Shown here piece after piece: positions 1 to 64,000 of a stretch of DNA of 64,000 bases (position 1 is its first letter; every line of letters starts with the position of its first letter). The notes beneath the pieces are model-generated. The model had not been told where the DNA came from and searched no databases. It saw only the letters and a program-made list of their open reading frames with translations. The stretch spans positions 1 through 64,000 of the forward strand of contig NZ_SZTO01000004.1 of the NCBI RefSeq assembly GCF_013369385.1, written 5' to 3'. This DNA comes from Vibrio sp. 05-20-BW147 (GTDB lineage Bacteria; Pseudomonadota; Gammaproteobacteria; Enterobacterales; Vibrionaceae). Made by a program: the position numbers and the translations under genes.

Positions 1-154
1 CCGCAAATTGGTGTGTTAGTTTGGTTGCGTCATACCATGTATATTTTTTCACCTCACCAGTGCAGGTTTTGCCATCCCAGCTTTGACCTAGGCTACAGCG
101 CATCCAAGTAAGGTTGGTTTCTTTGTCGTATACCGTTCCATTCGGATTAACCAC
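1..154 (-). repeat. Direct repeat, left copy (start of fourth DUF1566 domain)
   Basis: Positions 1-154 match 544-697 with three mismatches by eye, an in-frame spacing of 543 nt (181 codons). The repeat codes for the opening of a DUF1566 domain (NPNGTVYDKETNLTW onward). The left copy may extend past the window edge, in which case the whole variable domain is duplicated in tandem. Confidence 0.9.
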
Positions 155-1780
155 ATATTTGTTCACGGTTTCAGGCGGCTCTTTTTGTTCAGAAGAAGAG
201 AGCGCTGGTTTAGGTGTACTTGGATTTGATCCCGCTCGCACCAAACGGACGTGGTAGTAGTTTTTGTTCTTATATATGGGGCTGACGTAACCACTGTAGA
301 AGTAGACGTTCCACGCGCCGTCACTATTGCTGGCATAGGGCGAAGACGACCAATACGAATCATCGGATGTATTTGGAAATGCACTGATATTGATGGTTGG
401 CTCTTGGTAGTTGTCACCAAGGCATGCGCCATTGGTATCTTCCACATACTCTCTATTGGGGCGCGCTGATGGCTTACGCCCTTTTGAGCAGTAGACCAAA
501 GAATCCAGCTCTTCAACTGTGGGTAAGCGCCAAGCGGTTGAGCCCGCAAACTGGTGTGTTAGTTTGGTTGCGTCATACCATGTATATTTTTTCGCTTCAC
601 CAGTGCAGGTTTTGCCATCCCAGCTTTGACCTAGGCTACAGCGCATCCAAGTAAGGTTGGTTTCTTTGTCGTATACCGTTCCATTCGGATTAACCACTAG
701 GTTAGTCGCTTTGTCGTAGACAGTGCCATCAGCGTTAACCTCATACACTGACGTACTCTTATCAAGCACCAGCCGAACATAATTATCCGAGCGTGATTTT
801 TGATAAAATGTTAAGCCCGATCCAAATCCAACTATTCCTATTTTTTCACTATCAGCACTATCAACCGATGACGTCCAATAATCGGATCCAACTTTTGGCG
901 TATTGGGGAAAGCTGTTAAATCGATACGAGGTTGTGAATATTCTTTAAAGCAAGATTGTTGGGCGACATATTTTCCACTTGGAAGTTCCTTGTACTCATA
1001 ACCTTTAGGGCAAAGTATTAACGTTTCTAATTCATCTACCGTTGGCAGTCGCCAAAAGGGTTTTCCCACTTCTCTGGTACCAGTCACGATACCATTTGCG
1101 CTATTAATGACGGAAATTAAATCATAACTATAGAATTCTGTAGCCGTACCACTACATGTTTGACCGTCCCACGTTTGACCAACACTACAGCGCGCCCAAG
1201 TTAAGTTAGTGCGTTTATCGCTCACAGTCCCATCGTTATTGTCAATATATTCAGCCTGCCCAATAGAGCGAACCAAACGGATATATCCAGCAGCCTTTTT
1301 ATGGTAACTGAAGAGTAATCCTTCCGTGAACATGACAAACCAAGCCGTATCATCATATTTTTTTGTGGAAGACCAAAACACGCCCGTTGCAGCACTCCCA
1401 GGGAACACTAGCTGGTTTATCGCTGGTATATTGCAACTCGAACGTTGAAGGTCTTGTGGATCACTCGTTCCTCTGGTGCGTAACGTGGCCAACTCTTCAT
1501 GGGTAGGTAGTCGCCAATCACGACCTAAAGATGCGTATTTTTTTATAGCATCATTCCAACTAATCTGTAACGGAACACCTGTACAAGCACTGCCATTCCA
1601 GTTCAACCCTTCCGGACAGCGTTTCCACTCAAGCCCCGTTTCGTTATCAAGCACGATATCGTTTTTAATGGTGTAACGACTATCAGGTGCCCAGTTTTCT
1701 TTACTACAGTTATTAGCCTGCGCAATAGAGATACTGGTGCAAAACACAGTGACTAGCCATAACGCTTGTTTTATTTTCAT
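1..1780 (-). CDS. Secreted multi-domain DUF1566 protein, 3' end outside the window
   Basis: The frame is open from the ATG at 1780 (GGGG ribosome site 8 nt upstream) to the left edge, 593 codons with no stop, so the C-terminus is missing. Residues 1-22 are a Sec signal peptide ending AQA, with no lipobox. Then come DUF1566/Lcl_C-type domains at about residues 36-160, 165-345 and 365-520, and the start of a fourth near 545. Each has the GTVxDxxTxLxWxRC entry, a WRLPTxxEL core, a YWSSS-type strand and a closing VRLVR. The domain is common in secreted or surface proteins and is related to C-type-lectin folds. Domain 3 carries a segment matching a DGR variable repeat (234-355), and the fourth domain starts as a near-copy of the third. 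The ligand is unknown. It may be a surface adhesin or binding protein. Confidence 0.85.
   Translation of the reverse strand, partial: MKIKQALWLVTVFCTSISIAQANNCSKENWAPDSRYTIKNDIVLDNETGLEWKRCPEGLNWNGSACTGVPLQISWNDAIKKYASLGRDWRLPTHEELATLRTRGTSDPQDLQRSSCNIPAINQLVFPGSAATGVFWSSTKKYDDTAWFVMFTEGLLFSYHKKAAGYIRLVRSIGQAEYIDNNDGTVSDKRTNLTWARCSVGQTWDGQTCSGTATEFYSYDLISVINSANGIVTGTREVGKPFWRLPTVDELETLILCPKGYEYKELPSGKYVAQQSCFKEYSQPRIDLTAFPNTPKVGSDYWTSSVDSADSEKIGIVGFGSGLTFYQKSRSDNYVRLVLDKSTSVYEVNADGTVYDKATNLVVNPNGTVYDKETNLTWMRCSLGQSWDGKTCTGEAKKYTWYDATKLTHQFAGSTAWRLPTVEELDSLVYCSKGRKPSARPNREYVEDTNGACLGDNYQEPTINISAFPNTSDDSYWSSSPYASNSDGAWNVYFYSGYVSPIYKNKNYYHVRLVRAGSNPSTPKPALSSSEQKEPPETVNKYVVNPNGTVYDKETNLTWMRCSLGQSWDGKTCTGEVKKYTWYDATKLTHQFA
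234..355 (-). repeat. Candidate DGR variable repeat (VR-A) in the third DUF1566 domain
   Basis: These 122 nt code for residues 476-516 of the left-edge protein. They align without gaps to 9940-10061 in the lipoprotein gene. The two differ at 22 bases in 17 codons. None is synonymous and 20 of 22 are at codon positions 1 or 2. On the coding strand 15 differences involve an A in one copy, and the other 7 are pairs of non-A bases, as expected when both were mutated from a template A. Identity stops sharply after CGAGC, where the next base is already a synonymous difference. The conserved 3' end (CACGTCCGTTTGGTGCGAGC) would be the initiation-of-homing region. Confidence 0.8.
544..697 (-). repeat. 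Direct repeat, right copy (start of third DUF1566 domain)
   Basis: Partner of 1-154. Just upstream in the coding direction is a stuttered second domain opening: NADGTVYDKATNL is followed at once by NPNGTVYDKETNL. The third domain therefore appears to have had its beginning replaced or inserted by recombination with the fourth. Confidence 0.9.
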
Positions 1781-1907
1781 CCAATTTACCCCAATCTAGG
1801 TAGAGCCATATCATGGGTGCTTTTCTACGATTACTATTACGCACCAATTACATCAATCTTTGTTAACGCTTTGTGTCACTAAGACCCATATTTAATATCA
1901 TTTTGCC

Positions 1908-2417
1908 TTACGACCCTGTGTCGCTTTTCGCCAAGGAATTCAGGAACTGGGCAAACAGTGCATCAACCTCATCAATCGAAGACTTTAGACGGTGATCACC
2001 AGCGACAAGATGCAACGAAGCATGATTGACCTTGGCAAACTTTATTGAATGTTCCGCAGGGATCACACTGTCAGACCAGCCATGCACAACTTCAACATGA
2101 GTTCGGCAATGGTATTCCTGTTTCTTATAACCCGGCATGTAGAGTGCTGGAGCGAGCAAAAATAGGCCTTTTGTTGCCACGCTCTCTGAAGCCACCAAAG
2201 AGACATAACCACCCATACTGGAGCCAACAAGAGTGACTTCCTCTTCAATACCACTTAGCACGTTTAATAGGCGTTCAACTCTGAGGTCGGGGTCAAGCAT
2301 ATCGGTGTAGTCAATGCTATCAACTTGGTAACCAAACCTTTCAGCTGTGCTCGCCAATCGTTTTATTTTGCTGCCCCAAGGGCCACTTTCTTTTCCATGT
2401 GAGAAGATAACTTTCAA
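1908..2417 (-). CDS. Small alpha/beta hydrolase (YqiA/YcfP-like esterase)
   Basis: A 169-residue single-domain alpha/beta hydrolase, probably cytoplasmic. The nucleophile elbow is GSSMGG with Ser67. Asp116 (HGWSDSVIP) and His142 (AGDHRL) complete a plausible Ser-Asp-His triad. The N-terminal FSHGKESGPWGSK carries the oxyanion-side loop typical of the YqiA/YcfP/UPF0227 group. The size matches such small thioesterase- or esterase-like proteins. The start is UUG at 2417, supported by AAGGGG about 8 nt upstream; the ATG further upstream opens only a three-codon frame. The substrate is unknown. It is a single gene between the DUF1566 gene and the 2.6-8 kb operon. Confidence 0.75.
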   Translation of the reverse strand: MKVIFSHGKESGPWGSKIKRLASTAERFGYQVDSIDYTDMLDPDLRVERLLNVLSGIEEEVTLVGSSMGGYVSLVASESVATKGLFLLAPALYMPGYKKQEYHCRTHVEVVHGWSDSVIPAEHSIKFAKVNHASLHLVAGDHRLKSSIDEVDALFAQFLNSLAKSDTGS

Positions 2418-2617
2418 CTCATATCCCCTTAGTCGCTATTGAAGGCTCAGCCTACTTGATGAGCAAATATGGCTCTTAGCCTAATACCTGAAAGGCCATT
2501 TACCTCTACATTAACGTTAATAAGATGCTTTCCGTCATAACTCATTAGGCTCGCATCAGGCCACATTTATAAATCACTCTCAATAATCACTAACATACTA
2601 TCTATTGATAAAGTTAA

Positions 2618-4930
2618 TCACTGCGTTGCATCATCAAAATGAATGATTGCTTGCTGCCTTCGCCAATGTTCTTGATAGTCTTTCTCTAACGGCAACTTTT
2701 CTAACAACTGATGTTGTTGCAACGTCATTCGTGCCAGTTCGCGCCAGCGTAGGCACAGTTCTATCGGCAGTTTGTCGGCCAACTCTTTGGGCAGTTCACA
2801 CACTTGTTTCAGCACCTGTTGGTTTTGATTGGGCGTGAAACCTTGCTGGGGCAGTGAAATTAGGATTTGCAGCAACAATTCTTCGCTGGTTTGTTGCGCC
2901 ACGGGGTAGCGTGCTTGATGCAAGGAAAAGAGTTCGAGCAATGCCTCGAACGCCAACGCCTGCTGCCCTGCTTGCTGATGTTGATAATTGCGGCACAAGG
3001 TGGTGATTAAGCGCGATGCCCAGTTGGGCGCAGTATCGCTTTCATGGTTTTCTTCACTTTGATTATGTTGTTTAGCTTGCGCGCTTGGCTGCGCCAATAA
3101 CCAAGCAATGGGCGATGGCAGATGCTCGCAGGGTAAAACGCGCAGCAAGGGACCAAACTTTGTCTGCAAATGCGCAACAAACGGCTGTAATGACAGCTGC
3201 TGAGACTGCACATCGATCATCAGTTCTTGTAGTACCGCCAGCACAGCGCTGGGCAGTTGGCTTAGCGGCAGCAACAAGGCATTGTTTAGGCGCATTTCGG
3301 TATCGTATTCGTAACGCTGACTATCTTGCAGATAGTTGCCTTTGGCCCACATGGCATCGGCAACGCCGTGGAAAAAAGCCACGCGCTGCGCAAACTGCCA
3401 CCAACGCAACACGCGCGCCATGTCGCACGCATCACCATTGGCGTTTTGCCGTTGTGATTCAAAAAGCGCACGTACGTCAATATTAAGCCGCTGTTGGTGC
3501 TGTTGATAAAACTGCTCGCGTCCTTGGGGTGGTAACAAGTTTAACCAGTTAAGCAATAACGCTTCTGGGGTGTAGAGCAAGAACTGGTGGAAGGCGAACA
3601 CCAGCGGTGTCTCTAGTTGCTTGAGTAGCTGCTGCGCTTGTTTAGCGTGCCAAACGACAAATTCTGGCGATTTAACCCGTGCAGCAATGGCATCACAGGC
3701 TGCCAAGAAACGCTGCTCGCGCTCTGCCACATAGGCAAACCCCGCTGGGCTAAACGCATCGCGATGTGCTGGATAAAGAGCATCGTACTCACAAAAGGAG
3801 GCCAGTAACGATGGAAAAAGCGTTGTGCATTTTGGCAGGTTTTGCAGCCATCTTAACCAACGATTTTGCTGCGCGACATCCAACTGGCAAGCGTCACGTT
3901 GCAGCAGATAAAAGACGCGCTGTTGGCTATGCAGCAACGATTGCGGCAGCTCTTCTCGCTCAGGAAAAATAGGCAGTTCACGCCACAGCAGTGGTAACTG
4001 GTATAGGCTGAAGTCCAGCGCCAAGCTGGCTGTGGCATCGCCTTGGCGTTGGCACAGTAACAACCCGGTTTGAATCGCCAGCAAATGCTGGTAACCATCA
4101 TGCTGTTCCACCGGAAAATAAGCATGTTGGCGGCGCAGATAATCGCTATAGTAGGTGGCATCGCTATACTCGGCGCGTTGCTCGTCACTGAGGGTAATAA
4201 ACTGCTGACAAAGCCGATGAATGGCGTCACCTTCGGCGGCATTCTGTGCCAGCACCACCCAGAGTGAGGCAGAAAAATTGACGCTATCGTGCACATAACT
4301 GGCAAAGGTACGGTTTTTATCGATGTATTGCGGGCCAAGGGTATCAACAAGCAACAGCAAATCGGCGGCCAAGGCACTGGCCAATGCTGGCACCTGTTGT
4401 GGCACCACCAGCAACAGCTGTGTTTGTTGCTGGTGTAGCGTATGGCGCAGCTCAATAGCGTGCTGATGCACCTCACGCAGTGCTTTAACCTGCGGCAACC
4501 AAGACGACCACGGCAGCAGCGAATACAGCAGTAACGAAGTGAAAAACACCGCCACCAGCGCTACTTGGCCAAGTGGCGGTAGCGATAACATCAGTGCCCC
4601 ACCCAGCAGATACACCACGCACAAAAGCGCAAACTTGGGCAGCGTGCGCAATAAATAACTGCGCAAACACAGCAGCAAAGTAAGCGCTGCCATCGCCAAA
4701 CACATCAGCGCCTGCGCCCACAGAGTAAATAACCAAGCGGGCTGCTGGTTTAAAGTGTCACTCACGCTTAGCAACGCAAACAGCCAAACCAGCGTAAGCG
4801 TTGGCAGTAACGGCAACCACGCTTTAAACGCCCCGCGCCACTGGGTTTGGGTAAAACCTAGGTAGAGCGGGGCGGTAGTTTGTTGTGTGAGTAGATCGGC
4901 TAGGGACCGCGTTGACAATACAGTAGACAT
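2618..4930 (-). CDS. Large inner-membrane protein of unknown function
   Basis: 770 residues that I do not recognise. Residues about 35-160 hold four or five hydrophobic segments in two pairs (around LTLVWLFALL and LLCVVYLLGG), followed by a long, Gln- and Leu-rich soluble region of about 600 residues, probably helical and cytoplasmic. No catalytic motif is evident. It is the last gene of a three-gene minus-strand operon, starting 10 nt after the stop of the preceding lipoprotein gene. The gene is clearly richer in G+C than its operon partners, so the operon may be a composite. A membrane scaffold or transport-accessory role is possible but not shown. Confidence 0.7.
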   Translation of the reverse strand: MSTVLSTRSLADLLTQQTTAPLYLGFTQTQWRGAFKAWLPLLPTLTLVWLFALLSVSDTLNQQPAWLFTLWAQALMCLAMAALTLLLCLRSYLLRTLPKFALLCVVYLLGGALMLSLPPLGQVALVAVFFTSLLLYSLLPWSSWLPQVKALREVHQHAIELRHTLHQQQTQLLLVVPQQVPALASALAADLLLLVDTLGPQYIDKNRTFASYVHDSVNFSASLWVVLAQNAAEGDAIHRLCQQFITLSDEQRAEYSDATYYSDYLRRQHAYFPVEQHDGYQHLLAIQTGLLLCQRQGDATASLALDFSLYQLPLLWRELPIFPEREELPQSLLHSQQRVFYLLQRDACQLDVAQQNRWLRWLQNLPKCTTLFPSLLASFCEYDALYPAHRDAFSPAGFAYVAEREQRFLAACDAIAARVKSPEFVVWHAKQAQQLLKQLETPLVFAFHQFLLYTPEALLLNWLNLLPPQGREQFYQQHQQRLNIDVRALFESQRQNANGDACDMARVLRWWQFAQRVAFFHGVADAMWAKGNYLQDSQRYEYDTEMRLNNALLLPLSQLPSAVLAVLQELMIDVQSQQLSLQPFVAHLQTKFGPLLRVLPCEHLPSPIAWLLAQPSAQAKQHNQSEENHESDTAPNWASRLITTLCRNYQHQQAGQQALAFEALLELFSLHQARYPVAQQTSEELLLQILISLPQQGFTPNQNQQVLKQVCELPKELADKLPIELCLRWRELARMTLQQHQLLEKLPLEKDYQEHWRRQQAIIHFDDATQ

Positions 4931-4940
4931 CTATATAGCA

Positions 4941-7496
4941 CTAATCACAGGCTAAATAAGCTGCTCTTTCAAAGGTGTAGTGATGAGCAAAACTATTAGT
5001 TATCGAACATCCAGATGCATACTTGTTTGTGTCACTGTTGAAGCTTAAACATTTTTCTTGCCCTTTATAAATCCCTTTAGTACAACGAATGATAGCGGAG
5101 CCATCTTTTTCAAACTTGACAAAAGTATGGCAAGTATCGTTGGCTCCACAGTATGTATCGTCATCAACAGCATCCATTCTTGCATTCTGCGATTCAATAT
5201 GCCTTGTATCTTCACCAATGAACTGATTGTAAAGCTCACCTGTTTTAGACACTATCGAGTAGATTGTTCCTGATTGCCTTGGTGCCGGTGGTAGTTGTGC
5301 AAACGCGCTGAAAGCTAGCTTTTGGGTACCTTTGGCTTTCAGTTCTTTTGCGGCAACAAGTGACACTGATTTAATTTCTGCTGATATTTTCGCTACACCA
5401 TCGGGATACACCGCTGTGTATCCACCTAGCGTCCCGCGATCAAAATACGCAGTCTGAAATGCGCCAAACCTTACAGCATTCCGAGCCGTTGCATTGTCTG
5501 AGCTCAATCTCGAACTCACGACCTGTTCCAAACTAATGTGTGGTTTGGTAGTGGACGCTCCGAAAAGCTTTGCTTTTACTTCCTTTTCCAGTGGTAGATT
5601 GAATGAAAACTCAATCACCACATTAAAATCATGATACTGAGGGATAAAAGGCGCATTACTCCCTAACCTCAATTGGTAACCAACGCTGGCGGTGGCGTTA
5701 ACTTCATAAGAATACTCAGAAGCCCAACCCCAACGCGCGATTTTTCGGCCATCAACGGAAGAGTCTAAGTCTGTTAACTCGAGCCTAAACAGCCCATCTT
5801 TGTTTTTGATTGATTCAAAGGCAAAAGCCTCCAAAATCTTATGGTGTTCCGTTGTTTTGGCCAACTGCTGTGACTTTTGACCATCACTTGGTAACAACGT
5901 TAATTGATACGCTCGGAATTGTGCTAAAAATTGCCCCTTGTCTCTTAACAAAGCAACATAGGTCTCTTTGGTCTGTTGGTATACGTCTTGATATTTCGTC
6001 TTAGCAAAATCCTTTAGATATTTTTCATAGTCGTTTTCTGAAGTCAGTATCTTTGAAATGCTGATGAGGTCCTGTTTTTCGCCGGACAAATCGTATGCTT
6101 TCTTCAAAGATGCGTACGTATTCTGCGTTCTGTACAGCGACAGTAATTTCACCTTGGCCAAGGCTGAAATTTCCGAATTTTTGGTATTACGTTTAGAAAA
6201 ATCAATCAACTGCTCTTCTGAGGTCAATAAGGCCAGTTCAGATTTCAAATCGCCATTTTCCTTTGACCAAAGGTAAGCATTTTGGAAACCCAACACCGTT
6301 TGTTTCGAACGATATAAACCTATTAGTTCACTCTTTGCCGAATACACCACAGGTAACGCGACCGCAGGCGAGTAGAGCTTTACAAATTCTAAAAGTGCGT
6401 CTTCACCTTTGATCAATGCGTACTCGGAAGATAAATCACTCGAATCACCAGACCATTTAAACGCATTGCGATAACCTTGCACACTTTTCTGTTCTCTATA
6501 AAGACCAACTAGTCGATTCTTCACGTCAGCTGCAGAGCTGTGCGCTTTGTATTGCCCTAAGTAACTGACTAATACTGCCGTATCTTTAGAATACATCGCG
6601 TCTTTATATAAGAGCGTGCGAATCGCCTCTCTACTGGATGCAGTAATTGATTGATATCGTCTCTGTTGCTCTTTGCTGGCCGCCAACGTTACATCTTTAC
6701 TCATTACCCAACCATGCTGTTGGTTCTCTAATGTGACCCATAAGGCATCTGAATTACTTTCGATCACCATTAATTGCATCGCAGGGCTAAGACGAGCCTT
6801 AACATTTGTAAACTGCGGAGAGTCGTATAAGTTTGTTTCCCGAACCAATTTAGGTTCAGAAATCAAAGTGTTTACTTTTTTGTCGTTATATTTCTGAATA
6901 AACTGTCTCAGTTGAGAGATGTTTTTAGCATCCAATTTTTCATATTCAATTTCCAGCACCGAGAACAGTGCTTGCCGAGAGAAATAACTCCCTTTTGTTA
7001 CTTCGGAAAATTCCTCCAAGCCCTTTACATCTTTTGCATTGGTCAGCCTAGCCAACTCATTGATTAAAAACCTTGAATATTCACCGGGGTCTTGTTGTGA
7101 AAGATATTGATGGTAGATGGCTGAATCGTTCTTTTCTTTTGATAATTGATAATATGCCTCGCGCTCTTTTGCTTTGTGATGCGATTTTACTGCAACATCC
7201 AAGTTGAGCTGGTTTTTTGATTCAAACTCCGATGCATTATTAAAATATTCAATTGCTGATTGCGGCTCTTTTTTGGCCAATTTAAGTTCACCTAGCGCTG
7301 TCAGTGCATAAAACTGTCCGATACTCACACCCGATGCTTCATATCCTTTTAATGACTGCTCAAAGTGGCTTTGAGCACTATCTAGTTTATTTTCAGACAA
7401 GGATTGATAGCCATGCTGCAAGTGTTCTGTATTGGACAACTGACCAGCACAACCCAATAGCAAAAATAACAGTAAATAGCTGATTCTCTTAGCCAC
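4941..7496 (-). CDS. Large lipoprotein with TPR-like and SH3-like regions
   Basis: 851 residues from a GUG at 7496, preceded by GAGG about 8 nt upstream that overlaps the stop region of the upstream gene. The N-terminus (MAKRISYLLLFLLLGCAG) is a lipoprotein signal with lipobox LLGC. Residues about 30-100 look like TPR helices. A bacterial SH3-like segment (LYDSPQF...LWVTLENQQHGWV) lies near residues 220-275. Three related helical blocks containing YR-xxx-A-WSxxxxDL follow, suggesting degenerate repeats. The C-terminal 80 residues are Cys-rich (YCGANDTC, IRCTKG, EKCLS, SGCS, LACD), suggesting disulphides in the periplasm. Middle gene of an apparent operon, function unknown. Confidence 0.75.
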   Translation of the reverse strand: MAKRISYLLLFLLLGCAGQLSNTEHLQHGYQSLSENKLDSAQSHFEQSLKGYEASGVSIGQFYALTALGELKLAKKEPQSAIEYFNNASEFESKNQLNLDVAVKSHHKAKEREAYYQLSKEKNDSAIYHQYLSQQDPGEYSRFLINELARLTNAKDVKGLEEFSEVTKGSYFSRQALFSVLEIEYEKLDAKNISQLRQFIQKYNDKKVNTLISEPKLVRETNLYDSPQFTNVKARLSPAMQLMVIESNSDALWVTLENQQHGWVMSKDVTLAASKEQQRRYQSITASSREAIRTLLYKDAMYSKDTAVLVSYLGQYKAHSSAADVKNRLVGLYREQKSVQGYRNAFKWSGDSSDLSSEYALIKGEDALLEFVKLYSPAVALPVVYSAKSELIGLYRSKQTVLGFQNAYLWSKENGDLKSELALLTSEEQLIDFSKRNTKNSEISALAKVKLLSLYRTQNTYASLKKAYDLSGEKQDLISISKILTSENDYEKYLKDFAKTKYQDVYQQTKETYVALLRDKGQFLAQFRAYQLTLLPSDGQKSQQLAKTTEHHKILEAFAFESIKNKDGLFRLELTDLDSSVDGRKIARWGWASEYSYEVNATASVGYQLRLGSNAPFIPQYHDFNVVIEFSFNLPLEKEVKAKLFGASTTKPHISLEQVVSSRLSSDNATARNAVRFGAFQTAYFDRGTLGGYTAVYPDGVAKISAEIKSVSLVAAKELKAKGTQKLAFSAFAQLPPAPRQSGTIYSIVSKTGELYNQFIGEDTRHIESQNARMDAVDDDTYCGANDTCHTFVKFEKDGSAIIRCTKGIYKGQEKCLSFNSDTNKYASGCSITNSFAHHYTFERAAYLACD

Positions 7497-7506
7497 GACA
7501 ATTACC

Positions 7507-7953
7507 TCAAAACTTAAAAGTAACGGTATAAACAAACTCATTATTCTCAGGGATGTAACTTAACCCCTGAGAAATGTTGCTCGCTTCAGAACGTAGGCTG
7601 GAGGCTTGATTATCAAAATATTGTCCTGCGAGATAGCCAGCCGCAAAAACCGCGAGCCCCGCATAGAAAGCGATACGACCATCTTCACTAAATGTGTATT
7701 CTCCACTTCGTGTTTCTTCTAATGTCGCCAAAGCATATATAAAGCTACCTCCCCCAACAACATAAGAACTCCAACGTGAAGTATCTGCATAGACGTCATT
7801 CCTATCTGCTGCCGAAAGTAAATCTTGGTAACGCTCCTCTTGTTGCTCTAATTTATCGAGATCGAGAGCAGAGGGTGCGGTATTTGGCATGGTGTTAGCT
7901 AAACCACTGTTAGCAAACAATACCAAAGATAAAAACGTAATTATTTTTTTCAT
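7507..7953 (-). CDS. Small exported protein, first gene of the unknown operon
   Basis: 148 residues with a Sec signal peptide (MKKIITFLSLVLFANSGLA). An acidic or Gln-rich helix (LDKLEQQEERYQDLLSAADRN) and a hydrophobic Gly/Ala-rich stretch (about 95-112) follow, and the tail ends in alternating, Phe-terminated residues (YTVTFKF) reminiscent of an outer-membrane strand. The ATG at 7953 has GGAG 6 nt upstream. The stop is 10 nt before the GUG of the large lipoprotein gene, so the two are probably co-transcribed and coupled. I do not recognise the family; it may be a partner of the lipoprotein in the envelope. Confidence 0.7.
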   Translation of the reverse strand: MKKIITFLSLVLFANSGLANTMPNTAPSALDLDKLEQQEERYQDLLSAADRNDVYADTSRWSSYVVGGGSFIYALATLEETRSGEYTFSEDGRIAFYAGLAVFAAGYLAGQYFDNQASSLRSEASNISQGLSYIPENNEFVYTVTFKF

Positions 7954-8255
7954 TTCAACTCCATTAACAAAAAATAATGATAATTCCCACCATAAAATAG
8001 TGTGGCAATATAATTGGTCATATAAGCAGGGAAACCATACCAGCGTCTAAATTTTCACCACACTATAAAACCAGCGCCCAATACTGCGTCTAGCACCAGG
8101 GCGAGCGCATGAACGTTAGTTGCCCAATTTGAGTTTAAATATCGAGCACAGAATGAGTAACATTTGATTACCGTAACCTCTTTTATCGAGCAGTTGAAAA
8201 GCAAGCCACTCCATTTAATCAAATATTAAACAGACATGCGGTAGTCCTGTGGTTT
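7954..8255. other. AT-rich intergenic region, no gene seen
   Basis: About 300 bases between two minus-strand genes. It should hold the promoter of the 7507-7953 gene, but I could not single out a box. No complete attC-like or tRNA structure is present. Confidence 0.5.
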
Positions 8256-9137
8256 TTAACCATTACTGTTTAGATTCGAGAAATTGGCATACTTTCCTCC
8301 ATTTTCTAGAAGATATATTTCCAACTCATCGAATTTAGCATTGTGTGCATAATCGAGCATAGTCCAACCCCGTCTATCAACGGCATTGATATCTAATCCT
8401 GATTTTATTGAACGCTTAACAAGATCAAAAGTAAATTTATCTTTTCTCTGGTCATTTATTATAAGGTGAGGAATATAGTATGGTTCATCATAAATTCCGT
8501 TTTTATCTTTTGACTTGAAAGCATAAGGTTCACTAAGATCTAGACCATGCTTTACCATTAAATCGAACGCATTATATGGCATTTGCTTCCAAGAGTGCCC
8601 TTTGGTGTAGACTAAACCCATATGAAAATCATCTCGCAAATAGTATTTATTTATGTTCCTTTTTGCTCCGGAAATCAACACATATTCTATTGCTTTCAGT
8701 TCAATTTGATTGGGGCTTTTTTGGAAATAAAAGAGTCTATTAATCAAGCTTCCACTAACTTTTCCAGTTCTATTACTATTGTAATAGCAATCTAAGTCCT
8801 CTCCTATTTCCACAAAGTACTTCACTAACTCAAGATCTTTTTCTTTTAGATCATAATCTATTACATCCCCCAAGAGGCAAGAGGAATTCTCTGTTCTAGC
8901 CAGTTTCAATTTGTACTTATTAAATAATTTTGCCATTTGTAAAGATGGCTTATTTTTTTGAATCAAAATATGGTAACTCGCGTTATTTAACGTACCTCCC
9001 TTTTTGATCATCTCTTCTGCTTTGGCTAGATCATTTTCTTTGACCGCCTTTTCCAGCATACGGTCGTAAACAGTTTGCTCAGCTAGAGCACAAACTGGCG
9101 AAAGTAAAAGTAAAAGTAAAAATATTTTTTTAAACAT
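8256..9137 (-). CDS. Exported ankyrin-like repeat protein
   Basis: 293 residues with a signal peptide (MFKKIFLLLLLLSPVCALA). Ankyrin-like units can be read at about residues 25-55 (LEKAVKENDLAKAEEMIKKGG), 97-120 (DLELVKYFVEIGEDL) and 240-285 (DLVKRSIKSGLDINAVDRRGWTMLDYA then EIYLLENGG). These bind proteins in other ankyrin families; the partner here is unknown. AAAGG sits 7 nt before the ATG. The gene is markedly AT-rich compared with neighbours, suggesting horizontal origin. It is transcribed alone. Confidence 0.65.
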   Translation of the reverse strand: MFKKIFLLLLLLSPVCALAEQTVYDRMLEKAVKENDLAKAEEMIKKGGTLNNASYHILIQKNKPSLQMAKLFNKYKLKLARTENSSCLLGDVIDYDLKEKDLELVKYFVEIGEDLDCYYNSNRTGKVSGSLINRLFYFQKSPNQIELKAIEYVLISGAKRNINKYYLRDDFHMGLVYTKGHSWKQMPYNAFDLMVKHGLDLSEPYAFKSKDKNGIYDEPYYIPHLIINDQRKDKFTFDLVKRSIKSGLDINAVDRRGWTMLDYAHNAKFDELEIYLLENGGKYANFSNLNSNG

Positions 9138-9248
9138 AAAACAACCTTTATATTTAACTAGTTATAAATACGGTTCCATTTTTATTTCAATCAATAACAT
9201 TGATATGACGATCACCGTTATCAATCTTGAAAGTAGCACTAAACGCCA

Positions 9249-9794
9249 TCACTTTGCGTCACGCACCAAACGGACGTGGACTAAGCCGGTGCAACTGAAG
9301 CAGCCCTCGAAAACACTCCCCGCCCAGAAGCGAACGTTCCACACAACGTAACTATCGTCGACTACGGGCGAAGACGACCAATACCAGTCCGATGGCGTAT
9401 TGGGAAACTGCTGGTTATTAATCGCAGGTTCCCAGCAGCGATATTCGACAATCGAGGCCAGCTCATTTTTATTCGGCAAGCGCCAATCACTGAATCCGGC
9501 CAAGCTATGTTGCGCGGCAGCTGCTAAGGCCTCTGGCCAACTAAAGACAGTGGCCTCGCCAGTGCAATCGGCACCATCCCAGCTTTGCCCCAGGCTACAG
9601 CGCTGCCAGATAAGCCCGGTGGTATGGTGAGTAACAGTGCCATCACCGTTATCGCTAAAATCCGCGCTGGGCGTAGTGGCTGCAATAGCCGTGTTTTCAT
9701 TACCGGCACATAAGCTGCTGGCATGGGCATTCACCCCCAGCATTAACACCAATAACACCCAAGCCCGTGGCCAGTAATGATTGATTGTTAGCAT
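9249..9794 (-). CDS. Small secreted single-domain DUF1566 protein
   Basis: 181 residues with a signal peptide ending about VNAHAS, then one DUF1566/Lcl_C domain from about residue 42 to the end. Landmarks are NGDGTVTHHTTGLIWQRC, the SLGQSWDG segment shared almost verbatim with the left-edge protein, FSDWRLPNKNELASIV, WYWSSSP and the closing HVRLVRDAK. AGGA lies about 9 nt before the ATG. Its last 41 codons share both ends with the two VR segments but have a different backbone in between, rich in NNC codons (CGC, TTC, GGC, TGC, ACC). This suggests a variable repeat from another template. Likely surface-exposed or released; ligand unknown. Confidence 0.8.
   Translation of the reverse strand: MLTINHYWPRAWVLLVLMLGVNAHASSLCAGNENTAIAATTPSADFSDNGDGTVTHHTTGLIWQRCSLGQSWDGADCTGEATVFSWPEALAAAAQHSLAGFSDWRLPNKNELASIVEYRCWEPAINNQQFPNTPSDWYWSSSPVVDDSYVVWNVRFWAGSVFEGCFSCTGLVHVRLVRDAK
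9262..9383 (-). repeat. Possible DGR variable repeat of a second template (VR-B)
   Basis: The first 18 coding bases (TATTGGTCGTCTTCGCCC) and the last 17 (CACGTCCGTTTGGTGCG) are identical to the VR-A/VR-C segments. The interior differs also at bases that cannot come from template A, including a synonymous GTT/GTC, and is one codon longer. It cannot therefore derive from the same template. The run of NNC codons would fit an AAC-rich template mutated at A. This is inference from one copy only. Confidence 0.45.
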
Positions 9795-9827
9795 AATATC
9801 TATCCTTTATCGCAAAACATTTTTAGC

Positions 9828-9848
9828 GCGGCGGGCAATAACCGCCGC
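9828..9848 (-). terminator. GC-rich hairpin downstream of the variable lipoprotein gene
   Basis: A 7-bp perfect stem (GCGGCGG with CCGCCGC) and a 7-nt loop lie about 80 nt beyond the stop of the 9930-11243 gene. On the minus strand an AAAATGTTTT stretch follows, giving a weak terminator. DGR targets can also carry a hairpin after the VR, but those described lie closer. Confidence 0.4.
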
Positions 9849-9929
9849 ACAATGGAAGAGGATGCGCAACGCCCGTTAGGCAACTGAGTTAGCTTTCGCA
9901 TCACCTCTGCTTATTTACCAAAAACCCAA

Positions 9930-11243
9930 TCACTGTCCGGCTCGCACCAAACGGACGTGGTTGTGGTAGTTGCCCTTATAGCTGTTGCTGACGCCACCAC
10001 CGTTGAAGTGGACGTACCCCGCGTAGTTACTATGGCTGGCATGGGGCGAAGACGACCAATAAGGACCGTATTGCGGCGTATATGGAAAATAACTTTGCTC
10101 TATCGCGAGGTTAAAACGGCCATTATGGACAATGCTGAGTAACTCATTGACTGAGGGCAGTCGCCAATCGCTGGCACCACAGAGCCCCTGACTGTTGACC
10201 GCATTGACAAAGGCTTGAGTATCACAAGCACTGCCTTGGCAAGTACCGCCGTTTTGTGTACCGGCATCACCACCATTGGTGCTGTTATCGGGGTTGTACC
10301 AAGTGTAGGTATGCGCAGCATCGCGTAGGCCAGCGCTGCCGGCGGGTTGTTTGACTTCCCAAATTAGGCCGGTGACGTTATCGCGCACGCAGCTCCAGTC
10401 GCTGGCGCTGGCGGCTAATTCCTCGCCATTGGCATCTAGCTTGGTAAAGTCAAAGCCTACCGCACCAGCACCGACTTTAGGCAATTTGCCTGCTGCCGCT
10501 TGAGCATCGCGGCCATGCTCGCCATCTTGCCCCTCATAGCCTTGTACTGGGCAATCAAGGTTGTTTTGGCTGCCATCGGCGCACCAATCGATGCCGGTAT
10601 CGTTAAGTGGTTGGGTGGCGGCAAAGGCGGTTATTTCGCCACTTGGCGCACTTTCACCGGCTGGATGCACCGCGGTAACCACCAGATGCCATACATGCGG
10701 GGTTAAGTTGCCGATGCGGATCGGAGGCTGCACGTTTTGCAACCAAGTGCCATCGGCTTTGCTGGCGTAACTGTCGGGCTCGATGCCCGGTTCACGCGCG
10801 TAATACACATGGTAACTGGTGGCGCCTGCAACCGCTGGCCAATCGAGTAACAAGCTGCTGGGGCCTTTACTGAGTCGAACATCGGTCACGGCAGGCAACT
10901 GACTAAAGGTAACATTCACCGTACAGGCCTGAGTAACATTTAAAATGGTGATGCTGTTCCCCTCGATTGCACTATCACACCCCACTACCGTATCAACTTT
11001 AAAGCCAGCATCGGGTAGAACGGTAAAGACTGTCTTTTTACCCAACTCAACAGCGGCACTTTCAGGCATCACCACGCCTCCAACTGATGTTTCAGTGCGG
11101 ACTACAATACGCTGCTCCACTTGCGGTTCACCGCTATTTTGTCCACTGTCATCCCCACCACTTTCACCGCCGCCGCAACCATACAAGGTGGGGGGCAGCA
11201 AACTGGCGAACAGTAGCGATTTGAAGAGGTTGTTACTTAGCAT
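9930..11243 (-). CDS. Variable surface lipoprotein: repeat domain, FN3, DUF1566 with VR
   Basis: 437 residues from the ATG at 11243, which has AAAAGGA about 10 nt upstream; an upstream in-frame extension of 16 codons lacks this. The signal peptide ends in lipobox LYGC followed by a Gly-rich linker, so the protein is probably anchored to the outer membrane. Residues about 40-115 resemble a divergent InlB B-repeat, 120-215 a fibronectin type III domain (DVRLSKGPSSLLLDWPAVAG), and 235-437 the DUF1566 domain (DWSCVRDNVTGLIWEV, DWRLPSVNELLSIV, YWSSSP, HVRLVRAGQ). Residues 395-435 are encoded by VR-C. The layout matches lipid-anchored display proteins diversified by DGRs in other bacteria (Treponema TvpA, Legionella LdtA). 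An AraC-type operator lies 157-194 bp upstream. Confidence 0.85.
   Translation of the reverse strand: MLSNNLFKSLLFASLLPPTLYGCGGGESGGDDSGQNSGEPQVEQRIVVRTETSVGGVVMPESAAVELGKKTVFTVLPDAGFKVDTVVGCDSAIEGNSITILNVTQACTVNVTFSQLPAVTDVRLSKGPSSLLLDWPAVAGATSYHVYYAREPGIEPDSYASKADGTWLQNVQPPIRIGNLTPHVWHLVVTAVHPAGESAPSGEITAFAATQPLNDTGIDWCADGSQNNLDCPVQGYEGQDGEHGRDAQAAAGKLPKVGAGAVGFDFTKLDANGEELAASASDWSCVRDNVTGLIWEVKQPAGSAGLRDAAHTYTWYNPDNSTNGGDAGTQNGGTCQGSACDTQAFVNAVNSQGLCGASDWRLPSVNELLSIVHNGRFNLAIEQSYFPYTPQYGPYWSSSPHASHSNYAGYVHFNGGGVSNSYKGNYHNHVRLVRAGQ
9940..10061 (-). repeat. Candidate DGR variable repeat (VR-C) at the C-terminus of the lipoprotein
   Basis: 122 nt ending three codons before the stop, the usual location of a VR. 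It aligns without gaps to 234-355 with 100 identical positions. The variable codons are AAC, TAC, CAC, GGC and the like, as expected from AAC template codons mutated at A. All other codons, including their third positions, are identical in both genes. Confidence 0.85.
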
Positions 11244-11399
11244 CACAGGTTTTCCTTTTCTGCATAGGGCGGTCATAAATTGGGCGTTCACACTGCGTGA
11301 AGCAAAGAGGATTGTTTTTCTCAGCTGGCAAGCGTCGCGCGCATTTTGCGAATATTTTCCTTGTAAATTATCAACTTCATCAATAGCAGCGCATCAAAT

Positions 11400-11437
11400 T
11401 GGCACGATAGTCCGAATGATTGGCACGATAGTACGAA
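11400..11437. promoter_or_regulatory. AraC-family-type operator pair upstream of the variable lipoprotein gene
   Basis: Two direct half-sites, TGGC-N7-TCCGAA at 11400-11416 and TGGC-N7-TACGAA at 11421-11437, repeat with a 21-bp period. AraC's araI half-site (TAGC-N7-TCCATA) has the same architecture and period. The same arrangement recurs at 16003-16040. The nearest promoter-side gene is the lipoprotein starting at 11243 on the minus strand; I did not identify the -10/-35 boxes. Confidence 0.65.
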
Positions 11438-11451
11438 AGTTGCAGCTGGAT

Positions 11452-11487
11452 AACCCTCCACCCACAGCATTAGCGGGCGGAGGGGTT
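11452..11487. other. Imperfect hairpin after the LRR gene
   Basis: AACCCTCC at 11452-11459 can pair with GGAGGGGTT at 11479-11487 just past the stop of the LRR gene. There is no U-run on either side, so intrinsic termination is uncertain. Confidence 0.35.
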
Positions 11488-11490
11488 AGG

Positions 11491-14400
11491 TTAGAAATAG
11501 AGGTAACTGTATCCCTGCTGTTGTAAGTTAGTTAAGTAATCCTTTGTGGTTTGGTTTAACGGATTTTCTGTTAGGAGAATCGCAGCTTGTTTGCGTAACG
11601 CTTCAATACCAGATACCGTACTTAATTCGTTATTAGACGCATAGAACCAGGTTAATGATGGGTTTTGGCTCACATCTAAAGTGGTGATCTGATTACCTGT
11701 AACATCCAAGTGTTCAAGTTTGCCAAGTTGACGAAGTTCTAGCTCTGTCAGCAAGTTCCCCATTGTTTGCAAGTTGACCAACTGTGGGTTCATGCTGACA
11801 TCCAAAGCCAATGTTCCATTGTTGTTGATGCCGAAGTCCGTCAATTTGTCTAACTGACTTATGTCTATGTTGGCTAGCTTATTGTCGCTTACATAGAGCA
11901 TTTGCAGCTGGCGGTTATTGCTCACATCCAAACTTGCAAGTTGGTTCGTGGAGACATTCAAGTGATTTAACGCTCCTAGCGTACGAACATCGAGCGTAGT
12001 GAGTTGGTTGTGTTCTACAACCATTTGTATCAGGTTGAGGTTATTGCTCACATCTAAACTCGTGAGCTTGTTTTTATTTAAACTTAAAGAGAGTAGTTGA
12101 GACAAATGCGCGGTATCAATGGTTGCCAATTGGTTGTCATTGGCAAATAACCAAGTCAGTTCCGGGTTCTGACTGAGATCTAAGACCGATAACTGGTTAT
12201 TAGAAACTTGGAGTTCCTGAAGCAAGGGCAGAGAAGAAAGATCTAACGTGGTCAATTGACATGACTCCGCATTCAACTTACTCATCTCGGTGTTGTTTGA
12301 AAGATCCAAGGTACCTATCTGATTGAACGACACCGTCAACGCGTAGAGCAAAGTCAGTGGAGAGACATCTAGCGCGGTAAGTTGATTGCTGCCTACCCAT
12401 AGCTCTTCAAGCTTCAGGTTACCCGTGACATCCAAACTGGTCAGTTGATTGTTGTCTACCTTCAATATTTTCAAATAAATGTTGTTTTGCACATTCAATG
12501 CTGGCAACTGATTGTCATCAACATCGAGGTATTCCAGTAGCCCAAGGTGTCCAACCTCAAGGCTGGTTAGTTGGTTTTCCCACACTGCAACCTCTTTTAG
12601 CAGGGTGTTGTTGATCATATTTAGCTGGCTGAGAGAGTTACCGCCAGCTTTCAGGCTCACCAATTGGGTTAGGTTGGTGATATCAAGTTCTGTGAGTTGA
12701 TTCTCAGTCACATTTAAACTTTCTAACGCGTACAACGCACTAACATCAACACTCAACAGTTGATTGTTCGATAGGTTGAGGCTTTTCAGCTGGGTAAGTT
12801 GGTCAATCGAAATTTGGTTGAGCGATGAGTTCGTCACTTCTAGGGTAGTTAATTGCATTAAGCCATTTAATGCTAAGTTATCAATATGGGATGACGACAA
12901 GTAAAGTGAGTGTAGATTACTCGGTAATTCATTCGCTTGCAGTTCTGCGAGTTGTACATTCGCCAGCGTCACTGTTTGTAAGTTGGTGAAGTTGGCTAAG
13001 CCCTGCAAGCTGAGGAACGGTTGCTGAGAGTCTAAACAATAAAGCTCTGTTAAGTTTTCAAAGTGAGTTACGTTGCTCGCATCCACACATTGTGCTAACA
13101 GCGGATCTTGCACTTGCGCCTGTTGCGACAATGGGAGTGAAACTGGCGGTTCAACCGGTAAGCCGCTCACTTTGAAAAAGGTACCGTAGTAGACCTCTTG
13201 ATGTGCTTTGTTTAGTACCAAATAACGGTATTCACTCTGCCCTTCTGGCGATAAGTGGCGAGTAAACCACATTTGACTTGGCTCAGCATCGCTCGCGGGG
13301 GTTTGATCGTAGAACAGCACGCGATTGTTTTGTAGAGACCAAGTGGATTCCTCATTCGCTTCAATGTCCAATGCGAAGCCGTTTTGAGCAAAACGCAGTG
13401 TAAAAGGCGCGTTCGGCTGAGCAACAGGCATCGCTTCTTCAACACGCCAATCCCCAATTAGCTCCTGATAAGGCACCATCAACGTTTGATGCGTATCCAT
13501 CACCATCGCGTCTTCGATTAATGTGAGTTCTCCCTCTAGTGAGGCGTTGTGAAGACGGTCAAACACTCGCGTGATCTTTGCCATAGCGCGACCATTACTT
13601 TGATTCACCACTTGCAGCTCGATTTTCTTCAGCCGTTTTAGCCAACCTTCTTTATCTCGGTAGGTCGCCACCGGGTTGGAAACCGTTATGGTGTGCAGAC
13701 GATTGGCGTATGTCCAGGTGAGCTCACTACCTGTTAGCGAGTAGATCGAACCAGTACCATCCGCATTGAGCTGTAAAACGAACGCTTCTTCTGCCAACTG
13801 CACGATGTATTCTGCCGCAGACAACTGCGCGTTATCGCTAACCAGTTGCGTGTCTTGGAGAATTTGCTGCTGAACTGGTGCAAAATCGTTGCTTTGCGTA
13901 GCTTGGGTTTCGATACTTTGCAATGCATCGGCGTTGCTCATAAATGCCAATGTGTTCTCAACGCCGCTGGGTAGTTGATACTCAGCTGGTTTATCGACCA
14001 CCAGCTTAATCAATGTTGCACGGCGTAGCACCTCTTGGGTATCGACAGAAAGCAACGCTTGATTGAGCGCTTGGTCACTTTGTAGGTTTTGTGAGGCGAT
14101 CAACGAACTGACTGCACTGGTGACATTGGTGATGTTAACGCCGAAATCAACCGAAGTGTCAATGGTGACGGCCTCCGACTCAGTTTGGCCACTTTGTGCA
14201 ATCAAGCTGGTCAACGATGGGATAATCGAACGAAATTCAACAAACGCTTGCTCCCCCACACCGCTGGCTCGCAGTTCAATTGGCAGTGACAACGCAATCA
14301 GTTGGTCAATATCAAGCTCGAGCACATACTGGCCATTCGCATCCGCTTGCGCCGTGTTCAGCGCTTGTCCGTTCAATACTGCGGTCACGTTAGCATTGGC

Positions 14401-14898
14401 GATGACACTGTCTGTCACCATGCCGGTAATCGTCACGGTTGAGACTTTACGTAGTACCTTAACGTCATGCACATAACGCGCGAGGTTATTGGCGCTGTCC
14501 GTGATTTCGACGGCGATTTGATACACCTGGTCTTTGGTCACTTTCGGCGCGATTATTTTTACGATGTTGCTGTCATCTATTTTTACGATGTCGCTGTCAT
14601 CATCGCCTGCCTCAACAACACTAAAGCCTTCAGGCAGTTTCCAGTCCATTGTCAGTTCGCCTTGTTCTTGGCTAAATGCGCTCAACACGACTTCTAACGT
14701 GCCCTGACTGTTGATTCTTTTTGGTGCGTCAAACTGAACACTAATCGCTTTGTGCTGCACAGCTTGTATTCGTTCTGTTGCGGGTGCTGTTGTGTTGCCA
14801 CCAGCGCTGCCATCGCTACCGCCACCACCACAGGCGGTAAGCATCATGGTGATACAGAGCAATAGGCTGTGTATCCAAGTTTTTGGGTTTCTGTTCAT
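11491..14898 (-). CDS. Giant leucine-rich-repeat lipoprotein
   Basis: 1135 residues. The signal peptide ends in lipobox LTAC followed by GGGGSDGSAGG, giving a lipid anchor and flexible linker. Residues about 50-150 look like an Ig/cadherin-type segment, and 150-215 like a carboxypeptidase-regulatory-like fold (ITGMVTDSVIANANVTAVLNG). Residues about 220-600 are unassigned. From about 630 to 1110 there are roughly twenty LRRs of 21 residues with the pattern L-x-x-LDVSxNxxLxxLxVxxNQ, close to internalin-type and Vibrio/Shewanella LRR proteins. LRRs bind proteins; the ligand is unknown. GAGG lies 8 nt before the ATG. The gene begins 47 nt after the OMP gene and is probably co-transcribed with it. 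Confidence 0.85.
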   Translation of the reverse strand: MNRNPKTWIHSLLLCITMMLTACGGGGSDGSAGGNTTAPATERIQAVQHKAISVQFDAPKRINSQGTLEVVLSAFSQEQGELTMDWKLPEGFSVVEAGDDDSDIVKIDDSNIVKIIAPKVTKDQVYQIAVEITDSANNLARYVHDVKVLRKVSTVTITGMVTDSVIANANVTAVLNGQALNTAQADANGQYVLELDIDQLIALSLPIELRASGVGEQAFVEFRSIIPSLTSLIAQSGQTESEAVTIDTSVDFGVNITNVTSAVSSLIASQNLQSDQALNQALLSVDTQEVLRRATLIKLVVDKPAEYQLPSGVENTLAFMSNADALQSIETQATQSNDFAPVQQQILQDTQLVSDNAQLSAAEYIVQLAEEAFVLQLNADGTGSIYSLTGSELTWTYANRLHTITVSNPVATYRDKEGWLKRLKKIELQVVNQSNGRAMAKITRVFDRLHNASLEGELTLIEDAMVMDTHQTLMVPYQELIGDWRVEEAMPVAQPNAPFTLRFAQNGFALDIEANEESTWSLQNNRVLFYDQTPASDAEPSQMWFTRHLSPEGQSEYRYLVLNKAHQEVYYGTFFKVSGLPVEPPVSLPLSQQAQVQDPLLAQCVDASNVTHFENLTELYCLDSQQPFLSLQGLANFTNLQTVTLANVQLAELQANELPSNLHSLYLSSSHIDNLALNGLMQLTTLEVTNSSLNQISIDQLTQLKSLNLSNNQLLSVDVSALYALESLNVTENQLTELDITNLTQLVSLKAGGNSLSQLNMINNTLLKEVAVWENQLTSLEVGHLGLLEYLDVDDNQLPALNVQNNIYLKILKVDNNQLTSLDVTGNLKLEELWVGSNQLTALDVSPLTLLYALTVSFNQIGTLDLSNNTEMSKLNAESCQLTTLDLSSLPLLQELQVSNNQLSVLDLSQNPELTWLFANDNQLATIDTAHLSQLLSLSLNKNKLTSLDVSNNLNLIQMVVEHNQLTTLDVRTLGALNHLNVSTNQLASLDVSNNRQLQMLYVSDNKLANIDISQLDKLTDFGINNNGTLALDVSMNPQLVNLQTMGNLLTELELRQLGKLEHLDVTGNQITTLDVSQNPSLTWFYASNNELSTVSGIEALRKQAAILLTENPLNQTTKDYLTNLQQQGYSYLYF

Positions 14899-14945
14899 TT
14901 GCCATCCTCAGCCAATCAAATTTTCATTGTTAGTGTGTTCATCGA

Positions 14946-15920
14946 TTAATAGCGCCACTGCAATCCCACGACGACAGCGACATTTGAGTAAGTAATTTCA
15001 GGAACACGCACGCGTTGGCCGCTTTCTAAGGTTCCTTCCAGCATTTCACGGGTTTTGACGTAACTGTCTACCGATGCCATCAACGAAAGGTTGTCAAGAA
15101 ACTGATAGCGAACGCCCGCTTTCGCATTTAATCCATAACCGCTGAAGTAGTCGCTGAGTGTGGTGGTTTCAAACTGGGTATTTTGTGTTTGGGAATAAAG
15201 GTCCACATTCGCTTCCGCTTCAACAAACCAGCTCCAAGGCCCTTTGTTGTTGTGGTCAAACTGCGTGTCATAACGAACACCGAACAAGGCAATCAAGCCC
15301 ATGTGGTCTTCGGTCACAGAGATCACTGGGACAAGATGGTCAGGGTTATTTGCTTGAGGTGTGGTGCCATCGGTTGTGTTTTGCCCAGGTAGGACAAAAC
15401 GTGGCACTTCATCACCAGGATTTCGCGGCAGGTCCATCAGTGCTTGATCAAATTTGGCGGCTCCGGGTTGAACGAATTTAAAGTTCGAGCGAGTAAAACT
15501 GTTGGTATAAAAACGGCCACCCGCCAACCATTGCAACTGTGGTGTTTGGTGGTAACTGAGTTTTAACCCTAACTCATTGGCTTTGGTTTTGAAGGCATTT
15601 TGTTGTACTCGGCCAAAGTCTCCAACTTCCCAGTACTCCGTTTCAATGTCTGTGGTTAGAGTGCTGGCACTTTGAATATACAGCCCCCATTGTTCATTAA
15701 TACCCGTGTAAGAGAGTTGCCGAATCGCTGGGTTAACCACAGCGACCGATTGAGACAACTTTCCTAGCCCTCCCACATCGTTTAACTGTTCGCTATAGCC
15801 GATGCGCTCAAAACCGATCGACACTTCACTAAAAGATCCGTGCTTTTCTGCTAGGGCAGCGGTAGCCATACCACTTAAAGAGATGGCGATGAGACAGTGT
15901 GTCCATGGTGTCATTCGCAT
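14946..15920 (-). CDS. Outer-membrane beta-barrel protein
   Basis: 324 residues with a signal peptide (MRMTPWTHCLIAISLSGMATAALA). The mature part shows many alternating amphipathic strands (YSEQLNDVGG, WFVEAEANVDLYSQT, LNAKAGVRYQFLDNLSLMASVDSYV) and ends in VGLQWRY, an aromatic C-terminus of the kind read by the BAM complex. I do not recognise a specific porin family. It sits first in an operon with the LRR lipoprotein and downstream of the AraC-type operator (83-120 bp before its start). It could be the surface partner of that lipoprotein, but this is inference. Confidence 0.75.
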   Translation of the reverse strand: MRMTPWTHCLIAISLSGMATAALAEKHGSFSEVSIGFERIGYSEQLNDVGGLGKLSQSVAVVNPAIRQLSYTGINEQWGLYIQSASTLTTDIETEYWEVGDFGRVQQNAFKTKANELGLKLSYHQTPQLQWLAGGRFYTNSFTRSNFKFVQPGAAKFDQALMDLPRNPGDEVPRFVLPGQNTTDGTTPQANNPDHLVPVISVTEDHMGLIALFGVRYDTQFDHNNKGPWSWFVEAEANVDLYSQTQNTQFETTTLSDYFSGYGLNAKAGVRYQFLDNLSLMASVDSYVKTREMLEGTLESGQRVRVPEITYSNVAVVVGLQWRY

Positions 15921-16002
15921 TGAGGAGGTTCCTTTGCCAAACTGTTTGTTGTTAGTTGTTTAGTCGCAATTAAATCGCGAAATCAAACAATTAACACGCC
16001 TT

Positions 16003-16040
16003 TGGCGCGAAAGTCCGAATGATTGGCATCAAAGTCCGAA
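16003..16040. promoter_or_regulatory. AraC-family-type operator pair between the OMP and sensor genes
   Basis: Half-sites TGGC-N7-TCCGAA at 16003-16019 and 16024-16040 are direct repeats with a 21-bp period, both perfect in the ten fixed bases. In AraC-regulated promoters such a pair just precedes the -35 box on the TCC side, here pointing to the sensor gene at 16150. The divergent OMP gene at 15920 could share it. This is the same element as at 11400-11437. Confidence 0.7.
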
Positions 16041-16149
16041 TTTGCTTTTATTATTCGTGATCAATGTTTTATTCACAACCACTATGCAATTAGTTCGCCA
16101 CAGACTATTATTGCGGCGTTTTTCAGCAGGTATAAAAAGAGTCATAGGG

Positions 16150-17634
16150 ATGTTGGCAGAGTTAACGATTTTTAGCTGGTTTCTGTTGTTGTGTTCAGCA
16201 CTGTCTTTACTTTTAGCCATCGCGGCACTGCGAATTCGCTACCAACCTGTCACCATTTGGTTTGTCGCCCAGTTGCTAGCGTATGCGATTGAGGCCTTTG
16301 GTTACGCCTTTGAGCTCACCAGTAAAGATCTCGATACGGCCAATTTCTGGCTGGATATTGAGTTTGTTGGCGCGGCGTTTATTCCCACTTTCGTATTGCT
16401 TTTTGCCTACGCTTACAAAAATAGAACCTCCCCACCCCTGTGGCTGATTGTGACACTGAATACATTCAGCATCCTGGTACTGATTGGCCAGCTTACTAAT
16501 AGCTATCATCACACTGGGTTTACGTTCACTGAGCTGGAGCACATTAACGGCCTTTCTGTGGTTACTTATGAGCTCGGCGTGCTGTATTGGATCTATGCGG
16601 TTTATATTCAAGTCGCAGTGATTGCTTCCATTTTGATGTTTTTCCAATGTTTGGTCAGCGCACACCCTGCTCTACGTCCGCAGATCGTGATGATTCTGTC
16701 CGGTATTACCCTCACTTGGCTGAACTACCTATGGACCTTGAGCGGCACCACGCCATTTGGCCTCGATTTAAGTGCGTTCGGTTTTATTTTCTGCGTGGTG
16801 ACGTTTTCCATCAGCGTGTTTCGCTATAATTTTATTAAAATCGCCCCCATCGCAAGAGAGCATATTTTTTATGGTGTCGAGCACGGCTATATCGTGATTG
16901 ATGAGGAGGAGCGCGTGGTTGACTTTAACCCAGCCGCTCAACGATTTTTACCTGATATTGACGCTAAGATCATCGGTAAGTCGATCGAAACTCTCCCCAT
17001 CATCGGGGCAAATTGGCCAACCATCGATCGGGTGATGAAGTTAGACAACGGTGTGTACCTTAGATTTGAGCAAAACCCAATTGGCAAAACACCCGAGCTC
17101 ACACTAGGCAGAGTGATCACTATTCAAGATGTGACGGAAAGAGAAGAGATGCTGACGCATATTTCTACTTTGGCCAATACCGATGAACTGACCGGTTGCT
17201 TCAACCGACAAGCGATAACTCAAACACTTCCTCAAACCATTGTCGCAGCACGCACCGAGCAGACTCCTCTTTCTCTGGTTGTTATCGACGTGATCGGTTT
17301 TAAAACGGTCAATGCCATTCATGGTTATACGATTGGCGATATGCGCCTTAAGCAACTTGCGAATTTATTGAGCGCCATCGTGCCCGTCAATGCAGTGCTG
17401 ACGCGCTATGTGAGTGATCTGTTTATCATTGTCTTACCGGATACCAGCTTTGAGCAAGCACAGGAGCTTGAACAAGAGATCATTCGTCAAGCGCGAAGCC
17501 GTTTAGCCCTCTCGCTACACTCAGCCTGCCTACAACATCGTCCAGAAGAAAGTATGAAACAAGTTCTGGATAGACTGTTGAGCCATAAACGTAAAAACAA
17601 AGTTCAGGACTGGGTGGAGCAAACCTCAGCGTAA
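16150..17634 (+). CDS. 7TM-PAS sensor with degenerate GGDEF domain
   Basis: 494 residues from the ATG at 16150 (AAGAG 8 nt upstream). Earlier in-frame TTG/ATG codons at 16042 and 16084 sit on or next to the operator and are less likely. Seven hydrophobic segments fill residues 1-215, like the HisKA_7TM sensor module. A PAS-like domain follows (about 233-320, GVEHGYIVIDEEERVVDFNPAAQRFL), then a GGDEF-family domain starting LANTDELTGCFNR. The GGDEF signature is replaced by RYVSDLF, so diguanylate cyclase activity is unlikely. It may bind GTP or c-di-GMP or act through protein contacts. It is convergent with the AraC-type regulator, and the two could form a signalling pair. Confidence 0.8.
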   Translation: MLAELTIFSWFLLLCSALSLLLAIAALRIRYQPVTIWFVAQLLAYAIEAFGYAFELTSKDLDTANFWLDIEFVGAAFIPTFVLLFAYAYKNRTSPPLWLIVTLNTFSILVLIGQLTNSYHHTGFTFTELEHINGLSVVTYELGVLYWIYAVYIQVAVIASILMFFQCLVSAHPALRPQIVMILSGITLTWLNYLWTLSGTTPFGLDLSAFGFIFCVVTFSISVFRYNFIKIAPIAREHIFYGVEHGYIVIDEEERVVDFNPAAQRFLPDIDAKIIGKSIETLPIIGANWPTIDRVMKLDNGVYLRFEQNPIGKTPELTLGRVITIQDVTEREEMLTHISTLANTDELTGCFNRQAITQTLPQTIVAARTEQTPLSLVVIDVIGFKTVNAIHGYTIGDMRLKQLANLLSAIVPVNAVLTRYVSDLFIIVLPDTSFEQAQELEQEIIRQARSRLALSLHSACLQHRPEESMKQVLDRLLSHKRKNKVQDWVEQTSA

Positions 17635-17711
17635 TCGTCCAACGCAAAAGGCATGGCTTGAGAGTTGTTTGTACACACCAACACCGAGAAAGCGGTGACA
17701 AGGTTTATGGA

Positions 17712-19259
17712 TTACGAGGATTTTAATGCCTTTTTATACTGAGTTGGAGTTACACCAAACTCTTTACGAAACGCTCGGCCAAAGTAGGCTTGATCGCGAA
17801 AACCTGCGTTAAACGCGGCTTCTTTTACGCTCAGGCCAGACGCAAGCGCTTCTTTGGCAATTTCAAACTGAACGTGTTTCAAATACTGTGTGTACGAAAT
17901 ACCAAACACTGCTTGTATCCGTCTCTGGTAAGAGCGCACGCTCATATGGAACTGTTCAGCCATAAACTCCACGGTCAGCTCGTGAGAGGTCAAATATCGG
18001 TCAAAAACCAATCTCAACTGCTCAACAAACTCGTTATCGACCGTGTTCTCCACCTTGATGTCCATATCAAGGTCAATCTCTTCGGTGATTTTATGGCGAT
18101 TTAGGGCCAAATTAAGCATTCTTTGCTGAATAATGCGTCGGTTTTCGATGAGGGCGTTTAACCGCGCGATCAAAATCATAGGTTCGATACTTTTCCGCAC
18201 GCAATCATCGGCACTGGCTTGCCATGCCGCTAGGCGACTTTGTTCACAGGCGTTCATACTGCAAATGACAAAGGGTATCGTTGAGCACTCTTCCCGATGT
18301 CGCAATGTCTGCAACCAATCTATCGCCGTACCATCATCGAGCTGAGAATCACACAGAATCAGTTCTGGACTGCCCTGCTCCAACTCATACTCAGCACCTT
18401 GTAAATTCTGGCACCAAATGATCCTGAACTCTGGAGAAAGATGAAATTCCAGCCATTCGAGCATTTCTGGGTCACTTTCAACAACCAAGATTTGTGGTTT
18501 GCTTTTGTCCGCCATACCTTGTTGATGAATCGCAGGACGCGGCATGGTTACTTCAAGTGGCAGTAAATTGGCGGGGAGCCTGATGACAGCGGAGCTGATC
18601 GCATTGCCATCGCAGATAATCCCGAATTCGCCACCTGATTCGGTTACTCGTTTGGCAAGAAAAAGGTATTCAACATCGTGACATGATGTAAGTGGGCCCG
18701 TTGCAGGAGACTCGTTAACCAGGCGCAGTTCAAAATGGGCGCCAAACTCTGCATCCAAAAGATAAGTTTGCTGCTGGTCTTGTTTTGTCAACAACTCACA
18801 ACACTTGACCAACGCCGAATCAAGTAGCTCGCGATTGGTTCGCAAAATAAGTGCTGGCATTGCTCTCGCGTGAATGATGGTGTGATTAGTCTCGGTTTGA
18901 TGAAAGCCTTCAAGTTTCGATTTCAACCAAGGCTGTAATAAGATCAATGAATCAAGCTCACTACCATCTAGAACCTGATCTGGGCTGGCAAGCGACAACA
19001 GTGAACGGATGCGATGTTCTATCTCTTTTCCGTGTACGTGCACGATGTACGGCGTAAGCATTTGAAGCTCTTTTTTTATCACTTCGATTAACTGACGATT
19101 CGCTAATTGAGCGTGTTGAGCAAGATGTGCTGTTTTGTCTAACTGCTGGTTTACTTGCTGAAGTTGAGCTTGGAGATGACGGCGCTTAGAAAGAGAACAA
19201 GAAAGGAAGTAACCAAGTAACCCCGTAACCAACATCGCTGTAGCAATTAGTAGTGACAT
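17712..19259 (-). CDS. Membrane-anchored hybrid regulator: kinase-like, receiver and AraC HTH
   Basis: 515 residues from the ATG at 19259 (AGGA just upstream); an upstream UUG would add 8 residues. Residues about 1-22 form one membrane helix, 25-85 a coiled coil. Residues 95-240 resemble a degenerate histidine-kinase ATPase region (NRELLDSALVKCCE, KRVTESGGEFGI). Residues 255-370 are a receiver domain (ILVVESDPEMLEW, phospho-acceptor Asp304 in ILCDSQLDDG, conserved Lys in CVRKS). Residues about 410-515 are an AraC/XylS DNA-binding domain (FNAGFRDQAYFGRAFRKEFGVTPTQYKK). The order recalls hybrid two-component AraC regulators. It is the best local candidate to bind the TGGC-N7-TCCGAA operators. 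Confidence 0.8.
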   Translation of the reverse strand: MSLLIATAMLVTGLLGYFLSCSLSKRRHLQAQLQQVNQQLDKTAHLAQHAQLANRQLIEVIKKELQMLTPYIVHVHGKEIEHRIRSLLSLASPDQVLDGSELDSLILLQPWLKSKLEGFHQTETNHTIIHARAMPALILRTNRELLDSALVKCCELLTKQDQQQTYLLDAEFGAHFELRLVNESPATGPLTSCHDVEYLFLAKRVTESGGEFGIICDGNAISSAVIRLPANLLPLEVTMPRPAIHQQGMADKSKPQILVVESDPEMLEWLEFHLSPEFRIIWCQNLQGAEYELEQGSPELILCDSQLDDGTAIDWLQTLRHREECSTIPFVICSMNACEQSRLAAWQASADDCVRKSIEPMILIARLNALIENRRIIQQRMLNLALNRHKITEEIDLDMDIKVENTVDNEFVEQLRLVFDRYLTSHELTVEFMAEQFHMSVRSYQRRIQAVFGISYTQYLKHVQFEIAKEALASGLSVKEAAFNAGFRDQAYFGRAFRKEFGVTPTQYKKALKSS

Positions 19260-19283
19260 CGCTTCCTTTTCCTGATGAATCAA

Positions 19284-19647
19284 CTTCGAGAATCAGTACC
19301 ATTTTCAAGATATTCCTTATATTAGCAATGACATTTTATGAATGAAGATCACATTTATAATGCTATGACACTTAGTGCTAAATCTTACAATTTTCATGGT
19401 TTTCTATCTTATCTTATCCGTGGGTAACGCTACGCCACCGAGGAAAATAAACCCCTCTCTGTGTCGTTTGTCCATTAAGATGGTGTTTGAAACCTATTTC
19501 AGCGATAGTGTGTTTTTAACGATCAACCAACTGAAATGGAACAGCTTTTTGTGGATGAAATCACACCCGCGTTTTTTCAGCTGTGTCAGGATCAGCAAGT
19601 TACGCTCATCCCTTCTCGATGAGGTGTGATTGAATTAAGGAAACCCA
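19284..19647. other. Intergenic region with a doubtful 28-codon frame
   Basis: Should contain the AraC-type regulator's promoter on the minus strand. On the plus strand, 19536-19622 encodes a short peptide (MEQLFVDEITPAFFQLCQDQ...) of protein-like composition but without a good ribosome site. It could be a remnant of a gene. No confident feature. Confidence 0.3.
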
Positions 19648-20355
19648 ATGCCTCCAATGATTGTCGGCCACCGTGGTGTGGCTGGTTCTTACCCTGAAAA
19701 TACCCAAGTGAGTGTACAAGCGGCTATTGACCTTGGCCTGAGCTGGGTTGAAATTGATGTGCAGCCGACCAAGGATAACGTGTTGGTTGTCTGCCACGAT
19801 CATACGATCGATCGCTGCAGTAACGGCAAAGGCCGTGTCGATGCTTATGATTTGAAAGCGCTTGAAGCGTTTGATTTTGGGGGATGGTTCAACGAGCAGT
19901 TTACTGGCGAGACGATTATGACCCTAGAATCCCTACTCAAACTCGCTGCTGAATACGATTTAGGGCTCAATATCGAAGTGAAAGTCGACAACCACGATGT
20001 GGCTAAAGTGGCTTTGAATCTGAAAAATCTTTTGGATAAAAGCCCCCTGACCGCCGATAAAATTCTGCTCTCGAGTTTTAGTCACGACATCATCTTACAG
20101 CTTCATCAGCACTGTCCTGGTTACAAGCTCGGCGTGCTCAGTGAGCGATTGTCTCAACGAGACCGCCAAGTGCTCAAAGAAGTCAACGCATTCAGCTGTA
20201 ACCTCAACTACCGCTGGATCACAGAAAAACACATTCGCGATTTAAAAACAGGCGGGTACCAAATCTGGTGTTACACCCTCAATCAACCGGATAAGTTTCG
20301 CTATCTCGATAAAGTAGACGCCATCTTTTCTGATTATCCAGAACGTTTTTTATAA
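19648..20355 (+). CDS. ugpQ: Glycerophosphodiester phosphodiesterase, cytoplasmic type
   Basis: 235 residues without a signal peptide. It hydrolyses glycerophosphodiesters to sn-glycerol 3-phosphate and an alcohol, a step in phospholipid turnover. The GDPD TIM-barrel signatures are clear: VGHRGVAGSYPENT at residues 6-19 (His and Arg), WVEIDVQPTKDN with the metal-binding Glu/Asp pair, VCHDHTIDR with the second catalytic His, and NIEVKVD. The end shows CYTLNQPDK and the final SDYPERF typical of the family. AAGGAA lies 6-7 nt before the ATG, and a strong terminator follows. The length fits UgpQ; no Ugp transporter genes are nearby. Confidence 0.85.
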   Translation: MPPMIVGHRGVAGSYPENTQVSVQAAIDLGLSWVEIDVQPTKDNVLVVCHDHTIDRCSNGKGRVDAYDLKALEAFDFGGWFNEQFTGETIMTLESLLKLAAEYDLGLNIEVKVDNHDVAKVALNLKNLLDKSPLTADKILLSSFSHDIILQLHQHCPGYKLGVLSERLSQRDRQVLKEVNAFSCNLNYRWITEKHIRDLKTGGYQIWCYTLNQPDKFRYLDKVDAIFSDYPERFL

Positions 20356-20393
20356 TCACCAAACCAATACAACATCAATAGCGATTAACCTGT

Positions 20394-20430
20394 AAATGCA
20401 CCCACATTCATTGGGTGCATTTATTTTTAC
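20394..20430 (+). terminator. Rho-independent terminator after ugpQ
   Basis: TGCACCCA pairs with TGGGTGCA around a 7-nt loop, followed by TTTATTTTT. Confidence 0.85.
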
Positions 20431-22894
<2,464 letters not shown>

Positions 22895-22920
22895 TCGAAT
22901 CACTTATTAAACTTGCACTC

Positions 22921-22958
22921 AAAGCCCCTTAGCTAACATGCTCGCTAGGGGGCTTTTT
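22921..22958. terminator. Bidirectional terminator between katG and the DMT gene
   Basis: AAAGCCCC(T)TAGC pairs with GCTA(G)GGGGCTTT and is followed by Ts on the plus strand; the A-run on the other side serves the converging gene, whose 3' end overlaps it. Confidence 0.85.
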
Positions 22959-23308
22959 CATGAAAATTTGCTGCGAAACGCAAAATAGACGGCACCAACC
23001 AAACACAAGCCAGCCCATAAGTAATCTAGTTTCAGTGGTTCACGTAAATAGAACACAGAGAACGGTACAAAAACCATCAAGGTAATCACTTCTTGTAGAA
23101 TTTTAAGCTGGCCTACATTGAGTGCCGTGTATCCAATGCGGTTCGCGGGTACTTGGAGAAGGTATTCAAAAAGCGCAATCCCCCAACTCACCAAAGCGGC
23201 AATAATCCAAGGTTTGTTGTTCAACTCTTTAAGATGCGCATACCAAGCAAATGTCATAAATACATTGCTGCAAATTAACAAGCCAACACTGACAACAATC
23301 GGGTTCAC
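22958..23308 (-). CDS. DUF486 / DMT-superfamily small membrane protein
   Basis: 116 residues with four predicted membrane helices (IVVSVGLLICSNVFMTFAWY, IIAALVSWGIALFEYLLQV, QLKILQEVITLMVFVPFSVFY, LDYLWAGLCLVGAVYFAF). The pattern WYAHLK...RIGY...QLKxxQE fits the DUF486 group of the drug/metabolite transporter superfamily. Substrate unknown. It stands alone between katG and the cold-shock gene. Confidence 0.85.
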   Translation of the reverse strand: MNPIVVSVGLLICSNVFMTFAWYAHLKELNNKPWIIAALVSWGIALFEYLLQVPANRIGYTALNVGQLKILQEVITLMVFVPFSVFYLREPLKLDYLWAGLCLVGAVYFAFRSKFS

Positions 23309-23357
23309 TTCTGCTCTCGCTTAAAAATCCTTTAAAAAGATTTCTTTAACATCAACG

Positions 23358-23384
23358 AAAAACGGGCGCTCTTTCGAGCGCCCG
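23358..23384 (-). terminator. Terminator of the cold-shock gene
   Basis: A perfect 9-bp stem, CGGGCGCTC/GAGCGCCCG, with a TTTC loop; on the minus strand TTTTTCG follows. Confidence 0.85.
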
Positions 23385-23426
23385 CTTAAATATTCTTCTC
23401 GTGGTATCACCACAAGTAAAACAAGC

Positions 23427-23639
23427 TTAGATAACAGTTACGTTAGAAGCTTGTGGGCCTTTTTGACCGTCTTCAACGTTGAAGCTTACTTTTTGGCCTT
23501 CAGCAAGAGTTTTGAAACCTTCAGAAACGATTGCACGGAAGTGTACGAATACATCTTTGCCGCCGTTGTCTTGAGAAATAAAACCAAAACCTTTAGTCTC
23601 GTTGAACCATTTAACTGTACCTGTCATTTTACCAGACAT
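23427..23639 (-). CDS. Cold-shock domain protein (CspA family)
   Basis: 70 residues, one cold-shock domain. It binds single-stranded RNA/DNA and acts as an RNA chaperone. RNP1 is KGFGFIS (residues 16-22) and RNP2 is VFVHF (30-34); [10 protein letters not shown] is the classic first strand. The gene is monocistronic with a strong terminator. About 130 bases upstream carry no gene and could form the long leader common in csp genes. Which of the Vibrio csp paralogues this is cannot be told. Confidence 0.93.
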
Positions 23640-24209
23640 AGTGACCTCTATTAAAAATTTACATTAAACATTTCTAGCTGTTACTAGTGCATGAATGGTC
23701 TATCGAGAGAAAGTTTACGCAGGTTTAACGAGGTATATCGAGAACTAACTGAGAAGGAACTTTTACTTAATCTAACACATGCACTCTTTGTAAGAGCTGA
23801 GCAACACTATACTTGGTTCCTAGAAAAGAACAAGTGTTTTTAACAAAAAGAATGAAATCGTTTTCTTTTTTTATCCCCTCGGTAGATAAAGGAAATTTTA
23901 GATTTATCCCCTTAGGAAGCTTCCCACTCTCATTTGGCTCTTTTCGTGCATATTGGTAAAAAATAAAGCACATTATAGTTTTAAAACAAACACATAAAAC
24001 TTAATGCATAAAAACAAACTATCTTGTTATAGTCCTAGGCTAACGATCTAACACACAAATTGTTCACACCTTCGACATATCGAACAATTAATCTACAGAA
24101 AGACCAAGTTAATGGAAATCGAAGTCAACCCGTTTGGTGGAAACTTGCTGCTAACACAGCGATAACATAGAATCTAATCACTGCACTAAAGGAAATTAGT
24201 TTAAAGATA
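23640..24209. other. Intergenic region between the divergent csp and diguanylate cyclase genes
   Basis: About 570 bases. It should contain the csp leader and promoter (minus) and the promoter of the 24210 gene (plus). A 68-codon minus-strand frame at 23767-23973 has no convincing ribosome site or domain and I do not call it. No structured RNA was recognised. Confidence 0.45.
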
Positions 24210-25379
24210 ATGGCTTTTACACTCGACCTTAGAACACTGTGTATTATCACATCGTGTATTTGCTTATCTTATGGCGCTGGGCTTGCGCTTTTTAGCCGTG
24301 CACACATTAAACAGTATAATTTGCTGACCTTCGTTTTGGCGCTCTTGCTCGTAGGCTCTTCGACAATATTGGTCGCGTTACGGGAGTTCATACCCGACTT
24401 TGTCTCTATTATGGTCGCCAATGTTTTAATGAGCGCTGGTTTCTCATGCTTTCTCTACGGTTACAGCCAGTTTCGAAAGTCGACAAATCGCTTTGTGCAA
24501 TTTTCCTTCTTCCTTCTTTTTCCCCTGACGCTGGGTTTCGCCTATTTTACTTACGTAGAACCTTCCATCAGCGCACGTATCGTTGTTATCGCCACCTTCT
24601 TATCACTCACACTTTACATGACGGCGTATAACGTTTGGAAAGGTGCTGCTAGCGACTCCCGCCTGCCAGTCAATATCATAGTCGCTTCCTTCAGCATTGT
24701 CGGAACGACCGAGTTGATTCGAGCGAGCTACTTCTTCATTTGGCCAGAGGAAGACTATTTTAACGGCTCAAATGCGAGTATTTTTGTTCTACAAATGTCC
24801 TACTTATTTGGCACACTCAATATCGCCATCACCACCTTTGGGTTAGTTTGGTTGATTAACGAGCGCTTGATCTCCTCGCTACAGGAAATGTCTTTAACAG
24901 ATAATCTCACTGGTTTCTTTAATCGCCACGGCCTTGAACAACAACTGCCACAGCTCGTTCACACCTCGCAAAAATCGCAGCAACCACTTTCAGTACTCAT
25001 GCTTGATATCGACCATTTTAAGTTGATCAATGACACTTACGGCCATTTAGAGGGCGACAACATTTTGAAACGTTGCGCTGAAGAGATTCAATCGCTTCTT
25101 CCGACTGAACATCTGGCTTTTCGTTACGGTGGAGAAGAATTTCTCGTGGTTTTGAACAACTATGATCTTTTGCAAGCACAGAGACTTGCCGAAGTGATCC
25201 GCCAAGCCATCGAACTTAAAAAATTGACAACACTGTCAGGTAGAGGCCTAACGCTGAGTATCGGTTTAACGGAGTTACTCCCAAGAGATGGGATTGATGA
25301 TTTGATCAAACGTGCTGACCAAGCGCTGTATACCGCGAAATCTCAAGGTAGAAATCTGGTGGTTGTACAAAGGGACTAA
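24210..25379 (+). CDS. Membrane diguanylate cyclase (GGDEF)
   Basis: 389 residues. Six or seven hydrophobic helices occupy residues 1-215, followed by a GGDEF domain (225-388) starting MSLTDNLTGFFNRHGL. The active-site signature is intact as RYGGEEF, and LDIDHFKLINDTYGH carries the metal- and substrate-binding residues, so it should make c-di-GMP from two GTP. The residues before the signature (PTEHLAF) lack the RxxD inhibitory site, suggesting no product feedback. The sensory input of the membrane part is unknown. It is transcribed alone. Confidence 0.88.
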   Translation: MAFTLDLRTLCIITSCICLSYGAGLALFSRAHIKQYNLLTFVLALLLVGSSTILVALREFIPDFVSIMVANVLMSAGFSCFLYGYSQFRKSTNRFVQFSFFLLFPLTLGFAYFTYVEPSISARIVVIATFLSLTLYMTAYNVWKGAASDSRLPVNIIVASFSIVGTTELIRASYFFIWPEEDYFNGSNASIFVLQMSYLFGTLNIAITTFGLVWLINERLISSLQEMSLTDNLTGFFNRHGLEQQLPQLVHTSQKSQQPLSVLMLDIDHFKLINDTYGHLEGDNILKRCAEEIQSLLPTEHLAFRYGGEEFLVVLNNYDLLQAQRLAEVIRQAIELKKLTTLSGRGLTLSIGLTELLPRDGIDDLIKRADQALYTAKSQGRNLVVVQRD

Positions 25380-25440
25380 TACTCGTGTGAAAGATTCCTG
25401 CGCCTAATCACCAATACAAATGACCAATGACAGAAACAAC

Positions 25441-25470
25441 AAAGCCCGCTCAGATGAGCGGGCTTTGCGT
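25441..25470. terminator. Bidirectional terminator between the GGDEF gene and tRNA-Val genes
   Basis: An 11-bp perfect stem AAAGCCCGCTC/GAGCGGGCTTT with loop AGAT. T-rich sequence lies on both sides, so it can end both the cyclase and the tRNA transcripts. Confidence 0.85.
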
Positions 25471-25490
25471 TTGTTCTAGAAGAACGAATA

Positions 25491-25567
25491 TGGTGCGTCC
25501 AAGTGGACTCGAACCACCGACCCCTACCATGTCAAGGTAGTACTCTAACCAACTGAGCTATGGACGC
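25491..25567 (-). tRNA. tRNA-Val (anticodon GAC)
   Basis: 77 nt on the minus strand with the 3' CCA encoded. Acceptor GCGTCCA pairs with TGGACGC, the D-arm is AGCTCAGTTGGTTAGAGT, the anticodon loop TTGACAT sits in stem CTACC/GGTAG, and the T-arm contains GGTTCGAGTCC. Confidence 0.95.
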
Positions 25568-25602
25568 TTTACGCACTGTTCTCGACTAACCATTCGTTTG
25601 AA

Positions 25603-25679
25603 TGGTGCGTCCGAGTGGACTCGAACCACCGACCCCCGCCATGTCAAGGCGATACTCTAACCAACTGAGCTACGGACGC
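25603..25679 (-). tRNA. tRNA-Val (anticodon GAC), second copy
   Basis: 77 nt with encoded CCA, 35 bp from the first copy. It is nearly identical but has a different anticodon stem (TCGCC/GGCGG) and one compensated acceptor pair (GCGTCCG/CGGACGC). Probably co-transcribed as a pair. Confidence 0.95.
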
Positions 25680-25826
25680 ATTCCTTGAGAACGAGGAGGA
25701 TATTACCCAGTGAAGCGGTATGGCGCAAGTAGATTTTTGCCCTTTTCATACCGTTTGCTCTATTCCTAATCTTTTTGCTCTGTTTTTAGCCTGATTAATC
25801 GACAGTGATATGATCTAATTCACATT

Positions 25827-26618
25827 TTAAGGCGTAGCAAGTTCAATAACCTTACGCTCTTTCAGCTTCAACTGATGAATTTCTGTAGCCCAGTATTGGT
25901 CAATTAACCGTTTTAGCAACCCTGACTTATCCGCCTGCCGTAGTGCTTTCTCAATAACAGATTTGTGCTCCTTCGCTTCCTCACTTAAATAGAAACGAAA
26001 ATCACGGTGATAAATGAGTAACAGATGCTGTTCAATGTCAAGATGTGGATTGAGACGAGACTCAGCCATCACTTCATTGACACCGCGAGGAAAATAGTTG
26101 ATTGGACCGTCGCTTGATAGCTTGTCATAAAGCATTCGCCACTCACCGTCCTGCTGATAGAAAGCGAGATCGTTGTATCGCCAAACAGCAGAATCATACC
26201 AAGCGTAACCCAGTCCTGCCGTTAAACCACTTTTTCTCAAATCATCGAGGCTATTAATTGCATCATATTGTGCTTGTGCACCTTTGGGGATCAACAAGAC
26301 TCTCTGACCAATCAAACCATTGGTTACTGGGGAATCAATATAAGTGTATTGCTGATCCCGTTCTTTGGTCTGCAATAGCCACATCACGGATAGTTGATTG
26401 TTTTCCACCATTTTCACCAAACGCTTTTGCGGGATATGTTCAAACGGTGTTTCTATGTTGAGCTTAACGCCGATGCCCTCTAGGGATTGGCGTAACAACT
26501 CGTGGTAGAAGAGATGGCTGCCGTCGAGTTGGGTGGGAAGTACCAAAGTAATCGCATTAGGCTGGGCAGCAAAAATTGAGAAACTAAAAAACAGTGATAT
26601 CACAGCAAACCATCTCAT
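25827..26618 (-). CDS. Periplasmic solute-binding-like protein
   Basis: 263 residues with a signal peptide (MRWFAVISLFFSFSIFA). The fold signs are of the bacterial extracellular solute-binding family 3 type: an N-terminal strand ITLVLPTQLDGSHLFYHELLRQSLEGIGV, a KRLVKMVENNQLSVMWL segment and a C-terminal LRQADKSGLLKRLIDQYW. Such single proteins without transporter genes nearby are frequent in Vibrio. They may be sensors' ligand-binding partners or orphan binding proteins. Ligand unknown. Confidence 0.7.
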   Translation of the reverse strand: MRWFAVISLFFSFSIFAAQPNAITLVLPTQLDGSHLFYHELLRQSLEGIGVKLNIETPFEHIPQKRLVKMVENNQLSVMWLLQTKERDQQYTYIDSPVTNGLIGQRVLLIPKGAQAQYDAINSLDDLRKSGLTAGLGYAWYDSAVWRYNDLAFYQQDGEWRMLYDKLSSDGPINYFPRGVNEVMAESRLNPHLDIEQHLLLIYHRDFRFYLSEEAKEHKSVIEKALRQADKSGLLKRLIDQYWATEIHQLKLKERKVIELATP

Positions 26619-26684
26619 AACCTGTCCTCTATCTATCGCTTCTTTAAAATATAGGACTTTTTCGGTTATTAGGTAGCAAGCAAA

Positions 26685-27368
26685 TCAATCATCTTCTTCG
26701 ACATCAAAGACGACGTTGTAATTTTCTGTGTATGTGCAATTGGGTTGTCGACTACAAGTAAAGAAACGCCGCCCTTTAAACTCTCCTTGTGAGGCAATTT
26801 TAATCACCATCGGGCTGCCACATTTCTTACAGAAACGCACTTCCTTATCTGGTTCAATAAGATCAATATGCGCGGCAAGTAAGCGTCTTAGTCGCCCCAC
26901 TTGATAACTGTGTTTCACTGAGGTGCCAATCAACGGAATATTGGCCGTTTTGCACACTTGCATCAGTAATTTTTCCCGCTCGACTTTCACTTTGTTGAGC
27001 TCTTTTCCGTTATCCAACTCAATAATCACACGTGGCTCAAACGTGCGCGGGTCGCAGATGACATAGTCAAAGTACATACGTGAGATACGATTGCTGGCGA
27101 TAAACAATTGTTTTTTACTGTTAATGTCTTTTGGGGCAACGACATTGGCCATGCTCACTTTGGCAAAGACTACGCCATGCTCGCCAATCGCGGTTTTCAA
27201 TGCATTGAAGAATGCCACTTCATGCCCTTTAAGCACCGAGCCTTTCGAGCGATACGCATAATCCTTAGTGTCATCTTGTTTAACCACATACTTCTGAATG
27301 ATGAAGAAAAACAAAATCAGCAGCACAACAATGATAAAAATCTCAGTCATCTGGGTAATGTCACTCAA
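26685..27368 (-). CDS. DUF2726 protein with membrane anchor and zinc ribbon
   Basis: 227 residues. One membrane helix (IFIIVVLLILFFFIIQKYVV) is followed by a DUF2726 domain (about 45-165: FFNALKTAIGEHGVVFAKVSMANVV, FDYVICDPRTFEPRVIIELDNG). This has the D...E-x-D look of a nuclease-like fold. A topoisomerase-type zinc ribbon closes the protein (CKKCGSP...FFTCSRQPNC, four Cys). DUF2726 relates to restriction-endonuclease-like folds in family databases; nucleic-acid binding is likely from the ribbon, activity not shown. Confidence 0.75.
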   Translation of the reverse strand: MSDITQMTEIFIIVVLLILFFFIIQKYVVKQDDTKDYAYRSKGSVLKGHEVAFFNALKTAIGEHGVVFAKVSMANVVAPKDINSKKQLFIASNRISRMYFDYVICDPRTFEPRVIIELDNGKELNKVKVEREKLLMQVCKTANIPLIGTSVKHSYQVGRLRRLLAAHIDLIEPDKEVRFCKKCGSPMVIKIASQGEFKGRRFFTCSRQPNCTYTENYNVVFDVEEDD

Positions 27369-27579
27369 AACATAGCTTTAATTGCCAAATACACTATGTG
27401 TAAACCAACTGGATGACAAGAGAAAACCCGTCAGTGGCACGCGTCGATGCTACTACTTTGGTAGAGTTCACGTTTCAAATTGATTTAGATCAACTCAATC
27501 GCGTTCAACGCTGACTAGAGTCAAGGGGTTAGTTAATGAAATGTTAATGTAAAGCCAACACGGAAGTGAGGAAATGTCC

Positions 27580-27759
27580 ATGGAGTTGAAACAAGACCCA
27601 CGCTGTTACACCGATGTGTGTATCGACGGTAAGTGGTATCACTATGACCACTGTGGCACTACCGCCTATATGTTAAAGGGCGGCAGTTCAGAAGAGATTA
27701 AGCTCTCTCGGGAACCTAGCACAGAGAATGAACTCATCGAACTGTTGATGATGCGATAA
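27580..27759 (+). CDS. Small conserved-looking protein of unknown function
   Basis: 59 residues from the ATG at 27580, which has GAGG 8 nt upstream; the ATG at 27574 would leave only 2 nt. The composition is protein-like, with one Cys-His-rich stretch (CYTDVCIDGKWYHYDHCG) that might bind metal. No domain recognised. Monocistronic, soluble, no signal peptide. Confidence 0.6.
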   Translation: MELKQDPRCYTDVCIDGKWYHYDHCGTTAYMLKGGSSEEIKLSREPSTENELIELLMMR

Positions 27760-27826
27760 TAGGTCATTTTCTTTATGTCACCCGTCTGCTTTTCACGAAG
27801 TAGCAGATGAGTGACATACTCTCCTA

Positions 27827-28591
27827 TTATCGATATTTAGCGATGATCGCTTGATACAAAGTCTGCTGGGCGCCATCACTTGCCGTTTTCTTGAGCACAT
27901 CAATCGCTTGTTGCAGCATACGCACGGAATCTCCACTTACGTCCTTGTTAAAGGCATAATAGAGCTCTCCTTCTTGCAACACGTAAACGGCTTCAAATTC
28001 ATTCGAGTTAAAGCCTGCTTTAGAAATCCACCAGCTTGCGACATTTTCCTCGTATGCCCATAAATCAATTCGCCCTTTATATAACTGCTCCGCAAGGGTT
28101 GATGCGTATGAGCTCTCTTGCATTGAGTTTCTTGGAACCCCTAATTCCAGCAATAGCTGCTCACCAACATCGTCACGAATCACACCAATGCGATATTGGA
28201 CCAAATCGCTGGAGCGGTTAATAACTATCTGAGCATCTTTCTTAGCCATAACAACAATTCTGGTTGAACTGATAGGTCCGACCCAATTAAACAGATTTTC
28301 ACGCAGTTTGGTTCTGGTCATGGAAAACAGCACAGTATGTTTATCAATAAGCGCCGAGCGATATGCCCTCGCCCATGGTTGGACTGAAATATCTTCTTTG
28401 GTGACCGGCTGCATGGCTATAGCGCTTGCAGCCACCAGAAGATCAACCGCAATACCACGAAGTTCCCCCTCTTCAGTGAAGTTATAAGGTGGGTACTCTT
28501 CGGTGAGATAAGTTATTGCTTGTAGATCGGACTTAGCTAGGCTGGTTGTCGCGAGTAGGCAAGTAATAAGAAACAGAATTGAACGGAACAT
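27827..28591 (-). CDS. Periplasmic solute-binding protein, family 3-like
   Basis: 254 residues from the ATG at 28591 (AGGGGG 4 nt upstream), which places a clean signal peptide (MFRSILFLITCLLATTSLA) at the N-terminus; a longer frame start would not. The mature protein shows the amino-acid-binding pattern YLTEEYPPYNFTEEGELRGIAVDLL, RTKLRENLFNWVGPI and a lobe-2 RIGVIRDDVGEQLL. Vibrio has many such proteins without permease genes, as here. Ligand unknown. Confidence 0.78.
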   Translation of the reverse strand: MFRSILFLITCLLATTSLAKSDLQAITYLTEEYPPYNFTEEGELRGIAVDLLVAASAIAMQPVTKEDISVQPWARAYRSALIDKHTVLFSMTRTKLRENLFNWVGPISSTRIVVMAKKDAQIVINRSSDLVQYRIGVIRDDVGEQLLLELGVPRNSMQESSYASTLAEQLYKGRIDLWAYEENVASWWISKAGFNSNEFEAVYVLQEGELYYAFNKDVSGDSVRMLQQAIDVLKKTASDGAQQTLYQAIIAKYR

Positions 28592-28679
28592 AACGCCCCC
28601 TAATTGTGATCCCTTGCAAGTAAATGTAGTCCTGAATTGACACATCTACCAACAAGGAATCACACCGCCACCTGTAAAT

Positions 28680-29348
28680 TCAAAGTTGAGCGTCAGGCTG
28701 ATTTTCGGGTTTGGCGAGATCGAATGCGGGCAGTTGATTGCATGCGGCAACGACGGCATTGATGGTTGGATACGGTGCCATGTTTACGCCAAAACGGAGC
28801 GCGTTATACACCTGAGGGACCAAACATATATCGACGATACTTGGACTAGAACTGACGCTAAAAACACACTCGCCATAGTGTTTACGGTGAGTCAATAGCT
28901 TCTCTTCCACCGCTTTAAAACCCATATGAATCCAATGATGCACCCACAAACGTTTTTGCTCTTCATCCACTTCCAAACTGCCTTCAAGATACTGCAGGAC
29001 CCGAAGATTATTCAGAGGATGAACATCAATCGCGATGTCTTGCGCCAACGCCAACGCTTGATACTTGAGTGGCCCCATAGACGGGATCACTTGAGTCGAT
29101 GAATAGTTATCATCGAGATACTGAATGATAGCCAACGACTGATTGAGTACCAGATCCCCATCCACCAACACGGGCACCAGCTCATTGGGGTTCAGAGCAT
29201 GGTAATGCGCGAGATGCTGCTCTCCGCCATTTTTCACTAAATGAATCGAGTGGTTTTCATAGCGGAGCTGCTTCAGGTTTAAGCAGATCCTCACGCGATA
29301 GGCGGCAGACGATCGCCAATAACCATAGAGTTTAAGACTTGTCTCCAT
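28680..29348 (-). CDS. maiA: Maleylacetoacetate isomerase (GST zeta)
   Basis: 222 residues. It isomerises maleylacetoacetate to fumarylacetoacetate using glutathione, the third step from homogentisate. The N-terminal thioredoxin-fold domain has the zeta-class signature YWRSSAAYRVR (residues 10-20), and NPNELVPVLVDGDLVLNQSLAII carries the glutathione-binding cis-Pro and SxAII. The C-terminal helical domain starts near residue 88. The gene begins 7 nt after fahA and closes the tyrosine-degradation operon. Confidence 0.93.
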   Translation of the reverse strand: METSLKLYGYWRSSAAYRVRICLNLKQLRYENHSIHLVKNGGEQHLAHYHALNPNELVPVLVDGDLVLNQSLAIIQYLDDNYSSTQVIPSMGPLKYQALALAQDIAIDVHPLNNLRVLQYLEGSLEVDEEQKRLWVHHWIHMGFKAVEEKLLTHRKHYGECVFSVSSSPSIVDICLVPQVYNALRFGVNMAPYPTINAVVAACNQLPAFDLAKPENQPDAQL

Positions 29349-29355
29349 ACCAACC

Positions 29356-30375
29356 TCATTTATGCTGATAACGACTCACTTGTTGTTCAATCGCACCAAA
29401 AATAGATTGCCCTTGCGCATCAAACATTTCTAAGCGAATAGAATCGCCAAAACGCATAAATGACGTGCTGGCTTGACCATCACGAATTGTTTCAATCATA
29501 CGAATTTCGGCAATGCACGAATAACCAACACCACCTTCTTCAATCGACGTGCCGTGATCGGTTCCTTGCTTATTCGACACCGTACCAGACCCGATGATGG
29601 CACCTGCAGACAGCGGACGCGTCTTTGCCGCATGCACAATCAGATCGGCAAAATCAAAGGTCATATCTACGCCGGCATTCGGTTTGCCAAACGGTTTATG
29701 GTTGTAGGTTGAGATCAGCGGCAGATGAAGTTTGTTTTCATACCAGGCTTCACCCAGTTCATCCACAGTAACGGCGACGGGAGAAAACGCAGAAGAGGGT
29801 TTGGATTGAAAGAAGCCAAAGCCTTTGGCGAGTTCAGCAGGGATCAGGCCACGCAACGAAACATCATTCACCAGCATCACGAGACGAATCGCGTCTTCTG
29901 CTTGCGCAAAACTGGCCCCCATTGGCACGTCACCGGTGATCACCGCCACTTCACCTTCAAAATCAATGCCCCACTCTTCACTGGCAAATTCAATGTTGTC
30001 ACGTGGTGCGATAAAGGCGTCGGAGCCCCCTTGGTACATGAGCGGGTCTGTCCAAAAACTTTCTGGCATTTCAGCACCGCGGGCTTTGCGCACTAATTCC
30101 ACGTGATTGACGTATGCAGAGCCATCGGCCCACTGATAAGCACGCGGTAACGGTGAATGGACCAAGGTCTCTTCGAACGGCAAGCTTCCCGTCACCTCGC
30201 CTTGATTGAGCGCTTGATAAAGCTCTTTCAGCTTTGGCTCGCACACAGACCAATGATCCAATGCAAGCTGCAATGTCGGCGCAATGTCAGCCGCGGAAAC
30301 ATAACGGCTCAAATCGCGACTAACGACGATCAACTCACCATCGCGATGCTCATTCTTTTTGGTTGCTAATTTCAT
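29356..30375 (-). CDS. fahA: Fumarylacetoacetate hydrolase family protein
   Basis: 339 residues from the ATG at 30375 (AAGGGA just upstream); a GUG start inside hmgA would add 19 residues. It should cleave fumarylacetoacetate to fumarate and acetoacetate. The FAH-family metal site can be read in EWGIDFEGEVAVITGDVPMG (Glu-x-Glu), MLVNDVSLRGLIP (Asp) and the GSGTVSNKQGTDHG loop. Third gene of the operon, between hmgA and maiA. Confidence 0.92.
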   Translation of the reverse strand: MKLATKKNEHRDGELIVVSRDLSRYVSAADIAPTLQLALDHWSVCEPKLKELYQALNQGEVTGSLPFEETLVHSPLPRAYQWADGSAYVNHVELVRKARGAEMPESFWTDPLMYQGGSDAFIAPRDNIEFASEEWGIDFEGEVAVITGDVPMGASFAQAEDAIRLVMLVNDVSLRGLIPAELAKGFGFFQSKPSSAFSPVAVTVDELGEAWYENKLHLPLISTYNHKPFGKPNAGVDMTFDFADLIVHAAKTRPLSAGAIIGSGTVSNKQGTDHGTSIEEGGVGYSCIAEIRMIETIRDGQASTSFMRFGDSIRLEMFDAQGQSIFGAIEQQVSRYQHK

Positions 30376-30415
30376 CTCTCTTCCCTTCTCAAACCTTGCT
30401 GTTCTGTCGTCCGTG

Positions 30416-31552
30416 TTATTTTTGATTTTCACGCCAACTGTAGACGTATTCTTTGTTTTCTACACTGTCGAGCTCTTGTGCAAACGTTAATGCATGGCGC
30501 GTATCAATCATCACCGCGACTTCGTCGGTGAACTTTTTCTTATACTCTTGGCCGGCTTTGAATGCCTTAGGATGCGGCCCGTGGGTAAAGCCTGCCGGGT
30601 GAAACGTCACCATGCCAGCTTCAATGTTGTCGCGGCTGAAAAAATCCCCCGCATGGTAGAACAACACTTCATCATAATCGTCGTTGTTGTGATAAAACGG
30701 CACTTTCAACGCGCCAGGGTCACTTTCGATAGGACGCGGCACGAAGGTGCAAACAACAAAGCCGTTCCCAACAAAGGTGGTGTGTGCTGACGGTGGCAAG
30801 TGATAACGATGAGACATCAATGGGCGTATATCGCGCCAGTTCAGTTTCACTACTGAGAGATCACCATGCCAGCCAATGGCATCCAATGGATTAAACGGAT
30901 AGGTAATCACGCTCACCTTGTCGTGGCGTTTTACTTCCACACGCGTCTCTTGCTCTGAGTATTGCGCTCTGAACTGATCGTTGATCGACGGCGTTTCAAG
31001 TACCGCAGGGTCAAATACCGCGTGATTGCCAACTAACCCTTTCTCTGGCAGTGAATACGCGGCATCGGTGTTTTCAATCATCAAAATAAACATCGCCTCT
31101 GACGGCTCCAAGCGCCAGTTGGTTGAACGCGGGATCATCACGTAATCCCCTTCTCCTACTGACAAATGGCCATAGTCACAGTAAAGGTCGGCCTTACCTT
31201 GATGGATAAAGAGCAGCTCGTCGCCATCGGCGTTTCGCGCCAGAAATTCCATTTTAGTTTGGGTTTTCCAGACTCGAACTTTACATTCGTGATTGTGAAG
31301 CAAATGCGGCACACTCCAAGGAGAGGCTTGATTGGCGCTGGTTACGCGAGTGAAATCAAACGCTCTCGGTCTTAAATCGCCTTGCCAATCGACCCAGCCT
31401 GTTGGGGCATGTTGATGATGAAAATGCGCAGCGGGGCCAAAGAACCCACTACGCCCCGCTTCACGTTCGTAAATCGCCTCTTCGGGAAAATCGGCATGTG
31501 CCTGCTTGGAGCAGACACCTTCCCGATGAGGAAAGGTGATCCATTTATGCAT
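30416..31552 (-). CDS. hmgA: Homogentisate 1,2-dioxygenase
   Basis: 378 residues, a cupin iron(II) ring-cleaving enzyme turning homogentisate into maleylacetoacetate. The N-terminus carries RSGFFGPAAHFHHQHAPTGW. The likely iron ligands are in YHNNDDYDEVLFYHAGDFFS (His/Glu) and HPAGFTHGPHP (His). The ATG at 31552 overlaps the hpd stop by 8 nt (ATGCATAA), with GGAG upstream, giving translational coupling. Loss of this gene in Vibrio causes homogentisate build-up and brown pyomelanin; here the frame is intact. Confidence 0.92.
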   Translation of the reverse strand: MHKWITFPHREGVCSKQAHADFPEEAIYEREAGRSGFFGPAAHFHHQHAPTGWVDWQGDLRPRAFDFTRVTSANQASPWSVPHLLHNHECKVRVWKTQTKMEFLARNADGDELLFIHQGKADLYCDYGHLSVGEGDYVMIPRSTNWRLEPSEAMFILMIENTDAAYSLPEKGLVGNHAVFDPAVLETPSINDQFRAQYSEQETRVEVKRHDKVSVITYPFNPLDAIGWHGDLSVVKLNWRDIRPLMSHRYHLPPSAHTTFVGNGFVVCTFVPRPIESDPGALKVPFYHNNDDYDEVLFYHAGDFFSRDNIEAGMVTFHPAGFTHGPHPKAFKAGQEYKKKFTDEVAVMIDTRHALTFAQELDSVENKEYVYSWRENQK

Positions 31553-32618
31553 TATTGAGTACTCCACGGCGAATTTGATCTTCTTCTATCGATTCGAATA
31601 GCGCTTTGAAGTTACCTTCGCCAAAACCTTCATTGCCTTTACGCTGAATGATTTCAAAGAAGACAGGCCCGATAACCGTCTGGGTAAAGATCTGTAGCAA
31701 AATGCCATCTTTTAGCGGTGCACCATCGATCAGGATGCGTAAATCACGCAATCGAGACACATCTTCTTTGTGTCCTTCAACACGGCTATCTACTTTGTCG
31801 TAATAGGTATCCGGCGTGGGCATAAAGTCCATACCTCGGTCGCGCAGCGTTTGAACCGTTTGGTAGATGTCGTCCGTGGTGAGCGCGATGTGTTGAATGC
31901 CTTCACCATTGTACTCACGAATGAACTCTTCGATTTGTGACTTATCGTCCGAAGATTCATTGATTGGGATACGAATTTTGCCACATGGTGCGGTCATCGC
32001 TCGGCTCACCAGACCGGTGAGTTTCCCTTCAATATCGAAATAACGAATTTCACGGAAATTACCAATACGCTCATAGAATCCCGCCCAAGTATCCATGTTG
32101 CCGCGTTTTACGTTGTGGGTAAGGTGGTCAATTTCATACAGGCCAACATCCGACTTCGCTAGGCGCTGAGCGGCGTCATCATAAAACCGAAAATCGACAT
32201 CGTAGATACTCTGCTTACCATAGCGATCGACAAAATAGAGCAAGCTGCCACCAATGCCATACACAGCCGGGATACTCAGCTCCATCGGCCCGATTTCTGT
32301 TTTGTATTCTTCTGCGCCATTGGTCAATGCGTGCTTAAGTGCTGACGCTGCATCCTGCACTCGAAATGCCATCCCACATACTGAAGGTCCATGAACTTTT
32401 GCAAACTCCTCAGCCTGACTGTGCGGCTGAGCATTAACGACAAAGTTGATATCGCCCTGGCGATATAGCCAAGCTTCTTTCGAGCGATGCTTGGCGACTT
32501 CCGCAAAGCCCAGCGAGGAAAACAAATGCTTAAGCTGCTCGATACCTGTGTTATCTGCGGCGGTGTATTCGACAAACTCAAATCCGTCTGTGCCCAGTGG
32601 GTTGATTGCATCCACCAT
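31545..32618 (-). CDS. hpd: 4-hydroxyphenylpyruvate dioxygenase
   Basis: 357 residues. It converts 4-hydroxyphenylpyruvate to homogentisate, the committed step of tyrosine catabolism. Two vicinal-oxygen-chelate halves are present. The iron ligands are expected in EIDHLTHNV (His), GIQHIALTTDDI (His) and FFEIIQRKGNEGFGEGNF (Glu), the last being a hallmark of the enzyme. AAAGGAG precedes the ATG at 32618. First gene of hpd-hmgA-fahA-maiA. Two TyrR-like boxes lie upstream, so aromatic amino-acid control is likely. Confidence 0.95.
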   Translation of the reverse strand: MVDAINPLGTDGFEFVEYTAADNTGIEQLKHLFSSLGFAEVAKHRSKEAWLYRQGDINFVVNAQPHSQAEEFAKVHGPSVCGMAFRVQDAASALKHALTNGAEEYKTEIGPMELSIPAVYGIGGSLLYFVDRYGKQSIYDVDFRFYDDAAQRLAKSDVGLYEIDHLTHNVKRGNMDTWAGFYERIGNFREIRYFDIEGKLTGLVSRAMTAPCGKIRIPINESSDDKSQIEEFIREYNGEGIQHIALTTDDIYQTVQTLRDRGMDFMPTPDTYYDKVDSRVEGHKEDVSRLRDLRILIDGAPLKDGILLQIFTQTVIGPVFFEIIQRKGNEGFGEGNFKALFESIEEDQIRRGVLNNA

Positions 32619-32735
32619 GACTTTCTCCTTTTAGACTGCTTTTATTTTGGTTAACACTTTGTTAACTTGAACCAGAGTTAGAAGAATTGGAATAGCGCCT
32701 GTCTACTCAAGAAAAACTCAATCCATACGCCAAAA

Positions 32736-32753
32736 TGTAAAGCATTTGTTACA
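32736..32753. promoter_or_regulatory. TyrR/PhhR-type box upstream of hpd
   Basis: TGTAAA-N6-GTTACA, one mismatch from the TGTAAA-N6-TTTACA consensus of the TyrR family. It lies 118-135 bp before the hpd start. Confidence 0.6.
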
Positions 32754-32850
32754 CCACGTGCCAATAACCATAATCTGACTCAAAAGCGTGCCATTCCTTC
32801 TTCGATTACCCCTTTGCGTTGTACGAGGCAATTTACACACCAATCGCAAA

Positions 32851-32868
32851 TGTAAACATTATGTTAAC
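32851..32868. promoter_or_regulatory. Weaker second TyrR-type box
   Basis: TGTAAA-N6-GTTAAC keeps the left half-site fully. It lies about 233 bp before hpd and on the hpd side of the divergent peptidase gene, so it could affect either. Confidence 0.4.
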
Positions 32869-33027
32869 CAATGACTGATGGTTATTTTTTCGCTGTTTAA
32901 AACGTCATTATTGTGTCAGTCAGTCCGTTTATTTGATTCAACGCAGTTTTATTGTCTGCCAACTATGCACAATGGAGCATTCTGTTCCTACACGGGCGCT
33001 GCCCACAGCAAAAGAGAGATCAGCCGA

Positions 33028-34134
33028 ATGATTCCAGTAAACCAAGAACGTCTTATCGAGCATTTTTGTCAGCTAGTGCGTATCGACAGTGAGTCGATGA
33101 ATGAAAAAGCGATTGCCGAAGCGCTGGCTGAACAGTTGGGCGACATGGGTTTTACCGTGCACAAACTGCCTGTGCCAGAACACATCTCCAATGGCTTTAA
33201 CGTCTATGCACGCCTAGAGGGTGAGCTTGAAGGTTCCATCTTGTTAAGCTGTCACATGGATACCGTGGCGCCGGGCAATGGCATTGAGCCTGTGATTGAA
33301 GATGGCATTATCCGTTCAAAAGGAAACACCATTCTTGGTGGTGATGACAAATCGGGCATCGCCGCCATTATGGAAGCGGTCCGTTTGTTGAAAGAGCAGA
33401 ATCAACAGCACAAAACCATTGAGCTGGCCTTTACTGTGCATGAAGAAGGCGGCCTGTTTGGTTCCGAATATTTTGATATGAGCTACGTCACTGCTCAGCA
33501 AGCGATTGTACTGGATACCGGTGGCCCAATTGGCTCTATTGTCACGGCGGCACCTGGCCAACAGAAAATCGTCGCCACGATTAAAGGCCGCCCTGCCCAC
33601 GCAGGTTTGGCCCCAGAAGAAGGCATCAGTGCCATTATGGTTGCCGCCGATGCCATCAATCAAATGAAGTTGTTGCGTATTGACGCGGAAACGACCGCCA
33701 ATATTGGTTCGGTTCACGGCGGTCAGGCGACAAACATTGTCATGCCTGAGTTGAAAATTGTTGCGGAAGCTCGCTCGCTTAATGCAGCAAAGCTCGATGC
33801 ACAAGTCGAGCACATGATCACGACTTTTGAGCGTGTCGCCGAAAAACATGGTGCGGAAGTTGAGATTGAGTCCAGCCGTGCGTACAACGCGTTTGTGCTT
33901 AGCGATGATCATCCTCACGTGGTGGAAATTAAGCAAGCTTTTGCGGACATTGGTGTGGACGCGATGACCAAAGGCACTGGAGGTGGTAGTGATGCCAATA
34001 ACTTCAATGCCAAGGGTTTAACGACGGTCAATCTTTCCACCGGCATGTCAAAAGTACACACCACGGAAGAGTTCATTGCCATTGCGGACATGGTCAAAAT
34101 CACCGAATTTTTGACTCACTACTTAGCCAAGTAA
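33028..34134 (+). CDS. M20 metallopeptidase (peptidase T-like)
   Basis: 368 residues from the ATG at 33028 (AGAGAGAT upstream). A dizinc aminopeptidase of family M20. The zinc ligands are in LSCHMDTVAPG (His, Asp), GGDDKSG (bridging Asp), VHEEGGLFG (catalytic Glu and Glu ligand), VLDTGGPIG (Asp) and the last His in SKVHTTEE. A dimerisation domain occupies about residues 185-290. The size and motifs are those of the PepT-like / M20D-type tripeptidase group; the exact peptide specificity is not decidable. Cytoplasmic, monocistronic, ends in a strong terminator. Confidence 0.9.
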   Translation: MIPVNQERLIEHFCQLVRIDSESMNEKAIAEALAEQLGDMGFTVHKLPVPEHISNGFNVYARLEGELEGSILLSCHMDTVAPGNGIEPVIEDGIIRSKGNTILGGDDKSGIAAIMEAVRLLKEQNQQHKTIELAFTVHEEGGLFGSEYFDMSYVTAQQAIVLDTGGPIGSIVTAAPGQQKIVATIKGRPAHAGLAPEEGISAIMVAADAINQMKLLRIDAETTANIGSVHGGQATNIVMPELKIVAEARSLNAAKLDAQVEHMITTFERVAEKHGAEVEIESSRAYNAFVLSDDHPHVVEIKQAFADIGVDAMTKGTGGGSDANNFNAKGLTTVNLSTGMSKVHTTEEFIAIADMVKITEFLTHYLAK

Positions 34135-34142
34135 CCCCTTCG

Positions 34143-34170
34143 ACGCACTGGCCTCGCCAGTGCGTTTTCT
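34143..34170 (+). terminator. Terminator after the M20 peptidase
   Basis: A 10-bp perfect stem ACGCACTGGC/GCCAGTGCGT with loop CTC, then TTTTCT. Confidence 0.9.
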
Positions 34171-34363
34171 CTGTTGTTTGTTTCCTCTCCTATTTTTCTC
34201 TCGGACCCAAGTTCTGATCACCCATTGCGTTGAAAGTTCTTTAGATCTCGCAAAGCAATGAAACGAGAGCTTATCTTTCATAGATTTATCGATAATCATC
34301 ACATTTAGTTGCTATTCAAATGATTACTATGCATTTGGTTTTAATTAATAACGTGATAATCAA

Positions 34364-36268
34364 ATGAAAAAGACCCTGTTAACCAGTGCAATAGCGCTCT
34401 CCCTGACTTTTCCAGCCCTCGCCGCGAATGGCGATATCCATAACGTTACGATTCTCGGCACATCCGATCTTCACGGCCATTTTATGCCTTGGGACTACGC
34501 TGCGGACAAACTCAATATGAGCGGCAGCCTGAGCCAAATCGCCACCAAAGTAAAAGCGATTCGCCAAGAACAAAATAACGTCATCTTGGTCGACGCAGGT
34601 GACACCATTCAAGGCAACTTTGTCGAAACGTTTAAAGAAGAGCCGATCGATCCAATGATGCTCGGCTTCAATGAGATGAACTATGACGTTTGGGTATTAG
34701 GCAATCATGAGTTTGATTTTGGCTTGAACGTGCTTAATCGCTCTCTCACCCAATTCAAAGGCACCTCTCTGGCAGGTAACATTCAACGCCCTGATGGCAA
34801 CCCTTTTTTGCCGGGTTACACCATCATCGAGCGTGGCGGGATCAAAATTGGCGTGATCGGAATGGACACACCCATGACGCAAGTCTTCGCTGAAGGAACC
34901 AATCGCCTTGAAGGGATGACCTTCACTAACCCGACGCTGGAAGTGAAAAAAATCGTCAAGCAGATTGAGGGCAAAGTCGATGCGATTGTGCTAGTTGCCC
35001 ACATGGGCCTCGACAATGAAAATGACATCGCAGACACCGGTGTCACCGACATTGCCAACGGTAACCCAGAGCTCGATGCCATTGTGGCCGGCCACATGCA
35101 TACGCGCATTGATAAAGCCGTGGTCAATGGCGTCATCATCACCGAGCCCGACAAATATGGCCGCGCGCTGTCACGCATTGACTTGCAGTTTGAAGAGCAA
35201 AATGGCCAGTTCACCTTGATCAACAAAGACAGCTACACCTACAAGATCAAAGGCGTCGATTCGGATGACAAGATGGAATCGCTCTACGAACCGTATCACA
35301 AGCGTCTGCGTGAAATGGCCAACCGCGAAGTGGCACAGCTAACTGGCGTGAATTTAGTACCAGAAAACGACATTCGTGGTATCCCGCAAGTGCATATTCA
35401 AGACACAGGGATCAGTGCACTTTTCCAAGAAGCGAGTTTTTTCTACGCACCTCAAGCCAACGTCATTGCACTGCAAATTGACAATGACAACGCCAAGTTG
35501 GACGTAGGCCCAATCAAAGCTAAAGACATCGCATACAACTACCAATATGCGGGTGGCGAGATCACGGTTTATCAAATGACGGGCAAAGAGTTGAAGCAGT
35601 ACATGGAATGGTCTGCTGGTTACTTCAATTCTGTGCAAGCGGGGGATGTGACATACAGCTTTAATCCTGAAAGACGCGCCTCAAAGTACTCAACCAACGA
35701 CTTCTTCGCGGGCGTCACCTACACCATCGACTTAACTCAGCAAGCAGGCCAACGCATTACTGATCTCAAGTTTGCCGATGGCAAACCCGTGTTAGACGAC
35801 AGCGAGATTCGCCTCGGTATGAACAGCTACCGTATGGGCCATTTGACCAAAAAAGGCGGCGTATTAGAGGGCAAAACCTTCCCTGTTCTGTTTGATACCG
35901 AAGCAAAATATGGAGAGGAACAAGGCACCATCCGAAATCTCACCATCCGCTACCTCACCGAGCAGAAGCAAGGACAATACGTTGGCCAACCGATGCAACG
36001 CTGGAAACTCTCTGGTTTGCAGGGGTTTGAGAAAGAAAGGGCGATCGTCAAACAGTTGATCAACGAAGGCAAAATCGATGTACCTTCCAGTGAAGATGGC
36101 CGCTACACCAATATTGCTTCAATGAATGTCAAAGCACTGGTGTTCACCAATCCACAGGCTAAAAACGAAGCCATTACTTCTCGCCTTGCTAAAATTGAGG
36201 AAGCGAATCCTGCGGAGAAACAACATCTTAAGCGCGAGTTGATCCTCATCGAAGCACTGAACCCATAA
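34364..36268 (+). CDS. Periplasmic 5'-nucleotidase / 2',3'-cyclic phosphodiesterase family
   Basis: 634 residues with a signal peptide (MKKTLLTSAIALSLTFPALAA). The metallophosphoesterase domain (25-330) shows GTSDLHGHFMPWD, VDAGDTIQGN, LGNHEFDFG, VLVAHMGLD and VAGHMHTR, the dimetal-site motifs. The C-terminal substrate-specificity domain follows (about 335-580, including YQYAGGEITVYQMTGKELKQYMEWSAGYFN). The order is that of UshA/CpdB-like enzymes that salvage nucleotides in the periplasm. Whether it prefers nucleotides or cyclic phosphates cannot be told. The extra C-terminal 50 residues are helical. Confidence 0.9.
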   Translation: MKKTLLTSAIALSLTFPALAANGDIHNVTILGTSDLHGHFMPWDYAADKLNMSGSLSQIATKVKAIRQEQNNVILVDAGDTIQGNFVETFKEEPIDPMMLGFNEMNYDVWVLGNHEFDFGLNVLNRSLTQFKGTSLAGNIQRPDGNPFLPGYTIIERGGIKIGVIGMDTPMTQVFAEGTNRLEGMTFTNPTLEVKKIVKQIEGKVDAIVLVAHMGLDNENDIADTGVTDIANGNPELDAIVAGHMHTRIDKAVVNGVIITEPDKYGRALSRIDLQFEEQNGQFTLINKDSYTYKIKGVDSDDKMESLYEPYHKRLREMANREVAQLTGVNLVPENDIRGIPQVHIQDTGISALFQEASFFYAPQANVIALQIDNDNAKLDVGPIKAKDIAYNYQYAGGEITVYQMTGKELKQYMEWSAGYFNSVQAGDVTYSFNPERRASKYSTNDFFAGVTYTIDLTQQAGQRITDLKFADGKPVLDDSEIRLGMNSYRMGHLTKKGGVLEGKTFPVLFDTEAKYGEEQGTIRNLTIRYLTEQKQGQYVGQPMQRWKLSGLQGFEKERAIVKQLINEGKIDVPSSEDGRYTNIASMNVKALVFTNPQAKNEAITSRLAKIEEANPAEKQHLKRELILIEALNP

Positions 36269-36276
36269 ACCACGTC

Positions 36277-36306
36277 TGTGCACCTCTTGGTAGGTGCACA
36301 TTTTTT
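36277..36306 (+). terminator. Terminator after the 5'-nucleotidase gene
   Basis: TGTGCACCT pairs with AGGTGCACA, followed by TTTTTT. Confidence 0.9.
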
Positions 36307-36385
36307 CTCTCGCAAAATTGTCACAATAAAATTCCCTTCCGCGCGCTTTTGCCTGTCGACATCACAAAAAAAATAGGATAGTTTT

Positions 36386-36401
36386 AGATGTATAGACGTC
36401 T
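36386..36401. promoter_or_regulatory. Tandem MetJ boxes upstream of metA
   Basis: Two adjoining 8-mers, AGATGTAT and AGACGTCT, 28 bp before the metA start. The second is a perfect match to the met-box consensus AGACGTCT and the first differs at two bases. The MetJ-SAM repressor binds such tandem boxes. Confidence 0.85.
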
Positions 36402-36428
36402 AAAAGAGATTAGCTTAGGGAGAAAGCT

Positions 36429-37370
36429 GTGCCTATTCGTATTCCAGATCAATTACCAGCCGCCGATGTTTTGCGTACTGAAAACATCTTCGTCATGAAC
36501 GAAACTCGTGCAGCAAGCCAAGAGATTCGTCCACTAAGGGTGCTGATTCTCAATTTGATGCCGAAAAAAATTGAGACCGAGACTCAGTTTTTACGCCTGC
36601 TTTCCAACAGTCCACTTCAGGTTAACGTTGAGTTGCTACGCATTGACGATCGCCCGAGCAAAAACACCCCTACTGAACATCTCGACAATTTTTATCGTCA
36701 GTTTGAGATGGTGAAAAACCGTAACTTCGACGGCCTGATCATCACTGGCGCGCCGCTTGGTTTGGTGCAGTTTGAAGATGTCATTTACTGGGATCACCTC
36801 AAAACCATTATGGAATGGGCCAAATCCCATGTGACTTCCACCCTCTATGTTTGTTGGGCAGCACAAGCTGGGCTCAAACTGCTCTACGATTTGCCGAAGA
36901 AAACGCGTAAAGAGAAGCTCTCTGGCGTATATCACCACCGTATTCACAAACCTTACCATCCGGTTTTACGTGGTTTTGATGATTCTTTCTTGGCGCCCCA
37001 TTCTCGCTACGCCGATTTTTCACCAGAGTATCTCGCAGAACACACCGATTTGGATATTCTCGCCACGTCTGACGATGCAGGCGTGTACCTAGCCACCACC
37101 AAAGACAAGCGCAACGTCTTTGTTACTGGCCATCCAGAATATGACCCGCACACGCTGCACAATGAATACATTCGCGATTTGGGTGAAGGCATGGAACCGG
37201 CGATTCCGGTTAACTACTACCCCAACGACAACCCAGATAATCCGCCAATTGCAAGCTGGCGTAGCCACGGCCATCTGCTTTTCTCGAACTGGTTGAACTA
37301 CTGCGTCTACCAACAAACGCCTTACGATCTCGATCATTTCAGCGAAGAAGCGTTTACCAAGGACGAATAG
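36429..37370 (+). CDS. metA: Homoserine O-acyltransferase (succinyltransferase)
   Basis: 313 residues from a GUG at 36429 (AGGGAG upstream). It acylates homoserine in methionine biosynthesis. Catalytic Cys142 (YVCWAAQAG), His235 and Glu237 (GHPEYD) form the triad. The N-terminus [15 protein letters not shown] is the family hallmark. Whether succinyl- or acetyl-CoA is used depends on an active-site residue and cannot be asserted here, although the GAPLG segment is the succinyl/acetyl-determining region. Repression by MetJ is supported by the boxes upstream. Confidence 0.95.
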
Positions 37371-37398
37371 CGCCACACGAAATCAAACCGTTCTTTTA

Positions 37399-37428
37399 CA
37401 ACAGGCCGCCTTTCACGTGGCCTGTTGT
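37399..37428 (+). terminator. Hairpin after metA
   Basis: A 10-bp stem ACAACAGGCC/GGCCTGTTGT with a 10-nt loop. It is not followed by a proper T-run, so termination is only probable. Confidence 0.55.
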
Positions 37429-37544
37429 CGTTTATACCCGTTAATCGTTTATGCAAAGTGACTCGCATTGTCGATGTCGATTGGTAGGCAATAGACCCCA
37501 AGGATTTATCATCTCTTCAGGCCACATTAAAAAGAACGAAAACG

Positions 37545-38279
37545 ATGAAAAAACAAACTCTTCTTTTGCCGCAATTGGTAGCACTTACCCTTTTGACTGG
37601 GTGTGTCACCGTCACTGAAGGCCAAGCACAAAAAGATCCGGACCCAATTGGCATGGCAGAATCTCGCATTGCCCTGGGGCTTGGCTATCTCGAAAATGGC
37701 GCGATGATCAAAGCCCATGACAACTTACAACAAGCCCTGACTCACGCTCCTGATTATTACCGAGCGCAGCTTTCCATGGCCCACTACTACGAACGTGTCG
37801 GCGAAAACGGCAAGGCCGAGGATATTTATCAAAAATCGGCTCGTCAGCACCCAAAAAACGGCAACGTATTGAACAACTACGGCACGTTCTTATGCAAAAA
37901 GGGCGAGTATGATAAAGCGGATCGTATGTTTAATCGTGCCATCGAGCAACCTTACTACTACTTGATTCCTGCCAGTTATGAAAACGCCGCGTTTTGCGCT
38001 CTGAAGGCGGGCGACAATGTAAAAGCGCAAACCTATTTTACTCGTGCGATTGACTACGACCCACACCGTCCCAAATCGGTGCTCAACCTCGCTAAGTTGG
38101 AAATCGATACCGGTAACTATACCCAAGCGCGCCTGCGTTTGATGCGCTTCCACCAAAGCTATGGGCTGCAAATTCCCTCGCTTAAACTGATGATCGATTT
38201 AGAAGACAAAGCAGGCAATGTGGCGCTGGTGAAGAAGTATCAGAGTGAATTGGACAAATTGACTGCCCGCCAAGGCTAG
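37545..38279 (+). CDS. PilF/PilW-like TPR lipoprotein
   Basis: 244 residues with lipobox LTGC at about residue 21, so it is an outer-membrane lipoprotein. At least five TPR units span about 35-220. The segment NNYGTFLCKKGEYDKADRMFNRAIEQPYY and the RAIDYDPHRPKSVLNLAKLEI unit are close to type IV pilus pilotin PilF/PilW, which helps assemble the secretin PilQ. PilF is usually found beside ispG/rlmN, which are absent here, so this may be a paralogue acting for another secretin. Confidence 0.75.
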   Translation: MKKQTLLLPQLVALTLLTGCVTVTEGQAQKDPDPIGMAESRIALGLGYLENGAMIKAHDNLQQALTHAPDYYRAQLSMAHYYERVGENGKAEDIYQKSARQHPKNGNVLNNYGTFLCKKGEYDKADRMFNRAIEQPYYYLIPASYENAAFCALKAGDNVKAQTYFTRAIDYDPHRPKSVLNLAKLEIDTGNYTQARLRLMRFHQSYGLQIPSLKLMIDLEDKAGNVALVKKYQSELDKLTARQG

Positions 38280-38320
38280 CGATTGCTAGCGGGTGAATTC
38301 AAAAGACGCGACTCACAAAA

Positions 38321-38350
38321 AACCTCTGCCCAAAAAGCAGAGGTTTTTTA
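38321..38350 (+). terminator. Terminator after the TPR lipoprotein
   Basis: AACCTCTGC pairs with GCAGAGGTT over a 7-nt A-rich loop, then TTTTTT. The A-run on the left side lets it work for the converging gene too. Confidence 0.9.
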
Positions 38351-38371
38351 TGGTTTTACCGCCTACATAAC

Positions 38372-38587
38372 TCAACGTCTTGAGGTTGAGTTGCGGATTT
38401 TGTAGCGATCTTTTCGGTGCGTATTGCGTAACTTACGCACCTTGGTTTTTCTCTTAATCGTCAGATATTCACGGTAAATAATCCGAATAAACGCAATTAA
38501 GCCAATGATGAGCAGAATGGTAAAAACGCTCAGGAAGCTTTCACACAGCCAATCTGGCTGACAGGGTAGATAAATTTCAAAATCCAT
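38372..38587 (-). CDS. Small single-pass membrane protein
   Basis: 71 residues with a strong ribosome site (AGGAGGG, 6 nt before the ATG at 38587). An acidic periplasmic N-terminus with two Cys (CQPDWLCES) is followed by one membrane helix (FLSVFTILLIIGLIAFIRIIY, about residues 18-38) and a very basic C-terminus (KIKRKTKVRKLRNTHRKDRYK), which would stay in the cytoplasm and could touch RNA or lipid. No family recognised. Confidence 0.65.
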   Translation of the reverse strand: MDFEIYLPCQPDWLCESFLSVFTILLIIGLIAFIRIIYREYLTIKRKTKVRKLRNTHRKDRYKIRNSTSRR

Positions 38588-38643
38588 CGCATGCCCTCCT
38601 ATTACGCAACCTATTCGTTTTTAACTCGGGATGATTGTCTCCA

Positions 38644-39738
38644 TCACCCTCGCAGTTTGATCCACTCTCCTCTTTGTTGTTTGTCCATAAATGACCAAGC
38701 AACAAAGCGACTGACCTTTTGTCCTTGGCTCATTTCGACGACACGAATACTGCGTACACCTAATTTTTCCAACTGTTTACGTAGAGGTCTTACGTTGTCT
38801 TTCTTCGAAACGAGCGTACTGAACCACAAAACCTGATGGGCAAAACGCTCACTTTCGTTTGCCATGCGCTTCAAGAAGGAGGATTCTCCACCTTGACACC
38901 ACAACTCAGAATTTTGACCTCCGAAGTTAAGTATAGGTTTGTTTTTCGAGATTTTTTGTGAACCAGCTTTTGCTGTTACACCTTTTTTCAAACGGTTGGC
39001 GGAGAGGTTGTCTAATTTTCGTTGCGTGCCAAACGCCGCTTCCTGTGCCGAAGCGTGAAATGGCGGGTTGCATGTCGTCACATGAAAGTAGTCTGTGGGG
39101 CTAATAATGCCTTGGAAAATATGCTGTGACTGGTCTTGCAATTTGAGCTCAAGCTGCCCCTGCAGCACTGGGTTAGAGTCAGCGATGCGCTGCGCTGACT
39201 CAATCGATTTAGGGTCAACGTCACTACCCGTGTAGCGCCAACGATAGTCACAAATCGCAATAATGGGATAGATGGCGTTTGCACCGACACCGATGTCCAA
39301 CGCCTGAACTTTCCCATGAGGAAATTTACCTTTCACCTCTCCTTCCAAGAGCTCCGCTAGACGATGGATATAATCCGCACGCCCGGGGATTGGCGGACAC
39401 AAATAGCCTGCTGGTATGTCCCAATTTGCCACTTGGTAGTGAGCACTGAGCAGCGCTTTATTGAGCATTTTTACTGCCGTTGAATCTGAAAAAGAAATAC
39501 TCGCCTCACCTTTAGGATTTTTGATCACAAAAGGAGCAAGCGATGGCAGCGCCTGCGTTAACTTAGCAAAATCGTAACGCCCTTGATGTTTGTTGCGCGA
39601 ATGCAGCCCAGCACGCGTCACTTTGACAAAATCACAACTCAATTCAGACGCACTGAGATCACGACTCTTTTTCGTGCGCGGTTTTGGGGCTCGTTTCGCA
39701 GGCTCTAATGGCTTGGCGGATTTTCGTTTGTTCGTCAT
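38644..39738 (-). CDS. rlmF: 23S rRNA (adenine-1618-N6)-methyltransferase
   Basis: 364 residues from the ATG at 39738, which overlaps the stop of the YgjP-like gene (TAATG). It methylates N6 of A1618 in 23S rRNA using SAM. The N6-adenine motif IV is CNPPFHAS, and motif I lies near ALDIGVGANAIYPI with YRWRYTGSDVDPKSIESAQ after it. The Lys/Arg-rich N-terminal 30 residues (KRKSAKPLEPAKRAPKPRTKK) suit RNA binding. Co-transcribed with the upstream gene. Confidence 0.93.
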   Translation of the reverse strand: MTNKRKSAKPLEPAKRAPKPRTKKSRDLSASELSCDFVKVTRAGLHSRNKHQGRYDFAKLTQALPSLAPFVIKNPKGEASISFSDSTAVKMLNKALLSAHYQVANWDIPAGYLCPPIPGRADYIHRLAELLEGEVKGKFPHGKVQALDIGVGANAIYPIIAICDYRWRYTGSDVDPKSIESAQRIADSNPVLQGQLELKLQDQSQHIFQGIISPTDYFHVTTCNPPFHASAQEAAFGTQRKLDNLSANRLKKGVTAKAGSQKISKNKPILNFGGQNSELWCQGGESSFLKRMANESERFAHQVLWFSTLVSKKDNVRPLRKQLEKLGVRSIRVVEMSQGQKVSRFVAWSFMDKQQRGEWIKLRG

Positions 39739-40253
39739 TATTTTTTTGCTTCCTGAGCTTTTAAATCGAGGTAAATCATAAACAGACGAGCATCCAGCTC
39801 TAGTTGGTGATAGTCCGGCTCCATGTAGCAGCAAAGAGAGTAAAAGGCTTTATCATGCTCTTTCTCTTTAATGTGCGCCAACTCGTGCACAACCAACATG
39901 CGCAGCAAAGGCTCCGGCGCGTCTTTAAACACATTGGCAATGCGAATCTCATTTTTCGATTTGAGTTTACCGCCGTGGTTGCGAGAGACGACACTGTGCA
40001 AGCCGAGCGCGTTGTTAATCAGATGAATTTTCCCGTCGTACACCACTTTACTGATGGGGCCCGTTTTCTTCATAAACTGGTTCTTGATCTGCATCGCGTA
40101 GTCAAACAATGCTTTTTCACTGCGAATGTCGTGACGCACAGGATAGCGTTTATCAAACCAAGGAATTAAACGTTGTGACTCAATCAATTGGGCCACTTGC
40201 TGCACGATATGCTGTGGGTATCCCTGAATGTAGCGAAGTGACGGATGCATCAT
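39738..40253 (-). CDS. YgjP-like zinc metallopeptidase
   Basis: 171 residues from the ATG at 40253 (AGG 9 nt before). The metal site is HELAHIKEKEHDKAFY: His-Glu-x-x-His plus a third His six residues on, as in the YgjP/DUF45 and SprT-like families. No substrate is established for these. It precedes rlmF with a one-base overlap, so the two are co-translated. A 6-codon upstream extension is possible. Confidence 0.82.
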   Translation of the reverse strand: MMHPSLRYIQGYPQHIVQQVAQLIESQRLIPWFDKRYPVRHDIRSEKALFDYAMQIKNQFMKKTGPISKVVYDGKIHLINNALGLHSVVSRNHGGKLKSKNEIRIANVFKDAPEPLLRMLVVHELAHIKEKEHDKAFYSLCCYMEPDYHQLELDARLFMIYLDLKAQEAKK

Positions 40254-40384
40254 GGAATCGGACCTGATCATTTTTCAAAGCGCGCTAGTTTACCTGACTC
40301 CGCCCCTTGAATCATCGCTTTTTCTTTTCGTCCGCAGCGAAATTGGCTACACTTGCGCCCCTTTTCATTACATGGCAAGACAAG

Positions 40385-40615
40385 ATGAAACGTGTCGTCC
40401 TCTATATCAAAGACAAATGTCCACACTGCAAAGATGCGCAGCGCTATCTGGATAGCAAAGGCATTCAATACCGCTTGTGTAATGCCAAGATGCATCGCGG
40501 CCGTAAAGAGCTTGACGCGATTGGTGCGCGCTCTGTGCCTGTACTTAAAATCGGTGACCGCTTGATGATTGGTTGGAACCCAAAGAACTTTGAACGCATG
40601 TACGGCGATAAGTGA
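40385..40615 (+). CDS. Glutaredoxin-like protein
   Basis: 76 residues from the ATG at 40385. A single thioredoxin fold with redox motif CPHC (residues 13-16) and TVP-like cis-Pro in ARSVPVLKIGD. The chain is short and basic (KMHRGRKELDAIG). It fits the monothiol/dithiol-glutaredoxin or NrdH group, with a CxxC that can act in dithiol exchange. Partner unknown. Convergent with the LysR gene. Confidence 0.82.
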   Translation: MKRVVLYIKDKCPHCKDAQRYLDSKGIQYRLCNAKMHRGRKELDAIGARSVPVLKIGDRLMIGWNPKNFERMYGDK

Positions 40616-40621
40616 TCACGG

Positions 40622-41491
40622 CTAAACATACTGCTTTATAAATTCGATAAAGGTGCGATCCGCCACCGACAGATAGCCGCCACGTCGCCAAGCCAATGCT
40701 AAGTTCAGGGTGACGGGCGGAGAAAATGGCACGCCGACCACGCCACTCTCATTCTCGGTCACCAATTGAAGCAATGCAGTAATGGCAAACTCTCGTTTTA
40801 CGATCTTCAAAATCAATGGCAATAGATTGGTTTCAAAAGAATACTGCATTTCAATGCCATGCTGCTGGCTAAAGTGATCAAGAAAATCACGGTGGAAATA
40901 ACCCGATTTGAACATCACCAGTTCATGTTGAAAAAACTCTTCAAAAGTGAGTGATGCTCGTTGCGATAACGAATGCTCACTGCCAACTACCGCCATCATC
41001 TGGCTAGAGAACAGGTGGTCTATTTCTAAATCGTCCGGTACGTCGTTTTCCGTGATCACGCCAATGTCCAAATCCCCATCAAGCAGCATCTTACGAATCG
41101 ACTGCGTCCCCGCTTCAATCAGTGTCAGTTTGAGGTTGGGATAGTGACTTTTAAACGCCATTAAAATTTCTGGAAAGAAGTAGCTGCCCATCATGCTTGG
41201 CGCACCAAGGCGCACCTCACCTTTCTCAAGCCCTTTCAGTTCATTCATCGCCAACTCGGCATCATGCAGTTGCTGCACAACACGTTTGGCATGCTCATAC
41301 AAGGTTTGCCCTTCCGTTGTCAGTGTGATCTGTTTGTCATCACGCTTAAATAGCGTCACGCCGAGGCTTTGTTCGAGCTTTTTGATTGAGACACTCAAGG
41401 CAGGCTGCGCGATATGCAAAGACTGCGCAGCACGAGTGAAATTTTTCTCTTCGGCCACCGCCAAAAATTGTTTGAGTTGTTTCGATTCCAT
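40622..41491 (-). CDS. LysR-family transcriptional regulator
   Basis: 289 residues. The N-terminal winged HTH (1-60: FLAVAEEKNFTRAAQSLHIAQPALSVSIKKLEQSLGVTLF) is classic LysR, with a PBP2 effector-binding domain after about residue 90. It is divergent from the MFS transporter gene 94 bp away, the normal layout when a LysR protein controls the transporter. The effector is unknown. It is likely to be autoregulated from the shared promoter region. Confidence 0.9.
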   Translation of the reverse strand: MESKQLKQFLAVAEEKNFTRAAQSLHIAQPALSVSIKKLEQSLGVTLFKRDDKQITLTTEGQTLYEHAKRVVQQLHDAELAMNELKGLEKGEVRLGAPSMMGSYFFPEILMAFKSHYPNLKLTLIEAGTQSIRKMLLDGDLDIGVITENDVPDDLEIDHLFSSQMMAVVGSEHSLSQRASLTFEEFFQHELVMFKSGYFHRDFLDHFSQQHGIEMQYSFETNLLPLILKIVKREFAITALLQLVTENESGVVGVPFSPPVTLNLALAWRRGGYLSVADRTFIEFIKQYV

Positions 41492-41585
41492 CTAGATCAA
41501 AAATATATCGTCATAATATTTTTAATATATTTTGTTTATCACTACGTGACTGATACTGTGCTCACAAATCAGTAGGAGAATTAAG

Positions 41586-42794
41586 ATGTACGAACTCGGC
41601 AGCTCTCAGTATCGCCATATCACCATTGCCTTGGCACTCGGTTCGTTTTTAGTTTTCTGTAATCTTTACCTCTTTCAACCCATGCTGCCTAAATTGGCGT
41701 TGGAATACGCGGTATCGGAAACACAGGTAAACTGGGTATTTGCCGCCACCACACTGGGTTTATCCCTTAGCCTTGTTCCCATGGCGGTGTTGTCTGAAAA
41801 AATTGGCCGACGCACGGTCATGTTGGCGGGTTTGTTCGCCATTCCACTGTGCAGTGCCGCTCTGCTGCTTAACGACTCTTTCTTGTTTATCGTCATTTGC
41901 CGAGCGCTCCTTGGGGTGGCGTTGGCGGCCTTTGCGGCAGTTGCCGTGGCGTACATGGCGGAAGAATTGCACCCCAAAGCGTTTAGCCACGCCATCGGCG
42001 GTTACATTGCGGCCAATTCACTCGGCGGTATTAGCGGACGAATCAGTGGCGGTTTGATGTCCGACTGGTTTGGTACCACGGTCGCAATTGAGGTGATGCT
42101 GGTCTTCACGCTACTGGGCGTGATTGCGGTGAGTTTTTTGCTGCCCAAGCAGAAACATTTCTCCCCCAGCACTCACAGCTTATGGCAACACAATCAGACC
42201 ATCGTCCAGCACCTGCGTCACACACGAGTTTGGTTGGCAATGGTGATCGGCGGACTCAATTTTGCCCTTTTCGTTAACCTCTATTCGGTGATGGGATTTC
42301 GCCTCGTGGCAGAGCCGCATGGCCTACCCGTTGGCCTCGCGTCATTGATTTTTTTGTGTTACCTCGGCGGTACCATCAGCTCCAAATACACCGGCAAATG
42401 GAATCAACATTTTCATCCGGTCAGTGGCATGTTACTAGGCGCGGCGATCAGTTTGTTTGGCATGCTAATCACTTCGATTGAACATTTAGCCGCCATGTTT
42501 ATCGGTTTAGTGCTGATTTCCTTCGGCGCTTTTTTCACGCACACTCTGGCGTATGGATGGGTCGGGCAAAAAGCCACTCATGCAAAAGCAACGGCAACCG
42601 CGATGTATCTGGTGCACTACTATGTAGGCGGTAGCCTTGGCGGATTCTTCTTGCTCTATTGCTGGCAACATTGGCAATGGAATGGTGTGATCATCGCAGC
42701 GCTGAGTATGTACGTATTACTGTTTGCCGTGATACTGCAACTGAAAAAGCCCAAATACGCGTGCATGGAAGAGGCCTTGGTCAAGCATCCTTGA
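41586..42794 (+). CDS. MFS transporter, YnfM-like
   Basis: 402 residues with twelve membrane helices. MFS motif A is LSEKIGRRTVMLAG after helix 2. The order and length match the arabinose-efflux-like/YnfM branch of drug:H+ antiporters. TAGGAGA lies 8 nt before the ATG. Probably controlled by the divergent LysR gene. Substrate unknown. Confidence 0.9.
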   Translation: MYELGSSQYRHITIALALGSFLVFCNLYLFQPMLPKLALEYAVSETQVNWVFAATTLGLSLSLVPMAVLSEKIGRRTVMLAGLFAIPLCSAALLLNDSFLFIVICRALLGVALAAFAAVAVAYMAEELHPKAFSHAIGGYIAANSLGGISGRISGGLMSDWFGTTVAIEVMLVFTLLGVIAVSFLLPKQKHFSPSTHSLWQHNQTIVQHLRHTRVWLAMVIGGLNFALFVNLYSVMGFRLVAEPHGLPVGLASLIFLCYLGGTISSKYTGKWNQHFHPVSGMLLGAAISLFGMLITSIEHLAAMFIGLVLISFGAFFTHTLAYGWVGQKATHAKATATAMYLVHYYVGGSLGGFFLLYCWQHWQWNGVIIAALSMYVLLFAVILQLKKPKYACMEEALVKHP

Positions 42795-42866
42795 GTCGTC
42801 AAAGGGGATAGGATTGAACCCCACGAGTGGTTATACTGCCCCCTCAACACGCAATAGAATACGATC

Positions 42867-43427
42867 ATGACTCAAAGCTCAACACAACAAACCATTCATC
42901 AAGAAGTGAACCAATGGCTCAACGATGTGGTGATTGGTTTAAATCTCTGCCCATTTGCCGCCAAACCGCAACGCAATCAGCAAATCAAAATCCACGTCAG
43001 TGATGCCGATAACGAAGAGTTGTTGCTGCAAGATATTCTCAGCTTGCTGATGGAGCTCGATCAAACGGAGCCCAGTGAGTTAGAAACCACGCTGGTTGTT
43101 ATCCCTAACATGCTCAGTGATTTTTGGGATTACAATCTTTTCATCGATTGGGTGGAAGCCTTGATCAAACAACAAGATTGGGAAGGCGTTTTCCAAGTGG
43201 CCACCTTCCATCCGGACTACTGTTTTGGTGGTGCCGAGCCAGAAGACGACGAAAACCTCACCAATCGATCGCCTTATCCGATTTTTCATCTCATTCGAGA
43301 AGAAAGCATGGAGAAGGTGCTGCGCCATTACCCTGACCCAGAATCGATCCCTGACACCAACATTGCTCGTGTTTCAGCGCTCAATGAAGAAGAACGTAAA
43401 AAGCTATTCCCTTATCTTTTTCGCTAA
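42867..43427 (+). CDS. DUF1415 family protein
   Basis: 186 residues. The domain begins NQWLNDVVIGLNLCPFAAKP (Cys-containing) and contains FQVATFHPDYCFGGAEPEDDENLTNRSPYPIFHLIREESMEKVL, both typical of DUF1415. No enzyme activity is established. The His, Cys and Asp residues in FHPDYCFG could form a metal or catalytic site. Soluble, cytoplasmic, monocistronic. Confidence 0.9.
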   Translation: MTQSSTQQTIHQEVNQWLNDVVIGLNLCPFAAKPQRNQQIKIHVSDADNEELLLQDILSLLMELDQTEPSELETTLVVIPNMLSDFWDYNLFIDWVEALIKQQDWEGVFQVATFHPDYCFGGAEPEDDENLTNRSPYPIFHLIREESMEKVLRHYPDPESIPDTNIARVSALNEEERKKLFPYLFR

Positions 43428-43576
43428 ACAGCATAGGGCAAAGAACATCAACCAAATCTGAGACAGCGACCATGCACACTGAGCCGCAAGTACCGCTGCT
43501 TCAAATGGCAAGGGGATAGAGCTTACCTCTAGGCTCTGGTATCATTCGCCCTTACGTAAAACTATTGGAAAAACAC

Positions 43577-44152
43577 ATGCAATTGTCTCAACTTACCCAA
43601 GACATTTTTGATCACCTGTACCGTGACATCACTGAGTTCCGTAGCACGTTTGATTTGCCTGTGGCTGCACCTGAAAGCCTAGATGAAAAAGCGGACACGC
43701 TGCACACCTCTTTGATCATTGAAGAGATGACGGAGTTGGCAGAAGCGGATAGCAAAACAGAACAAGCAGATGCGATTGTTGATTCGGTCTACGTGCTTAT
43801 GGGTCGCTTAGTCCACCTTGGCGCGGCAAACGTTGAAGACAATCTTGCTATCAGCTACTTGATTGATCTGCTGCTAAACGTCGCCAAAAATCGTGGTATC
43901 GACTTTATTCCATGCTGGGACGAAGTGCACTCAAGCAACATGAGCAAAGTGTGCCGCAATGAACAAGAATATGCCGACACTGAGAAGTTCTATGCAGAGC
44001 AAGGTGTTAAGTTGATGGCGGTGCAAAAAGGTGATTACCTGATTGCAAAATGTGCCGAAGATTTCGAAGGCGAAGGCAAAACGATTCGTGCTGGTAAGGT
44101 ATTGAAATCGGTATACTACCGCCCTGCAGACTTGGCTCCACTGACTCAGTAA
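43577..44152 (+). CDS. MazG-like / all-alpha NTP pyrophosphohydrolase
   Basis: 191 residues from the ATG at 43577 (TTGGA 8 nt upstream). The N-terminal half is the all-alpha NTP-PPase fold with IIEEMTELAEADSKTEQADAIVDSVYVLMG, i.e. EExxE and ExxD metal-binding helices. The C-terminal 60 residues (KGDYLIAKCAEDFEGEGKTIRAGKVLKSV) are family-specific. Such enzymes hydrolyse nucleotides as house-cleaning or histidine-pathway steps; the substrate here is not known. Followed by a terminator. Confidence 0.82.
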   Translation: MQLSQLTQDIFDHLYRDITEFRSTFDLPVAAPESLDEKADTLHTSLIIEEMTELAEADSKTEQADAIVDSVYVLMGRLVHLGAANVEDNLAISYLIDLLLNVAKNRGIDFIPCWDEVHSSNMSKVCRNEQEYADTEKFYAEQGVKLMAVQKGDYLIAKCAEDFEGEGKTIRAGKVLKSVYYRPADLAPLTQ

Positions 44153-44208
44153 GCCATCTGTTCTTAGTTGGCCATCCGTTTTTAGCAAACCAACTGTTTG
44201 ATGAAGCT

Positions 44209-44231
44209 AGCCCGCTAAGTGCGGGCTTTTT
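44209..44231 (+). terminator. Terminator between the MazG-like gene and btuD
   Basis: AGCCCGC/GCGGGCT stem with loop TAAGT and TTTTTAT after it. The other strand can end the btuCD transcript. Confidence 0.85.
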
Positions 44232-44249
44232 ATCGGCTTTCAATAAAAG

Positions 44250-45014
44250 CTAAGTGAAAATCAAATACGGCTGCCCGTCAACAGCCACTTTTTTCACTGG
44301 CGTTTCAAATACCTGCTGTAGATTTTCCACACTCATCACTTCTTCTGCAGAGCCATATGCTGCGAGCACACCTTGGTTGAGCAGCAACACTTTGTCGGCG
44401 TGCTGATAGACTCGGTTGAGATCATGATTGGCCACCAAGACTACCAAGCCTTGCGCGGCCATTTCATCGATAAGTTGATACAACCACTTCGCTTGGGCAA
44501 CATCCAGCGGCGCGGCAGGCTCATCCAAGATCAGCAATTGCGAGTAAGGATTTAGCGAGCGCCACACTTGCAAGCACACCGCAGCTAGACGCACGCGTTG
44601 CCATTCACCACCCGAGAGGGCCTGCACGCTGCGATGCAACTTGTCTTGCAGTTGCACCAACTCCACCACTCTACGCACAGCCGCTTGAACCTCTGGCTCA
44701 ACCACATGCCTTCCAGCCGGTAACGAGAGCGCCAACATCTGAAACACATCGACGTTAAACGCCGGTCTCGATTGCTGGCACAGGTAAGCCCGATAAATCG
44801 CTTGTTCCGCTAAAGGCAGCGTGAGTAAAGAGGTCTCGTTGATCAACACTTCCCCTTTGGCGCCTTCGCGCGAGCTCAGTGTGCCCGCAATGGCTGACAA
44901 TAAGGTACTTTTTCCAGAACCGTTTGGGCCCGCCACATACACTTTTTCACCTGCAGCGCATTGAAAAGACAGGGGTAAAAGCCGATTGCCGACACTAATA
45001 TGATTAATGTGCAT
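44250..45014 (-). CDS. btuD: Vitamin B12 ABC transporter ATP-binding protein
   Basis: 254 residues. It powers B12 uptake across the inner membrane with BtuC. Walker A is GPNGSGKST (31-39), the signature [13 protein letters not shown] and Walker B LLILDEP. The start overlaps the btuC 3' end by 11 nt. The periplasmic binding protein BtuF is not in the window. Confidence 0.9.
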
Positions 45015-45999
45015 CGTGGCTCCTTATCAGCATCCAGATAAAGATGGGCGCGCCAATAGTGGTGGTCATCACCCCCAGCGGCAGCTCTGCCGAATCCAAT
45101 AAAGTTCTTGCCCAAATGTCAGAAAAGACCAATAACGTCGCCCCGGCAAACGCCGACAGCGGCAACAAGAATCGGTTTTCGGAACCAAACGCCATGCGCA
45201 GCAAATGAGGCACAACCAAACCAACAAAACTGATTATGCCGCCAAGGGCCACCGCACAGCCAATCAAGATGGAGATCGCCAAAATCAGCCGCCAACGTAC
45301 CTTGTGCACATCAACGCCCAGTTGCGCAGCGTGCGTTTCACCGAGCATCAGTTTGTCCAAAGTTTGCCCCTGCAGACAGAGCCAAACCAAGACCGGAAGC
45401 AACACGAGTGTCACCAGATGATGATGCCAACTTGCCCCGCCAATGCTCCCCATTAACCAATACATCAGTTGACGTAAGCTGAGATCGTCACTGAAATAAA
45501 AGGCCCAAGTGACAAACGCGCCCGATAAAATACCGAGCGCCACCCCCACGAGGAGCATTCTCGAGGTCGACAAGTGCATCGCTCTTGCCATCCCCACCAA
45601 AATCAACGTAAAAACCAAGGCACCAATGATCGCTGCCAGCATAAACACCGTTGGTGTCGGCATCACAGGCAATAAAAAGAGCGCAATCACCATGGCCAAA
45701 CTTGCCCCGCCGGAGATACCTAACACACCAGGTTCAGCAAGCACATTGCCAAGTAAGACTTGTAACGTCGCCCCCGAGACCGCTAATGCCGCGCCGATCA
45801 CCATTGCCGCCACCAGTCGCGGCAGGCGCAGATCAACCAACAACTTGTGTTCAAAGCTGCTCAAGGAAGAAAACGGAGAAAGAAAGACTTCACCTACCAT
45901 CAAATAGAGAGCAGAGAGAACCAAAAGCACAGCCAACATCACCAATAAGGTGGCTCGCCATCGCTTCTCTTTGTGGGCTATCAGTTGGTGCAGTTCCAT
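45004..45999 (-). CDS. btuC: Vitamin B12 ABC transporter permease
   Basis: 331 residues from the ATG at 45999, close to the usual BtuC length; a UUG at 46029 would start within the terminator hairpin 46031-46054 and is rejected. About ten membrane helices are present. The family motifs [48 protein letters not shown] and [13 protein letters not shown] match the FecCD/BtuC permeases. It forms a BtuC2D2 complex with btuD. Confidence 0.9.
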
Positions 46000-46030
46000 G
46001 GGCAATGATTCAATTCGCTCGCTAAACAAA

Positions 46031-46054
46031 AGGCTTAACTCTAACGTTAAGCCT
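46031..46054 (-). terminator. Terminator between astE and btuC
   Basis: AGGCTTAAC/GTTAAGCCT stem with a 6-nt loop; on the minus strand TTTTGTTT follows. It separates astE from btuCD and lies just before the btuC start. Confidence 0.8.
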
Positions 46055-46117
46055 TTCAGAAATAAACCATTAAACTCGCTCTCTTGGTGCTCTTAAGCAG
46101 CCAAAGAGCAAAAGAGC

Positions 46118-47146
46118 TTAATCGTAAACCAGTTGATCGTCTTCAAAACGGGCTTTGACCTTACAAACCATTAGTGCGGCGCGTTGACCAATCGCCACGT
46201 TCCGGTTAGGGAACACAATCGCTTCATTGTCATTCTTCGCCATCAGCGGCTTATCACCATCGTGGCCAAACACTTCACCGTGCATAAACGAGGTAAAGTT
46301 TTCCACGCTGTCATCAAAGCGGAAATCAAAATCCTCATGTAAGCGCACGATAGTACGGCTCACTCGGTAGGTAATCGCAAGCTTAGGCAAATGCTCTGGG
46401 GTCACTTCCGCGATCAAATCACGCATGGTTAAATCCAGTGCGGTAAATCTGCTTAAATCATTTTCACCAATGCGAGCGACTCGGCCTAACTCCATCGTCA
46501 GTGCTTGAGCAGAATAGTATTCTGCACTGAACCAGCTAAACGTGCTGGATGGTGAGTTAGAGAGCAGCAACGCTTCGACATGGCTGTGGTTGACAAAATC
46601 GACCAACGCTTTTGAACGTGTCGGATGGCGTGTTTTCGGACTGATCGCGAATGAATAGTGCTTCGACGCTCGTATCGCGCAATGCAAATCTAAGTGCCAA
46701 CGGCTCTCTACAGGCGTGTTATCGAAAAACGCTTTCACCAATAACTTCAGTTGATCGGCAATCACCAACTCTTTGCTTGGCTGATGCTCTTTTTCATCAA
46801 ACAGACGGTTGAGGTTTTCTTCAATAAAACGCGTGTGCGCATTGGTCGCTTCTGGATGAGCGATGATAAATAAACAACGCGCTTGCACATCTTGAAAGCC
46901 CGTTTCGATATCGTGAACAATCTTGTCAATCAGTTCCATCGGTGCGGTTTCATCACCGTGGATCCCTGACGATAAAATGATATTTTTTGTTTCCGCGCTG
47001 TTGTTTGCCGGAATGACTTCTAACACACCACGCTGATGCAGCTGCAATCTTACCCCATTGCTTAACGTCGTCGCTTTCGCCTCGACAGATTGCTGCATAT
47101 TTAGGGTGTCTGACAAAAACGATTGGCGAAAGAGAGAATTCGTCAT
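46118..47146 (-). CDS. astE: Succinylglutamate desuccinylase
   Basis: 342 residues. It is the last enzyme of the arginine succinyltransferase (AST) pathway, cleaving succinylglutamate to succinate and glutamate, a zinc carboxypeptidase-like enzyme. The zinc site is SSGIHGDETAPME (His-x-x-Glu) with HLDLHCAIR supplying the third ligand. AGGAG lies 7 nt before the ATG. The other ast genes are not nearby, so astE stands alone here, as is common in Vibrio. Confidence 0.92.
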   Translation of the reverse strand: MTNSLFRQSFLSDTLNMQQSVEAKATTLSNGVRLQLHQRGVLEVIPANNSAETKNIILSSGIHGDETAPMELIDKIVHDIETGFQDVQARCLFIIAHPEATNAHTRFIEENLNRLFDEKEHQPSKELVIADQLKLLVKAFFDNTPVESRWHLDLHCAIRASKHYSFAISPKTRHPTRSKALVDFVNHSHVEALLLSNSPSSTFSWFSAEYYSAQALTMELGRVARIGENDLSRFTALDLTMRDLIAEVTPEHLPKLAITYRVSRTIVRLHEDFDFRFDDSVENFTSFMHGEVFGHDGDKPLMAKNDNEAIVFPNRNVAIGQRAALMVCKVKARFEDDQLVYD

Positions 47147-47388
47147 GCGTTACTCCTTAATTGCACGGCGGTATGTTAATAAAATGTACACAACATTTAT
47201 GTTGCTAGGATCTCACTTATCAAGAGAAATCGAAGTTTTCACCGCAAAAAGCCAAGAATTGCGTTCATTCTGGACGATTTGCTGACTGAGATCACCGTCG
47301 CCGAACACTTCTTAAACAATAACAGTATGTTAGGGAGTGAACTCTACCACATCCCTAACCATTTCCGTTATAACAAGATCACGGAATT

Positions 47389-49188
47389 TTATTTTCCGAT
47401 CTGCACCAATAGTTGTTCAAATTCATCCACTTTTTCACGGATACGTTCGATGCTCTGTTGCCAGAAATCCGCTTGCGTCAGATCCATTTGCAGATGCTGC
47501 GCGACCACCTCTTCCGCCATCATTGCTCCTGTATCTCGCAGCAAAGCGACGTAATCACGATAGAAAGACTCTCCCTTTGCCGCGCGCTGAGCGTAGATGC
47601 CTTTCGAGAAAAGGTAACCAAACAAATAGGGGTAGTTGTAGAAACTGATTTCTGAAATCGAGAAATGAAGTTTGCTGGCCCAGAAATAGGGATCGGATTC
47701 TGACATTGAATCGCCATACCACGCTTGCCAAGTTTCACTCATCAACTGGCAAATATCATCCGCCGACAATTCACCGCTGGCACGACGCTCATAGAACGCT
47801 TTTTCAAATTCGTAACGCACAGGAATGTTGATGGTAAGCGCGTAAGCAGAAGAGAGCTCTTCCCACAACATTTCCAGTTTCTCTTCAGCGGTGGCCGCTT
47901 GTGCAATCAGGTAATCCTGAACAATGTTTTCCGCAAAAATAGACGCCGTTTCTGCCAGCGTCATTGGGTAACGCGTTTGACAAAGGGGCATGTCTTTCAT
48001 CACCCAGTTGTGGAACGCGTGCCCGAGTTCATGGGCCAAAGTCAGCAGATCCGAACGGCTGCCCGACCAAGTCATAAACACCAGCGGTGTGCGGGTGGCC
48101 GCTAATTTAGTGCAATACGCACCGAGACGTTTATTTTCCGAAGGCGCAGCATCAATCCAGCCATTTTCCACCATGAGATCAACAAAGCTTGCCATCTCTG
48201 GGTTGACTTGTGCAAACGCATTGCGGATCACCTCAATCGCTTCATCAAAGCCATACACTTTGGCTTCGCCGTCAAACGCTGGCATTGCGGCCAAGTGATT
48301 CCAAGGCTTCATTGCCTCTAAGCCATGCACGCGCGCCATTAGCTTCCCCGCCTTCTGGCCAACCGAGCGACTTTCCTTTGCCACAGAGATCATGGTTTCT
48401 AAGGTCTGAGCCTCAATACGGCTCTCATAAAGGCTTGGCTCTAAGAAGTGGATATTGCGTTGGTGCGAGCGCTTTTGGTATTCGGTTAAACGCCAGCCAG
48501 AAAGCGCATTCAAAATTGCCGCAAAGGTTTCACGATGTGTTGCCATTGCGTTTTGAATCCCACGCCACGCGGGTTCTTGACGAGAGAATTCGGCCCCATA
48601 AAGCAAGCTGGCGGCTTGAGAAAATCCAAGCGTTTCTTGTGTGCCATCTTCAGCATCTAGGGTGATTTTTAAGGTGCCAGTCAGGTTGTCGTAGAGACGG
48701 CCCCAACCATCGCGCCCGTCCACCTGCATCGCAGAAAGTAGTTGTTCCTCAGACACACTCAAGCTTTGATCCGCCAGCTTACGCAGTTGCGCAATGGAGA
48801 ATACCTGACCAGCCACATCGGGATTGTTGCTCTCTAAAACGTCGGCGATGAAATCGTCATCTGCGTGCATTAGCGCCAGTTGGTATGGGCTAAATGCCTG
48901 TTCCATTTCAGAACTCAGCTTGGCCATGCGCCCAACCAAAGCTTTGGCTTGAGGATGAGTTACATCCACCGAGGTATAACAGTTGGCAAAGGTGTAAACC
49001 GTCGAAAGTAAACGCCCTGCGGCTTCTCGGGTGACGATGGCATTTTGCATCACGCTCACCACTTCACGCTGTGACGCTTGTGTATTGAGCAGTTTGATGC
49101 ACTGCTCGATCAGTTCGATATCTTGTTCGATACGAACATCGGTTAAATCTGCATAGGCAATAGAAAGATCCCAGCTTGGCGCGGTCAT
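47389..49188 (-). CDS. pepF: M3 family oligoendopeptidase
   Basis: 599 residues, the length of PepF-type enzymes. A zinc metallopeptidase cleaving short peptides in the cytoplasm. The site LTLAHELGHAFHNWVM (HExxH) and the downstream Glu of LAETASIFAENIVQDYL are the M3 zinc ligands and catalytic Glu. The N-terminal 200 residues are the helical, family-specific domain. The gene is separated from the cob operon by 24 nt, with cobC upstream, so it may be co-transcribed with cobTSU-C. Confidence 0.88.
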   Translation of the reverse strand: MTAPSWDLSIAYADLTDVRIEQDIELIEQCIKLLNTQASQREVVSVMQNAIVTREAAGRLLSTVYTFANCYTSVDVTHPQAKALVGRMAKLSSEMEQAFSPYQLALMHADDDFIADVLESNNPDVAGQVFSIAQLRKLADQSLSVSEEQLLSAMQVDGRDGWGRLYDNLTGTLKITLDAEDGTQETLGFSQAASLLYGAEFSRQEPAWRGIQNAMATHRETFAAILNALSGWRLTEYQKRSHQRNIHFLEPSLYESRIEAQTLETMISVAKESRSVGQKAGKLMARVHGLEAMKPWNHLAAMPAFDGEAKVYGFDEAIEVIRNAFAQVNPEMASFVDLMVENGWIDAAPSENKRLGAYCTKLAATRTPLVFMTWSGSRSDLLTLAHELGHAFHNWVMKDMPLCQTRYPMTLAETASIFAENIVQDYLIAQAATAEEKLEMLWEELSSAYALTINIPVRYEFEKAFYERRASGELSADDICQLMSETWQAWYGDSMSESDPYFWASKLHFSISEISFYNYPYLFGYLFSKGIYAQRAAKGESFYRDYVALLRDTGAMMAEEVVAQHLQMDLTQADFWQQSIERIREKVDEFEQLLVQIGK

Positions 49189-49212
49189 TCTGTGTTCCTT
49201 ATGAATCTGTGA

Positions 49213-49851
49213 CTAATCGACTGGATGATTCGTCTGTTCTTCCCTGATAGAGAGAGGCATCCCGATCATTTTGACTGTCGGAAACTGCGTTTGGTCACTA
49301 TCGGTAAAAATCGTTATGTGTGTCAGACTTGCGTTCTCAATGGCCAAGTTTTGATACCAGTGAGGGCTTTGCCAGTCTACACCCAAAAGGTGAGCTAAGA
49401 TAAGTCGAATTACACCACCATGAGTGATGATTAACACTTTGCGATGCTCTGTGCTGATGATTTGCGACCAGCACTGCACTACCCTTTGCTGAAATTCAGC
49501 CAACGTCTCGCCCTCTGGCAACGAGGCATTGGCAGGGTCTTGCCAAAAGGCGTTGAGGAGAGGCCACGGATAGTCTTGAGTATCAAAAGGCACTCCGTCT
49601 AACAAACCAAAGTCCATCTCTTGTAGGTCTGCTTGCAATTGAATTGGCCAATGGTGTTGTTGACCCAGCAACTCCGCCAACTCATGGCATCGAGAGAGAG
49701 GCGAGCTTACGATGAGTTCAACATCGTCATGCTGAGCGAACAACGCTTCGGCAATCGCTTGCTGACGATCCGCCGGTACCTTGGCATCGGTTCGGCCAAA
49801 TAAACCCGCTTCCGCTGCTGTTTTGCCATGACGCAGTAAGATCACTTCCAT
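49213..49851 (-). CDS. cobC: Alpha-ribazole phosphatase-like histidine phosphatase
   Basis: 212 residues. It removes phosphate from alpha-ribazole 5'-phosphate or adenosylcobalamin 5'-phosphate. The histidine-phosphatase motif LRHGKTAAE with phospho-acceptor His8, then FGRTDAKV, SSPLSRCHELA and the second catalytic His in ITHGGVIR are all present. It starts 9 nt after cobU and is the last member of cobT-cobS-cobU-cobC, which supports CobC rather than a generic phosphoglycerate-mutase-like enzyme. Confidence 0.85.
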   Translation of the reverse strand: MEVILLRHGKTAAEAGLFGRTDAKVPADRQQAIAEALFAQHDDVELIVSSPLSRCHELAELLGQQHHWPIQLQADLQEMDFGLLDGVPFDTQDYPWPLLNAFWQDPANASLPEGETLAEFQQRVVQCWSQIISTEHRKVLIITHGGVIRLILAHLLGVDWQSPHWYQNLAIENASLTHITIFTDSDQTQFPTVKMIGMPLSIREEQTNHPVD

Positions 49852-49860
49852 CGTATTTCC

Positions 49861-50421
49861 CTATTGATGACCACTCGATTTCAGTATGAGGGGTAACCCC
49901 GCCGCGATTAGGGTGACGTTGTCACACACCTGAGCAAGTGATTGATTCATACGACCTGCATTATCCACAAATAGGCGGCTGATTTGCCCTAAAGGCACCA
50001 CGCCTAACCCCACTTCATTGGAGACCAGAATGATCTGTGCTGGGCTTTCTTTCACAACGGATGCCAACTGGGCAACCTTTTGCTCCAGTTTTTCGTTGCT
50101 CGCTTGCTCACCAAACTCAAACAGCCAGTTATTGAGCCACACCGTTAAGCAGTCCACCAGCACCACATCATCAGCACCAAACTGCGAGAGTCGCTCCGCT
50201 AAGTGCAGCGGCGTCTCATGTTCACACCAACCTTGTCCACGTTGCTGTTGGTGATGGTGAATGCGCTCTGCCATTTCTTGATCAAAAGGCACCGCCGTGG
50301 CGACGTAGTGACATTTTGCATCATGTTGTTGAGACCATTGCCGCGCAAGCTGTTCAGCAAAACGAGATTTACCCGAGCGAGCCCCACCCAACACCAGCGT
50401 TTTGTTGGTTGAATAACTCAT
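49861..50421 (-). CDS. cobU: Adenosylcobinamide kinase / guanylyltransferase
   Basis: 186 residues from the ATG at 50421, 2 nt after the cobS stop; a longer frame would run back into cobS and is rejected. It phosphorylates adenosylcobinamide and adds GMP. P-loop GGARSGKSR and SNEVGLGVVPLGQISRLF are CobU signatures. Part of the nucleotide-loop assembly operon that salvages corrinoids. Confidence 0.93.
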   Translation of the reverse strand: MSYSTNKTLVLGGARSGKSRFAEQLARQWSQQHDAKCHYVATAVPFDQEMAERIHHHQQQRGQGWCEHETPLHLAERLSQFGADDVVLVDCLTVWLNNWLFEFGEQASNEKLEQKVAQLASVVKESPAQIILVSNEVGLGVVPLGQISRLFVDNAGRMNQSLAQVCDNVTLIAAGLPLILKSSGHQ

Positions 50422-50423
50422 CG

Positions 50424-51191
50424 TCACTGCACCACCGCAATCAGAACCAAATAGATGCCGAGTTCCATCAATTGTTGAGCCCCGCCCAAGCAATCTCCGG
50501 TAAACCCGCCCAAACGCGCCAGCAGCCAACGTTTGAATGCCCAGCGGAAGAGGATCGCAAATAAAATCAATAGCAAACCAACACCCAGCCCTAAGCTGAT
50601 TGCCGCTAATACCCCCGTGAGGATCAGTATCGCCAGCTCCGTGGAGGATTGTGCATTCGCCAATGGCTTGCTTTTACTGGTATCGCTGTCAGAGACATAA
50701 GGCATGTCGTAAATCAGTGTGGCGGCAACGGCTCGGCTCAAGGTGTAGGCGACAACAATCATCAAGCCAAAGTCGGGTTGACGTGCCAACGTGGTGAGAA
50801 AAACGAACTTACCCATCAGCGCCATGGTCAATGTGGCGCTGCCATAGGTTCCGATACGACTGTCCTTCATGATGGTGAGGCGTTTGTCGAGCGTCATCCC
50901 TCCACCAATGCCATCCGCCATGTCAGTGAGTCCATCTTCATGGAAGGCGCCTGTCAGCAGTAAGCTAAACGCCATCATCAGGACAATCGCCACCTGATAA
51001 GGGAAAAACAGCGATGCAAACGCATAAACCAGTACGCACAGCAAGCCAAGCAATGTACCGACTAAAGCAAAGTAACGCCCAGCCTGATTCATTCTTTCAT
51101 CACTATACGGTGTTGATTTCGGCACAGGCAAACGGCTAAAAAAGCTCACCGCCAAACAAAACAATTGGTACTGATACTGCCAGGTTTTCAT
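50424..51191 (-). CDS. cobS: Adenosylcobinamide-GDP ribazoletransferase (cobalamin synthase)
   Basis: 255 residues, an integral membrane protein with several helices. It joins AdoCbi-GDP and alpha-ribazole to give adenosylcobalamin. The hallmarks are FHEDGLTDMADGIGGG with the Asp/His cluster and KDSRIGTYG. The ATG is one base past the cobT stop, so the pair is translated together. Confidence 0.93.
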   Translation of the reverse strand: MKTWQYQYQLFCLAVSFFSRLPVPKSTPYSDERMNQAGRYFALVGTLLGLLCVLVYAFASLFFPYQVAIVLMMAFSLLLTGAFHEDGLTDMADGIGGGMTLDKRLTIMKDSRIGTYGSATLTMALMGKFVFLTTLARQPDFGLMIVVAYTLSRAVAATLIYDMPYVSDSDTSKSKPLANAQSSTELAILILTGVLAAISLGLGVGLLLILFAILFRWAFKRWLLARLGGFTGDCLGGAQQLMELGIYLVLIAVVQ

Positions 51192-51192
51192 A

Positions 51193-52221
51193 TCAAACCG
51201 TTACTCCTGCGCTTTCAAAGCTTGCCATATTGTTATAAAACTGCGCCGCTGCTTTTAATAGTGGGTACGCCAGCGCGGCTCCTGTTCCTTCACCAAGACG
51301 CAGCCCCAAATCCAACAAAGGCTTCGCTTCAAGGAGTGACAACACAATTTGGTGCCCTTGCTCTTCGGAGCGATGAGCGAACAACAAGTAGTCTCTCACC
51401 TCCGGTTTCAGCAACGTCGCGATATAGGCCGCGACCGAAACAATAAAACCGTCCACTAGCACTGGAGTTTTATGCTCAGCCGCAGCGATAAACGCGCCAG
51501 CCATGGTCACGATCTCAAACCCGCCGACTTCAGCGAGGATCGCATTAACCGATAGACCTTCACAGCGCCCTACGCCTTGCGCCACGACTTTAATTTTGTG
51601 CGACAGTTGCTCTTCATTAATGCCCGTACCTCTACCGACACAGTGATCCACTTCGTGGCCAGATAATGCACTGAGCAGCGCCGAGGCAGAGCTGGTGTTG
51701 GCAATGCCCATCTCGCCAAACATCAATAAATCCGCACCTAGAGCAATTTTCTCTGCCGCTATTTGTTGACCATTGCGCAAAGCTTGTTCGACTTGCTCAA
51801 TCGTCATGGCCGACTCAATGGCAAAGTTCGCGGTACGTGAGCCCAAACGACGTAAGATGAAATTCGGAGCGTCACTGTCGACAGGCAACAAAATGCCACA
51901 ATCAACCACCGTCAGGTCGATGTTATGAAGCGCGCAAAAGCAGTTTATCGCCGCACCACCTGCGAGAAAATTCAATACCATTTGTTGTGTCACCGCACTC
52001 GGTGCGATGCTTACCCCTTCATCTGCGACACCGTGGTCACCGGCAAAAAGCAGCATCTGCGGCTGCTTGAGCTCAACATGCGTCGCCGCTTGCTCTTTAC
52101 CTTGGCTTTGGATGAGTGCCAATTGTAAGGCGACTTGCTCGAGTTGCCCCAGTGCGCCTAGCGGTTTGGTTTTGTTGTCGATGATGTGCTGGATCTCAGC
52201 GGCAAATTGTTGCTCTAACAT
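51193..52221 (-). CDS. cobT: Nicotinate-nucleotide-DMB phosphoribosyltransferase
   Basis: 342 residues, the usual CobT length. It makes alpha-ribazole phosphate from DMB and NaMN. Recognisable: [59 protein letters not shown] and [12 protein letters not shown] (the catalytic region with GAALAYP). First gene of the cobT-S-U-C operon. No cobalamin riboswitch was seen upstream. Confidence 0.94.
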
Positions 52222-52542
52222 AACGGTCCCTGTTGGTGTCGAAATGGCGTAAAAACAAGAAGTTCTCTAGTGTACAGGCGAAGGGATCGTGGAGAAAGAG
52301 TCAAGATACGCTTCATCGAGGGAATTAGCGGTCGACAGCCATTTTCTGCTGAGCACCCATTTGACTGATCGCGACTTAACCGTGGCCATCTCTGCGCTTC
52401 GATTTTCTCAAATTGCGAATCAAAACCACATTTTTTGCACAAAGCGTGCGGTTTCAGCGCTCAACGTCCCCGAAACGGCGTTCAGATGATGGCATAGGAT
52501 ATGCAGGGATTATCCTGTCTCCAACACACTGAGGTACCTGTT
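52222..52542. other. Intergenic region upstream of cobT and the 29-residue ORF
   Basis: Should hold the divergent promoters. No B12-box-like sequence, riboswitch fold or repressor box was recognised. Nothing else stands out. Confidence 0.4.
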
Positions 52543-52632
52543 ATGTTTGCCAATCAAAGTCGTAGACCGAAATCGGGTGGCAATGCGAAGCGCCCTCAGA
52601 ACAATCGACAAGTTCCATTGTCGATGACCTAA
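52543..52632 (+). CDS. Possible very small basic protein (29 residues)
   Basis: The frame codes for 29 residues rich in Arg, Lys, Asn and Gln (MFANQSRRPKSGGNAKRPQN...), with GAGG 8 nt before the ATG and a GC-rich terminator 10 bp after the stop. The unit therefore looks like a complete small gene between two others. The composition would suit an RNA- or membrane-binding peptide, but no family is recognised, and it could also be a regulatory leader for the following gene. Confidence 0.5.
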   Translation: MFANQSRRPKSGGNAKRPQNNRQVPLSMT

Positions 52633-52641
52633 CTCCCACAC

Positions 52642-52666
52642 AGGGCCCTTTCGGGCCTTTTCTTTT
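52642..52666 (+). terminator. Terminator after the 29-residue ORF
   Basis: AGGGCCC-loop-GGGCCT stem (one G-T wobble) followed by TTTTCTTTT. Confidence 0.8.
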
Positions 52667-52757
52667 GTTACCGCCATCAAACCCTCGAACGCTTTCCATT
52701 GCTAAACTCAAGAGAGTTCAACAAGATAACCCTCTTGATGGTTTTAGGAGCAACACG

Positions 52758-53456
52758 ATGACGATTCGTGGTGAAAACACAGCAGTCATAGTCGCTGGCG
52801 GAACAGGCCTAGTGGGGTCGCAATTGATTGAACAGATCTTACCGCATGAGGCAATCAGTACACTTTACGCCTTAACTCGCCGCCAAATTACCGTCAACAT
52901 TCCCCAAGCGATCAAACTCGTTAATCTGATCGAGCCCGATCTGCTCATCTCCGATTGGCCAGATGAAAGAGCGAGGCCCACGGTAGGCTTCATCTGTTTG
53001 GGGACCACCATAAAGCAAGCCGGAAGCCAAGAGCAATTGCGTCAGATTGATGTTGAACTGGTGTGCCAAGTCGCTCAAACCATGAAATTGCTTGGTGTTA
53101 CGAGAGTCGCCGTGGTATCAAGCCTCGGCGCAGACGCACAATCGCGCTTCCATTACCTCAAATGTAAAGGACAGATGGAGCGAGCTCTCATGAACATGGG
53201 CTTTGAACAGCTCGTCATCGTTCGCCCCGGCCCACTCAAGGGCCAACGCCACGCCTCGCGCAGTGATGAAAAATGGTTGCAACGGCTGATGCGCCCGTTT
53301 ATTCCCTTAATGCGCGGCAAACTCCGCAATTACACCCCTATCGATGCCAAAGAGGTCGCGCTAGCCATGCTCTATCGTGTTTTTGCACCTCATCCACAGA
53401 AAGTGGAAATTTTGCATAAAAACGAGATGGTTAAATTGCTCGAGCAATACCGCTAA
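52758..53456 (+). CDS. NAD(P)-binding Rossmann oxidoreductase
   Basis: 232 residues from the ATG at 52758 (AGGAG 7 nt upstream). Atypical SDR/epimerase-like fold: the nucleotide-binding GGTGLVGSQL motif begins at residue 14, followed by VAVVSSLGADAQSRFHYLKCKGQMERAL, a Y-x-x-x-K site, and LVIVRPGPLKGQ. Resembles HTATIP2-like small NAD(P)H-binding proteins. The substrate is unknown. Neighbouring sbcB is 73 nt downstream and may be separate. Confidence 0.82.
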   Translation: MTIRGENTAVIVAGGTGLVGSQLIEQILPHEAISTLYALTRRQITVNIPQAIKLVNLIEPDLLISDWPDERARPTVGFICLGTTIKQAGSQEQLRQIDVELVCQVAQTMKLLGVTRVAVVSSLGADAQSRFHYLKCKGQMERALMNMGFEQLVIVRPGPLKGQRHASRSDEKWLQRLMRPFIPLMRGKLRNYTPIDAKEVALAMLYRVFAPHPQKVEILHKNEMVKLLEQYR

Positions 53457-53529
53457 ACACGGGAACTCATTGCCAGCAAGGGCTCACAATGGTCTAATAC
53501 ACGCTTCGTTTGAACGCTAGGTAAGCCGA

Positions 53530-54951
53530 ATGCAGCAAGACAATCAGCCCACTTTCTTCTTTTTTGACTATGAGACTTGGGGAACCAGTCCAGCAAAAGA
53601 TCGCCCATCGCAATTTGCTGGCGTTCGTACCGATGAAAACTTCAATATCATCGGCGAACCATTGGTGATTTATTGTCGCCCACCTGCCGATTATTTACCG
53701 GCCCCCGAAGCCGCACTCATTACCGGAATCACGCCACAAAAAGCGCAGAAAGAAGGCTTACCCGAGCCAGAATTTATCGCAAAAATCCACGCAGAGTTGT
53801 CGCGTCCGAACACCACTAGCCTTGGCTACAACAGCATTCGCTTTGATGACGAAGTCACGCGTTACACCTGCTATCGCAATTTCCTCGATCCCTATTCATG
53901 GAGCTGGCAAAACGGCAATTCACGCTGGGATCTGCTTGATGTGATGCGAGCTTGTCACGCATTAAGACCGGAAGGGGTGGAATGGCCGGAAAATGAAGAA
54001 GGCTTTACCAGCTTTAAACTGGAGCACCTTTCTGTAGCCAATGGCATTGAACACAGTAACGCCCATGATGCGATGGCCGATGTGATCGCCACCATCGAAA
54101 TGGCGAAAAAAGTCAGAGCCGCGCAACCCAAATTGTTTGATTACTTCTTTAGCATGCGCCATAAGCGTAAGCTCAATGAGTTGATCGATATTGTTAACAT
54201 GACCCCTTTGATGCATGTCTCTGGCATGTTAGGCCGAGAATGCCAATACACCAGTTGGATTGTGCCGTTAGCTTGGCACCCGACCAACAACAATGCGGTG
54301 ATTGTGGTCGACTTAGCCAAAGATCCTCAACCCCTCTTTGATTTGGATGCCGATGCGCTGCATGAGCGTCTTTACACTCGTCATGATGAGCTCGGCGATT
54401 TATTGCCTGTGCCAGTTAAATTGGTGCATTTGAATAAGTGCCCGATTTTAGCGCCAGCCAAAACCCTCACTGCGGAGAATGCCGCCAATATCGGCATCGA
54501 CCGAGAACAATGTTTGGCAAACTTAGCCCTTATTCGCCAGCATCCAGAAGTGCGAGAAAAGTTGGTGCAGCTGTTCTCAATTGAACGCGAGTTCGAGAAA
54601 AGTCATGATGTCGATACCCTGTTGTACGACGGTTTCTTCTCGCCTGCCGACAAAGCCTCGATGGACATTATCCGCCAAACCGATCCAACGCACCTTGCCG
54701 CTTTGGACATCACGTTTAACGATAAACGCATCGAGCCGCTGCTGTTTCGCTACCGTGCGCGCAATTACCCATGGACGTTGGATGAGAACGAACAGCGCCG
54801 TTGGGCGAATCATTGCCGCGAATACTTCGAAAGTCGAATTGAAGAGTACATGCTTAATTTGGAAAACTTAGTTCACGAACATGAAAGTGACGAAAAGAAA
54901 ATGGCGATATTAAAATCCGTGTACCGCTATACTGAGAGCTTGATCTCATAA
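53530..54951 (+). CDS. sbcB: Exonuclease I
   Basis: 473 residues, the length of E. coli ExoI (SbcB/XonA). A 3'-5' exonuclease that degrades single-stranded DNA, acting in mismatch repair and recombination. The DEDDh active site starts [13 protein letters not shown] (Asp13, Glu15), [14 protein letters not shown] carries the middle Asp and NAHDAMADV carries the His-Asp of ExoIII. The C-terminal SH3-like and helical domains extend to the end. Confidence 0.95.
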
Positions 54952-54997
54952 TTGTTGGGAGCCAAAGGGCTCCCATTATAAAAATGACTCCCTAACT

Positions 54998-55369
54998 ATG
55001 AAATTCTCCCCCAAAGATTTGTTTGGCCTTGTTCTATCATTTGGCCTTATTTTCCTAGCCCTGACGATTGGTTCAGGCATTCAGCACTGGACAGGAACCT
55101 CAGTGCCAGGAAGTGTAATAGGGATGTTGGTGCTGTTCGTATCGATGGCGATTGGCTTGGTCAAAGTCGAATGGGTCAAACCGGGCGCAAGCTTATTGAT
55201 TCGCTACATGATTTTGCTTTTTGTGCCCATCAGTGTCGGGCTGATGGAGCATTTTGACATGCTCATCGCCAATGCTTTACCTATTATTGCCAGCGCGATT
55301 GGTGGTTCACTCATCGTATTAGTCAGCCTTGGTTGGCTGCTGCAGCGCATTCTTGGTAAGGAGGCGTAA
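54998..55369 (+). CDS. CidA/LrgA-family holin-like protein
   Basis: 123 residues with four membrane helices ([50 protein letters not shown] and [15 protein letters not shown]), the LrgA/YohJ layout. The family acts with an LrgB partner in holin-like or pyruvate/fermentation-related transport roles. Start codon 2 nt before the LrgB gene. LexA or carbon control not seen. Confidence 0.88.
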
Positions 55370-55371
55370 TC

Positions 55372-56049
55372 ATGTGGTTACTCGTTACTATTGCCGTCTT
55401 CTTATTTGCCCGTTGGCTTGCCATCAAAATCAACAATCCTTTGGCTAACCCGCTACTGATCAGCATCGCTATTTTGATTCCGATGTTGACGGTGTTAAAG
55501 ATCCCGTTTGAAACCTATTACGCGGACAATCAATGGATCAGCTACATGTTGCAACCTGCGGTGGTCGCCCTTGCTTACCCTTTATATGAGCAGTTGCCAC
55601 AAATTAAAGCCAATTGGCGAATCATTGCCTTAGCATGCACTTTAGGCAGTGTGATGTCGATGCTCACCGCCATGCTCATTGCCGTCGCCTTCAAGGCAGA
55701 CATTAGCTTGATCGCTAGCCTGCTTGGTAAGTCAGTCACCACGCCGATTGCAATGGAAATCTCAAGCCACTTAGGAGGCGAAGCCGCCGTTGCTGCTATT
55801 CTGGTGCTGCTCGTTGGGCTGTTTGGGGCAATCCTTGCCTACCCAATCTATAACTTGCTTGGCATTAAGCACCCTATCGCACGTGGACTCACCATGGGGA
55901 CAGTTTCGCATGCGCTCGGTACCGCGACCTGCGTGGAGAAAGCACCGGGTGACGCCGCCTTTTCTTCTTTAGCGTTAGTACTGTGTGGCATCATTACTTC
56001 TATTCTCGCACCAAGCTTTTTCGCCCTCGCGGTTTGGCTATACGGTTAA
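55372..56049 (+). CDS. LrgB-family membrane protein
   Basis: 225 residues with about six membrane helices, LrgB/YohK type. Recognisable LrgB signatures are LLGKSVTTPIAMEIS, HPIARGLTMGTVSHALGTA and the GIITSILAPSF tail. It starts 3 nt after the LrgA-like stop, so the two are one operon and probably one complex. Ends in a terminator. Confidence 0.9.
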   Translation: MWLLVTIAVFLFARWLAIKINNPLANPLLISIAILIPMLTVLKIPFETYYADNQWISYMLQPAVVALAYPLYEQLPQIKANWRIIALACTLGSVMSMLTAMLIAVAFKADISLIASLLGKSVTTPIAMEISSHLGGEAAVAAILVLLVGLFGAILAYPIYNLLGIKHPIARGLTMGTVSHALGTATCVEKAPGDAAFSSLALVLCGIITSILAPSFFALAVWLYG

Positions 56050-56067
56050 CACCGACTTCTGACTAAG

Positions 56068-56100
56068 ACGCCCTCTTGCTTATGCTGAGGGCGTTTTTTT
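56068..56100 (+). terminator. Terminator after the lrgAB-like pair
   Basis: ACGCCCTC/GAGGGCGT stem and TTTTTTT. Confidence 0.9.
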
Positions 56101-56361
56101 ATTCACGCTTTTATACAGTGCTATACAGTAGTTTTACTGTTCATCTTACCAATCGACTCAGCTACCAGTGATATTCGTCACAAATCCTCATACTTATCAC
56201 TACGTACCAAACGAAATATAAACCAATAAAAATCAAATAGATAACAACATATCTTTTTCACCAGACAATCGGTTTAGGTGAAAAATCCAACAAAAAGAGT
56301 TGATCAATCGCCTTAAAAAAACTACTGTATACAAATACAGCATGTATAAAGGAACAGTAAG
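56101..56361. other. Intergenic region with the sulA control site
   Basis: The region after the lrgAB terminator contains the LexA box next to sulA and an AT-rich stretch with short TATACAGT repeats (56111-56140) lacking a paired second half. Nothing else is seen. Confidence 0.5.
56323..56342. promoter_or_regulatory. LexA (SOS) box upstream of sulA
   Basis: CTGT-N8-ACAG (TACTGTATACAAATACAGCA), a near-perfect LexA site about 20 bp before the sulA ATG; it should cover the promoter. Confidence 0.9.
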
Positions 56362-56754
56362 ATGCAGATTCAAACTCAAACTCGACCCTATTCTCGTTTT
56401 AACGTGTTAGCTCAGCCAACCGTACCTATGAATGTTTCTGATCAGTTGTTGCAAAAGCTGGCTAATCTTTCCGCTCAGAACCAGTGGATTTTGTTTACAG
56501 CCGAGTGCCCAAGACCTGACTTTGCACAACTTACTGCTTCCAATATCCGCTGCCAGAACGTCATCCAGATGAAAGCTTCTCAGACGATGACTGAAATGGA
56601 GATCGTGATGAAAGCAATTCGCTCTGGCAATGCCGCTGCGGTTGTCGCTTCCGATCAAATCGATTTGATTAACCAATCTTTGCTTAGCGATCTCGCTCGC
56701 GAGTATGGCTGTGAAGTGTTTTTCGTTGAAGGCAGAGCACACAAGTATCACTAA
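56362..56754 (+). CDS. sulA: SOS cell-division inhibitor SulA family
   Basis: 130 residues. SulA blocks FtsZ polymerisation during DNA damage. The ASNIRCQNVIQMKASQTMTEMEIVMKAIRSGNAAAVVASDQI region is the family core, with the middle Leu/Ile-rich segment. A LexA box immediately upstream places it in the SOS regulon. It is shorter than the E. coli protein (about 169) but so are many Vibrio relatives. AAGGA precedes the ATG. Confidence 0.85.
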   Translation: MQIQTQTRPYSRFNVLAQPTVPMNVSDQLLQKLANLSAQNQWILFTAECPRPDFAQLTASNIRCQNVIQMKASQTMTEMEIVMKAIRSGNAAAVVASDQIDLINQSLLSDLAREYGCEVFFVEGRAHKYH

Positions 56755-56783
56755 CAAGTTCAACGTTATCCATCCTGCATCTC

Positions 56784-56809
56784 GCCTCCCAAATGGGAGG
56801 CATTTTTTG
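56784..56809 (+). terminator. Terminator after sulA
   Basis: A 7-bp stem GCCTCCC/GGGAGGC with loop AAAT, then ATTTTTTG. Confidence 0.9.
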
Positions 56810-56956
56810 TTTGGCAAAAACAAGGCAAACGTTTGCTTTTTCTCTGGCGACTTCAAATAGTTCTGGTATCATGCCCCGGTAATCGATGAATCCGTTAGAT
56901 TTTGTTGTCCGATTCATTTCCCGCATGACGTTTGAAATTATGATAGGAATGTCAAA

Positions 56957-58060
56957 ATGAGCCTTGCTGACCAAGTACTTGCCGTCAACGATGACCTACC
57001 CATCCGCACCGATAAACCTGTACACAGTGGAAAAGTTCGCTCTGTTTACTGGTTGACCGAAGAAGACAGTGCCCGACTGATTAAAGAGAAAGGATACAAT
57101 GTTGCCCCTGACGCCCCATTGGCGATCATGGTGATCAGCGATCGTATTTCCGCTTTTGATTGCATTTGGCATGGAGAGCACGGGTTGAATGGCGTACCGG
57201 GTAAAGGCGCTGCGCTCAATGCCATTTCAAACCATTGGTTTGGCTTGTTCAAAGAAAATGGCCTTGCTGACAGCCACATTCTGGATATTCCACATCCTTT
57301 TGTCTGGATCGTACAGAAAGCCAAACCGGTGAAAATCGAAGCGATTTGCCGCAAGTACATTACTGGTTCAATGTGGCGTGCTTACGAAAAGGGTGAGCGT
57401 GAATTCTGTGGTATTCAGCTACCAGAAGGCTTGGAAAAAGACAAAGCATTGCCGGATCTGCTCATGACACCTTCAACAAAAGGCATTTTGAAAGGCATCC
57501 CAGGTGTTCCAGAAGCAGACGACGTTAATATCACCCGCCAAAATATCGCCGACAACTTTGCCGCGTTTAATTTCTCTAGTGCTGACGATATCGCGCTTTA
57601 CGAAAAACTGCTGAAAGACGGCTTTGGTGTGATCAGTGAAGCATTGGCGAACGTTGGTCAAATCTTTGTTGATACCAAATTTGAATTTGGTTACGTCACT
57701 GATGCGGCTGGAAATGAAAAACTGATTTACATGGATGAAGTGGGTACACCAGACTCATCACGAATTTGGGATGCCCAAGCGTATCAAGCAGGCAAAATTG
57801 TTGAGAATTCAAAAGAAGGCTTTAGACAATTCTTGCTCAACTACTTCCCTGACCCAGATATTTTACTTAATAAAGATCGTATGCCTGAGCGTGAAGCGCT
57901 CGCTCGCGACAACGAACTGCCTGAAGAAGCACTGATGGCGGTGTCTCGTACTTACATTAACATCGCAGAGAAAATTACCGGCAAAGAGATCGTCTTAAGC
58001 GACAATCCAAAGCAAGAAATCATCGATATCCTTGGTCGCGAATACGGTTTGATTGACTAA
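56957..58060 (+). CDS. purC: SAICAR synthetase
   Basis: 367 residues, longer than the 237-residue E. coli PurC and of the type seen in Vibrio. It joins aspartate to CAIR in purine synthesis. The fold is read in [86 protein letters not shown] and [15 protein letters not shown] 60-residue C-terminal part follows. Monocistronic, with its own terminator. Confidence 0.95.
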
Positions 58061-58088
58061 GTCATCGGCAACGATTCAAAACAAAAAA

Positions 58089-58116
58089 ACGCCTGCATCG
58101 CTGCAGGCGTTTTTTC
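58089..58116. terminator. Terminator between purC and the converging 58134-58538 gene
   Basis: A perfect 9-bp stem ACGCCTGCA/TGCAGGCGT with loop TCGC. A-run before and T-run after, so it works in both directions. Confidence 0.9.
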
Positions 58117-58133
58117 TCGTCACTTGACATTAC

Positions 58134-58538
58134 TTAATCAAACTGAGACTCACTGAGATCTTTCAAGCGGATCACGAACACATCTTGTTCTCGGCAGTCA
58201 ATTTTGCTTTCGCTGCGATTTTGAATGAAGTCGATCTGGGTGGGCTCTAGCGCATACGGCATCACCACCGTCAGCTCGTCTATACCCTCCAGTTTTGCCA
58301 GTTTGAGTAGCGTCACCAAGTTGGATTCATCGCTACGGCGTGAAGACATGCTCTTTAAGGCGGCGTCCCACAATCGATCTTCTGGTTCTGAAAGCTCTGC
58401 GATACTGTTCTTCCACATCACACCAAAAACTGGAGCAAAGGTGGTTAAGGCTTCTAAAAACGTCCATTTTTTACTGCATGAAGCCCCTAGAAAACTGGTG
58501 TAGTCGAATTCGACGTGTCTCTTTCCCTGTTTTTCCAT
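58134..58538 (-). CDS. Hypothetical cytoplasmic protein
   Basis: 134 residues. I do not recognise the family. It contains FDYTSFLGASCSKKWTFLEALTTFAPVFGV and a later strand-rich region (DELTVVMPYALEPTQIDFIQNRSESK, then DVFVIRLKDL), suggesting a small alpha/beta fold. Basic N-terminus. It lies between purC and hrpB and is transcribed alone. Confidence 0.6.
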   Translation of the reverse strand: MEKQGKRHVEFDYTSFLGASCSKKWTFLEALTTFAPVFGVMWKNSIAELSEPEDRLWDAALKSMSSRRSDESNLVTLLKLAKLEGIDELTVVMPYALEPTQIDFIQNRSESKIDCREQDVFVIRLKDLSESQFD

Positions 58539-58746
58539 TTTGTCCCCCGACAGATTGGCAACACAACATACTCAATATCAGCCAAGTGTTTTGATATAGC
58601 AATAGGATATAAAACAATGGTCTTTTATGCCCTAGTTTCGAGAGGAAAAGAAATATTAAAACCAGAGTTGTAACAATCGTCACTCAGACTCTTTAACGAT
58701 ATGCGTCGGATTGATTAATATTTTGCGTTTAAAACAAATTTAGACT

Positions 58747-61092
58747 TTAACGAACATCAATCACTCGACTCGCTTTACGATATTGCACTCGCCAGCCGGA
58801 AAAACGAGGCAGTTCCCAACGCTTTGGATCGCCTTTGCGGTTGCCGCCAGCGAAGACCACTTGTACCAACTTGCCAGCAGGAAAATATTCCACCGTCAGC
58901 TGTAAATCAGGCAAAGAGAGCGATAATGGAAATTGCTCGGCAAAATCCTTGTATCGCCACTCTGGGATCCCTCGATACGGGAAATCTCGGCTTTCAAACA
59001 GTGCCATTTCATCCACTTCGTTCACTCCCATGGCATCAAGCTGCTCGCGTAACCATTGGTCAAAGTCCAGTAATCCAATGGGGTGCTGCTCTTCATTCAA
59101 GCCTAACGCGCAATACAAGTGCCAATGCGTCATTTGCGTCGTGACACAAGCATAGAGCTCTGGCAGCAATTGGCCTTTTTTGACCAGAGCAACGATGGTT
59201 TCAATCGCATCCTCTCCTTGAGGTTGTTCAAGCCTGCTCTCCACCACTCGACCAGCGTAAACCAGTTGCATCTCCACTTCGACCGCATCGTTTGATGGGC
59301 GCGTTTCCCCTTGTCGCCACTCACCTAACTCGAGTTCGTTAATCAAGGTCAACGAAGCGGGCATGATCACGCTGGCTAAGTTAAGCGTCTGTTTCACACC
59401 TTTCCCCGGCAAGCTATGGCTATCTAACACAAGAGCAAGCTCGTGTTTGTCAGAAAAACGGCTTTGGCGACCAACCATCATTTCCATCTTTCCATTCCCC
59501 AACGCCTCACGTCGTTTGGCTCGGCGGATAAAGACCAACTCTGGATGCAAACGAGCGATCGCCTTAACCAGTTCAACCCGCGTGTATCTCGAACTCACCT
59601 CAAGATCGGGCAGTTCAAACAGATCGCGCATTTGTTGAGACAAGCCTCGCGCTTCCTCTAACGCCCCTTCATCCACGAGCACACCACTAAAGCGCTGACC
59701 ACGAATGAGTTGAATCATTAACGTGGCGTCGCACTGTTGCGGCTCTTGTTCAAGTAGTGTCTCAGCTTCTTCTCCCCCTTTTACTTGATAGAGCGCCGCT
59801 GGGACAGAGAGACCAGCGGCGAGATCAATCATCGCCTCTTTGAGTGCTTTGGTTGGCATGCGAGTGACAAGGTCGGCGTAAAGCGTGTCAACAGGTAAGG
59901 GATAGAGCTTTTTCCCGTGCTCGGTCACTTTGCCTTCAGTTGTGATGGCTTGCATGTCATTGAGGATCTTGTGTGCCTGCACAAGGGATTTCTCTGGCAG
60001 GCCATCCAAAAACTCAAGCTCGGCCAAGCGATAGCCACAACAGGCCGCTGCCAGCATCGGCTCACTGAGATCTTCTCGCTGCAATTCGGGTGGCGTGGCC
60101 AGTTCAAGTGGCGCGTGTTCACCGTACAGACGCAAACATTGGCCAGCCATAACACGACCCGCGCGCCCTGCTCTTTGCGCCGCACTGGCCTTGGAGATAT
60201 GAGAAAGGATCAAGGTTGTTCGGCCATTTCGTTGTATGGTGCGTCGCTCTAAACCACTGTCAATCACGGTGGTGATGTTCGGTATCGTCAGCGAGGTTTC
60301 CGCCACATTGGTCGCTAACACAACTTTGCGCTGGGCTTGCTCGGTTAAAGCAATGCGTTTCTCTTCCTCTGACACTGAGGCATGCAACTTTGCCACAATC
60401 AAAGAGGGTTGCGCTTGCAATTGACTGGCAAGGTTCGAAATCTCTTTCCTGCCGGGTAAGAAAACTAAGATATCTTGGCCATCGGTTTGTAACACTTCCT
60501 TGATCGCGGCCATCACGTCATGCTCACACTGTTTCTTGCTGGGCAAAAGGTGACTCTCTTTGGCTCGATATTCGATGCTGACTGGGTAGCAGCGACCTTG
60601 AGATTGCAGACGTTCGGCATTGAGATATTTCGCCAGCTTTTCACCCGCCAACGTCGCTGAGGTTAAAACCAAGCGATGGTTATTTTGCGCTTTGAGCATC
60701 GCAGTGAGAAGATCCATGTCCCATCGACGCTCATGAAATTCATCAATGATGACGATATCAAATGCGCTAAGACCATCTTCTGCTAACCAACGTAATGCCA
60801 CACCCGGCGTAACAAACACGATATTGGTCTGCGCGTCATAAGCAGCCTGAAGTTTGATCGCATACCCAACTTTACTACCCAAAGGCTGACCAGATTGCTC
60901 AGCCAAAAACTCGGCCAATGACGTACAAGCAATTCGCCTTGGTTCAATCACCAGCACTCGACCGTGCTCTGCCGCCCACAATGGCAAGCGAGTGGATTTT
61001 CCTGAACCAGTTTCAGCTTCCACCACAAGATGAGCGTGGCCAATGTGGAGATCAAATTGCGCTTTAATGACGTCGATAGGAAGTACGGACAT
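58747..61092 (-). CDS. hrpB: ATP-dependent RNA helicase HrpB
   Basis: 781 residues, a DEAH-family helicase. Motif I is EAETGSGKST (26-35), motif II is DEFHERRWD, motif III is TSATLAG, and the C-terminal helicase motif VI is QRAGRAGR. A C-terminal HrpB-specific domain follows (about 590-780: FPYRGIPEWRYKDFAEQFPLSLSLPD). Role in RNA metabolism is not well defined in the family. Monocistronic; the 5' neighbour is the malic enzyme gene on the other strand. Confidence 0.93.
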   Translation of the reverse strand: MSVLPIDVIKAQFDLHIGHAHLVVEAETGSGKSTRLPLWAAEHGRVLVIEPRRIACTSLAEFLAEQSGQPLGSKVGYAIKLQAAYDAQTNIVFVTPGVALRWLAEDGLSAFDIVIIDEFHERRWDMDLLTAMLKAQNNHRLVLTSATLAGEKLAKYLNAERLQSQGRCYPVSIEYRAKESHLLPSKKQCEHDVMAAIKEVLQTDGQDILVFLPGRKEISNLASQLQAQPSLIVAKLHASVSEEEKRIALTEQAQRKVVLATNVAETSLTIPNITTVIDSGLERRTIQRNGRTTLILSHISKASAAQRAGRAGRVMAGQCLRLYGEHAPLELATPPELQREDLSEPMLAAACCGYRLAELEFLDGLPEKSLVQAHKILNDMQAITTEGKVTEHGKKLYPLPVDTLYADLVTRMPTKALKEAMIDLAAGLSVPAALYQVKGGEEAETLLEQEPQQCDATLMIQLIRGQRFSGVLVDEGALEEARGLSQQMRDLFELPDLEVSSRYTRVELVKAIARLHPELVFIRRAKRREALGNGKMEMMVGRQSRFSDKHELALVLDSHSLPGKGVKQTLNLASVIMPASLTLINELELGEWRQGETRPSNDAVEVEMQLVYAGRVVESRLEQPQGEDAIETIVALVKKGQLLPELYACVTTQMTHWHLYCALGLNEEQHPIGLLDFDQWLREQLDAMGVNEVDEMALFESRDFPYRGIPEWRYKDFAEQFPLSLSLPDLQLTVEYFPAGKLVQVVFAGGNRKGDPKRWELPRFSGWRVQYRKASRVIDVR

Positions 61093-61344
61093 GAGATTTC
61101 ACTACGTTTAAATTTGTAACGGAGTATAACCTTAATAGGAAAGAAAAGGGTTACCAGAGCGTTGTTTCGCTATCAAGCCACTCGTAGAATCGTCGATACG
61201 GCTGTTTGAATGGTGATTTTTTACGCACAAAGGCACTTTTTTCATCCGGGCTTGATTTGATGTATATCAAGCGCTATTTACAACCAATTAGTGAAGCCGT
61301 TATCATTTTGCACGATTCCTCTAAAAACCCTACTAAGGCAGCCA

Positions 61345-63033
61345 ATGCATAACGATAAACGCCCACTCTACATCCCATTTGCGGGACCGGCGCTACTAAG
61401 TACCCCACTACTAAACAAAGGCAGCGCTTTTTCCGCCGAAGAACGCATCTCTTTTAACCTTGAAGGTCTGCTTCCTGAAACCACGGAAACGATTCAAGAA
61501 CAGGTTGAACGTGCCTACATGCAGTACAAAGCGTTCGAAAGTGATATGGATAAGCACATCTACCTGCGCAATATCCAAGATACCAACGAAACCTTGTTCT
61601 ATCGCTTAGTTCAGAACCACATCACTGAGATGATGCCGATCATTTACACCCCAACCGTGGGCGCGGCATGTGAAAACTTTTCCAATATTTACCGCCGTGG
61701 CCGCGGGTTATTCGTTTCTTACGCAAACCGCGACCGCATCGATGACATTCTGAACAACGCCTCCAACCACAATGTCAAAGTGATTGTGGTCACGGATGGC
61801 GAGCGTATTCTTGGTCTGGGTGACCAAGGTATCGGCGGCATGGGCATTCCTATCGGTAAGCTCTCGCTTTACACCGCTTGTGGCGGGATCAGCCCAGCTT
61901 ACACCTTGCCTATCGTACTAGATGTGGGCACCAACAACCCACAACGTCTAGCTGACCCTATGTACATGGGCTGGCGTCACCCGCGCATTACCGGTGTCGA
62001 TTACGATGCATTCGTTGATGAGTTCATCCAAGCAGTTCAACGCCGTTGGCCAGATGCGCTTATTCAGTTTGAAGACTTCGCACAGAAAAACGCGATGCCG
62101 CTGCTTGAGCGTTATAAACACCGCATCTGTTGCTTCAATGATGATATTCAAGGCACCGCGGCAGTGACAGTTGGCTCTTTGATGGCAGCGTGTCAAGCCG
62201 CTGGCAGCAAGCTATCGGAACAGCGCATCACTTTCCTTGGCGCAGGTTCAGCCGGTTGTGGTATTGCCGAAGCGATCATTGCGCAAATGGTCTCGGAAGG
62301 TATTTCCGATGAACAAGCACGCTCGCAAGTGTTCATGGTTGACCGTTGGGGCTTACTGCAAGAGGGCATGCCAAACCTGCTCGATTTCCAACAACGTCTG
62401 GTGCAGAAGAACTCGGTGACCGCAGAATGGGAAACCGAAGCCAATGGTTTCTCACTGCTTGATGTGGTGAAGAACGCAAAACCAACCGTATTGATCGGGG
62501 TTTCTGGCGCTCCTGGCTTGTTTACTCAAGAAGTCATTCAAGAGATGCACAAACACTGCCCTCGCCCAATTGTCTTTCCACTGTCGAACCCAACTAGCCG
62601 TGTGGAAGCGATCCCTGCGGATATCATTCGTTGGACCAATGGCGAAGCGTTAGTCGCAACCGGTAGCCCATTTGATCCTGTGATTCACGAAGGCAAAACC
62701 TATCCAATCGCACAGTGCAATAACAGCTACATCTTCCCTGGTATCGGATTGGGTGTCTTGGCAGTCAACGCCAAACGTGTTACCGATGAAATGTTGATGG
62801 AATCGAGCCGCGCTTTGGCAACGTGTTCTCCATTGGCAATTAATGGCAAAGGCGCGCTCTTACCACCACTTGAAGCGATTCACACGGTATCAAAACGCAT
62901 CGCTTATGCGGTGGCGAAAAAAGCCATCGAACAAGGTGTGGCGTTGGAAATTGCAGACGATGCGCTGCAAGTGGCGATTGAACAACACTTCTGGCAACCG
63001 GTATACCGCCGTTATAAACGCACAGCGTTTTAA
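61345..63033 (+). CDS. maeA: NAD-dependent malic enzyme
   Basis: 562 residues from the ATG at 61345 (CTAAGG 7 nt upstream); an earlier in-frame start is not supported. It decarboxylates malate to pyruvate. The hallmarks are [58 protein letters not shown] (metal site) and [17 protein letters not shown] (NAD-binding Rossmann). Type and length fit SfcA/MaeA. Confidence 0.95.
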
Positions 63034-63045
63034 TCCTAGTCAAAC

Positions 63046-63070
63046 AGCCCTCTTTACGAGGGCTTTTTTG
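63046..63070 (+). terminator. Terminator after maeA
   Basis: AGCCCTC/GAGGGCT stem with TTTAC loop, then TTTTTTG. Confidence 0.9.
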
Positions 63071-63164
63071 ACGGAAAAATGCGAGACCTAACCAGAATTT
63101 GACTTCAACTACTGCGCGACTTTCCGTTAAGATGTCAGTTCAGAAAAATGGAGAGTGATATGTC

Positions 63165-63887
63165 GTGTTTCATCGCCTAGCCAGTTTGAAAAAATGGAAA
63201 AGTTTAAAACGGCTGATTTGGGGATCGCTCGTTACGATACTCTGCATGATATTGTTTGTCATTGCCGTGGACCGCTGGGTGAGCTTACAAGCTTCGGACA
63301 AAATCATCACCAGTTACGACCAAGTAGCAGGTTTTGACGTCGCTGTGGTTCTCGGAACCAGTAAATACATCGGTCGCACACTCAATACTTACTACACGCA
63401 CCGCATTGATGCCGCCATTGAGCTTTACCGACAAAACAAAATACAACACTTACTACTGAGTGGCGACAACGCCCATCGCTCGTACAATGAGCCTTGGACC
63501 ATGAAACGTGATCTGCTCAAAGCAGGCGTACCTGAAACAAACATCCACCTCGACTACGCAGGCTTTCGCACCTTAGATTCCATTGTTCGCGCAAAAAAAA
63601 TCTTTGCCTCAGACCATTTCTTAATCATTACCCAACGTTTCCATTGTGAACGTGCATTGTTTATTGCCGATGCCTATCAAATTAATGCTCGTTGTTTGGC
63701 TGTATCTGGCCCTAGCAGCCACAAACAAGTTTGGTCGATGAGAGCTCGGGAAATTCTCGCGCGTGTTAAAGCCTTTCTTGACCTCTACATCATTGATACC
63801 CAACCTCGATTTTTGGGTCCCCAAGAGCCCATTAACAGTGAAACGGTGAGTGAAGAGGTTCAACCATCCACCCCACTCGCTGAGTAA
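63165..63887 (+). CDS. sanA: SanA-like DUF218 membrane-anchored protein
   Basis: 240 residues from a GUG at 63165. One membrane helix (SLVTILCMILFVIAVDRWVS, about 20-40) is followed by a DUF218 periplasmic domain starting FDVAVVLGTSKYIGRTLNTYYTHRIDAAIELYRQNKIQHLLLSGDN. This is the SanA pattern; SanA affects envelope permeability in E. coli. A Pro/Glu-rich tail closes the protein. The ribosome site is GGAG at about 11 nt, so the start is a little uncertain. Confidence 0.85.
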   Translation: MFHRLASLKKWKSLKRLIWGSLVTILCMILFVIAVDRWVSLQASDKIITSYDQVAGFDVAVVLGTSKYIGRTLNTYYTHRIDAAIELYRQNKIQHLLLSGDNAHRSYNEPWTMKRDLLKAGVPETNIHLDYAGFRTLDSIVRAKKIFASDHFLIITQRFHCERALFIADAYQINARCLAVSGPSSHKQVWSMRAREILARVKAFLDLYIIDTQPRFLGPQEPINSETVSEEVQPSTPLAE

Positions 63888-64000
63888 ATGGGTAGAGTTC
63901 TACACATTTTACTTTTTAGAACTCACATTTTGTTATTATCACGTTAATTCTCACCAACATAAAAATCACAACTCTCGTAACATTCAAGCAACGCAAGTCA
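63888..64000. other. Right-edge intergenic DNA
   Basis: AT-rich with no frame or recognised site. It may contain a promoter for a gene beyond the window. Confidence 0.3.

What the first reader, a model, noticed from the sequence alone, without database searches (positions are those of the whole stretch)
234..10061. Two adenine-mutagenised variable repeats: signature of a diversity-generating retroelement
The 122-nt segments 234-355 and 9940-10061 (both minus strand, inside DUF1566 domains of two otherwise different secreted proteins) align without gaps. Of 122 positions 100 are identical. The 22 differences fall in 17 codons, none is synonymous, and 20 are at codon positions 1 or 2, often AAC versus TAC, CAC or GGC. 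On the coding strand each difference can be derived from an A: 15 have A in one copy, and the rest are two non-A bases. Third positions in between are identical. Ordinary divergence or selection would leave synonymous changes and G/C-site changes. Adenine-specific mutagenic homing from one template explains the pattern. C-type-lectin-like and DUF1566 domains are known DGR targets; lipoprotein display is known from Treponema TvpA and Legionella LdtA. The sequence pattern is seen directly; the DGR itself is inferred.
Basis: partly seen in the sequence, partly recalled or inferred. Interest (0 to 1): 0.95.

Follow-up and report, generated by a model that had tools for sequence, protein, structure and literature searches.

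The report
Hypervariable genes without their mutation machine
This Vibrio carries genes, predicted to encode secreted proteins, whose variable positions fall mostly on the adenines of the template in a relative's intact gene-diversifying element, but no such enzyme or template is found in its own assembled genome, so the variants were likely written before that machinery was lost.

Summary
Three more VR-like copies exist; all five lie in Lcl_C/DUF1566 domains of three genes. A relative, Vibrio gallaecicus, has an intact DGR at the corresponding gene pair: target, Avd, template, RT, target. Its two VRs differ from its template at adenines in 22 of 23 and 19 of 19 positions. That independent template predicts where the window's two segments differ (17 of 43 A positions, 4 of 62 others; p=4e-5). 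Between window gene C and its Aeromonas ortholog the VR has no third-position difference, against 70 in 269 body codons. The window genome shows no DGR-type RT or template; its one RT match is a retron/DRT type V enzyme. A sister genome shows a deletion scar. I read these as orphaned DGR targets. Leftover targets are published for Treponema denticola, and a two-DUF1566-target DGR for V. cholerae: a new member of a known kind.

The parts
1..1780 (-). Gene A (N-terminal part, 593 aa in the window): predicted secreted protein with tandem Lcl_C domains; most simply continues on contig C25 (343-aa open frame there, with VR copies A4 and A5)
   Evidence: exact 170-base overlap of the end of C25 with the start of C4
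234..355 (-).
9930..11291 (-). Gene C: lipoprotein-like protein (LYGC lipobox read by eye) with a C-terminal Lcl_C domain; relatives named V. cholerae, V. navarrensis and Aeromonas have hypervariable ends
9940..10061 (-).
9249..9794 (-). Gene D: predicted secreted 181-aa Lcl_C protein, second target of the pair
9259..9383 (-). VR-like end of gene D, diverged and probably decaying (two extra codons, many third-position changes)
9795..9929 (-). 135-bp gap between C and D, where V. gallaecicus carries Avd, TR and RT; no trace of them found here

Best explanation
These are likely orphaned target genes of a diversity-generating retroelement (DGR): their variable repeats carry the substitution pattern of adenine-specific rewriting from a shared template, while no template or DGR reverse transcriptase is found in this genome's assembly. 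Inferred mechanism: an Avd-RT complex copied a template rich in AAC codons into cDNA with random bases at adenines. The cDNA replaced the 3' part of the Lcl_C domains of genes A, C and D, guided by a conserved 3' end (..GTCCGTTTGGTGCGAGCCGGACAGTGA in gene C). That would have changed predicted ligand-binding loops of secreted proteins and left the scaffold and the third codon positions intact. The core is then thought to have been lost, or the targets acquired without it, so that the present variants are probably frozen; D and A5 look as if they already drift. Shown: the pattern, the V. gallaecicus core and template, the template's prediction of the variable sites, the absence of matches in this assembly, and a deletion scar in a sister genome. 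Inferred: past activity in this lineage, present inactivity, and ligand binding.
For: Pattern: 0 synonymous of 17 changed codons, and VR against upstream within one gene. Template: V. gallaecicus locus L114 has C-like target, Avd (PF22296 43.6 bits over its 40-bit cut-off; PHROG 'Avd protein of DGR'), non-coding TR, RT (same PHROG as the VHML RT) and D-like target. TR to VR: 22 of 23 and 19 of 19 differences at A. The TR's A positions predict variable positions: A3 against C 17/43 and 4/62, p=4.4e-5; window C against A. allosaccharophila C 24/43 and 2/62, p=5e-10. Window A4, window C, Aeromonas C and Aeromonas D share all 35 third bases while each pair differs at 25-26 first and second positions. 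C against the Aeromonas ortholog: VR 0 synonymous and 17 nonsynonymous codons, positions 16/9/0; body 48 and 43, positions 32/26/70. Among 24 of the 26 aligned alleles, K/Q/E/M/W make up 13 of 432 residues at 18 variable VR columns against 186 of 933 at 39 variable upstream columns. Core not found. Loss seen elsewhere: G093 has the start of avd joined to the RT tail, with 4 stops.
Against: No RT or template in the genome, so activity cannot be shown here. The template used is a relative's, not the window's own; 4 of 21 counted A3-C differences are at its non-A positions. Codon-sized length differences between VRs (35-37 codons) are not a normal product of retrohoming (general knowledge). A5 and D do not fit well and were left out of the column tests. 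Window C against G184 C shows 7 of 42 third-position changes in the VR. The assembly has 119 contigs, so an unassembled core is possible though unlikely for a single-copy gene.
Confidence: 0.77

Rival explanations
1. The targets are still rewritten by a cognate DGR core that is outside this assembly: on a mobile element, in a gap, or in part of the population, acting in trans.
For: VRs A3, A4 and C look freshly written, with third bases uniform (A4, C) or nearly so (A3: 2 of 35) even across genera. Among gene C alleles, 13 of the 15 pairs with scaffold identity of 0.93 or more share only 0.06-0.39 of 18 variable VR residues. V. cholerae strain 1311-69 is published with one TR and two DUF1566 VRs (PMC6642488, passages read).
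Against: A near-identical 3' end was found only at targets or their homologs, in 3 of 227 genus genomes (this pattern does not reach the V. gallaecicus locus, so a diverged template would be missed). No match in viral contigs (exact patterns), nor in plasmids, phages or E. coli. RTs on plasmids (20 of 22 records listed) and phages (11 of 11) are at most about 36% identical to the V. gallaecicus RT. The other 2 of the 15 closest allele pairs have identical VRs: P0022/P0023 with identical scaffolds, and P0004/P0007 on scaffolds 0.946 identical, a sign of stable inheritance.
Confidence: 0.15
2. Ordinary diversifying selection plus gene conversion among repeated lectin-like domains, without a retroelement.
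For: Tandem homologous domains in one gene; upstream parts also hold more nonsynonymous than synonymous changed codons (18 and 10). A block shared with A. allosaccharophila ends at a VR, so VRs probably recombine.
Against: It does not explain why third positions are identical and why another species' non-coding template marks the variable sites by its adenines, nor the deficit of K/Q/E/M/W.
Confidence: 0.05

Closest known systems
Vibrio gallaecicus DGR locus (L114, found here; RT protein P0121)
   Same: Same two target types (long C-like lipoprotein, short D-like protein), same Lcl_C ends, similar VR and 3' end
   Different: Has Avd, TR and RT between the targets; the window has a 135-bp gap there
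V. cholerae strain 1311-69 DGR (PMC6642488, passages read)
   Same: One template with two VRs at the ends of two DUF1566 proteins
   Different: Reported with its template; I had no way to fetch its sequence, so homology to the window locus is not tested
Leftover DGR targets in Treponema denticola isolates lacking RT and TR (PMC4891356; abstract, passages and section 11 read)
   Same: Targets with A-patterned VRs but no core in the genome
   Different: Other phylum; target family not compared here
Retron/DRT type V (RT_V + CSD_V), the window genome's only RVT_1 match
   Same: A reverse transcriptase
   Different: Falls in PHROG 2825 and PADLOC RT_V, not in PHROG 1423 with the VHML and V. gallaecicus RTs; on another contig (C24)

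Membership tests
Complete diversity-generating retroelement | DGR-clade reverse transcriptase | tested here: not met
   Own genome: RVT_1 one match, a type V retron/DRT RT; VHML RT 0 matches at E<=1e-10; V. gallaecicus RT 0 matches at E<=0.001, with the V. gallaecicus genome as positive control. No RT tree was built
Complete diversity-generating retroelement | Template repeat | tested here: not met
   Only 5 VR-like places in the genome at E<=0.001, all in Lcl_C ends; 3' end with up to 3 mismatches: the 5 targets, plus 13 places at 3 mismatches; 18 in all against 21 for the control
Complete diversity-generating retroelement | Accessory Avd | tested here: inconclusive
   tblastn of the V. gallaecicus Avd against the window and C25:60001-71182: nothing credible; the whole genome was not searched with Avd
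DGR target gene (variable protein) | Variable repeat with substitutions concentrated at template adenines | tested here: met
   By the relative's template; A5 and D deviate
DGR target gene (variable protein) | Conserved 3' end shared by VRs (homing-site-like) | tested here: met
   its function is not tested
DGR target gene (variable protein) | C-type-lectin-like fold displaying the variable residues | tested here: inconclusive
   Lcl_C family; best model mean pLDDT 85.9; best solved match Legionella Lcl C-terminal domain, Foldseek E 2.7e-3, no match at E<=0.001; TvpA only at E 6.5; sequence profile gives the same Lcl domain at E 0.03. Variable residues were not mapped on the model
DGR target gene (variable protein) | Ongoing diversification in the strain | not testable with these tools
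   No reads or further isolates of this strain available
Retron/DRT type V (for the RT on C24) | Type V RT next to a cold-shock-like partner | tested here: met
   PADLOC RT_V 532.9 bits over 385 of 385 positions; CSD_V 99.8 bits

The most novel reading that the evidence does not exclude
A split DGR: an island of target genes moves between Vibrio and Aeromonas without its core and is rewritten in trans whenever a circulating RT-template cassette visits, so the hypervariable repertoire belongs to the community rather than to one genome.
Probability: 0.14. Interest if true: 0.8.

Novelty: new member of a known kind. Interest (0 to 1): 0.5.

Why it matters
It shows that genes with DGR-written patterns persist in genomes that surveys anchored on a reverse transcriptase would miss, here in Vibrio and Aeromonas. 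It supplies an intact relative (V. gallaecicus) and a scarred one (G093), which together make the loss of the core, and whether the repeats freeze afterwards, directly testable.

Tried and rejected
A DGR in the window genome: rejected after Pfam RVT_1, VHML RT and V. gallaecicus RT searches. The RT on C24 as the DGR enzyme: rejected (PADLOC RT_V 533 bits with a CSD_V neighbour, PHROG 2825). The orphan VR fragment in A. allosaccharophila (L082:9326-9408) as a template: rejected by eye, it is a truncated VR and not AAC-rich. Hairpins behind the repeats: 13 VR ends and one TR end folded, no shared structure by eye. Viral contigs as a source of the core: two distant RT loci only, 36-37% identity, not examined further; gene C relatives none. 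Genus DGR-like RT loci of G171, G141 and G004: no convincing VR homolog in the 11 kb fetched around each. The sequence of V. cholerae 1311-69 is not in the collections offered to me in a form I could name, and I did not obtain it.

Rows dropped: A5 and D of the window, G184_D, the two G093 VRs and the Aeromonas fragment are not in the column tests, because of length, poor fit or missing part. One codon was removed from the 36-codon VRs to fit the 35-codon template, which leaves 21 of the 22 differences in the A3-C test; with MAFFT's own gap the C-ortholog VR counts 16/9/0 instead of 16/10/0. P0024 and P0032 were left out of the residue count, P0032 out of the allele comparison. The Fisher tests treat positions as independent. 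A check that I withdrew: the mean VR identity over all 300 allele pairs (0.16) equals the within-column expectation by construction, so it is no evidence; I now use the 15 closest pairs. For that reason, and because it is a part of the first rival, the novel case went from 0.17 to 0.14.

Full report
Observation. In a codon comparison there are 22 differences in 17 codons, none synonymous, at codon positions 15/5/2, and 15 have an A in one copy. The window is contig C4:1-64000 of a 4.47-Mb, 119-contig genome. A DNA search of that genome with the first segment gives five VR-like places at E<=0.001: C4:200-400, C4:9936-10061, C4:9326-9407, C25:70672-70869 and C25:70156-70329. All five overlap Lcl_C (DUF1566) domains. 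The end of C25 and the start of C4 overlap exactly by 170 bases. So the pieces on both are most simply one long protein, here gene A, with VRs A3, A4 and A5; more identical repeats could be collapsed at the join. Genes C (9930-11291) and D (9249-9794) are the other two targets.

The genome. RVT_1 gives one match in the genome, on C24. It scores 533 bits with PADLOC RT_V, has a CSD_V neighbour, and falls in another PHROG than the VHML and V. gallaecicus RTs. The VHML phage RT finds nothing in the genome at E<=1e-10, nor does the V. gallaecicus RT at E<=0.001. No sixth copy of the repeat and no template-like 3' end was found. An unassembled core cannot be excluded.

Related loci. A pattern scan of 84,980 species genomes found one record, Aeromonas allosaccharophila CECT 4199. 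It holds orthologs of C and D and a truncated VR. It has no RVT_1 match, and the 36 other genomes searched in its genus have no such VR. A 3.5-kb block next to the targets is 90.9% identical between that Aeromonas contig and C25, which suggests lateral transfer. The block ends at a VR, so VRs probably also act as recombination points. A protein search gives alleles of gene C, some named V. cholerae, V. navarrensis and Aeromonas (the best 120 of 1697 listed). In an alignment of 26 of them the scaffold is shared and most VR columns vary. Of 300 allele pairs, 15 have scaffold identity of 0.93 or more. Two of these have identical VRs; the other 13 share 0.06-0.39 of the 18 most variable VR columns. 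Over all pairs VR identity rises only weakly with scaffold identity (Spearman 0.19, p=8e-4). So VRs turn over fast but can also be inherited unchanged.

The intact relative. Of 227 genus genomes, 37 match the VHML RT at E<=1e-10, most of them weakly and not classified here, and 73 match a gene C protein at E<=1e-12. One genome, G130, holds a DGR-type RT between a C-like and a D-like gene. The order on the minus strand is C-like target, Avd, template, RT, D-like target. Avd passes the Pfam cut-off and matches the PHROG 'Avd protein of DGR', but lies below the NCBIfam cut-off (42.7 of 80). Template to VR differences fall on adenines in 22 of 23 and 19 of 19 cases.

The test. That template is independent of the window. 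Window C against Aeromonas C gives 24 of 43 against 2 of 62 (p=5e-10). Three window copies (A3, A4, C) give 28 of 43 against 5 of 62. In a wider set of seven copies it is 35 of 43 against 15 of 62; 9 of the 10 added non-A columns vary in G184 copies. Window A4, window C, Aeromonas C and Aeromonas D have identical third bases in all 35 codons, while each pair differs at 25-26 first and second positions. For C against its Aeromonas ortholog, 70 of 269 body codons differ at the third position, and 0 of 42 VR codons (p=1e-5). So the VRs were most simply rewritten from like templates after the gene bodies diverged. Against this, window C compared with G184 C has 7 of 42 third-position changes in the VR, no significant deficit per codon (p=0.14), although third positions are still a smaller share of its changes than in the body (p=4e-5). 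G184's C and D copies (its gene C ends like P0003, named V. navarrensis) thus look decayed (6 and 8 of 35 third bases off the family consensus), as do window D and A5 by eye.

Loss of the core. Among seven genomes searched with the V. gallaecicus RT, only G130 has it intact. G093 has the same two targets and, between them, the first bases of avd joined to the RT tail with four stops: a deletion scar. G184 has only weak matches (26-30% identity) in 442-aa frames at six places, which I take to be group II intron enzymes (not tested); G167 has one weak match; G000, G219 and G227 have none. In the window, G184 and Aeromonas the gap between C and D is short and no trace of the core was found in it.

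Function. The targets have signal peptides or a lipobox by eye. The C-terminal domain of gene C is modelled at mean pLDDT 85.9. Its best solved relative is the Legionella Lcl C-terminal domain. Ligand binding and display are inferred.

What is known. PMC6642488 (passages read) reports a V. cholerae 1311-69 DGR with one template and two DUF1566 targets. PMC4891356 (abstract, passages and section 11 read) reports T. denticola isolates with targets but neither RT nor template, read as likely leftovers of lost cores. PMC3521204 (passages read) reports other Vibrio DGRs (V. cholerae HE-09, Vibrio sp. RC586). PMC8144416 and PMC8934634 were read in passages only. In the listings, I saw no title or abstract start describing core-less DGR targets in Vibrio or Aeromonas. 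The kind is known; this member, its intact relative and the scar appear not to be described in what I could search.

Noticed in passing
L001 (G000:C24:1-2921): Retron/DRT type V system: RT_V protein followed by a CSD_V cold-shock-like protein, at the end of a contig; likely an anti-phage system.
   Followed up: partly
L082:663-4156 and L083:6812-10308: A 3.5-kb block is 90.9% identical between Aeromonas allosaccharophila and this Vibrio and ends at a VR: likely lateral transfer, with VR-to-VR recombination joining gene D to the flank of gene A.
   Followed up: partly
L082:9326-9408: Orphan 3' piece of a VR without its gene in A. allosaccharophila.
   Followed up: yes
window 11491-14898: 1135-aa leucine-rich-repeat protein beside the targets; L116 has a similar-looking LRR gene one gene further away from its targets.
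   Followed up: no
window 2618-7953: Three genes without Pfam match; 5163-7975 is 92% identical to a stretch of L116.
   Followed up: no
NZ_AP022111.1 89658-90782 and several Vibrio plasmids: Plasmid-borne RTs about 34-36% identical to the V. gallaecicus DGR RT; their class and templates were not examined.
   Followed up: no
L120 (G171), L121 (G141): RTs 49% and 42% identical to the VHML DGR RT in two other Vibrio genomes; likely separate DGRs.
   Followed up: no
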